Below are positions 1 to 33,064 of a stretch of 33,064 nt of DNA, piece by piece. The stretch is taken from NCBI GenBank assembly GCA_018897155.1, contig JAHILE010000047.1, forward strand, positions 1-33,064, read 5' to 3'. The position numbers were made by a program, and so were the translations under genes. A model generated the notes under the pieces. The model made no database searches. It saw only the letters and a program-made list of their open reading frames with translations, and was not told where the DNA came from. How positions within the stretch are numbered: position 1 is the first letter of the stretch; each line of letters opens with the position of its first letter. The DNA is from Nanoarchaeota archaeon (GTDB taxonomy: Archaea > EX4484-52 > LFW-46).

Positions 1-93
1 CGATTTGTTTTGAACAACAGCGATTTTCAAACTGTAAGAGAAGGCATGAATGCTATCGGCGCATACATAGAAAAAGAGCTATCATTTAGTTGA
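1..93 (+). CDS. IS630-like DDE transposase, C-terminal fragment
   Basis: Only the C-terminal 30 residues are present because the window begins inside the gene. The translation matches, residue for residue, the C-terminus read from the opposite strand at the far end of the window. The catalytic glutamate block lies just before this fragment in the other copy. The gene points into the window and stops seven bases before the element boundary, a normal arrangement for compact IS630 elements. Confidence 0.75.
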   Translation, partial: RFVLNNSDFQTVREGMNAIGAYIEKELSFS

Positions 94-100
94 AAGTGTA
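1..100 (+). mobile_element. Right end of an IS630-like insertion sequence (left flank)
   Basis: These 100 bases are a perfect inverted copy of 32929-33028. Positions 1-93 encode the last 30 residues of a transposase ending in KELSFS and TGA. Seven bases follow the stop before the two copies diverge, so the element end lies at about 98-100 and reads GTG followed by TA. Tc1/mariner/IS630 elements insert at and duplicate TA, which fits. The family is recognised from the other copy, whose extra sequence contains LNPIE, the third catalytic block of DDE transposases. The rest of this copy lies outside the window. Confidence 0.8.
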
Positions 101-356
101 TTTAATGGAGTGTATGTATTGCAGAATACCCGTTATTTCAACAAAAATTTCTGGTATCCCAGAACTTATAGAATCTGATGGGCTATTGGTCGAACCCAAT
201 AATGCAAAAAAAATAGCAGAAAAAATAAAAGTTCTCATGAAAGATAAAACTCTGAGAACTAACATGGGATTAAATGGAAGAAAGAAGATAGAAAAAGAAT
301 TTAATATTCATAAAGAAGTTAGGAAATTAACTGATCTTTGGAATAGCATTAAGTAA
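101..356 (+). pseudogene. GT4 glycosyltransferase, 3' remnant cut by the IS
   Basis: About 85 residues remain of the C-terminal half of a GT-B fold, family 4 glycosyltransferase. The recognisable block is LMECMYCRIPVIST followed by GIPELIE and a GLLVEP stretch, the usual nucleotide-sugar-binding region around the second glutamate of the E-x7-E motif. An alpha-helical tail ends in WNSIK. The N-terminal domain and the first glutamate are absent because the reading frame runs straight into the IS630-like end at base 100. An ATG at 90 lies inside the IS and is not a natural start. In life the enzyme would have transferred a sugar from a nucleotide donor, probably to a lipid-linked or surface glycan. 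The remnant is almost certainly inactive. Confidence 0.8.
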
Positions 357-444
357 ATGGAGATACAAAACCTCGTGAACTAGATTTGATCAATTCATTT
401 TTCAAATAACTCAAAATAATGTTAGATATTTATGAGGTGCTATT

Positions 445-1111
445 ATGAATGAATTAAGACCTGGAACATTATTAAGGTATTGGGCTTGCAAAGACAAAAT
501 AAATGAATTAGTTAAAAATAGAGGTAACGTCTTAGACATTGGTTGTTATGATGGTTTTATTTTATCAAACTTAGAAAAAAATAAGAATATTGTGCCCATT
601 GTTTTAGATTTAGATAAGGCGGGATTAAAGATCGCAAGAAAGCAACGATTGAATGCTTGTGTAGCATCTGGGATTCAAATTCCATTAAAAAAAGAATCTA
701 TTGATACACTATTACTAATGGACGTAATAGAGCATGTAAAAAGAGATGATTTACTTATCAACGAAGCATATAAAGTCTTAAAGAAAGGCGGAATATTATT
801 TCTAACGACGCCCATAAAACATAGAAAGTTAGTATCCTTCATAGTTCATAGATATGAAAAAAGTTCATAAAAATTGGGGACATTTAAAAGAAGGATATTC
901 TTTTGAAGAGATTTCACATTTGCTCAATACGCGATTTAAAATATTGAAATATGATACCTATTTTAATTTACTAAGTAGATACTCTTATTTCATCCTATTC
1001 CACTTACCTCTGCCGCATACGTTAAGAATAGTTATATTTCGTTCTGTCTTAAAATTTGAATCCAATATAAAATTAGGTGGAATGGAACAAATCATAATTT
1101 GCCAGAAATAA
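445..1111 (+). pseudogene. Class I SAM-dependent methyltransferase, frameshifted
   Basis: Two overlapping frames (445-870 and 854-1111) together encode one protein of about 221 residues. The first holds the Rossmann-fold SAM site: VLDIGCYDG (motif I), VLDLD (motif II), a DVIEHV stretch typical of Ubie/COQ5-like enzymes, and LKKGGILFLTTP. The second continues with the WGHLKEGYSFEEI block normally found after it in sugar-cluster methyltransferases. The frame breaks in a run of six A at 857-862; five A would join RYEK to VHKNWGH. Either one base was gained in the homopolymer, a true pseudogene, or it is a sequencing indel. The first start has a good ribosome site, GAGGTG, seven bases upstream. 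Its context suggests methylation of a glycan or a glycolipid precursor. Confidence 0.75.
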
Positions 1112-1151
1112 AAATGAATAGCGTCACAGGTCCATTGTTTCAGGGAATATT

Positions 1152-2114
1152 TCAAATCTTTTTCCTGATTAGATAATGTGTGATGTAATATTTCAAAATC
1201 CCCAATCTTATTGCAGCCATTGACATTGCATGGTAGAAAGCCGCATAAAAATTCAACCTAAAGATATTCTTTAATACTGAGGGAGACATTATCAATAAAA
1301 GAATAGAAAGAAGTAATAACATAACAGCTACAGCATTTATCTGCGCGATGGTTGTAACACAGATTCCAAGAGTAGATAATAATAATGCTAATGAGATATA
1401 ATAATTCACTCTAAATGGTCTTGATGAAAATCCCTCGGTTATGTAAGTATGTGCACTCCAATAGCTTTGCAGAAATTTTGTGCGAAAAACCCTCTTTAAT
1501 GATGACTTATGAAAGTGTTTTACTTCTGCGCCAGTTACAAATAAAGGCGCATAATTCATACTGTTTAATTTTAGACCAAATCTATAATCCCCCGCAAAGG
1601 GTATTTTCTCATCAAAAAAACCTACTTTTTCAAGGGCACGCCCCGTAATCGCGAAATTCCTTGTATCGATTGTTCTTAAGTTATCCCCCTTACGTATTGT
1701 TTTTATATATTGTTCATAAGCATCTTGTTCTACGTTTTCCAATCTTCCATTCGTTGCACTCAATGTTCCGCCCATAGAAGCTTCACATTTGCCACGCCGT
1801 ATCGGCTCGGTTAATCTCGTAAGCCAATTTCGTTTGAGAATACAGTCTGAATCGGTAAAAACAAGAATTTCCCCAGTGGAGTAGTTTACACCGGTGTTTC
1901 TAGACAAATAGGAGCCTTTACTTTTCTCATACAAATATTTTACTTTTCCATAGCTTTTTATAATCTCAGCCGTTTTATCAGAAGAACAATTATCAACAAT
2001 TATGATTTCGTAAGTGGGATAGTCTTGAATAAGTAATGATTCGATGCATTGTTTTATTGTTTTCTCCGCATTGTACGCTGGAACGATAATCGAAATTTTT
2101 GGATATTGTTTCAT
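1152..2114 (-). CDS. Family 2 glycosyltransferase with C-terminal membrane segments
   Basis: The protein has 320 residues. The N-terminal GT-A domain begins ISIIVPAYNAEKTIKQCIESL, continues with IIVDNCSSDKT, and has the metal-binding DxD motif as TDSDC near residue 92. A second conserved stretch, around GRALEKVGFFDEKIPFAGDYRF, is the acceptor-side region. Two hydrophobic segments near residues 240-290 indicate membrane attachment at the cytosolic face. The start has a GATGAT ribosome site seven bases upstream. It is the last gene of a (-) strand run, 29 bases downstream of the GT-C gene, and converges with the broken methyltransferase. Expected role: adding a sugar from a nucleotide donor to a lipid-linked or surface glycan. 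Donor and acceptor cannot be read from the sequence. Confidence 0.85.
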   Translation of the reverse strand: MKQYPKISIIVPAYNAEKTIKQCIESLLIQDYPTYEIIIVDNCSSDKTAEIIKSYGKVKYLYEKSKGSYLSRNTGVNYSTGEILVFTDSDCILKRNWLTRLTEPIRRGKCEASMGGTLSATNGRLENVEQDAYEQYIKTIRKGDNLRTIDTRNFAITGRALEKVGFFDEKIPFAGDYRFGLKLNSMNYAPLFVTGAEVKHFHKSSLKRVFRTKFLQSYWSAHTYITEGFSSRPFRVNYYISLALLLSTLGICVTTIAQINAVAVMLLLLSILLLIMSPSVLKNIFRLNFYAAFYHAMSMAAIRLGILKYYITHYLIRKKI

Positions 2115-2143
2115 TTTGAATCATCTCTATTTCAATTTTAGTA

Positions 2144-3709
2144 TTATCCACAGTAAACGTTTCCCCAACCATTCGCATAACGTAAGTCCGCATAGGTCTG
2201 TATAGTTATATCGGGTTTCTTTGCACCGAGCGATCGATAATTAACCTTATCAATATATTGAGACACTTTATAATCATATTCACTTACTAATTTACATTTT
2301 TTTGTTTTATCAACTGGCAAGAAAAAAGTGTCTCTGATACCATTGATCGTTGGACCGTTCATAGTTAAAAACACATTATTCTCTTGAGACCATTTTAATA
2401 TGGCCCCACCTTCAATAGGAGTATAACGAATATAAGATCGTATATCAAAAAAAGGGGTTTTTTCTAAAGGATCAGTCAGAACAAATATGGGGGGGTAAAA
2501 AAACAGACCAACTAATATACATATGATTAGCGTTACTGATATTATTGTTTTATTTAATTTTGATACTATCGTTGCAGCAAAAAATGACATTGGGTATATT
2601 ATGAATTCAAGCACCCTCACAGGATCAAAAGCAACGTCAGATCCACCAATAACAACTCCGAAAATAGTCATAGCGGATAAAGTAATTATGTAGGTTATGT
2701 ACAAAATTGATAGCTGCGTATTATTTTTTATCGCATATAAGAATCCTAGAGGTACTAGTGCAGCTGCTATAATGACGGATAAGAATTGTTGGGGGGGGTA
2801 TGCAAATACCAATAATTTGTTTAACACAATATATAAAAAAATGATTGATGCTATTGTTAAGGTAAATACAGTTATCTTAACTTTTTTTGTAAGGAGCAAA
2901 TCGTTATTGATTATTTTTGGAACATACTTCTTTAGATATGACATGACAAAAAACATGATTAGGGAGATTACTAAAATCTTGAATAGAGATACGCGTGATA
3001 AAAATATTGTTATTCCTTTATTTATCAAGAAGAAAAAGAATGGTGCTGCGATTGCCCAGTAAATAAAGGTTGGTAGTAAAGATACAAAAGAAATCAGTAA
3101 TCCATAACCTTTATTTTTATAAAAAAATACATTCATTAGGAAGATCATTATAATAAGCATAAAGCTAGCCCAGTAATGAGCGAGCGTCATTCCAAAAAGC
3201 GAAATGAAGTATATAATAAACCACTTTATTGAATTTTTTTCTCTAAATTTATCCAGTAAATATATCGAAAGTGGGAAAAAGAATAATCCAATGGTTTCTC
3301 TAACCGCTTGTGCACCCCACCAAATGTTTGGTCCAAATGTAGCTACAATAAGAGTGGATATAAGTGAAATTGAGATATTTTTAGAATATTTTTTGATGAA
3401 AAAATAAAAAAATATTAGTCCTAGTGAACTAATTAGTGGTGGAAGAAATAAATCTATTTTGAGGGTATTACTATCTGATAAAATCGACGTTGTTGACACA
3501 ATTAAATGCAAAAATGGTGCTATTCCGTATGCTTGAAGGTTTATTTCACCAGTCTGTTGTATGTATTCAATAAATTTGTAATCTCTTGTTCCGTCGTCTG
3601 TAATGGGGTATGAGTAACCATTTAGGTACGGAAATGTTCGTAATACGAACGCCAATACTATGATCATTAATAAGATCATCACTTCCTTCTTATTACGAAT
3701 CTCAATCAT
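2144..3709 (-). CDS. Polytopic GT-C type glycosyltransferase or oligosaccharyltransferase-like protein
   Basis: About 521 residues with a dozen or so hydrophobic segments from residue 10 to about 410, then a soluble tail of roughly 110 residues ending WGNVYCG. Just after the first membrane segment lies YPITDDGTRDYKFIEYI, an acidic pair in the first external loop. This is the usual catalytic position in GT-C enzymes that use dolichyl-phosphate-linked sugars (PMT, ArnT, STT3/AglB-like). I do not see the WWDYG motif of AglB, so an oligosaccharyltransferase assignment is not supported; a GT39-like transferase is safer. The upstream GT4 stop (TGA) is followed at once by GTG at 3718, but the ATG at 3709 follows GTTGAT and is my preferred start. 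It is translationally coupled to the gene before it. Confidence 0.75.
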   Translation of the reverse strand: MIEIRNKKEVMILLMIIVLAFVLRTFPYLNGYSYPITDDGTRDYKFIEYIQQTGEINLQAYGIAPFLHLIVSTTSILSDSNTLKIDLFLPPLISSLGLIFFYFFIKKYSKNISISLISTLIVATFGPNIWWGAQAVRETIGLFFFPLSIYLLDKFREKNSIKWFIIYFISLFGMTLAHYWASFMLIIMIFLMNVFFYKNKGYGLLISFVSLLPTFIYWAIAAPFFFFLINKGITIFLSRVSLFKILVISLIMFFVMSYLKKYVPKIINNDLLLTKKVKITVFTLTIASIIFLYIVLNKLLVFAYPPQQFLSVIIAAALVPLGFLYAIKNNTQLSILYITYIITLSAMTIFGVVIGGSDVAFDPVRVLEFIIYPMSFFAATIVSKLNKTIISVTLIICILVGLFFYPPIFVLTDPLEKTPFFDIRSYIRYTPIEGGAILKWSQENNVFLTMNGPTINGIRDTFFLPVDKTKKCKLVSEYDYKVSQYIDKVNYRSLGAKKPDITIQTYADLRYANGWGNVYCG

Positions 3710-3718
3710 AATCAACAC

Positions 3719-4864
3719 TCAGAATATTCCCCTCATTGTTGCTATGGAGCCACTCCACATATATTTTTTAACTGTGTTTTTGTATCCATTCACACCCATT
3801 TTTTCTGTAAGCTTTTCATTTAACAGTATTTTAATCATTGACAGTTCCAACATCATTGCATCATTAATTCCAACCAAAAAACCCGTTTCTCCATCCTTAA
3901 TAATATACTTTATCCCGCCAATTTTTGTTCCGATTACCGGTTTTCCGCACGCCATCGCCTCAATTAATGTCATGCCAAAGCCTTCCTGTACGGTTGTTGG
4001 GGTGAGGGCGACAACATCCGCGCTTCGATAATATTCTGGCAGTTCTTCGTCGCTTACAAAGCCCGTGAATATTACTTTATCTGCAATTCCGAGTTCTTTG
4101 CTTAAATTTCTGTATTCTTCCACCATATCGCCTTTTCCTACAAGCACAAGATACGCAGAGGGTATTTTCTCGGCAACATTTTTAAACGCTTTAATCAGGA
4201 TATCAACGCCTTTGTGCTTGTGAAATCGCCCCATTTGTCCGACAAACATTACAATCTTAGACTTTTTAGGTATTTTGAATCTTTCATGCACTAAATACGA
4301 TTTTCCCGGGTAAAATTTATCCAAATCAACACCCGGAGGAATTAATGAAAGCTTTTCTTTATGTTTCAGAAGAAATTTTGACTCATTGAAACAGTAAGGC
4401 GACGGAGTGATTATTTTTGTGCTGTTATTCAAAAGCATTTTATTGAATGTGTAATTATATACATTGCATAAAAAATTGACAAAAAAGTTCGGATGTGTGT
4501 TGTCGTTGTGATATGTCAAATAAAATGGTATTTTTCTTTTATTCGCAGCCATGCACGCCATATCCGCATAATATGGTACGGGTGTATGCGCGTTAACTAA
4601 ATCAAACTTCTCTTTTTTCAATAAATCAGAAATCGTAGCGTACAAATTCAGCTTTATAGGTGTATTAGAAACAATAAAATTTGGCTTCTGTCTTATGACT
4701 CGAACACCGTTAATAACTTCATCTTTATCCTTGCCTTCTTTCGTGCTGCACAAAACCGTTACTTTAAAACCCTTCTTCACAAGGCCTTTGGAGATATTAT
4801 AAGCATAATTCTCTAATCCACCGCCTTCTGGATAGAAATATGGGCAGATTATTAAAACATTCAT
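3719..4864 (-). CDS. GT4 glycosyltransferase
   Basis: About 381 residues, full length for a GT-B fold family 4 enzyme. The N-terminal domain begins NVLIICPYFYPEGGGLENYAYN, with the glycine-rich loop and LENYAYN helix. The C-terminal domain contains FVGQMGRFHKHKGVDILI, LVLVGKGDM and the E-x7-E motif as EGFGMTLIEAMACGKPVIG. ATG at 4864 is preceded by AAGTGA at suitable spacing; a GTG at 4873 overlaps the previous stop and is an alternative. The gene is tightly coupled to the carbohydrate-binding-like gene upstream and to the GT-C gene downstream. Its N-terminal hundred residues are close to the truncated gene at 6999-7310 (roughly 60% identical by eye), so the two are paralogues. Confidence 0.88.
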   Translation of the reverse strand: MNVLIICPYFYPEGGGLENYAYNISKGLVKKGFKVTVLCSTKEGKDKDEVINGVRVIRQKPNFIVSNTPIKLNLYATISDLLKKEKFDLVNAHTPVPYYADMACMAANKRKIPFYLTYHNDNTHPNFFVNFLCNVYNYTFNKMLLNNSTKIITPSPYCFNESKFLLKHKEKLSLIPPGVDLDKFYPGKSYLVHERFKIPKKSKIVMFVGQMGRFHKHKGVDILIKAFKNVAEKIPSAYLVLVGKGDMVEEYRNLSKELGIADKVIFTGFVSDEELPEYYRSADVVALTPTTVQEGFGMTLIEAMACGKPVIGTKIGGIKYIIKDGETGFLVGINDAMMLELSMIKILLNEKLTEKMGVNGYKNTVKKYMWSGSIATMRGIF

Positions 4865-4869
4865 AAATT

Positions 4870-5319
4870 TCACTTGATTAATCTTAAATCATCAATGTAA
4901 AATGTTCTATATCCACGGTCTGCAAAAATGTTTACGGACACCTGTGTAATTGCTGACATATCCGGTAAACCCCGTATCACACATTTTTTCAGATCTATTT
5001 TGATTTTATTCCAACCGGGTTTAAGATTTTCTCCGCATTCAATATGATTTTTCCAGTTATCTCCGTCATCTCCAAATGCCATGAATCCGAAACTCGCTAT
5101 CTTTAAATTACTATAGGGATTATAAAACCAAAGAGTTAAAAAGTTATAGCTATTCATATCAAATGGTTGATATTGTTTCTGAACTTTGGCGTAGCCCAGG
5201 GTTGATTTCATAGAAAAGTTGCTTGAAATCTCCATAGAATAAGAACCTTGCTTGAAGTATGTGTTGCTTTCTATTATTTTTGTATCACTATATGCGGGAA
5301 TAATTAATGAAAATTTCAT
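4870..5319 (-). CDS. Carbohydrate-binding-like jelly-roll protein with a GT2-like start
   Basis: The protein has 149 residues. The first dozen, MKFSLIIPAYSD, look like the beginning of a family 2 glycosyltransferase. The rest, from about residue 15, looks like a beta-sandwich sugar-binding module: GSYSMEIS, then LTLWFYNPYS, PGWNKIKIDL, and a terminal YRTFYIDDLRLIK. That last pattern is common in CBM/CIA30-like galactose-binding folds. There is no signal peptide, odd for a module usually found in secreted or membrane enzymes. I infer that a deletion fused a GT2 5' end to the 3' end of a larger gene. The start overlaps the previous stop as ATGA, has GAGGTGGG upstream, and the 3' end overlaps the GT4 gene, so it is probably still translated. 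Confidence 0.6.
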   Translation of the reverse strand: MKFSLIIPAYSDTKIIESNTYFKQGSYSMEISSNFSMKSTLGYAKVQKQYQPFDMNSYNFLTLWFYNPYSNLKIASFGFMAFGDDGDNWKNHIECGENLKPGWNKIKIDLKKCVIRGLPDMSAITQVSVNIFADRGYRTFYIDDLRLIK

Positions 5320-5654
5320 CGTCCCACCTCTTGATAAATTGCTTCCATTTGTTGCGCAATTTTATCCCAGTCAAAATCATGAATATCCTTCGGATTTTTC
5401 AGCTTTGCTGAAAAAGCTTGGAAACCGCAGTTTCCATGATATTCAAGCTTTTCAAACTTCGTTTGAAAATGCGCGACTTCCTTCCCTGCAACCGGTTTCG
5501 CGCCAAAAATCTTTGCGCCAAGCTGTTTTTCATCGGCAATCGTGCACATCTTCGCATAGGGAAAGCCTGAAAGATACGGCGGTATGACGACTTTTGTTCC
5601 GCATGCCAGGGCTTCGAATCCGCCGGTTTCGGGGCGAACTATTAGGAGTTTCAT
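5316..5654 (-). pseudogene. Collapsed GT4 glycosyltransferase with an in-frame hairpin repeat
   Basis: This 112-residue frame keeps a GT4-like beginning (MKLLIVRPETGG), then jumps directly to the GT4 tail: FEALACGTKVVIPPYLSG and FPYAKMCTIADE, ending in DWDKIAQQMEAIYQEVGR. The tail matches the end of the intact GT4 at 9020-10081. About 250 residues of the middle, including the first domain and the start of the E-x7-E motif, are missing. Between AHF and DWD there are about 31 extra residues (64-94) that the paralogue lacks, encoded by a three-hairpin palindromic element. The reading frame stays open throughout. A good ribosome site, GGTGAG, precedes the ATG, and the stop overlaps the next start as ATGA. 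It cannot be an active transferase but may still serve translation of the genes below it. Confidence 0.8.
5395..5469. repeat. Three-hairpin palindromic element inside a coding frame
   Basis: Three perfect inverted repeats lie in a row: TTTTTCAGC/GCTGAAAAA with a TTT loop (5395-5415), GGAAAC/GTTTCC with a CGCA loop (5420-5435), and TTTTCAAAC/GTTTGAAAA with a TTC loop (5449-5469). The first hairpin and the GCTT after it recur at 18560-18584 with only the loop changed. The insertion adds 93 bases (31 codons), so it keeps the frame. In-frame palindromic repeats within genes are known from Rickettsia (RPE); I know of no established archaeal equivalent. Confidence 0.8.
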
Positions 5655-5707
5655 ATTCTCACCAGTGTATTATCGCTTCAAGCTTTTTATTCGGCTTATG
5701 AGCAAAT

Positions 5708-5758
5708 CTTTATATAATTATGTTACACCAATATTAATAAATCTTTAATTTGGGTGTA
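5708..5758. promoter_or_regulatory. Divergent promoter with inverted-repeat operator ahead of AbiE module 1
   Basis: CTTTATATAATT at 5708-5719 is a near-symmetric TATA box that can serve the (+) AbiE genes and the (-) glycosyltransferase run. Downstream on the (+) side, TACACC (5724-5729) and GGTGTA (5753-5758) form an inverted repeat around an AT-rich core, ending just before the antitoxin ATG at 5761. AbiEi antitoxins are known to repress their own promoter by binding inverted repeats, so this is a likely operator. Confidence 0.55.
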
Positions 5759-5760
5759 TT

Positions 5761-6252
5761 ATGAAAGGAATATCAAAAAAGGAGCTTGACGTAATCTCCC
5801 TCCTGGAAATGGAAGAGAAGTTTTTCTTTACCCGGAAAGATATACGCCGTTTTTTCAAAAACGGGAATGAAATGAGCGTCTACATCCACAGGTTAAGAAA
5901 AAAGGGAAGGATAATCAAGCTCAACAAGGCAAAGTATTGCTTAATCCCTGTAAAAGCATTCGAAGGGCATTGGTCAGAGCATCCTTTCATAGTGATTGAC
6001 GAAATTTTCAACGGAAAGGACTACTTTATTTCAGGGGCTGCAGCAGAGCATTATTGGGGCCTGATAGACCAGATACCGGTAAAAATCGAAGTTAATTGCA
6101 CTAAAAAGCAGGGAACAAAAAGAATATTTAATACTGCGATAATATTCCGGCGTGTCAGGTCGTTAAACCCGAAAGATTTTGTCAGGAAAAAAATAAAGGA
6201 ACATTATTTCCTCATAGAGTCAAAAAAGAAGGCTAAACAATGGTTGAACTGA
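5761..6252 (+). CDS. AbiEi-like antitoxin / transcriptional regulator
   Basis: The protein has 163 residues. A winged helix-turn-helix fills the first 60: FFFTRKDIRRFF, then MSVYIHRLRKKGRIIKLNKAKYCLIP, the recognition helix and wing typical of AbiEi-type regulators. The remainder, including FISGAAAEHYWGLIDQIP and a basic strand-rich part, resembles the AbiEi C-terminal region. This is shorter than the second antitoxin in the window (270 residues). The stop overlaps the toxin start by 13 bases, so the pair is translationally coupled. Role: neutralises or represses the nucleotidyltransferase toxin encoded next; AbiE is a type IV toxin-antitoxin system first studied as phage abortive infection. 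The family is inferred from gene order and HTH layout; a search would firm it up. Confidence 0.75.
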   Translation: MKGISKKELDVISLLEMEEKFFFTRKDIRRFFKNGNEMSVYIHRLRKKGRIIKLNKAKYCLIPVKAFEGHWSEHPFIVIDEIFNGKDYFISGAAAEHYWGLIDQIPVKIEVNCTKKQGTKRIFNTAIIFRRVRSLNPKDFVRKKIKEHYFLIESKKKAKQWLN

Positions 6253-6992
6253 TTTCCGAGAATCGGCTGCGATACTTATCCGGCCTGAAAGGGTTCAACC
6301 TAATATATCTGGAAAAAGATTACTTTCTTAGTTTGCTGCTTTACCTGCTAAAAGATGTTAAAGACATCTGCTTTAAGGGCGGCACTGCATTAAATAAAAT
6401 TTTCCTCAATCACACCCGCCTTAGCGAAGATTTGGATTTCACCTGCCGAAAGACTACCGAATCCGCAAAAAACGAGATTGTCGCCATATTAGAAAAGAAT
6501 AAAGGCATTTTCCAGAAATACGCTTTTGAAAATCAGACTAACAATTATTTCAGATTAAAGGTTTTTTATAATAGCTATTTCACGGAAAACAGCTATATTG
6601 TCATAGACCTTAACGGAAAGGCATCATTGCATTGCCCGCCTCAAATGCAAAAAGTCAGGCATTTCTATGAGGAAATACCGGAGTTCGAGATACTTACACT
6701 GGACCCGAACGAACTGATAGCTGAAAAAATACGGGCGCTAATTGCAAGAAACCAGCCAAGAGACTATTTTGACGTATATTTCCTCTTGAAAACGGGCCAT
6801 AAGATCGATTTTGATCTGGTTGGGAAAAAATTAAACGAAGTAAATCAGAAATTTGATGTTGAACGGATATTCAAAAACGCAAACAAAATCTATTCTCACT
6901 GGGATGATGATGTGGCCCAGCTAACCAATAAACCGGTTGAATATCTTACAGTAATCAAAAGATTGCAAAAAGAGTTCAAGTACAAAGTGTAG
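6240..6992 (+). CDS. AbiEii-type nucleotidyltransferase toxin
   Basis: The protein has 250 residues. The nucleotidyltransferase core is clear: FKGGTALNKIF (residues 45-55, the G-G-T/S substrate loop), then RLSEDLDF (60-67) with the two catalytic aspartates as D-x-D. The family's later block, ELIAEKIRALIARNQPRDYFDVYFLL, follows near residues 155-185. AbiEii/MenT-type toxins transfer nucleotides to tRNA acceptor stems or other targets and stop growth. Every key residue I can check is present, so it should be active. It overlaps the antitoxin gene and ends seven bases from the 3' end of a truncated glycosyltransferase on the other strand, which suggests that the module's arrival or a later rearrangement removed the rest of that gene. 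Confidence 0.88.
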   Translation: MVELISENRLRYLSGLKGFNLIYLEKDYFLSLLLYLLKDVKDICFKGGTALNKIFLNHTRLSEDLDFTCRKTTESAKNEIVAILEKNKGIFQKYAFENQTNNYFRLKVFYNSYFTENSYIVIDLNGKASLHCPPQMQKVRHFYEEIPEFEILTLDPNELIAEKIRALIARNQPRDYFDVYFLLKTGHKIDFDLVGKKLNEVNQKFDVERIFKNANKIYSHWDDDVAQLTNKPVEYLTVIKRLQKEFKYKV

Positions 6993-6998
6993 TATTCT

Positions 6999-7310
6999 TC
7001 AAATATCCGCAATATACGGCACCGGAAGATGGCTGTTAACGACGTCCGGCTTCTCCCTATCAATCACCGAGGAAACTATCTTTGCCCAATTAATTATTAT
7101 CTGCGTATTCGATATCCTGAAATCCGGCTTCTGCCTTATAATCCGGACGCCGTCAATAATTTCCTCTTTGTCCCTGCGCTCTTTTGTGCTGCGCAAGACA
7201 GTTACATTAAACCCCTTTTTCACCAGTCCCTTCGCAATGTTATATGCATAATTTTCAAGCCCGCCGATTTCGGGATAGAAATACGGAGAGACAATCAGCA
7301 ACTTTTTCAT
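6999..7310 (-). pseudogene. GT4 glycosyltransferase, N-terminal remnant
   Basis: The 103-residue frame begins LLIVSPYFYPEIGGLENYAYN and closely follows the first hundred residues of the GT4 at 3719-4864, down to DGVRIIRQKP and LPVPYIADI. It then stops. The rest of the N-terminal domain and the whole nucleotide-sugar-binding domain are absent. The break lies only a few bases from the 3' end of the AbiEii toxin gene on the opposite strand. The start is intact: ATG overlaps the preceding stop as ATGA and has GAGGTG upstream. It is a dead gene that may still be translated. Confidence 0.85.
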
Positions 7311-7510
7311 TCCGCCACACCTCTATAAACTCCTTCCATTTCCTGCGCGCCCCTCTCCAGGCCAAAATGCGCAATGTCCTTGCGCGCCGCAGGCTTTGCG
7401 CCAGGCATCTTTTCCGAAAGCTCTGCGCCGTCTGCAATCGCGCACATCTTTGCATAAGGGAATTTTGAAAGATACGGAGGTATTAATATATTCATCATAA
7501 ACACACTCAT
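7307..7510 (-). pseudogene. GT4 glycosyltransferase, C-terminal remnant
   Basis: The 67-residue frame contains ILIPPYLSKFPYAKMCAIADG and ends in GAQEMEGVYRGVAE. This matches the last 65 residues of the GT4 at 9020-10081 and the tail of the collapsed gene at 5316-5654. A short unrelated start (MSVFMMN) now opens the frame. Its AHF-to-tail junction lacks the 31-residue hairpin insertion seen in the 5316-5654 copy and so shows the ancestral state. It lies six bases after the ATPase stop codon and overlaps the next remnant by four bases. Confidence 0.75.
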
Positions 7511-7516
7511 AGGGCA

Positions 7517-8926
7517 TTATTTCTGCCTGAATAATTTCTCCAGGTCTCCGAGGTCAAAAAGCATCAATCCGTTCACTTTTGGCTTTTCTGCAAAGCTTCT
7601 GGCGAATATCGCAAAATACTCATTTCTTTTGCCGATATTCCAATCTACAAATTCCGCCTTCTTTTTTAACTCTTCAAAAATCTTCGCAGCATTCACTTTA
7701 TCCTGCCATTTGCACTCGGCGAATAAAATATCTTTTGTTTTTTCTCCCAATGCGACAATATCAATCTCGTACTGGCTTTCACCTGCAGGCCTTCCGGAAA
7801 TTCTGCCCCATTGCCGATCTATCTTGGAAAAAACAGCGGGCAGGATTTTTTTGCTGTTCATTATCTGGACTGCTTCCCTGCATATGTCTTCGAATACGAG
7901 CGAAACGTATTCGTTAAATTCCGGCTTTATAAAATTATCCGCCACAAATGCCTGCTGGTTTTTTTCGATAAATTCCTTATATAGATAAATGTACCTGAAC
8001 CAGAATTTGAACATATTGTCGCTTAAAAGATAAATGCCGCGTTTGCTTTTCATTATATTTTCGGTTGCAGGCACGTTCCGTATAATAAAATGCAGGTCTG
8101 CCAGTATTGAAAGATATTTTCCGACAATGCTTTTATCAAGGCCTGTGTCGTTCATTATTTCCCCGATTGTCGTCTTGCCCTTTGAAATTGAAAGAAGTAT
8201 TGAAAAATAATATCTCGGCTCCCGTAATTCTTCCCTTATGATAAATTCTATATCCCGGTAAATGAACGAATCTTCTTTCATAACTATTTTTGAAATATTT
8301 TCGAGCAGCGCCTTTGTACTGTCGTATTCGTTTAAATATGCCGGAGTGCCGCCAAATACGGAAAACATTTCAATCGCTTTCTGCATATCGCTTTCGTATT
8401 CAAGAGTCTCGGCAAATGAAAACGGCCTGATCAGGAGCTGCCCGGTTCTTCTGCCGTAAAGAGGGCTTTTATATCCGAGAAGCCTTTCCATCATAGTCAT
8501 AGATGAGCCGCAAAGTATGAGAAAAATGCCCGTTTTCCTCAGTTTATTATCCCAGTAGTCCTGCAAAATTGATGGAAGAGACGCATCTTCTTTCACAAGA
8601 TATGGAAACTCATCTATTGCAATAATCAGCCTTTTATCGGATTTTTGCGCCAGGTATTCAAAAAATGCATCCCAGCCGGAAAAGGGGCTTTTGGCAAGAA
8701 CCTCATCGTGGAAAAAATCCGCTAATTTTTCAGAAAAATTCCTTAGCTGAAGCAGTTTTGTTTCTTCCCTTGCAAGAAGCCGGATGCCGGTTTGCTTTTC
8801 CAAAAACTTATCAATTAATTCGCTTTTCCCTACTCTGCGTCTGCCATAGATCACAAGGAATTCTGCCTTTCCGGAGGATTTTCTTTCCTCAAGCATTTCT
8901 AACTCATTTTTTCTGTTTACAAACAT
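7517..8926 (-). CDS. Archaeal ATPase_2 family protein with DUF234-like C-terminus
   Basis: About 469 residues. Walker A is YGRRRVGKSEL (about residues 27-37) and Walker B is LIIAIDEFPYL (100-110). LILCGSSMTMMERLLGYKSPLYGRRTGQLLIRPFSF holds the sensor and arginine region typical of Pfam ATPase_2. A winged helix follows (TTIGEIMNDTGLDKSIVGKYLSIL). The tail has the DUF234 pattern with YEIDIVALGEKTKDILFAECKW, a PD-(D/E)xK-like layout of acidic residue, then E-x-K, suggesting a nuclease fold. ATG at 8926 is preceded by GTGAT; earlier starts add a poorly conserved hydrophobic stub. These ATPases are abundant and often lineage-specific in archaea; their function is largely unknown. Its location beside AbiE modules hints at defence or mobile-element biology. 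Confidence 0.88.
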   Translation of the reverse strand: MFVNRKNELEMLEERKSSGKAEFLVIYGRRRVGKSELIDKFLEKQTGIRLLAREETKLLQLRNFSEKLADFFHDEVLAKSPFSGWDAFFEYLAQKSDKRLIIAIDEFPYLVKEDASLPSILQDYWDNKLRKTGIFLILCGSSMTMMERLLGYKSPLYGRRTGQLLIRPFSFAETLEYESDMQKAIEMFSVFGGTPAYLNEYDSTKALLENISKIVMKEDSFIYRDIEFIIREELREPRYYFSILLSISKGKTTIGEIMNDTGLDKSIVGKYLSILADLHFIIRNVPATENIMKSKRGIYLLSDNMFKFWFRYIYLYKEFIEKNQQAFVADNFIKPEFNEYVSLVFEDICREAVQIMNSKKILPAVFSKIDRQWGRISGRPAGESQYEIDIVALGEKTKDILFAECKWQDKVNAAKIFEELKKKAEFVDWNIGKRNEYFAIFARSFAEKPKVNGLMLFDLGDLEKLFRQK

Positions 8927-8939
8927 AAATATCACTTGT

Positions 8940-8978
8940 TTACTCAAGAGTAATATACTCACGAGTAACTATTTAAAG
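8940..8978 (-). promoter_or_regulatory. Promoter with two tandem palindromic operators
   Basis: Read on the (-) strand, CTTTAAAT (8971-8978) is a TATA-like box. Between it and the ATPase ATG at 8926 lie two palindromes of the form TACTC-NN-GAGTA: 8956-8967 with CA... read on (+) as TACTCACGAGTA, and 8941-8952 as TACTCAAGAGTA. They are 15 bases apart and overlap the expected transcription start. The repeated, symmetrical site strongly suggests a dimeric repressor. Confidence 0.6.
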
Positions 8979-9019
8979 CTTTCTATTACAGCACATTATC
9001 TTTCGGGAAGGACACACAA

Positions 9020-10081
9020 TCATCTCACAACACCTCGATAAATATCTTCCATCTCATCTGCAATAAAATCCCAGTCAAAATCTTTAACTGATTCAGGATT
9101 TGCCTTTTTTGGATTAGATATTGCTTCTACAAGCATTTCACCATTAGCAATCATACACATTTTCGCATAAGGAAATTCCGAAAGATATTGCGGTATTACA
9201 ACTGCCGTGCCGCATGCCAGGGCTTCGAGAACAATGATTCCAAAGCCCTCGCGGGATGATTGCGTCACAAAAACGCCGGATGATTTTATTTCCTTTAGTA
9301 AAGTATTATGTTCTTTGACAAAATTCTTGAATTCTACAGGCAATCCGATTGCAAGTTTCTCAAGCCGTTCTCTTTCAGGACCTTCACCAATAATTACCAG
9401 ATGTGCTTTCTTATTCTTCTTCAAAACGTCCGGCATGGCTTTTATTATCAAATCGACATTCTTGAAAGGCACAAGCCTGCCGACAGTTATTATCCTGTTT
9501 TTGTCCCTTTTTGCCTTTATTTTGGATATTTCCTGAACAGAAATGCCGTTATGCGCGACATCGGACTTTCTGCCAAGCACATTATGAAGATTAGTCTGAG
9601 TATGTTCTGATACTGAAATTATTTTGTCCGGCAATTTCGATGCAAGCCACTCAATTGAATATCCTATATCTCCTCTCCATCCAAGATATTCGAGCCAGTA
9701 TTTCCTGCCCCAGACCTCGTGCCATGTGGCGACAAGCGGCGTTCTCTTCAATTTACAGACAAAAAGAGGAAAATACGGGAAATTCGAGCAATCTATCACA
9801 TCTAATTCTGTTTTCATAAGCGGTTTTAGTAAATGAAGAGAAAAATATAATGCCTGTTTTATCGACCTTCTGCCCTCGTTCCGGTAAAGCTTTTTCGGAG
9901 TACAAACGCCATGCAAAAATACGCCCTCTTTCTTAATTATATCTTCGCCTTTCCAGAACTTCATCCCGAAAATATGAACCTCGTGCTTTTTAGCCAACCG
10001 TCGGGCAATCTCCCAGTTTCTTTTCTCAACGCCGCCCTTGACATAGGGATAAATGACGTCATAGACAATGCCGATTTTCAT
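9020..10081 (-). CDS. GT4 glycosyltransferase
   Basis: The 353 residues form a complete GT-B enzyme. The N-terminal domain starts KIGIVYDVIYPYVKGGVEKRN, the classical glycine loop. The C-terminal domain has ITVGRLVPFKNVDLII, HLVIIGEGPERERLEKLA and the E-x7-E motif REGFGIIVLEALACG near residue 280. The tail, including LSEFPYAKMC and FDWDFIADEMEDIYRG, is the parent type of the remnants at 5316-5654 and 7307-7510. ATG at 10081 has GAGGTGAT nine bases upstream, and that whole initiation region is repeated twice more further upstream. It most likely transfers a hexose to a growing glycan in the cytosol; donor unknown. Confidence 0.9.
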   Translation of the reverse strand: MKIGIVYDVIYPYVKGGVEKRNWEIARRLAKKHEVHIFGMKFWKGEDIIKKEGVFLHGVCTPKKLYRNEGRRSIKQALYFSLHLLKPLMKTELDVIDCSNFPYFPLFVCKLKRTPLVATWHEVWGRKYWLEYLGWRGDIGYSIEWLASKLPDKIISVSEHTQTNLHNVLGRKSDVAHNGISVQEISKIKAKRDKNRIITVGRLVPFKNVDLIIKAMPDVLKKNKKAHLVIIGEGPERERLEKLAIGLPVEFKNFVKEHNTLLKEIKSSGVFVTQSSREGFGIIVLEALACGTAVVIPQYLSEFPYAKMCMIANGEMLVEAISNPKKANPESVKDFDWDFIADEMEDIYRGVVR

Positions 10082-10093
10082 TTTTGAATCACC

Positions 10094-10144
10094 TCATGCA
10101 TTGAAAAAATGAAAAGCCGAGAGCGCAAGCGAACGGATTTTCAT
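10094..10144 (-). CDS. Leader mini-ORF, second copy (16 residues)
   Basis: Identical in sequence to the first copy. It is preceded by the stronger GAGGTGAT site and its stop lies next to the ribosome site of the GT4 gene. Translation that ends here could hand ribosomes to the GT4 start 13 bases downstream. Confidence 0.35.
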   Translation of the reverse strand: MKIRSLALSAFHFFNA

Positions 10145-10156
10145 TTTTGAATCACC

Positions 10157-10207
10157 TCATGCATTGAAAAAATGAAAAGCCGAGAGCGCAAGCGAACGGA
10201 TTTTCAT
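10157..10207 (-). CDS. Leader mini-ORF, first copy (16 residues)
   Basis: The frame encodes MKIRSLALSAFHFFNA and stops at the TGA that overlaps the next ribosome site (GCATGAGGTGAT). It has a weaker ribosome site of its own, GAGTTGAT, and lies 12 bases after the AbiEii stop. It arises from the first codons of the GT4 gene being duplicated. Whether the peptide matters or only the act of translating it is unknown. Confidence 0.35.
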   Translation of the reverse strand: MKIRSLALSAFHFFNA

Positions 10208-10219
10208 TTTTGAATCAAC

Positions 10220-11149
10220 TCACATATTTCTTAATTTCCATTTAAGCATAGGATGATTTCCAAGCCGCGGATTACACTTTACATCCTCAAACAATAAATC
10301 AAGGACAGCTTTTTTCTCTTCATAAAAAAGCCGTATAAATTTCTGCTCATTTTTATTTAATACAATTAGTTCTGACGCAAACGCCTTTATTTTTTCGCCG
10401 GCATTATTAATATCGATTTTCGTTCCTTTTTCCATGAGAGGAAGAAGGAACTTTTTAATGTCGTTCTGATCTATTTTACTTATGCGTTCCGTGCTTATCT
10501 TGCGGAAATCATCTGCAAGGCAGAAATAAAAGATAAAGCACTTTTTCAGCATTGTTTTATCAAATTCCAGGCCGCTCTCAAGAAGCATATAAACGTCAAA
10601 AAGGTCCCTTGCGGCGGCTCTCATGAACAATGCCCGAAGTTTTGTCGCAAACAACTCCTCCAGCATATATGTCCTTACTTTGAATTCCGGCTTTTCCAAA
10701 ATCATGATTTTCTTTTCAATTATTTCAAAAACCGGGACACGTTCCATGAAATTTATCTCAATCTTTATCCGGTCCGCATTTCCGGCAGTGTTTATGTATT
10801 TCAGGTTATATTGCAAAAGAGCGTAAGGCTGGACTTTCTCTATTTCATATCCTTCCATCCGTAAAATCTTCGTCAAAATCTTATTTATGTTTTCACGGGC
10901 TTTAAGCATATCCTCCCTGTTTCCATCAGACACGAAATTAAAGTCAATGTCAACAGAAAGGCGAGGCATCTTGAAATAAATGAAGTTTATTGCAGTCCCG
11001 CCTTTTATGGCCAGCCGGCGTCCCAGAAATTCATTTTCATAAATCATGTGCAATAAATCAGAAAGCCTAAAAACTTTCTCAAGAACATCCCGCTGAAACC
11101 TTGTTTTCTCTGACAGGCGCTCAAAATATTTTTTGTCCGACTTATGCAA
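10220..11149 (-). CDS. AbiEii-type nucleotidyltransferase toxin (second module)
   Basis: About 309 residues. AIKGGTAINFIYF (47-59) is the substrate loop and RLSVDIDFNF (63-72) provides the two catalytic aspartates. MLEELFATKLRALFMRAAARDLFDVYMLLESG is the later family block. All are intact. The start is TTG at 11149, inside the antitoxin stop region (8-base overlap), supported by GGAGATGAT just upstream; no other in-frame start lies before residue 35. The protein is only distantly like the toxin at 6240-6992, so the two modules were probably acquired separately. The expected activity is nucleotide transfer to an RNA or protein target, leading to growth arrest. Confidence 0.88.
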   Translation of the reverse strand: MHKSDKKYFERLSEKTRFQRDVLEKVFRLSDLLHMIYENEFLGRRLAIKGGTAINFIYFKMPRLSVDIDFNFVSDGNREDMLKARENINKILTKILRMEGYEIEKVQPYALLQYNLKYINTAGNADRIKIEINFMERVPVFEIIEKKIMILEKPEFKVRTYMLEELFATKLRALFMRAAARDLFDVYMLLESGLEFDKTMLKKCFIFYFCLADDFRKISTERISKIDQNDIKKFLLPLMEKGTKIDINNAGEKIKAFASELIVLNKNEQKFIRLFYEEKKAVLDLLFEDVKCNPRLGNHPMLKWKLRNM

Positions 11150-11954
11150 TTTTCATCATCTCCTTTGCGTTTTTTGGCACAATAAGCTTCCATTTTCCGA
11201 TATAAACGCCCTTTTCTTTTGGAACGAGATAATACACCCTTTTTCCTAATCCCTTCTCCAATGCCGCAAGAAAGCTTTCAGGAACATTCAGCTCATTCTT
11301 CAATTCATCAAAAATAAATCCGGTCCTGTGAAACATGCTTTTTTCGCCAAAAAGATTCAGATAGTTCATCAATTTCGTATAATTCAGGTTAGGATATGCG
11401 GAAATGCTCTTAACGATTTCCTCAAGGCCCCCGCCATATTCCATGTTTCTTATGCAATCAAGGATGGTTCTTTCGTTGTCGCTTACATTTATCTTTTGGC
11501 TTCCTCTTAAAACCTGCTTTATCCCAAACATGCGCTTGGCAGTAACAAATTTATACAAAATGCTCTGGAATTCAAAAGACTTCGATGCTTTTCCGGATGA
11601 AAGATACACAATGTTCAGATACGACTGCGCCGCGCCATGCAGTTCAAGCGCAGTGTGGTGCGAAATAAAATACGTCTTTGCCAATTGCGACGCTATCAAT
11701 ATCTTGTCTGCGGCAAAATCCCTGCCTATCATTTGCGCAGGGACAACGGCAAATAAGCCGCGTCTTATCTGCTTTACATAGCCCTTCTTCTTTAGCCTTG
11801 AAAGAATCTGCCGGGCTGTTTTCCTGTTTGCAATGATTTTATAGGCATCACCGGTCCGAAACACTTCTCCCTCATAGAGGCGAAAATATACTTTATGCTC
11901 TAATGGGCTAAGATTTACGCTTTTTTCGTCATTAGTATATGTGGATGTGGACAT
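11142..11954 (-). CDS. AbiEi-type antitoxin / transcriptional regulator (second module)
   Basis: About 270 residues. A winged HTH covers the first 80: VFRTGDAYKIIANRKTARQILSRLKKKGYVKQIRRGLFAVVP, with the basic wing ahead of the usual AbiEi helical domain. FISHHTALELHGAAQ is the conserved 'a-l-x-l-h-G' block of this family. I place the start at 11954 (MSTSTYTN) because the TATA-like TTTATTAA at 11978-11985 lies about 28 bases upstream, which implies a leaderless message; the longer frame from 12020 would begin before the promoter. The stop overlaps the toxin start. It represses the module and counteracts the toxin. Confidence 0.85.
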   Translation of the reverse strand: MSTSTYTNDEKSVNLSPLEHKVYFRLYEGEVFRTGDAYKIIANRKTARQILSRLKKKGYVKQIRRGLFAVVPAQMIGRDFAADKILIASQLAKTYFISHHTALELHGAAQSYLNIVYLSSGKASKSFEFQSILYKFVTAKRMFGIKQVLRGSQKINVSDNERTILDCIRNMEYGGGLEEIVKSISAYPNLNYTKLMNYLNLFGEKSMFHRTGFIFDELKNELNVPESFLAALEKGLGKRVYYLVPKEKGVYIGKWKLIVPKNAKEMMKIA

Positions 11955-11977
11955 AAACAAAAATATGAGTAGATAAC

Positions 11978-11985
11978 TTAATAAA
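11978..11985 (-). promoter_or_regulatory. TATA-like box of AbiE module 2
   Basis: TTTATTAA on the (-) strand, about 28 bases before ATG 11954, the archaeal spacing for a leaderless transcript. Confidence 0.4.
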
Positions 11986-12042
11986 TCTATTTCTGCGGAT
12001 AACTGCCTATGGGCAAACATAATTTTTTGTAAACAATGCTAA

Positions 12043-12948
12043 TTATATCAAACTCCTTATGGTTAGTTTTACGCTTTCTTTTGAGTTATATTTCGGCGTC
12101 CATCCGAGCGCTTTTAATTTCGCATTCGACAAAAGCATTTTCGGGATATCGCCCTTCCAACCGATTGAGCCGCCAGTATATCTTATTTTGGCTTTCAATT
12201 TCATCTCTTTAATCACCATTGAAGCGATTTCAGAGACTGGAATGGTATTGTCAGAGCCTATATTGTATATATTTACAGTATCATTTGATTTCTCTACAGA
12301 TAAAAGAATCGCAGAAACAACATCATCTATATACACATAAGATTTTGCCTGCTTTCCGTCGCCTAATACTTCAAGTTCGAATGAATCCTTCCGTAATTTA
12401 TTGATAAAATCAAATATAATCCCATGCGTTCCGTCAGGGCCTATGACATTCGCAAACCTGAAAATCCATGCTCGCATCCCGAAATTATGGCAATACGCAG
12501 AAATCAAAGCCTCGCAAGCCAATTTTGAAGCGCCATACATCGATTCAGGCTTCAATGGCCCGTAATTCTCCAAAGTAGGCATTAAAGCACTTCCATAAAT
12601 AGTTGAAGTTGATGTAAAAACAATATTCTTAACTCCATTAATCCGCATTGCTTCAAGAACATTGTGCGTTGCAAGGATATTCTGCTCAACATCGACAGTT
12701 GTATCAATAGAGCCCCTTTTGACATCTGCATTTGCCGCAAGATGAAAGATGATGTCAAAATCCTTGATATTTGAAAGAACAAATTTTCTATCTGTCAAAT
12801 TCCCTTTGATAAATCGTACGTTCTCCGGAATAAATTCCCTTTTTCCTGTAGAAAGATTATCAATAATCGTGACATCGTATTCCTTAAGGGCGTTTACGAG
12901 ATGATGCCCGATGAATCCGGCGCCGCCTGTAACAAGAACCCTTTTCAC
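12043..12948 (-). CDS. NAD-dependent sugar-nucleotide epimerase (GalE-like SDR)
   Basis: The 301 residues begin RVLVTGGAGFIGHHLVNAL, the GxxGxxG cofactor site, with DN at the end of strand 2 indicating NAD(H). NLTD, FHLAANADV and the catalytic set (TSTSTIYG serine/threonine, then YGASK with tyrosine and lysine) are all present. RFANVIGPDGTHGIIFDFI, YVYIDDVVSAI and NIGSDNTIPVSEIA are typical of UDP-glucose/GlcNAc 4-epimerases and dTDP-glucose dehydratase relatives. GTG at 12948 overlaps the upstream GT2 stop as GTGA and follows GAGGATGA. It should interconvert a UDP-sugar for the local glycosyltransferases; the substrate is not determined. Confidence 0.88.
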   Translation of the reverse strand: MKRVLVTGGAGFIGHHLVNALKEYDVTIIDNLSTGKREFIPENVRFIKGNLTDRKFVLSNIKDFDIIFHLAANADVKRGSIDTTVDVEQNILATHNVLEAMRINGVKNIVFTSTSTIYGSALMPTLENYGPLKPESMYGASKLACEALISAYCHNFGMRAWIFRFANVIGPDGTHGIIFDFINKLRKDSFELEVLGDGKQAKSYVYIDDVVSAILLSVEKSNDTVNIYNIGSDNTIPVSEIASMVIKEMKLKAKIRYTGGSIGWKGDIPKMLLSNAKLKALGWTPKYNSKESVKLTIRSLI

Positions 12949-13604
12949 AAACTCATCCTCAATTTAAAAAGATAAATCAGGTTTTTTATCCCGTCTTCAT
13001 TAGACTTGAGCTTGACTTCGCCTATGCGCTCCCTGTATTCTATCGGGACTTCCCTGAATCGAAAGCCGTTTGTTGCCGCACGTATCTTCAGCTCCTCTGA
13101 GAATGCCATGCCGTCTGATTCCATCTTTATTTCATCCAGGATTTTTCTCCTGAAAACCCACATGCCGGATTGCGAGTCTTTTATATGCACTCCAAAAAGC
13201 ATGTTCGTGGCTATAGTAAGCACTTTGTTGCCGATTTTGTGCTTGAGGCACATATTGCCGTCAAGAATCCTCTGGCATGATATGAAATCCAGCTTCTCTT
13301 TTTCAAGCATATTCACTAATTCAGTCACACGTGATGCAGGATAAGTTCCGTCAGCGTCAAGGCATGCGACGTACTTTGCGCTCCTTGGCACCTTACTAAA
13401 TCCCGTTTTATACGCCCTGCCGTAGCCGAGCCTTTTTTCATTGATGACTTTTGCGCCAAAGGATTTTGCCACCTGCATTGTTTTGTCCTTTGACAAGCCA
13501 TCAATAACGTAAATATCAACGCCTTTTGGGAGCTCAGCTATAACCTTACCAATCCCCCTTTCCTCGTCTTTGGCAGGAATAAGAACCGCAATTTTCTTTT
13601 TCAT
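12945..13604 (-). CDS. Dolichyl-phosphate-sugar-synthase-like family 2 glycosyltransferase
   Basis: The 219 residues form one GT-A domain: IAVLIPAKDEERGIGKVIAEL, YVIDGLSKDKT, and the DxD motif as CLDADGTYP. DSQSGMWVFRRKIL and GFRFREVPIEYRERIGEVKL match the conserved C-terminal part of DPM1/DPG-synthase enzymes. No membrane segment follows. ATG at 13604 has GGGATGAT upstream; an extra eight-residue stub from 13628 is less likely. Role: charges dolichyl (or polyprenyl) phosphate with a hexose at the cytosolic face. That would supply GT-C enzymes such as the one at 2144-3709. It is the first gene of a two-gene operon with the epimerase. Confidence 0.85.
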   Translation of the reverse strand: MKKKIAVLIPAKDEERGIGKVIAELPKGVDIYVIDGLSKDKTMQVAKSFGAKVINEKRLGYGRAYKTGFSKVPRSAKYVACLDADGTYPASRVTELVNMLEKEKLDFISCQRILDGNMCLKHKIGNKVLTIATNMLFGVHIKDSQSGMWVFRRKILDEIKMESDGMAFSEELKIRAATNGFRFREVPIEYRERIGEVKLKSNEDGIKNLIYLFKLRMSL

Positions 13605-13614
13605 AAAATCATCC

Positions 13615-13680
13615 CGAACGTATATCAAAGTAGCATATAGTTATCGAACGTTGTATATATGCGTCAAAAGATTTATAAAT
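13615..13680 (-). promoter_or_regulatory. Promoter of the GT2/epimerase operon with direct repeats
   Basis: ATTTATAAAT at 13671-13680 is a TATA box about 70 bases before ATG 13604. Between them CGAACGT occurs at 13615-13621 and 13645-13651, exactly 30 bases (about three turns) apart and bracketing the expected start of transcription. This could be a regulator site. Confidence 0.45.
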
Positions 13681-13763
13681 CAAATTACAACCTAAAAGTG
13701 ACATCAAATGCATACTATTGATATGCTGCAGTATATATAATTTCACACATCACCATAAAGAAA

Positions 13764-13794
13764 TTCGGCGCACGCCGAAAAAAAGTTTAAATAC
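13764..13794 (+). promoter_or_regulatory. Palindrome and TATA box ahead of the first PGF-pre-PGF gene
   Basis: TTCGGCG and CGCCGAA form a perfect 16-base palindrome-with-spacer at 13764-13779. GTTTAAATAC at 13785-13794 is a TATA box 25 bases before ATG 13815, the spacing of a leaderless transcript. The palindrome lies directly upstream of the box, where activators or the BRE act. Confidence 0.5.
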
Positions 13795-13814
13795 CGGCGT
13801 AGCGTATGTGTATT

Positions 13815-14273
13815 ATGAAAGCATTTTATGTTCTGTTTTTTCTCCTTATGCCCATAGCATATGCTGCCGAAGTGCAGGAGCTTTCAAGCATCCCTGTGCT
13901 CACTCCTTTAGTAACTGATGAGCAGGCCTACAAATATATGAACATAACCGCCATTCCAGGCACCATAATAGAGTTTGATGTGAACCAGAGCTGGATAAAG
14001 GAAAACAGGATAAATATTATCTATCTTTCAAAATATGCCGCAGGGAAATGGAACCCTATAGCTACGGAATTCACAGGTTCAAAAGAAGGAAAAAACACAT
14101 ACAGGGCAAAAATAGATGAGCATTCATACTATGCGATTTTTGGAAAGGATGTTCTGGGAGAAATTCAGGTCCTGTCTCAGACAGGAAATATATTATCAAA
14201 AAGCACGAATAATCTGATGCTCATGCTTTTGCTTGCGGCAATCATCCTAATTATCTACTGGAAACGTTCCTGA
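13815..14273 (+). CDS. Small membrane-anchored PGF-pre-PGF-like protein
   Basis: The 152 residues begin with a signal peptide (MKAFYVLFFLLMPIAYAAE). Most of the mature part matches the second half of a PGF-pre-PGF domain: YKYMNITAIPGTIIEFDVNQSWIKENRINIIYLSKY, then KWNPIATEF and EHSYYAIFGKD. A C-terminal membrane helix (LMLMLLLAAIILIIYW) precedes KRS. ATG 13815 is chosen over 13806 because of the TATA spacing. It is the shortest of three consecutive proteins with this domain and faces outward. The domain is widespread in archaeal surface proteins, with no known activity. Confidence 0.75.
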   Translation: MKAFYVLFFLLMPIAYAAEVQELSSIPVLTPLVTDEQAYKYMNITAIPGTIIEFDVNQSWIKENRINIIYLSKYAAGKWNPIATEFTGSKEGKNTYRAKIDEHSYYAIFGKDVLGEIQVLSQTGNILSKSTNNLMLMLLLAAIILIIYWKRS

Positions 14274-14307
14274 TAAGTCACAATTATTTAAATAAATTGT
14301 TGGTGTT

Positions 14308-17300
14308 ATGAAGATCCTAGTTTTACTTATATTGATTCTAGCTTTAATTCCCAGGGCATGGGCTGCGCCTGCAGACGATGTGCTGATAGTTGTCAACAAC
14401 GCAAGCGCAGATTCCATAGCTGTCGGGAAATACTATCAGGAAAGAAGGAACGTTCCAATAAATCAGATCGTCTATATCAACACAACCACAGGAATAGACA
14501 TTACATGTGACAATTACTTTAATCAGATAGAGCTTCCTGTAAGGACTTTTCTTGATGCAAACGGACTGAAGTCAAAGATACTTTATATAGTCACGACCTA
14601 CGGCATACCCTACAAAGGATGCTACTCAGTAGACAGCAGGCTATCAGACTTATACAACGTTACTGAATGGCAGGGATACGGCACAGAAAATCCCTATAGA
14701 AGAATATATTACACAACCTACTCAAACGGCAATCATATGGGCGGCGTGCATTTCAGCAATGCCTATGGCATATATCTTGTCACACGGCTTGACGGCCCGA
14801 CGCCCGAGATAGCAAAAGGCCTTATAGACAAAGCCATGTATGCTGAAAAGTATCTTGGAACCTCTGCAACAGGCTATATGGCAGGGCAGCCGTATCTTGT
14901 CGATTCCATAAATGTTGTCTGCGCGTCAATTACAAAATCGGGGCGCTCCTGCGTCTCTGACAGCGGCCATGCAGGGGGCCCGAACGCCGCATGGCATAAC
15001 GGCGGCGGCAATGATTATGAAAACGTTTGGAACTGGATGCCTGGCGCACTCGCAGCGCATTTCCAGTCATTTACTGCATCAACCACAATAAGGAACACAA
15101 CAGGCCCAAAAGTAGTGCCTGCGATGCTTGCCGCAGGAGTAACTGCGACATGGGGCGCGGTGGATGAGCCTTACGCACCGTTTGTTCCGCAGCCCGTGGC
15201 ATATTATGATTATTTCCTGAATGGGGGCTTCAATTTTGCCGAAAGCATGTACATGTCAACCTATCTTCTTGAATGGATGTCTGTAATAATCGGAGACCCG
15301 CTTTACACCCTTCCTGCATCGGCATCTATTGACAATGAAAAGCCGGCAATCGCAAATGCCTCATTTGTATGGGATTCCAATAATCTCATAGTGAGCTGGG
15401 ACAATACACATTCGAATACAGGATCTCCGGAAATCACAGAAGGAGCAGTAGAATACGGGCTTACCGCAAGTTACGGAAGCATAAAATGGGACACAAGCAA
15501 TCTTACCTATTGGAGCGCAACAAAGCGCAATTATTTCAGCCGGCACAACATAACTATCGCAGGCCTTGACAGCTCGAAAACGTATTACGTAAGGATAAAC
15601 GCAACAGATCCTGCAGGAAACAGTGAAACATACGCCTTTTCAACAGACGGCGCACCTGCAAATGACACAACTCCGCCGACAGTCACGCTTACATCCCCTA
15701 TAAATTCCCTCATGCAAAAATCAAAATCAGTAATATTCACATGCTCTGCAACAGATAATGTCGCCATATCAAACATAACGCTTTATGGAAACTGGAAAGG
15801 AGCGTGGCACGCAAATGAGACAAAATCAACCGGCTCATCAGCATCATTCTCAAAAACAATTGCAGATGGCTCATACATTTGGAACTGCCTTGCATACGAT
15901 AATTCTTCAAATTCGCAGTTTGCAGCATCCGATTATTCCTGCGCCATAGACAGCACTCCGCCAGCTTTAACCTTTGTTCCGCCCACGCCTGTAAACAACA
16001 GCGTATCAAACAATCTGGCACTTATAAGCATAACCGCTTCTGAAACACTGGCAAGCGCCATCCTTGAATGGAACCGCACGCAAAATTTGACTATGGCTAA
16101 TGCAGGCCCCAAATGGTCTTATATGATAACATCAGTCCCGACAGGAAACTGCACATTCAAAGTCTTTGCGAATGACACAGCCGGAAACTGGAATGCAACA
16201 GAAGAAAGGACATTTTATCTGAGGCAGATGTACGCGCACAACTTCACAATAAAGGATAAATTCGGCAAGCCGATACCGGATTCAATAGTTTCGTTATATG
16301 ATAAATCCGGCGCATCAATCCAGAATTTCAAGATCAACCTTTCGGCGCAGTCAAAGGTGTTAGATTTGGACGATACCTACAGCGTGGCTTTTTCAGTCCC
16401 AACAGGGGAAATGCTTTATTTAAATAATATCAACATCAGCGCAAATGCTACTCTGGATCCCGAATTTGTCAATAGTTCGGAACTTCCTTCATTAACGCAG
16501 GCGCGGTCAGAAATAATAGCGTTTAATGCATCGGGCATAGTTTTTGATTATGCCCAAATAACCCTGCCGGTAAATGGCACAGTGAATAAGATACTGCATT
16601 GCACTGACTGGGAGTTCACAAAAGCCTCATGCAACAGTTGGGATTCAAAAGATTTATCAGCATATCCTTATAGATTGAACGCTACGCATATTGTCTTCAA
16701 TGTGACTGTATTTGATGCATATCTTGGAGGCTATTATGAGGCGCCTCTTGATGCGCCCGCCCCTATAGTAACCGGTGGCGGAGGCGGCAGCTTTGCAGCA
16801 ATATCGGCAAGTTCAATAACAATAACTCCAAACAATGAAATAACAAAGATACAAGTATATTTGAAAACCAGCATTTCAAACGCATTAATAAGCGCAACTG
16901 ACCTGCTTTCAGTCCCTGTTCCGCCTCCAAACGGCACGGTTTACAGATATTTTAACATCTCTGCCAAAAATTTCAATGATTCTATTGTCAATAACGTGAC
17001 AATAGAATTTAAGGTGAGCAAGAGGTACATTCTTGAAAAAAATATAACTTCAATATATCTGTCAAGGTATACTGGCGACAAATGGATTCGCCTAATAACT
17101 GAATTGAAAGAAGCGGATAGGGAATACAATAATTATATCGCATATTCTGCAGGGTTCTCGTATTTTGCAATAGTTGAAGAAATGCCTGTGCTTCAGGCAG
17201 CAGCAGATCCCGCCACGCCGCAGCCTCGCGAGGTCGTAAAACCAAATATATCAAGCGCGCCAACAGAAGAAATCAGGATAATAGCCGCAGAACCGCCTGA

Positions 17301-17439
17301 AAAATCGTCAAATTCAAGCACAATTCTTGCTTCAGCAGGCTTTTTTTTTATCACGGCAATCTGCACGATAATTAGGCGAAATCGTTCAAGAAAAAAAGAA
17401 TATGCTATAAAAGAGCTTAAAAAGAAAGTAGAATGCTGA
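14308..17439 (+). CDS. Giant surface protein: TIGR03790 domain, Ig/FN3-like repeats and PGF-pre-PGF domain
   Basis: The 1043 residues start with a signal peptide ending AWA. Residues 20-330 look like the TIGR03790 family: ADDVLIVVNNASADSIAVG, YYQERRNVPINQIVYINTT and LYIVTTYGIPYK, with conserved tryptophan- and glycine-rich parts. Residues 345-445 form an FN3-like domain and 455-640 two Ig-like repeats, each opening with a PP motif and containing AxDN- or NDTAGN-like stretches. The PGF-pre-PGF-like domain (about 830-950) has YRYFNISAKNFNDS, IEFKVSKRYILEKNITSIYLSRY and GFSYFAIVEE. One C-terminal helix near 1010 anchors it, with a basic tail inside. Many N-x-S/T sequons suggest N-glycosylation. 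It lies 34 bases after the smaller paralogue. TIGR03790 has no known function and is mainly described from bacteria. Confidence 0.85.
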   Translation: MKILVLLILILALIPRAWAAPADDVLIVVNNASADSIAVGKYYQERRNVPINQIVYINTTTGIDITCDNYFNQIELPVRTFLDANGLKSKILYIVTTYGIPYKGCYSVDSRLSDLYNVTEWQGYGTENPYRRIYYTTYSNGNHMGGVHFSNAYGIYLVTRLDGPTPEIAKGLIDKAMYAEKYLGTSATGYMAGQPYLVDSINVVCASITKSGRSCVSDSGHAGGPNAAWHNGGGNDYENVWNWMPGALAAHFQSFTASTTIRNTTGPKVVPAMLAAGVTATWGAVDEPYAPFVPQPVAYYDYFLNGGFNFAESMYMSTYLLEWMSVIIGDPLYTLPASASIDNEKPAIANASFVWDSNNLIVSWDNTHSNTGSPEITEGAVEYGLTASYGSIKWDTSNLTYWSATKRNYFSRHNITIAGLDSSKTYYVRINATDPAGNSETYAFSTDGAPANDTTPPTVTLTSPINSLMQKSKSVIFTCSATDNVAISNITLYGNWKGAWHANETKSTGSSASFSKTIADGSYIWNCLAYDNSSNSQFAASDYSCAIDSTPPALTFVPPTPVNNSVSNNLALISITASETLASAILEWNRTQNLTMANAGPKWSYMITSVPTGNCTFKVFANDTAGNWNATEERTFYLRQMYAHNFTIKDKFGKPIPDSIVSLYDKSGASIQNFKINLSAQSKVLDLDDTYSVAFSVPTGEMLYLNNINISANATLDPEFVNSSELPSLTQARSEIIAFNASGIVFDYAQITLPVNGTVNKILHCTDWEFTKASCNSWDSKDLSAYPYRLNATHIVFNVTVFDAYLGGYYEAPLDAPAPIVTGGGGGSFAAISASSITITPNNEITKIQVYLKTSISNALISATDLLSVPVPPPNGTVYRYFNISAKNFNDSIVNNVTIEFKVSKRYILEKNITSIYLSRYTGDKWIRLITELKEADREYNNYIAYSAGFSYFAIVEEMPVLQAAADPATPQPREVVKPNISSAPTEEIRIIAAEPPEKSSNSSTILASAGFFFITAICTIIRRNRSRKKEYAIKELKKKVEC

Positions 17440-17446
17440 TTTTAAT

Positions 17447-17458
17447 CTTTATAAATTT
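17447..17458 (+). promoter_or_regulatory. TATA box of the third PGF-pre-PGF gene
   Basis: CTTTATAAATTT centred 24 bases before ATG 17477. This supports an independent, leaderless transcript beginning at that ATG rather than the one at 17468. Confidence 0.5.
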
Positions 17459-17476
17459 AACAACTGAATGGTGATT

Positions 17477-18532
17477 ATGAAATCAATAGTGTCGCTCATC
17501 ATGTTGCTTTTGCTAGTGCCTGCTGCAAATGCGCTGAGCATAACAGTTAATCCGCTTTCTGCAAGCATAGCGCCGGGATCAGACCGAACAATATCTCTTG
17601 AAGTTTCCGGAAATGGGACTTATGCTCTTGAGATCATCCGCTGCACAAGCGCATCAGAAGGCTGTACGTTTGCCGGAAGCGACATGCTTCCAATAACTTT
17701 TGACGAAACAAAAAGCGCAACCAATAGCATAACTGTTTCAGGTTCGGGAACCAAAAGTATAACCGCAAGCCTTTCATCGTCTTTCAAAGAGTCTATCGTA
17801 TATTCTTACAAAATTTATGCTAAAAATATGAACAATACAGAAAACGCCAGCGTCACAGGGGATGTGCGATACATCGCGCCGGCAGCTTTAGGGGTCGGCA
17901 GCAATACGGGCGGCGGCATGGGCATAAGTGCAGGGACTATTAAGATAACTCTTGCATTGAAGGACAGCCCGTTTAAAAAAATACTTGTCAATTTCAAAAG
18001 CTCTATGAATAATCCTTCCATCACAGCATCCTTGCTAACGGACGTGCCTGTCTTGACATCGCTTGAATCAGAAGATCTTGTTTATCAATATCTGGAGATC
18101 AAAAAGCGCAATTTTAATGATTCTGACATAAGTGAAGCTGTAATTGAGTTTACAGTGAACAAAAGCTGGATGGCTGCAAACAATATTTCCGAGATTTATC
18201 TCAAAAGATATGACAACGGATGGAAGCCTCTTAGGACCGAATTAATAGATTCTACCGAAACGCTTAATACCTACAGGGCATACGTCTACGGATTTTCTTA
18301 CTTTGCCGTTTTCGGGAAAGTTGAAAAATCAATGCCTTTGGCAGCTCCAAAACCAGAAAACAACATAATCCCATCAGAGATAGAAGTGTCTTCAGGCATT
18401 GCTGCGACCACTCCAATACAGGAAAAATCACCTACGGGATTCGCTCTTTTTGAATCGTCAAAAAACGCGGAAATTGTTGCTGTAGCGCTCCTTCTTGGTT
18501 TCGGCATAGCATACTACCTGAAAAGAAAATAA
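17477..18532 (+). CDS. Membrane-anchored PGF-pre-PGF domain protein
   Basis: The 351 residues begin with a signal peptide (MKSIVSLIMLLLLVPAANA). Residues 20-130 form a beta-rich Ig-like domain, SITVNPLSASIAPGSDRTISLEV. A glycine-rich linker leads to the PGF-pre-PGF domain at about 150-300: VYQYLEIKKRNFNDSDISEAVIEFTV, NKSWMAANNISEIYLKRYDNGWKPLRTE and YGFSYFAVFGK. A proline-rich spacer and a C-terminal helix follow, introduced by PTGFALFESS and ending in KRK. It probably sits in the outer membrane leaflet-facing cell surface with its short tail inside. With its two upstream relatives it forms a tandem paralogue set. Confidence 0.82.
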   Translation: MKSIVSLIMLLLLVPAANALSITVNPLSASIAPGSDRTISLEVSGNGTYALEIIRCTSASEGCTFAGSDMLPITFDETKSATNSITVSGSGTKSITASLSSSFKESIVYSYKIYAKNMNNTENASVTGDVRYIAPAALGVGSNTGGGMGISAGTIKITLALKDSPFKKILVNFKSSMNNPSITASLLTDVPVLTSLESEDLVYQYLEIKKRNFNDSDISEAVIEFTVNKSWMAANNISEIYLKRYDNGWKPLRTELIDSTETLNTYRAYVYGFSYFAVFGKVEKSMPLAAPKPENNIIPSEIEVSSGIAATTPIQEKSPTGFALFESSKNAEIVAVALLLGFGIAYYLKRK

Positions 18533-18533
18533 A

Positions 18534-18645
18534 GAAATCGCTTACAGCAATTTCTATCTTTTTTCAGCGAAGCTGAAAAAGCTTCTTTAGGCGAAGCCTA
18601 AAGAGCCAAGAGCTTTAGCGAATGGATTTCGAGCAAACTCGAAAT
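18534..18645. repeat. Train of five hairpins after the surface-protein genes
   Basis: Five inverted repeats follow the stop at 18532 almost without gaps. They are GAAAT-GCT/AGC-ATTTC (18534-18554), TTTTTCAGC/GCTGAAAAA with GAA loop (18560-18580), CTTTAGGC/GCCTAAAG with GAA loop (18585-18603), CCAAGAGC/GCGAATGG with TTTA loop (18606-18625), and ATTTCGAG/CTCGAAAT with CAAA loop (18626-18645). Two loops form GCGAAGC, a sequence known to make an exceptionally stable DNA mini-hairpin. The second hairpin is the same as the first one inside the gene at 5316-5654. It could act as a terminator or mRNA 3' guard, but the shared sequence argues for a repeat family. I see no gene in 18646-18763. Confidence 0.8.
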
Positions 18646-18763
18646 GATTTCATTCCGGATATTAATCGTAGCAGAGCCTTAGATTCAGGCTGAAAATAAG
18701 AAAAGAACGGTAAAACGCTATACTGCCTATTGGACTTGCTTATTTATATACACATCCCAACGA

Positions 18764-19282
18764 TTAACCCTTCTTCTCTGTAAGAACTTTCAATAGTGCT
18801 TCAATGTTTTTATCTGTCTTTTCCATCCTCTTCTCCATAGCTTCTACAACCAAAAACATACCCTGAGAAATTTTGCCATATTTTTCATCCATGTGCTTAA
18901 AGCTTGCTTGCGTATTTACATTGAAGCAATTGAGGTAATTCATTCCTGTAGAGAACCCCTGCGCCATTTCGGATACCGATTCATTGTATTTTTCCCAAAA
19001 GGTTGTATCATTAATCGTTCCTTGCGCAAGATGCGTTTCTTTTATTTCTTCTACATCGATTAATGGTGCTGCATCGGGATTCTTTACATTGATATGATTT
19101 TTGAATTGACTAATAGTTTCATCAGTTCCTCTGCAATGAATCAGAACAGTGCCGTCTTTAAGGTTCTCGGCAAAACCTGCAAGCTTTAGCTTTCTTGCGG
19201 CTTTTGCAGCATATTGCCTAAAGCCAATGCTTTGAACCTCACCAGAAACAATAAGTTCAATTTCTTTTATATTTGTTGTCAT
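18764..19282 (-). CDS. Acylphosphatase domain with C-terminal extension
   Basis: The 172 residues begin with a clear acylphosphatase domain (1-93): LIVSGEVQSIGFRQYAAKAARKL, then LAGFAENLKDGTVLIHCRG. The catalytic pair is present, arginine 22 in the GFR motif and asparagine 40 in the AEN motif, so hydrolysis of acyl phosphates is plausible. The family is normally 90-100 residues. Here about 80 more follow, polar and helical, with MGQFSTG-like polar and EAMEKRMEKTDKNIEALLKVL coiled-coil character. That tail is unfamiliar to me and may mediate oligomerisation or partner binding. It stands alone on the (-) strand, between a hairpin train and an unknown gene pair. Confidence 0.82.
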   Translation of the reverse strand: MTTNIKEIELIVSGEVQSIGFRQYAAKAARKLKLAGFAENLKDGTVLIHCRGTDETISQFKNHINVKNPDAAPLIDVEEIKETHLAQGTINDTTFWEKYNESVSEMAQGFSTGMNYLNCFNVNTQASFKHMDEKYGKISQGMFLVVEAMEKRMEKTDKNIEALLKVLTEKKG

Positions 19283-19297
19283 AGATTAATAAAAACC

Positions 19298-19357
19298 TTA
19301 TTTCTTTTCTTCATGCAATAGGTACAGTTCTTTCTGACTTTCATTTATAGAAGTCAT
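19298..19357 (-). CDS. Possible 19-residue small ORF upstream of the acylphosphatase
   Basis: The frame encodes MTSINESQKELYLLHEEKK and ends 15 bases before the acylphosphatase start. GGTGAT lies seven bases before its ATG. A stem of CCGTATT and AATACGG (19369-19390) sits just upstream and could hide that site. The peptide is hydrophilic and unlike anything I recognise; it may be only a leader. The rest of 19367-19502 holds a TATA-like TTTATATA near 19475-19485 on the (-) strand and nothing else clear. Confidence 0.25.
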   Translation of the reverse strand: MTSINESQKELYLLHEEKK

Positions 19358-19502
19358 TTCGTCCATCACCGTATTAAATCAACAATACGGCGTTTGACAT
19401 TTTTCCTCACGCCAGAAGCAGGAGGGATAATTTTGGTTTATTAACCCACCTATTACCTTTTTTGTACATTGAAGTATATAAACTTTCCCTTATCGATTCT
19501 CC

Positions 19503-20267
19503 CTAAAACTCTTTACGTGTAAACCGGAATTCTACACGTGGATTGTTTCCTTCTGTTGATTTAGTAATTTTACTATCATAGCCACCTTTTTCAAATACTC
19601 CACTAACAGTTAATTTTTCAATAACATCCTCTACTTTTTTCGCGGCTTGTCGCATACCCAAAACAAAAAAGAATGGTTTTGAAGCGGTTATTTGTTGGGT
19701 GCAAAAAGAAACAATATCCGATTCCCCATCCCAATTGTCAATGAATTTCGATGACGTCTGCCATAAATCAATTGTTTCACTAAAAGCCTCTTTGATTTGG
19801 TTCTCCGAGTAATTCATTTTTTTCAAGTCATGAATATGTTCCATAATCATAGAAAAATAAGGCGTTCCTGGAAGTTTTACTATTTTTTGCAAGTAACCAC
19901 TGTTGGGTCTTTTACTTATTTGTTCCTTTATTTTCAGTACTCGTTCTCTATCGCCAGGTTCGTCTCTCGTGTGATATAAGTCAATTAGCAAACCCGTCCT
20001 TATGAGATCTATATACGGATAATTCGGAACTAATAACTTGATGTCTTTATATTTCGGATCTTCTGAGAACTGTACCAGTTTTTGTGCTTCTTCTTTGTTT
20101 GGAACAAATGCATACTTACCCTCGTTGTATTTGTCTTGAATCAAGGCCTTTATTTTTTCATATCCTTTATCTAATTTGAGAATTTTCAATGCGGCAAGAT
20201 ACGATAAGACATCTTTTATTGGAAGATCCTTTATCGCCTCATATATTTCATTGATTCCTGGTGCCAT
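19503..20267 (-). CDS. Hypothetical protein, helical
   Basis: About 254 residues from the ATG at 20267, chosen because GGTGGAG precedes it; a longer frame from 20321 lies inside the upstream gene. The protein is mostly polar and helical, with LPIKDVLSYLAALKILKLDKGYEKIKALI near the start and FFFVLGMRQAAKKVEDVIEKL near the end. The last 40 residues are basic and strand-like. There is no signal peptide, membrane segment or motif I can name. Its start overlaps the 3' end of the next upstream gene by 20 bases, so the two are coupled and probably act together. Confidence 0.7.
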   Translation of the reverse strand: MAPGINEIYEAIKDLPIKDVLSYLAALKILKLDKGYEKIKALIQDKYNEGKYAFVPNKEEAQKLVQFSEDPKYKDIKLLVPNYPYIDLIRTGLLIDLYHTRDEPGDRERVLKIKEQISKRPNSGYLQKIVKLPGTPYFSMIMEHIHDLKKMNYSENQIKEAFSETIDLWQTSSKFIDNWDGESDIVSFCTQQITASKPFFFVLGMRQAAKKVEDVIEKLTVSGVFEKGGYDSKITKSTEGNNPRVEFRFTRKEF

Positions 20268-20517
20268 CGCGGATCTCCACCGTTTCTCTAATAAATTTAG
20301 AAATCGATGCTGGTGTACCATCGATGATATTCAATGAGCCCGGAATAAACGCAGCTTCTTCAAGTTTTAAAAACTTTGTGGGTATTTCTGCAGAGGGTAT
20401 CCTACCTCCGTTGGGTGTCAGTACATACTCTTCAGAGTCCACATCGTAATCGAACGCCCTCAGAAGTATAATTTTTTCATCCTTTCCCAAGGTTTCAAAC
20501 TTAATATCTTTTTTCAT
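20248..20517 (-). CDS. Hypothetical protein (partner of the gene at 19503)
   Basis: The 89-residue soluble protein begins MKKDIKFETLGKDEKIILLRAFDYDVDSEEYVLTPNG. ATG 20517 follows GGTGAA at good spacing, and a TATA box lies near 20585-20598. I recognise no domain. The PTKFLKLEEAAFIPGS and DGTPASISKFIRETVE stretches suggest a small mixed fold. Compact size and overlap with a larger gene are reminiscent of toxin-antitoxin or regulator pairs, but there is no sequence evidence for that. Confidence 0.65.
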   Translation of the reverse strand: MKKDIKFETLGKDEKIILLRAFDYDVDSEEYVLTPNGGRIPSAEIPTKFLKLEEAAFIPGSLNIIDGTPASISKFIRETVEIRDGTRNQ

Positions 20518-20584
20518 ACGCTATTCACCGGCAAATTTTATTCGGAGAACAAGTAAATGCCATAAGCATATATGGTCGTAATGA

Positions 20585-20651
20585 ATATATATAAATTTAA
20601 CGATGTGGCATGACCAAAGATTCGAGATTGTCGAGCATAAAGTTCGACAAT
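20585..20651 (-). promoter_or_regulatory. TATA box and inverted repeat ahead of the unknown gene pair
   Basis: A strong TATA-like tract at 20585-20598 lies about 70 bases before ATG 20517. Further upstream ATTGTCGA (20627-20634) and TCGACAAT (20644-20651) form a perfect eight-base inverted repeat with a nine-base spacer. Located upstream of the box it may bind an activator. It could alternatively end transcription of the gene at 20731. No gene is visible between 20518 and 20730. Confidence 0.45.
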
Positions 20652-20730
20652 TGTCTGCTGTTGGTGTGACTACTCAGATAATTTGATGCTGGTGTCAATA
20701 AACATCTCATAAGAGACAAGTTATTTGTTA

Positions 20731-21000
20731 TTAACCACTTCCCTTAATGACTTGTTTTCGTATCGTTTCTCCTTTCTTTGTAAGGGCGTAGATTTTTCCC
20801 ATACGAACATTGGGCGTCAAACATTCTACAATACCCTGCGCTTCAAACAATTTCAGTATTTTTGAAACATGAGCGATTGAAAGCTTGGTTTCCGTTTTTA
20901 TTTCAGTAGGAATTTTCGGCTTATTGAGGACAACAAGGATCTTCCTTCTTTGGCTGCCTCGCAGAATCCAACTGTAGAGCTCCCAATCGATTTTAACCAT
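20731..21000 (-). CDS. Winged helix-turn-helix transcriptional regulator
   Basis: The 89 residues form one winged-helix domain of the short archaeal ArsR-like type. RRKILVVLNKPKIPTEIKTETKLSIAHVSKILKLFEAQGIVECLTP carries the helix-turn-helix (about 20-60), followed by the wing and YALTKKGETIRKQVI. No metal- or ligand-binding cysteines are present. Direct repeats upstream may be its own operator. Possible targets are the gene pair at 19503-20517 or the divergent (+) cluster from 21140, since its promoter region is shared with the latter. Confidence 0.82.
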   Translation of the reverse strand: MVKIDWELYSWILRGSQRRKILVVLNKPKIPTEIKTETKLSIAHVSKILKLFEAQGIVECLTPNVRMGKIYALTKKGETIRKQVIKGSG

Positions 21001-21007
21001 TATAGCA

Positions 21008-21066
21008 GATTAGTTGCATTCGGTTAATTGATTAGTTACATTTTAGTATCAAAAAGGTATCAAAAG
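21008..21066. promoter_or_regulatory. Direct repeats in the shared intergenic region
   Basis: GATTAGTT occurs at 21008-21015 and 21030-21037, 22 bases apart. GTATCAAAA is repeated in tandem near 21046-21066, with an 11-base period. They lie between the winged-helix gene and the divergent lipoprotein gene, so they are reasonable candidates for regulator binding. Confidence 0.35.
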
Positions 21067-21139
21067 CTTAAATTCTTGAACGAATAAGATTTATGAGTGG
21101 AGTGTAAAAGAAAGACAAAATTAAGAGCGTGATTTGATA

Positions 21140-21730
21140 ATGCAAAGAAATAAGGGTAATATTTTTTTGATAGTAATTATGAGTGTAATTCTTATTAGTG
21201 GTTGTATTGACAATTATGTCCAAAAAGAACCCACAATATTGGAATTTGGAAAACCGGCTATAATTAATGATGTGTCGGTTACTTTTGATTCAGTCCGATT
21301 TGCTGATAAAATTGATGATTATACCAAAGCAGACAATGGTTATAAGTTTGCAATAATTCATGTAACTGCAAAGAATTTAGGATTGGAGGAAACACAATTC
21401 CCATTTTCTAGCACGGGATCATCATATATGATGAATATCGTGTTGAGTGTAAATAAAGGGTATAAGTATAAAGTCTTTAATAGCGATTACTTTTTCTCGA
21501 TAAGACCTGAAGACACAGAAACAGTAGACTTCGAATTTGAAATTTTAAAAGATACCTATCCCACCGAACTATATCTTGAGCGAGTGAAAGATACAACAGA
21601 CTGCCTAAAGGCACAACGTTTATGGGTAAGTTCTTTATCCATTTACCCTGCTGAGAATATTGAAGGCTTGAAACCTGAATGTATCGATAAATATACCGTA
21701 TCAATTCAATCTACTTTCACGAAAGGTTGA
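21140..21730 (+). CDS. DUF4352-like lipoprotein
   Basis: About 196 residues. The N-terminus is a lipoprotein signal: a hydrophobic IFLIVIMSVILISG run followed by cysteine in ISGCI (lipobox). The mature part has the beta-sandwich pattern of DUF4352/telomere-repeat-like extracellular domains: FGKPAIINDVSVTFDSVRF, YKFAIIHVTAKNLG with 'v-v-v-n' spacing, and FSIRPEDTETVDFEFEI. ATG 21140 is preceded by GTGAT seven bases upstream. It is probably tethered to the outer face of the membrane. It opens a (+) strand run that continues with a small membrane protein and a secreted nuclease. Confidence 0.75.
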   Translation: MQRNKGNIFLIVIMSVILISGCIDNYVQKEPTILEFGKPAIINDVSVTFDSVRFADKIDDYTKADNGYKFAIIHVTAKNLGLEETQFPFSSTGSSYMMNIVLSVNKGYKYKVFNSDYFFSIRPEDTETVDFEFEILKDTYPTELYLERVKDTTDCLKAQRLWVSSLSIYPAENIEGLKPECIDKYTVSIQSTFTKG

Positions 21731-21805
21731 ATGGGTGGCAAATATCTGACGAAATAAAGCTTCTGAGCAAGAAATATTCCAATTGAAATTCCAACAAGTG
21801 GTTGT

Positions 21806-21964
21806 ATGAAATTATATTTAATGTGCTATTATCTCGCCATAATTATGCTCGGCTTAGGAACCGGTGCATGGTGCAACAATAAGCTCGACCTCGCAGTTGC
21901 TTTTGCCTTGGCAGGCGTAATCAATACAGTGGTATACTTGCGCCTGAAGAAATCTGTATTGTAA
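21806..21964 (+). CDS. 52-residue membrane protein
   Basis: The frame encodes a protein with two hydrophobic segments, LMCYYLAIIMLGLGTGAW (about 5-22) and LAVAFALAGVINTVVYL (29-45), joined by CNNKLD and ending in RLKKSVL. Basic residues at the end suggest the C-terminus lies inside. Its TAA shares a base with the ATG at 21964 of the next frame, so it is tightly packed with the nuclease gene. I do not recognise the family. Size, hydrophobic pattern and packing make it more likely real than chance. Confidence 0.55.
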   Translation: MKLYLMCYYLAIIMLGLGTGAWCNNKLDLAVAFALAGVINTVVYLRLKKSVL

Positions 21965-21987
21965 TGAGGCGTTATAGTGTGATATTC

Positions 21988-23055
21988 ATGAAATACCAAA
22001 AATTAACATTTTTTGTAATAATATTACTCCTGCTGGTTGTCTCGCCGTCAGAAGCCCATAGAAGCGGCTGCCACCGATGGCATTCTTGTCCTTCTGATTC
22101 AGGATCTTATGTGTGCGGCGATTGGGGCTACTGCTCCGCCTGCCCGGATAACCAATACTGCTCAGGCGGGTATCCGATAATAAAAACAGCCTCAAGTAAT
22201 CAGGTCCCTTCTATTTCCATAACGTCGCCATCAGGCGCGCCCGTAGAAAATCCCGTGCAACTGCCAGCGGCTGCCCCAACACCGACGCCGCCTGCGCCTT
22301 CATCACCAATAATCGAATCGAGCAGTTCAACAGTACGTTCAACTTCGCCTCTATCGACAACACAGCCTGCGGCCGCAAGCTGCGACGTTCAGGTATGTGC
22401 CGCGAAAACAATATCATATTGTGTCGGAGAGAGTAATGTAACTCATCCTTATTCTTGCAAGGGCTCCATATGCACCGCAGATTCGGCAAAATGGGAAGTA
22501 AACGATAAATGTGGGCGCGACTTCTGCACCGAATTGAATAGGGACTTGAACGGTTCAAATTGCAAAGCAAAGTGCTATCCGTTCTGGTCTGCTGAAAGCA
22601 ACTGGTCGCAGTGCATTAACGGCACGCAGGAACGGATGATGTCCGATGGATGCGGGAATGAAGAAAGACAAACCCAGAAATGTGACACAGAATGCAAAGG
22701 GAATGCACTGTGCTATAACGGAACCATAACATCTGTTTCCAACGGCGATACGCTAATTATTGACGGCCAAAAAGTCCAGCTTGCTCTGGTAGATGCGCCG
22801 GAATTCTATCAGTGGGGCTATGGAAAGGCCAAGCAATTCACCGCGAATTTATGCAATAAAGGCTCCACTGCTATCGTAGATCAAGATGATTTTCAATTAA
22901 AGGATAAATACGGCCGCATAGTTGCCGTTGTTTATTGCGAGGGCAAAAATCTCAATAAAGAACTCCTTTTGAACAATCAGGCCTCAATCGTGAAAAAATA
23001 CTGCAAATTAAGCGAGTTCGGAAACGAGGACTGGGCGCGTGCATATGGATGTTAA
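21988..23055 (+). CDS. Secreted SNase-like (thermonuclease) protein with cysteine-rich region
   Basis: About 355 residues from ATG 21988, chosen for GTGAT upstream and the signal peptide MKYQKLTFFVIILLLLVVSPSEA. Residues 24-60 carry a cysteine/histidine motif (SGCHRWHSCPSD, YVCGDWGYC, CPDNQYC) found beside secreted SNases. A Pro/Ser/Thr-rich linker (70-135) and a cysteine-rich, partly TSP1-like part (140-240) follow. The SNase domain (250-355) has VSNGDTLII, VQLALVDAPEF and DKYGRIVAVVY. Asp21, Asp40, Glu43 and Arg87 equivalents of staphylococcal nuclease are present, but Arg35 appears replaced by glutamine. It may be an extracellular nuclease of reduced or changed activity, or a nucleic-acid binder. 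Confidence 0.85.
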   Translation: MKYQKLTFFVIILLLLVVSPSEAHRSGCHRWHSCPSDSGSYVCGDWGYCSACPDNQYCSGGYPIIKTASSNQVPSISITSPSGAPVENPVQLPAAAPTPTPPAPSSPIIESSSSTVRSTSPLSTTQPAAASCDVQVCAAKTISYCVGESNVTHPYSCKGSICTADSAKWEVNDKCGRDFCTELNRDLNGSNCKAKCYPFWSAESNWSQCINGTQERMMSDGCGNEERQTQKCDTECKGNALCYNGTITSVSNGDTLIIDGQKVQLALVDAPEFYQWGYGKAKQFTANLCNKGSTAIVDQDDFQLKDKYGRIVAVVYCEGKNLNKELLLNNQASIVKKYCKLSEFGNEDWARAYGC

Positions 23056-23542
23056 TAAGGTGGCATTAAAGCGATATGCAAATCTTGCTTCAAAAGCCTT
23101 GAAGAAGCCCGTGATTTACTTTCTGCTTTTCATCCTTGCTTTCTTCTTAGCCGCGCCAACATATTATTATATTCACGAACGCGGACATCAATCGGAAGCA
23201 AAGCTGTATGGCTGGAATTACACCACTTCTTACGGTCATCACGAACTGACTTATTTAGGCATCAATATGACTTATACAGCTCCTGATAAAGTGGAAGCTT
23301 ACGACAATAATAACGCAACCAAAGAGCAGCAGTTCAGTTTCTACATAACACCAGTAGCCATTGGATTCACCACACCGATTTTCTTGCTATTGTTTATGGT
23401 GCTGATACCCCCGAAATACAAGAACCGATACGTTGAGGTCTTTATCGCATTTTTTGCTTTCGCGCTGTTTGCGGATGCGTTCAATAGCCTGTATGAGTTT
23501 GATGGTGGCGATATGTGGCGGATTGCGCATTTGTTCGCTTAA
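23045..23542 (+). CDS. Small membrane protein with HExxH motif (possible M50-like intramembrane protease)
   Basis: The 165 residues start at ATG 23045, overlapping the nuclease gene by 11 bases. Hydrophobic segments lie at about 22-40, 95-115 and 128-148. At the end of the first comes HERGH (44-48), a metal-binding HExxH motif in the position used by site-2 proteases. Near the C-terminus FNSLYEFDGGDMW supplies an acidic pair that could be the third ligand, as DG does in M50 enzymes. The lumen-side loop is rich in histidine and tyrosine. The protein is much shorter than most M50 proteases, so this is a hypothesis. Coupling to the nuclease suggests a shared task at the membrane, such as processing or release. 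Confidence 0.6.
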   Translation: MDVNKVALKRYANLASKALKKPVIYFLLFILAFFLAAPTYYYIHERGHQSEAKLYGWNYTTSYGHHELTYLGINMTYTAPDKVEAYDNNNATKEQQFSFYITPVAIGFTTPIFLLLFMVLIPPKYKNRYVEVFIAFFAFALFADAFNSLYEFDGGDMWRIAHLFA

Positions 23543-23698
23543 TCAACAATGGGTTTTCGGGCTTCTATTTTTTGAGCAAAAAATAAAATGGCATCGCCCA
23601 TTTTCGAGATTTTCTACAAATTCACTTTTTTGGGCGCGCATATACCACTCCATTTTATAGAGGGAGGTATTTTGCAAAACGTAATTTTTCGCAAGCAT

Positions 23699-23866
23699 TC
23701 ATTTAGAAATCTTTTTCAAGAATGCGCGCACTGCCGTTTCTTTGGCTTTGCTGTATTCGATTGTCTTTGAAAAAGACCGGACGGTTTTTCTGTTGATGTC
23801 AAAGCATTTCATATTCTTGACTTGACAAATCAGAATCATGCATACCTCTTCTTTCTTTGTCGACAT
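23699..23866 (-). CDS. Possible 55-residue small protein
   Basis: The frame encodes MSTKKEEVCMILICQVKNMK followed by a basic stretch CFDINRKTVRSFSKTIEYSK and a helical end KETAVRAFLKKISK. A TATA-like AGATAAATA lies about 30 bases before the start, at leaderless spacing, but no ribosome site is visible. The cysteine pattern (three in the first 21 residues) and lysine-rich helix are compatible with a small DNA- or RNA-binding protein. No family recognised. The rest of 23543-23860 shows no other gene. Confidence 0.35.
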   Translation of the reverse strand: MSTKKEEVCMILICQVKNMKCFDINRKTVRSFSKTIEYSKAKETAVRAFLKKISK

Positions 23867-23927
23867 GCATAAACCCCTGTGAGCGCAGCTATTTATCTTT
23901 CACTACAGTTACTGCCGAGCCACGGAC

Positions 23928-23951
23928 GCCGCCGAGCAGCAGCGAGGCGGC
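23928..23951. repeat. Palindromic element with GA/GA internal mismatches
   Basis: GCCGCC and GGCGGC enclose GA, an inner GC-AGCA-GC stem-loop and a second GA. The same plan of outer stem, GA, GC, short loop, GC, GA, outer stem recurs at 10117-10200, 18606-18625 and 25227-25243 with different outer stems. Confidence 0.55.
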
Positions 23952-23987
23952 ACACACCCGAATGATTATACAATATGCAACTGCGCG

Positions 23988-24020
23988 GAGCGGGACAATG
24001 CAAGCGATGGTGTCCCGCTC
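23988..24020. repeat. Ten-base perfect inverted repeat after the ArdC-like gene
   Basis: GAGCGGGACA (23988-23997) and TGTCCCGCTC (24011-24020) form a strong stem with a 13-base loop, 21 bases past the ArdC-like stop. It has no U-tract on the (-) strand side, so a simple terminator is doubtful; it may be a repeat end or a protein site. Confidence 0.5.
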
Positions 24021-24041
24021 AATGAATAAATCAAATGCAGA

Positions 24042-24923
24042 TTATGGGGCTGTAGCCCCTTTTTCTATTTCTTTTATCTGCGTTCTTTCGATTATAAAAT
24101 CGATAACCTTTTCAGAACGATTTAAGTTTCGCGTAAGTTCCGCAAACGAATAATTTTCGATATATTTTTTAGAATTTCCGAAAGGAACTTTGTATCCGAG
24201 CAGAGCCCCAACCACACTAGCACTAAATTCCGCAATAACTTCCTGGTCGCCCCTCTGCCCTGTTTTTATGCCGTGCAATTTGTCGTCTACAGCATGCGAT
24301 AATTCGTGTAGGAATGTTGATATTTCTGGCGTGGCAAGGCCTATCGTTTTTTGCAGCGGCGAGTAAAAACCGTATAAGCCGTTGCTGAAATAGATACCTT
24401 CGGTTTTCAAATCCAGCTCTTTCAAGATGCCATCGAACTGACAGGGAATATTCAGAACAATCGGCGGAGCTTGTGGTAATTCCTTTCCCTCTGTGTCCTG
24501 AAATCGAAAAACCGGAATCGAGTTAAAGCCGTAGAGTATCATTTTTTCTTCCTGTGTTTTTGGATCTTGGATTTTCTTCATCAAAGGCCCAAAAATAGTT
24601 ATGGCGCGTTTGCCTGCGCTAACATGCCTTTCTGCACTTCGCCATTGCTGAAACCCTCTTGCGTCAGAAGTTCCGGCGCTGAACATTAAAACCCGATTGA
24701 GGAAGCTCCAGTTATCCGAAGGCTTGTTATATCCTTCCGGCGCTTTAAACACGGCTTGCGTAAAAACTTCAAGGTTTTCCATTTCAAAGAGTTTCAAAAT
24801 GCTCGTCATAGCATCGCGTATTTTCGGGTTTTCTTCTTTATTCACGAGTTTTTCTTCAGCCACAGATTCAAGGCTATTTTTCATTTCCTTAGAGGAACTT
24901 TCCTCACAAAGTTTGGTTTTCAT
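24042..24923 (-). CDS. ArdC-like antirestriction protein (ssDNA-binding domain plus zincin)
   Basis: The 293 residues have two recognisable parts. Residues 65-160 resemble the ArdC N-terminal domain: WSFLNRVLMFSAG, ARGFQQWRSAERHVSAGKRAITIFGP, and later a phenylalanine-rich VFRFQDTEGKELP strand. Residues 180-250 look like the MPTase-like zincin domain: FLHELSHAVDDKLHG gives HExxH at 206-210, and the conserved VIAEFSASVVGALLG gives the downstream glutamate at about 232. ArdC proteins bind single-stranded DNA and protect incoming conjugative or phage DNA from restriction. Such genes are normally carried by plasmids and integrative elements. No mobilisation genes are visible here, so it may be a leftover from an integrated element. 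ATG 24923 is the only sensible start. Confidence 0.82.
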   Translation of the reverse strand: MKTKLCEESSSKEMKNSLESVAEEKLVNKEENPKIRDAMTSILKLFEMENLEVFTQAVFKAPEGYNKPSDNWSFLNRVLMFSAGTSDARGFQQWRSAERHVSAGKRAITIFGPLMKKIQDPKTQEEKMILYGFNSIPVFRFQDTEGKELPQAPPIVLNIPCQFDGILKELDLKTEGIYFSNGLYGFYSPLQKTIGLATPEISTFLHELSHAVDDKLHGIKTGQRGDQEVIAEFSASVVGALLGYKVPFGNSKKYIENYSFAELTRNLNRSEKVIDFIIERTQIKEIEKGATAP

Positions 24924-24993
24924 ATTTCGCTTTGTCGGAGCTTAGGGCTTATCTGATTCCGCAGAAGAAGAATATGCTTTAAGCGACATACTT

Positions 24994-25191
24994 ATGAAAA
25001 CCAACTGCCTAATGGGAAAATCCGAAGGAAGACTATCTGCCTGTGAGCGATTGAAAAGCGAGTATGAGGATGCGCATAATATTATTCGACATACTTTTTT
25101 GACTCCTGCCGTTGCCGATGACGACTTAAAGAGACATGCTAAAACGTGCGATTTCTGGTTCTCGACAAAGCGACCAGAGGAAGCGGTTTGA
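24994..25191 (+). CDS. Hypothetical 65-residue protein
   Basis: The frame encodes a small hydrophilic protein beginning MKTNCLMGKSEGRLSACERLKSEYEDAHNIIRHTFL and ending TCDFWFSTKRPEEAV. It has three cysteines and two histidines in no clear zinc-finger spacing. No ribosome site is convincing, and no family is recognised. It runs divergently from the ArdC-like gene, 71 bases away. It may be chance. Confidence 0.3.
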   Translation: MKTNCLMGKSEGRLSACERLKSEYEDAHNIIRHTFLTPAVADDDLKRHAKTCDFWFSTKRPEEAV

Positions 25192-25212
25192 GGTTCAGAA
25201 ATTGCAGTCGTC

Positions 25213-25280
25213 CGCGCCGAGTTCGTCCTGAGCGTAGCGAAGGTGGAACGAGGCGCGTATATCCGCGCGGATGCGCGGAT
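25213..25280. repeat. Compound palindromic element plus second hairpin
   Basis: Bases 25213-25257 form one long imperfect palindrome. CGCGCC, GTTC, CCT and GC pair in order with GC, AGG, GAAC and GGCGCG, with GA or GT/TG mismatches between blocks and a GTA loop. The inner CCTGAGC-GTA-GCGAAGG is a widespread repeat motif in prokaryotic genomes. Right after it, ATCCGCGC and GCGCGGAT (25261-25280) form a perfect eight-base stem with GGAT loop. It lies in a gene-free gap of about 230 bases (25192-25422). Confidence 0.7.
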
Positions 25281-25422
25281 GTATAACTAATCGCGGCGCT
25301 AAACAACCCTATTATAAACTTCACCCAATTTTATGCTTGAACGATGACTGATGTTGTATGTGTCCTTGGACAGAATGGCGCTTTCGAAGAAGCAAAGCGT
25401 TTCTATTTTAAAAATAAACTAT

Positions 25423-26796
25423 TCATTTTTTAATCAACGACAATACGGGCCTAAATTTTGTGGTCTTATGATATGGAACGTCATTGACAATATGAACGTC
25501 AACATTGATATTTCTTGGAAGCAATTCGTACATGCTTTCTTTTATCGTTTCAGACATCCCATTATCAAAGGAGTGACGTCCGGGAACAATATAAACATCC
25601 ACTAAGTCTTCCTGAGATTGTACAATTTGGTATCTCATTCCATGGGCGGGAATGTCAAAGCTTAAACACCAATTATATGCCAGATCCATGAAGGATGATG
25701 CAGGAACTGAAGTCCCGTCAGAGTCTATACGGATACTGTCCATGATTCTTCCCTTTGGAGAACTTAGTATCCGAAAGTTACTTCCGCAGGAACATTTTTG
25801 AGTTTCGTTAAGAATTGCCAAGTCTCCCTGATGATATCGTATAATCGGTGTTGCTTCATTCAAAAGATTCGTACCTAACACAAGACCCATTTTTCCCGGA
25901 GTTTGTTCAGTTTTCGGGTTTTTTGGATCAACTATTTCAACATAACATGCATCCTCTTCAAGATGATACTTATGCATGGGACATTCGAGTGCAATTCGTG
26001 TCAATTCTTCACTACTGAATTCATCAAGTACAGGCACACCGAAATATTCTCCTAAAGCTTCGCGTTCGCGAAGAGTGGATTGTTCTGAATGTATTATGAC
26101 TAATTCGACGCCCGATCCTTTCAGATCTGCACCGATAGACGCCAGATTTCTCAAGTATGTCGGATAGGTAGATAGAACTTTGGGTTTAACCTCAGCTATA
26201 ACTTTGATAGCGTCTTCCGGTTTAGCGGTTGTTGAAAGAAATTCCGTAGAATATTTTCCGTTTACAGATGTAATCCACCAGGGTGTGGTATAGATAAATA
26301 ATGCCTTATCTTCCGGATGATACTTTCCTCCGCTTTGAAAATCGAATTGTCTAATACCTTGAAGAGTATCTTCATAAACGGCATTACGTGAAACTACTAC
26401 AGTAACAAATTTTCCAGAGGAGCCGCTGCTTGTTGTCATAAATTCAAAATTGTGCTTTGAACTCATACACTTATCTGGAAATGCTGAAATCAACTCTTCT
26501 TTTGTTAGAATGGGCAATGCTTTAAAATCATTCCATGTTTGTAGGTCTTCGGGCTCGAATCCTTCAGCAGAGTATTTTTCTTCATATAATGGAACGGTTT
26601 CATATGCGTGAGTAACAAGCTCTTTTACTCTTTTAAACTGCCACTTTTCTATATCTTCATAGGGTCGCTTGCAAGAATCACGTATTTCGGTCCATCGCTC
26701 ACCCATAATTTCTTCTAAGAAAGCATGATCTTCAGCGGTTTCTTTTCGTTTATCGCTTTTTTTAAGACCCTCATAATTAAGTCCGGATTTTGTCAT
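25423..26796 (-). CDS. CapK/PaaK-like adenylate-forming enzyme
   Basis: About 457 residues, related to phenylacetate-CoA ligases and CapK-type capsule proteins. The adenylate-forming core is visible: TTSSGSSGKFVTVVV (121-135, phosphate loop), the middle block VLDEFSSEELTRIALEC, and IIRYHQGDLAIL (A8-like). A CSCGSNFRILSSPKGR block, typical of this branch, follows. The terminal KTTKFRPVL keeps a lysine where the catalytic one is expected. It should activate a carboxylic acid as acyl-AMP, for transfer to CoA or directly to an acceptor. It has its own TATA box (26854-26865) and GTGATG ribosome site, but follows the radical SAM gene in the same direction. With that gene and the exporter it suggests a small-molecule or surface-modification pathway. 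Confidence 0.85.
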   Translation of the reverse strand: MTKSGLNYEGLKKSDKRKETAEDHAFLEEIMGERWTEIRDSCKRPYEDIEKWQFKRVKELVTHAYETVPLYEEKYSAEGFEPEDLQTWNDFKALPILTKEELISAFPDKCMSSKHNFEFMTTSSGSSGKFVTVVVSRNAVYEDTLQGIRQFDFQSGGKYHPEDKALFIYTTPWWITSVNGKYSTEFLSTTAKPEDAIKVIAEVKPKVLSTYPTYLRNLASIGADLKGSGVELVIIHSEQSTLREREALGEYFGVPVLDEFSSEELTRIALECPMHKYHLEEDACYVEIVDPKNPKTEQTPGKMGLVLGTNLLNEATPIIRYHQGDLAILNETQKCSCGSNFRILSSPKGRIMDSIRIDSDGTSVPASSFMDLAYNWCLSFDIPAHGMRYQIVQSQEDLVDVYIVPGRHSFDNGMSETIKESMYELLPRNINVDVHIVNDVPYHKTTKFRPVLSLIKK

Positions 26797-26853
26797 AGTG
26801 CATCACTGAAATCTACTACCGATATATTTCTTACTATTTAGTTGTGATATATA

Positions 26854-26865
26854 CTTTATAAATAC
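26854..26865 (-). promoter_or_regulatory. TATA box of the adenylate-forming enzyme gene
   Basis: GTATTTATAAAG on the (-) strand lies 58-69 bases before ATG 26796, in the short gap after the radical SAM gene. It predicts a leader of about 37 bases with GTGATG before the start. Confidence 0.5.
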
Positions 26866-26868
26866 TTT

Positions 26869-28338
26869 TTATGGAACGTTAGGACTATTAGGTACATTTT
26901 CTACCGATTTCATAGCAGATGCAAACGTAGATAATCCGTATTTCCATAATTTATGAATTGACGCAGCATCTAGATACTCTGTATCCATCACAGATACTGT
27001 ATCTTCCCTGTATTTTGAAAAATCTGATGAATTTATCTTGACTTTGTAGTGTTCGGGTCTTCTATATATGTCCGTACTTGGGTAAGGTGCACAAATATAA
27101 TAATCTACAAGATTCGTAAGACCTTTTAATATGAGTTTTTCTGCATATTCGATAGTCTTTATTGCACTTTCTCTACTTTCTCCAGGTAAGCCAACCAACC
27201 AGTTTGTAGCAACCGGCATATTAACTGACTTTGCTAGTGAACACGCATCCGTTATTTTCCTTACGTCCAATTTTTTATTATTTATATCTAGAATGTTCTG
27301 ATCGGCACTTTCAGCACCAAAAAACACAGCATCGCAGCCACTATTTTTCATTTTAGAAAGTGTTTTTTCATTTACAAAATCAGCTCTTGTTTGGCACGAC
27401 CAAGAAAGCCCTGTTTCTGGTATGGAATCGCAAATTGCAGTCACATATTCTTTCTTTGAAGTAAATGTTTCATCGTTAATCCATAAATCGCGTATGTTCA
27501 ATTTTTCCTTCATTAACTCAATTTCTTCCATAACGCGATCTACAGATCTATATCTCGGATAATTTTTGCTCCAAAGAGATTCTGCACAAAAAGAACATTT
27601 CATCGGACATCCGCGAGATGCGAATATCCGCCCTGAGAATATGTCCTTGTAAGTGTTTGGGAGTATGTCGTAGTCTGGCATCGGTAAAGAATCCAAATTC
27701 TCGATTAATTTTCGGTCCGCGTTGTGATGTATTGTGTTTTGGGCAAAATAGGAGATTCCATCAATTGTATTTAAGCGACTGCGATCCCACTCCAACGCGC
27801 GTAAAAGTTCTTCAACAGTTTTTTCTCCCTCCCCTCTCACTACGATATCAAATGTCTTTCCTAAAATATTATCTGCCATAAAGGAAGCATGATGGCCTCC
27901 GATAATGTTTATTGCGTCAGGATTAGATTTTTTGATATGTTGTGCAATTTTTTCAACAATGTGATAATTGTTGGTAAATGATGAGAAGAGAAATATATCT
28001 CCTTTAGTGTCATGTATTTTCTCACCGACGTTATCTAAAGCGTGCTCCACAAAACTGAGATAGGTTAGATCTAAAACGTTTGGAGAATATCCTGCATCTT
28101 TCGCTACCGGTGATAATGAACTTATCCAAAGAGGCGGAGCGGGTAAATCATATATAGGTACACTCATCCCGCTAGAGAGATTTACTGACTTGGAGAGATA
28201 TTTTTCGTATTGACTTTGTTGCTCTTCGTTTAGCATCTTTTTAGTTTTCTCAAAATACACATCAAAGAATTCTTGTTCTTCAGAGTCAAGATGATTTTTT
28301 CTTATAAAGGGACTGTTCACGAAGACAAGTTCTCGCAT
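26869..28338 (-). CDS. B12-binding-type radical SAM protein
   Basis: About 489 residues. The N-terminal part (60-190) is the Rossmann-like, cobalamin-binding-type domain, with INIIGGHHASFMADNIL and VVRGEGEKTVEELLRAL. The radical SAM core follows with ASRGCPMKCSFCAESLW; cysteines 244, 248 and 251 form the CxxxCxxC [4Fe-4S] site. NDETFTSKKEYV, SCQTRADFV, FFGAESAD and NWLVGLPGES are the usual later core motifs. Enzymes of this class do methylations, ring contractions and other hard C-C or C-S chemistry, often in lipid, pigment and antibiotic pathways. ATG 28338 is preferred over an upstream TTG. It starts divergently from the ABC exporter and precedes the adenylating enzyme. Confidence 0.88.
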   Translation of the reverse strand: MRELVFVNSPFIRKNHLDSEEQEFFDVYFEKTKKMLNEEQQSQYEKYLSKSVNLSSGMSVPIYDLPAPPLWISSLSPVAKDAGYSPNVLDLTYLSFVEHALDNVGEKIHDTKGDIFLFSSFTNNYHIVEKIAQHIKKSNPDAINIIGGHHASFMADNILGKTFDIVVRGEGEKTVEELLRALEWDRSRLNTIDGISYFAQNTIHHNADRKLIENLDSLPMPDYDILPNTYKDIFSGRIFASRGCPMKCSFCAESLWSKNYPRYRSVDRVMEEIELMKEKLNIRDLWINDETFTSKKEYVTAICDSIPETGLSWSCQTRADFVNEKTLSKMKNSGCDAVFFGAESADQNILDINNKKLDVRKITDACSLAKSVNMPVATNWLVGLPGESRESAIKTIEYAEKLILKGLTNLVDYYICAPYPSTDIYRRPEHYKVKINSSDFSKYREDTVSVMDTEYLDAASIHKLWKYGLSTFASAMKSVENVPNSPNVP

Positions 28339-28371
28339 AAATCTCAACTACTTATTAATGGTTAAAGTACA

Positions 28372-28419
28372 TTTAAATATATTTAAAATTCAACACAATC
28401 CCATCAATCAATGATTGTG
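28372..28419. promoter_or_regulatory. Divergent promoter and operator between radical SAM and ABC genes
   Basis: TTTAAATATATTTAAA (28372-28387) is a symmetric TATA box able to drive both directions. On the (+) side CACAATC (28394-28400) and GATTGTG (28413-28419) form an inverted repeat across the expected transcription start, about 26 bases from the box. One regulator could thus control exporter and enzyme together. Confidence 0.5.
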
Positions 28420-28466
28420 ATGAAAATGATGCATAAGCATAAGAAAGTAATTAGCAAAATATGGTT

Positions 28467-29423
28467 ATGAGTAATGTTGATGAGTTAGCCATAAATATTA
28501 ATCATCTAACAAAATCATTTGAACAAGATGGTGGCTCGAAAAAAGTTATAATCGATCTCTCGTTAGAAATTAAAAAAAATCAGATATTTGGTTTGCTCGG
28601 TCAAAACGGAGCGGGTAAAACCACGTTAATATATATATTATCAGGTCTCCTTCAAGCTGATAAAGGTGTACTCAAAGTGCTCGGTTGCGATCCAGAAAAG
28701 CAGAGAATTGAACTCGCCAAAAAAATTAATATTTGCAGCGGAAATTCACTATTTTTTTACATATTCACGGCTCGAGAAATACTGAAATATTACGGTCTTT
28801 TATATGGTATGAGTGAGAAGGATATTGAAACAAAATCAAATCAACTCATAAAAGAACTCGGCATTGAGAAGTTTGCAAACGATCAATTTCACGAACTTTC
28901 TACAGGTATGAAGCAGAAAGTTGCTCTGGCAAAGGCACTTATTAATAGTCCCGAACTTCTTTTTCTAGATGAACCAACTTTAGGGCTTGATGTGGAGGTT
29001 GCGAAGAACATACGTCAATACCTTAAAAATCTTGTTTTAAAAGAAAAAATGACTATTGTTCTTACGTCTCACTATCTTTCAGAAGTTGAAGAACTATGTA
29101 ATGATATTGCAATAATACATCATGGAAAAATAATAGCTAAGGGAAATGTAGAACAAATAACCACATCGGCTAATGTAGATACAACTATGATCGCAAAATT
29201 TGAGAAAATACTCGGTGATACAAAATTCATAGAAAAAATTTCCGGTGTGCGTAGTGTCATAGTTAATGAAAGTGAGGCCATTATTTACATTAGCGGCGGT
29301 CCATCAACTGTTGAAAGAATTCTTATCGCACTCAAAGATAAAAAGGTTGTATTATCGCATGTTGAAGTAAGAAAAGCAACACTTGAAGAGGCGTTTTTGC
29401 GCTTAATACGTTCGGAGGAATAA
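28467..29423 (+). CDS. ABC transporter ATP-binding protein (ABC-2 type exporter)
   Basis: About 318 residues. Walker A is GLLGQNGAGKTTLIYILSG, the signature LSTGMKQKVALAKALI, and Walker B LLFLDEPTLGLDVEV. The C-terminal hundred residues have the extension found in multidrug and polyketide exporters (DrrA/CcmA-like), with VEVRKATLEEAFLRL. ATG 28461 is an alternative start; neither has a clear ribosome site. It ends one base before the permease ATG. Together they form a two-gene exporter driven by ATP at the cytoplasmic membrane. Its partners suggest it expels a small molecule or lipid-linked sugar. Confidence 0.9.
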   Translation: MSNVDELAININHLTKSFEQDGGSKKVIIDLSLEIKKNQIFGLLGQNGAGKTTLIYILSGLLQADKGVLKVLGCDPEKQRIELAKKINICSGNSLFFYIFTAREILKYYGLLYGMSEKDIETKSNQLIKELGIEKFANDQFHELSTGMKQKVALAKALINSPELLFLDEPTLGLDVEVAKNIRQYLKNLVLKEKMTIVLTSHYLSEVEELCNDIAIIHHGKIIAKGNVEQITTSANVDTTMIAKFEKILGDTKFIEKISGVRSVIVNESEAIIYISGGPSTVERILIALKDKKVVLSHVEVRKATLEEAFLRLIRSEE

Positions 29424-29424
29424 A

Positions 29425-30207
29425 ATGTTTTCACATGTTAAGGGATATTTTTATAAGCATTATATTATGTATAAGAAAAGTACTGTTGAAAAAGCCACTC
29501 TTTTTATATATCCATTTGTATCTTTATTTTCAATAGGGCTACTTGCATTATACCTTCGTGCGATGGGTTCGCCTCTTGATGTTGTACCGTTTGTCATGAT
29601 TGGTGTAATCGCATGGACGTTCTACGATCTTTGCCAGCGTGTTGTAGTATACGGCATATTATTAGATATCTGGGACTACTGCTTAAAGCATTCAATGATT
29701 TCAACAGCTACATTAGTCGATTATCTTATTGGAAATTCGCTCTTTGGACTTTTAATAAGTAGCATCTCATTATTAATTCTGAATATACTCAGTTCAGTTT
29801 TCTTCGGTTTTAGTATATTTTCTGCAGGAGTGGCTTCTGTCATTTCTTTTATAATAATATTCATTTTTGCGGTGGCTACCGGTCTTGCGATTAATTCGAT
29901 AATCTTATTAGGCAATAAAGAAAACGCAGTGCTTGTGTGGTCGGTACCTGGTATTGTGATGGTCTTTTCAGGTGTATATTATCCATTAAACATGTTGCCT
30001 GGAATTATTCAGGCGATCGCTTACATTCTTCCGACCACATATGCAATTGAGGCAATACGAATCGACATGGGCTTCTCAGAGGGTATACTATGGAGGACAC
30101 TTTTGTATGGACTTGTAACATCACTTATATATCTAGTATTTTTTTACCACGTTTTTGAACGCGCCATATTTCAAGAAAGAAAAAAAGGTAAGACCATTTT
30201 AAGTTAA
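29425..30207 (+). CDS. ABC-2 type transporter permease
   Basis: About 260 residues with six hydrophobic segments, the first near residue 25 and the last near 235. The fold is ABC-2 type: PFVMIGVIAWTFYDLCQR, then a cytoplasmic-facing loop and the conserved VWSVPGIVMVFSGVYYPLNMLPGIIQAIAYILPTTYAIEAIR region before the last helix. The GGAGGA ribosome site overlaps the stop region of the ATPase gene, so both subunits are made in step. Two permeases and two ATPases would form the exporter. Confidence 0.9.
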   Translation: MFSHVKGYFYKHYIMYKKSTVEKATLFIYPFVSLFSIGLLALYLRAMGSPLDVVPFVMIGVIAWTFYDLCQRVVVYGILLDIWDYCLKHSMISTATLVDYLIGNSLFGLLISSISLLILNILSSVFFGFSIFSAGVASVISFIIIFIFAVATGLAINSIILLGNKENAVLVWSVPGIVMVFSGVYYPLNMLPGIIQAIAYILPTTYAIEAIRIDMGFSEGILWRTLLYGLVTSLIYLVFFYHVFERAIFQERKKGKTILS

Positions 30208-30237
30208 AACCTAACGCCACCTCATGCAATTCACTCT

Positions 30238-30249
30238 GCGCTAAAGCGC
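30238..30249. terminator. Short GC-rich hairpin between convergent genes
   Basis: GCGC-TAAA-GCGC lies between the permease and ABC-F stops. It may help end transcription from both sides, but there is no strong T-run; its GCTTTAGC core on the (-) strand also appears in the hairpin at 18606-18625. Confidence 0.3.
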
Positions 30250-30281
30250 GGAAGATTTCTTGCGGGAGTAAACGTTTAAAC

Positions 30282-31877
30282 TCATTCTTCATAGTACTCT
30301 TTGAATAAGTCGTAGTTGCCATTGAATGTGTGTATCATCCCATTTTCAAGATACCATATCTTGTTACATAGACCGTTTATGAATGACCTATCATGACTCA
30401 CAGTTAATAGTGTGCCATCATAATTTTGTAGCCCTCTTTGAAGCAATTCGCCTGAGACAATATCCAGGTTATTGAGCGGTTCATCGATGATTAAAAAATT
30501 CGAACGTTCGGCCATGAATTTAGAGAGCATAACCCGCGATCTTTCTCCGAGGCTTAACTTCCCGATTTTTTTCAGGACATCATCACCCTTGAAAAGCATG
30601 CTGGCTAAAAGACCACGAGCTTTGCCTTCATCCATGCTTCCGCTGGACACATAAATTTCATCCAATATTGTTTTCTCATTATTAAGTGTGTTTAATTCCT
30701 GATCATAATATGAAATCTTGACATTCTGGCCACGCTTTATACTTCCTTCAAATGGTTCTTCGCCTAAAATCATTTTTATTAATGTCGATTTGCCATGACC
30801 GTTAGGTCCAAGCAACGCGATTTTATCTCCCCGATATATGACTTCGTTAAAATCATCGATTATATGTCGGTGTTTATAGCCCTTTGAAACATTTTCAAAT
30901 TCGACCATCTCGGTTGAGCCGCGTTTATCTTCTTTAAGATTTAATCGCATTTTCCCAGTTGTATCCCTGGGCTTCTCAATAGCACCTCTTTCCAATCTAT
31001 CTGCTCTTTTCCGGATGCTTCTTACGGTTCTGCCCAACTTTACTGCGCCTTGTTGTACCCAGATTGCTTTAATTCGCGCAGACTCCCGCAATCTCTTTAC
31101 CTCTTCTTGTTGCTGTTCGTATAAATCGGTTCTTCGTTTTAGGTCCTTTGATTTTTCTTCTAAATAAGTCTCATAATTGCCAGAGTATGATTTCAATCGT
31201 CCGTCATCTAATTCCACAATTTTGTTGGACACATTGTTTATAAACTGCTTATCATGAGAAACCATGAGTAGTGTATCGAGTTTATTAAGATAATCTTCAA
31301 GCCATTCTCTCGAGGGTAAATCCAGGTGGTTCGTGGGTTCATCAAGAATATAGAAATCCCCCTCTTGCGAAAGAGCTCTTGCTAGAGAAAGTTTGGTTTT
31401 CTGACCGCTACTTAGATTACTGATTGTTAAATCGTAATCTTCTTCTTGAAAACCCATAGCCTCTAGTATTTCATAGAATCGCTTCTCATTCGGCTTTCTT
31501 GAGGATGACACTATCGTGTCATATTCCACCAAAACCCGATTCATTCTGTCTTGGAACTCGTACGTTTTAGGATCGGCCAATATGTTGTTGATTTCGGCTA
31601 ACCGAGCATCCATAGTCTTTAAAACATCCCTGCTGGTTTTTTTAGCATCCAATTCCCATACCTGTGGAGCGTACACAATCAGAAGGTTGCTCTTTTTTCT
31701 TACGGTTCCCCCCTCATAATCCTCTAAACCAGTTATTATCTTAATAAGTGTTGTTTTCCCTCTGCCATTTTGCCCTATTAATGCTATCCGGTCTCCTTTA
31801 TTCACTGACAGATTTGCATTCTCAAATATTGGTCGGTCATATGATTTCTTCAGACCGGATATATTTACATACTCCAT
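30282..31877 (-). CDS. ABC-F family ATPase
   Basis: About 531 residues with two ABC domains and no membrane segment, the ABC-F layout. Domain 1 has GQNGRGKTTLIKIITG, LSSGQKTKLSLARAL and FYILDEPTNHLDLPS. Domain 2 has GPNGHGKSTLIKMILG, LSLGERSRVMLSKFM and NFLIIDEPLNNLDI, with L in place of the usual T in its EPTNHLD block. A charged, coiled linker of roughly 90 residues between them (about 230-320) is the tRNA-contacting region in known members. ATG 31877 follows GTGAT. ABC-F proteins act on the ribosome; many protect it from antibiotics, others tune translation. They are uncommon in archaea. Position next to a divergently controlled exporter and biosynthetic enzymes suggests self-protection. 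Confidence 0.88.
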   Translation of the reverse strand: MEYVNISGLKKSYDRPIFENANLSVNKGDRIALIGQNGRGKTTLIKIITGLEDYEGGTVRKKSNLLIVYAPQVWELDAKKTSRDVLKTMDARLAEINNILADPKTYEFQDRMNRVLVEYDTIVSSSRKPNEKRFYEILEAMGFQEEDYDLTISNLSSGQKTKLSLARALSQEGDFYILDEPTNHLDLPSREWLEDYLNKLDTLLMVSHDKQFINNVSNKIVELDDGRLKSYSGNYETYLEEKSKDLKRRTDLYEQQQEEVKRLRESARIKAIWVQQGAVKLGRTVRSIRKRADRLERGAIEKPRDTTGKMRLNLKEDKRGSTEMVEFENVSKGYKHRHIIDDFNEVIYRGDKIALLGPNGHGKSTLIKMILGEEPFEGSIKRGQNVKISYYDQELNTLNNEKTILDEIYVSSGSMDEGKARGLLASMLFKGDDVLKKIGKLSLGERSRVMLSKFMAERSNFLIIDEPLNNLDIVSGELLQRGLQNYDGTLLTVSHDRSFINGLCNKIWYLENGMIHTFNGNYDLFKEYYEE

Positions 31878-31883
31878 AAATAT

Positions 31884-31920
31884 CACTATATAGTGTTATA
31901 TTCGAGGTGATATTTAAAAA
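31884..31920 (-). promoter_or_regulatory. Promoter and palindromic operator of the ABC-F gene
   Basis: CACTATATAGTG at 31884-31895 is a perfect 12-base palindrome. It overlaps the expected transcription start given by the TATA-like TTTTTAAATA at 31911-31920, and the ribosome site GTGAT. Binding there would block both transcription and, in RNA, initiation. Confidence 0.55.
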
Positions 31921-32777
31921 TACTGGTTACTTTACTACTTTTGAACGAATGCTAATATGACCATTCGACAGCGTTGCCTCTGTTGACGGAGAATGCGGAG
32001 ATTGTCAAGATATGGGGGAGACCATCCTGAACTTGCTGAAATTTCTATAACGTGCTCTTTCGATGAGTTGATATGACGCGCAATGTTCACCCTTACGGCC
32101 TGAAATGCTCACCATTTGCTGTGTGTTTGTGTGTTAGTATAACGCGCGTCTGTGGCGCGCATGAATAGAACGCGTGGGGCTAATGTTTAATCGTTGTGTT
32201 GGAGTATTCCGGCTTTATCCTAACAATTACCTCAGATGCGTATCTACGCTATCATAAACTGCTGCGTAATGTTCTCATCGGAGCTATTTACTCACCCGGC
32301 ATTATCCTGTTCGACCTTTCCACAGGTGTCTGTTTTGTCCGGCACACGTTATGGCTTACGTTGTCGGCAATTATCTCAGCGTATCGGCAACGCCAAAGGC
32401 GATGTTATATATACCGCAAAAAGCACGTTATTCTTGGACTTAAAACATCCTGCGCTGGTGGGTTCGGAGGCCTCTTTGGCCACTGAAGTTTCAAAAACCG
32501 AACCCAAACCGCGCATAATATTCGGTGATTTGCATGAAAAACGATTTATTGGTAATGTGGGCTGAAGCGGTTGACAGAAAATACTACGGCATAAGAATGC
32601 TTGACGCCACGAATACTTCTTCTATAATCAGTTCCCTTTACTGAGCGTAGCACAGAAAAACGTGGCGCGTAATAGTATTCGAATTATGCGTCACGCACTT
32701 TCGGTTTATCTGCGCGACGGACGTTATAACATATGACGGCAAAACTGTCAAGGTATGAAAAAAGCCAGCAGAATAAC
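31921..32777. other. 857 bases without an identifiable gene, possibly decayed coding
   Basis: Base composition is richer in CG dinucleotides than the flanks (several CGCGC runs). Frames on the (+) strand are open at 32196-32486 and 32236-32565 but overlap and look like nothing I know. The stretch from NAKGDVIYTAKSTLFLDL to RFIGNVG (about 32388-32565) looks protein-like. A 36-residue frame, MKNDLLVMWAEAVDRKYYGI onward, follows at 32534-32644. Two or more frameshifts in an old gene would explain this. GCGCG/CGCGC inverted repeats occur near 32143-32160. I can support no functional feature. Confidence 0.35.
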
Positions 32778-32787
32778 ATATAAGTAT
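32778..32787 (+). promoter_or_regulatory. TATA-like box of the interrupted regulator-like gene
   Basis: CATATAAGTA lies about 35 bases before ATG 32818, consistent with a short-leader archaeal transcript. Confidence 0.35.
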
Positions 32788-32817
32788 TAAAGGAATACAA
32801 TATAGTTTGTGATTACT

Positions 32818-32943
32818 ATGTCAGAAGCAGATGAATTGATTGAGGATATGTCAGAGCTTCAGAAATTCATCGTGCTATTGCTTGATTCCAAGAATCAAGA
32901 ACCTATTTCTGGGAAGACTTCATTTAAGTACACTTTCAACTAA
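32818..32943 (+). pseudogene. Small regulator-like gene cut by the IS
   Basis: The first 37 codons read MSEADELIEDMSELQKFIVL and continue LLLDSKNQEPISGKTSFK. The pattern LQKFIVLLL, then E-P-I-x-GKT, is the opening of a common archaeal winged-helix-like family whose members run 150-200 residues. From base 32929 the frame enters the IS630-like end and stops four codons later. The remainder of the gene must have lain on the other side of the IS. The genuine start and a TATA-like box are intact, so a short peptide may still be made. Confidence 0.65.
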
Positions 32944-33064
32944 ATGATAGCTCTTTTTCTATGTATGCGCCGATAGCATTCATGCCTTCTCTTACAGTTT
33001 GAAAATCGCTGTTGTTCAAAACAAATCGTTGTATCAATCCAAAATCCCGTTCAATAGGATTCAG
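32929..33064 (-). mobile_element. Right end of an IS630-like insertion sequence (right flank, inverted copy)
   Basis: Bases 32929-33028 are the exact reverse complement of 1-100. The element continues beyond the window for at least 36 more bases, showing more of the transposase than the left copy. The outer flanks differ, so these are two insertions, not one repeat read twice. Its inner boundary reads TACAC on the (+) strand, consistent with TA target use. Confidence 0.8.
32936..33064 (-). CDS. IS630-like DDE transposase, C-terminal fragment
   Basis: The 42 visible residues begin LNPIERDFGLIQRFVLNN and end KELSFS. LNPIE carries the glutamate that completes the DDE catalytic triad in IS630/Tc1-mariner-like (DDE_3) transposases. 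The remaining C-terminus is identical to that at 1-93. The gene is cut by the window end. Confidence 0.75.
   Translation of the reverse strand: MNPIERDFGLIQRFVLNNSDFQTVREGMNAIGAYIEKELSFS

Follow-up and report, generated by a model that had tools for sequence, protein, structure and literature searches.

Gene clusters that join the biosynthesis of a drug to an ABC-F protein are already known in actinomycetes, LmrC being an example (PMC8546547). A survey from 2019 reported that nearly all Archaea lack ABC-F proteins, which it recovered only from a few Methanomassiliicoccus-related euryarchaea (PMC6723617), and the origin of the OptrA-type resistance proteins is still unresolved (PMC11047308). 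Gene by gene, the described systems with which the locus presented here can be compared are the ABC-F proteins TlrC, CarA and LmrC of drug producers, the AREs PoxtA, OptrA, VmlR and MsrE, the biosynthetic PaaK-type ligases ClxA, NatL2 and AjiA1, the radical SAM proteins ApyD, HpnJ and BchE, and the DrrAB-type ABC-2 drug exporters.

The window analysed here, a stretch of 33,064 nucleotides, is one contig (JAHILE010000047.1; C47) of a Nanoarchaeota MAG of 1.43 Mb with a completeness of 96%. All parts of the locus come from known superfamilies. We found no description of their combination, of its archaeal occurrence or of the cross-domain family in the open-access literature searched, and these searches also returned no archaeal pathway for a ribosome-targeting antibiotic with ABC-F self-protection; the first-pass annotation of this DNA had likewise recognised no described archaeal pathway of this kind. 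We consider it rather likely that the locus is a compact small-molecule biosynthetic cluster for a translation inhibitor with built-in self-protection.

Gene content of the locus

The five genes named in the first-pass annotation are present and intact, their open reading frames being uninterrupted and free of internal stops in the window translation, and the Pfam and NCBIfam domains agree with the assignments. The features are as follows:

25423–26796, minus strand: PaaK-type adenylate-forming ligase, 457 aa
26869–28347, minus strand: B12-binding class-B radical SAM protein (rSAM), 492 aa; PF04055 and PF02310
28389–28424, no strand: imperfect inverted repeat of 12 nt, TTCAACACAATC / GATTGTGATGAA, with a 12-nt spacer; 11/12 paired
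28461–29423, plus strand: ABC exporter ATPase, DrrA-like, 320 aa; PF00005; linked to the cluster by position only
29425–30207, plus strand: ABC-2 permease, 260 aa; PF01061 (ABC2_membrane); linked to the cluster by position only
30282–31886, minus strand: ABC-F ATPase, 531–534 aa; two stretches of PF00005 and a PF12848 (ABC_tran_Xtn) linker
31880–31899, no strand: near-palindrome of 10 nt, ATATCACTAT/ATAGTGTTAT; 9/10 paired

Judging from the alignment with the Aenigmatarchaeon copy described below, the ABC-F gene probably starts with the ATG at 31877. The minus-strand genes follow the order ABC-F, rSAM and ligase, and the exporter pair sits divergently between the first two. This pair resembles the DrrAB-type exporters in its two-gene arrangement, its DrrA-like ATPase and its ABC2_membrane permease but scores beneath the TIGR01188 and TIGR01247 cut-offs.

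Symmetric operators had been proposed for both regulatory regions. Inverted repeats do exist there, one separating the divergent rSAM and exporter genes and the other lying immediately upstream of the ABC-F ATG, and they may possibly serve as operators; their symmetry is modest to weak, being equalled in 2.2% and 1.2% of shuffles, respectively.

For anti-phage defence, a reading that was dropped, a PADLOC scan gave generic ATPase matches and a single 60-bit match, that of the rSAM to the candidate model PDC-M51A. Elsewhere in the window, a 293-aa protein encoded beside the cluster (24042–24923) carries a zinc-protease-like motif, HELSH, and matches no family, two AbiEii-type nucleotidyltransferases (6240–6992 and 10220–11149) stand amid polysaccharide genes as candidate toxin–antitoxin systems, and two surface proteins with PGF-pre-PGF domains are encoded at 14308–18532, one of which also contains TIGR03790.

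The ABC-F protein

The window ABC-F reaches 429 bits against the NCBIfam model NF000355, 'ribosomal protection-like ABC-F' (cut-off 380), to which the Aenigmatarchaeon copy scores 436 bits, and it fails the EttA (331 bits versus a cut-off of 599) and Uup (349 versus 900) models of the same collection. The score above the NF000355 cut-off is a feature in common with PoxtA, OptrA, VmlR and MsrE. In a tree of 38 rows, the window and Aenigmatarchaeon (L119) proteins form a clade of their own (100/100), and an EttA and Uup pair (95/91) excludes the window protein; since both EttA and Uup are long branches, their pairing needs caution. On the scores and the tree, we rejected a housekeeping EttA or Uup identity, which the first-pass annotation had weighed against its own proposal. 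The backbone support of 63/72 leaves the deep forks, and thus any grouping with proven AREs, uncertain, so that the phylogeny gives no proof of a protection function. The window protein differs from the AREs in belonging to a deep clade without any tested member and in having an archaeal host.

The linker of the window ABC-F comprises 100 residues, which is 8–10 aa more than in EttA and Uup (90–93 in EttA, Uup, YbiT and YheS), identical to PoxtA (100) and shorter than in LsaE (122) and MsrE (126); an arm of EttA length is retained. When the AF2 model (pLDDT 84) was searched with Foldseek, PoxtA was the top match (TM 0.82), followed by YbiT (0.79), YheS (0.78), VmlR2 (0.77) and EttA/Uup (0.74); this ranking varies with conformation and is used here only as support. 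Both domains have intact Walker A, Walker B and switch residues. The motifs of NBD2 are non-canonical (LSLGE and DEPLNNLD; LSLGE and DEPVNNLD in the Aenigmatarchaeon copy), and the LSLGE signature is a further difference from the AREs. We propose that the protein may be a ribosome self-protection factor, placed, like TlrC, CarA and LmrC, in a putative biosynthetic cluster. ABC-F genes were confirmed to be rare in archaea, as had been claimed: they are present in at least 8 of the 247 relatives, a lower bound because the first look scored five candidates in each genome, which agrees with the previous survey (PMC6723617).

The ligase and the radical SAM protein

Pfam gave no match to the ligase, and its nearest NCBIfam models (DVU_1553, PaaK and FlxY) all score far beneath their cut-offs. 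The AF2 model (pLDDT 90) has the PaaK fold, PaaK structures were also matched by sequence, and the protein carries the motifs SGSSG (residue 124), DEFSSE (258), RYHQGD (320), GRIMD (349) and a C-terminal KFRP (447); the fold and the adenylation motifs place it in the PaaK-type adenylate-forming superfamily. Its identity as a catabolic phenylacetate-CoA ligase, the other outcome that the first-pass annotation had set against its proposal, was rejected on the scores (96 bits against TIGR02155, cut-off 646, and 105 against NF041878, cut-off 700) and on the gene context, as no paa genes were present among the neighbours searched in the window. The matches of the ligase model include ClxA, NatL2 and AjiA1, which share the PaaK fold, the adenylation motifs and the cluster setting but are only 18–20% identical to the window ligase, a member of a separate clade with a DEFSSEE motif. 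In a tree built with a quick method, the window ligase and the ligases of the archaeal and clostridial clusters described below form this clade with 100% support; the mis-framed row of Shapirobacteria was left out of the reading. The Shapirobacteria copy itself (L032 9863–11371; 55%) is broken by an in-frame stop, which may reflect a pseudogene, recoding or an error.

The rSAM belongs to the B12-dependent radical SAM proteins, as it combines a B12-binding domain with a radical SAM domain of the CxxxCxxC type (CPMKCSFC at residue 247). Its nearest named NCBIfam models, ApyD, HpnJ and BchE, represent proteins with the same domains and motif, but none of their equivalog cut-offs is reached (176 versus 750, 167 versus 578 and 161 versus 481 bits, respectively), and the window protein has no characterised ortholog. 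Its matches on plasmids of Lawsonia, Rhizobium, Pseudomonas and Mesorhizobium (25–31%) belong to clusters of other kinds and were not considered further. Scans of viral contigs with the ligase and with the rSAM, each as a single protein, gave no match.

In the pathway that we favour, the rSAM would first perform a radical methylation or another carbon-skeleton change on a carboxylate precursor, and the ligase would then adenylate a carboxylate and couple it to an amine or thiol. The ABC-2 pair would export the product, and the ABC-F would displace the compound from the ribosome of its own host, to which it would bind close to the peptidyl-transferase centre.

Conserved genes in other archaea

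A profile made from the ligase and its homologue on a Bartonella plasmid was scanned against genome contigs and gave 69 loci. The best of them (L030) is a 3.7 kb contig (C61) of an Aenigmatarchaeota MAG (G247), which opens inside an rSAM (67% identical to that of the window). Next come the genes for the ligase (59%), for a RaSEA-like radical SAM protein and, as a fragment, for a threonine-synthase-like PLP enzyme, the remainder of which opens a further contig (C52). On a third contig of this genome (C32), a C39-like peptidase gene precedes an ABC-F gene, and immediately after the latter, at the contig end, lies the N-terminal part of an rSAM (56%); this ABC-F is 62% identical to the window protein and is the single match at E ≤ 1e-40 in the 0.7 Mb genome. 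Because the rSAM pieces match residues 4–132 and 240–483 of one protein and each ends at a contig edge, we infer that the contigs join, and the C39-like peptidase, ABC-F, rSAM, ligase, RaSEA-like and PLP genes would then be collinear in one operon-like run over C32, C61 and C52. The order ABC-F, rSAM and ligase is the same as in the window.

The first-pass annotation had suggested looking for conserved co-occurrence of all five genes. The unit of ABC-F, rSAM and ligase recurs in the Aenigmatarchaeon, but the exporter pair is missing from the run, its nearest relatives in that genome (42% and 28%) being non-syntenic at a different locus; as it is not kept with the other three genes, co-occurrence does not extend to all five, and the exporter was rejected as part of the conserved core. 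At L148 1654–5879 (C56), the same genome contains a DrrAB-like exporter followed by genes for a C39-like protein, a methionine-aminopeptidase-like and a C45 acyltransferase-like protein. A Woesearchaeota MAG encodes the ligase together with the RaSEA-like protein, the PLP enzyme, a Ddl-type ATP-grasp ligase and a C39-like peptidase that is 36% identical to that of the Aenigmatarchaeon (E 3e-30).

The three-gene unit was found in two genomes only, that of the window and that of the Aenigmatarchaeon, which counts against the interpretation as a biosynthetic cluster. At E ≤ 1e-60, the rSAM was detected in its own genome alone among 101 genomes (its own and relatives), and the ligase matches in relatives are ordinary PaaK-like proteins with 23–29% identity. 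An alignment-based search of 247 genomes yielded no close members of the ligase. Among 156 genomes of its phylum, the Aenigmatarchaeon is the sole true member.

Searches of the window genome, a MAG that is 96% complete, revealed neither a RaSEA-like protein nor a match to the PLP enzyme, and its cluster is therefore reduced compared with close relatives. A smaller product, loss of function or decay, a missing contig or complementation elsewhere are possible reasons. The missing genes also suit an explanation in which the ABC-F and the exporter, which by themselves make up a resistance set, resist the antibiotics of neighbours; the ligase and rSAM would then be the reduced and possibly non-producing leftover of a larger cluster, or would modify or inactivate the drug. 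We regard this as unlikely, since the ligase and rSAM are full length, have intact catalytic motifs and hold 56–67% identity to the fuller cluster.

Bacterial relatives of the ligase clade

The ligase clade was found in Woesearchaeota, in one candidate-phyla (CPR) bacterium and in gut Clostridia/Bacilli, with identities to the window ligase of 59% for the Aenigmatarchaeota copy, 58% for the Woesearchaeota copy and 46–53% for those of Clostridia/Bacilli. In all 15 Clostridia/Bacilli loci a RaSEA-like gene adjoins the ligase, and 14 contain an ABC-F, the exception (L039) being a truncated locus. In most of them there follow the PLP enzyme, a GntC/VioD-like PLP protein of the aminotransferase fold, with GntC as its best model and a match to capreomycidine synthase as well, and agmatinase-like and diaminopimelate-decarboxylase-like proteins. 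Eight of the 15 loci (L033, L034, L035, L037, L040, L043, L045 and L048) carry a second ABC-F (L033 18926–20815 and equivalents), which scores 713 bits against the OptrA model, whose strict cut-off is 1450; the five copies sampled for the 38-row tree are sister to OptrA with 100/100 support. It is possible that such clusters were the biosynthetic setting in which optrA-type proteins originated.

The clostridial clusters (e.g., L033) thus share with the window a ligase of the same clade and ABC-F genes in the locus but differ in the presence of the RaSEA-like rSAM, PLP and agmatinase-like enzymes and in the absence of a B12 rSAM beside the ligase, the latter counting against our interpretation. 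Their ABC-Fs come from lineages other than that of the window, and the joining of separate ABC-F lineages to one ligase family fits the self-protection predicted for producers of ribosome inhibitors. In Pseudomonas psychrophila, a distant ligase overlaps an unrelated ABC-F, and the cluster around them also encodes oxidoreductases, an ABC exporter and an aminotransferase; beyond the Clostridia/Bacilli, archaeal and Pseudomonas loci, ABC-F genes are scarce among the 69 loci. Synteny of the putative biosynthetic and protection genes is conserved in the Aenigmatarchaeon trio as well as in the ligase and ABC-F pairs of the clostridial group. The earlier proposal that a compound is made, expelled and acts on ribosomes gains from the conserved core and the ABC-F association; export is weakened by the unconserved exporter, and the ribosome is the presumed target.

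RaSEA is an archaeosine enzyme, and EttA and YbiT are ABC-F translation factors. As the RaSEA-like partner scores 192–205 bits against TIGR01210, just short of the cut-off of 212, the genes could be imagined as an RNA- or ribosome-modification module, in which the ligase and radical SAM protein modify a tRNA or rRNA base and the ABC-F is a partnering translation factor. We find this distinctly improbable: the clostridial relatives bring GntC/VioD-like PLP, agmatinase-like and diaminopimelate-decarboxylase-like enzymes and an OptrA-sister ABC-F, the RaSEA-like gene is missing from the window genome, and the patchy distribution differs from that of a housekeeping modification. The surface-lipid alternative of the first-pass annotation can be spelt out as a lipid or glycan locus in which the rSAM would alter a lipid, the CapK-like ligase would activate a fatty acid and the exporter would carry the product to the surface. 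It can point to HpnJ among the top rSAM models and to polysaccharide genes 12 kb away in the window but is very improbable: in none of the related ligase-clade loci was the ligase seen beside genes for glycans or lipids, its conserved partners being the ABC-F, the RaSEA-like rSAM and PLP enzymes, and the ABC-F would be left without explanation.

Returning to a biosynthetic cluster with self-protection, we suggest more tentatively, as a conjecture that may well fail, that small-genome archaea make a ribosome antibiotic of a new class and protect archaeal ribosomes by an ABC-F, within a family common to CPR bacteria and to gut Clostridia with OptrA-sister ABC-Fs. If true, archaea would be shown to produce an antibiotic and to protect ribosomes from it, a cross-domain biosynthetic family would become available for mining, and OptrA-type resistance proteins would gain a natural context.

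Two other arrangements were observed among the loci. In Patescibacteria (L049, L067, L084 and L092), a related ligase (37–41%) is followed by a cytidine-deaminase-like gene in a distinct two-gene unit. Another cluster, common to a Bartonella plasmid and actinobacteria (L022 4282–14321, L080, L081 and L085), surrounds a distant ligase with an ATP-grasp protein, an enolase-like racemase, an aminotransferase, two oxidoreductases and a MATE-type exporter.
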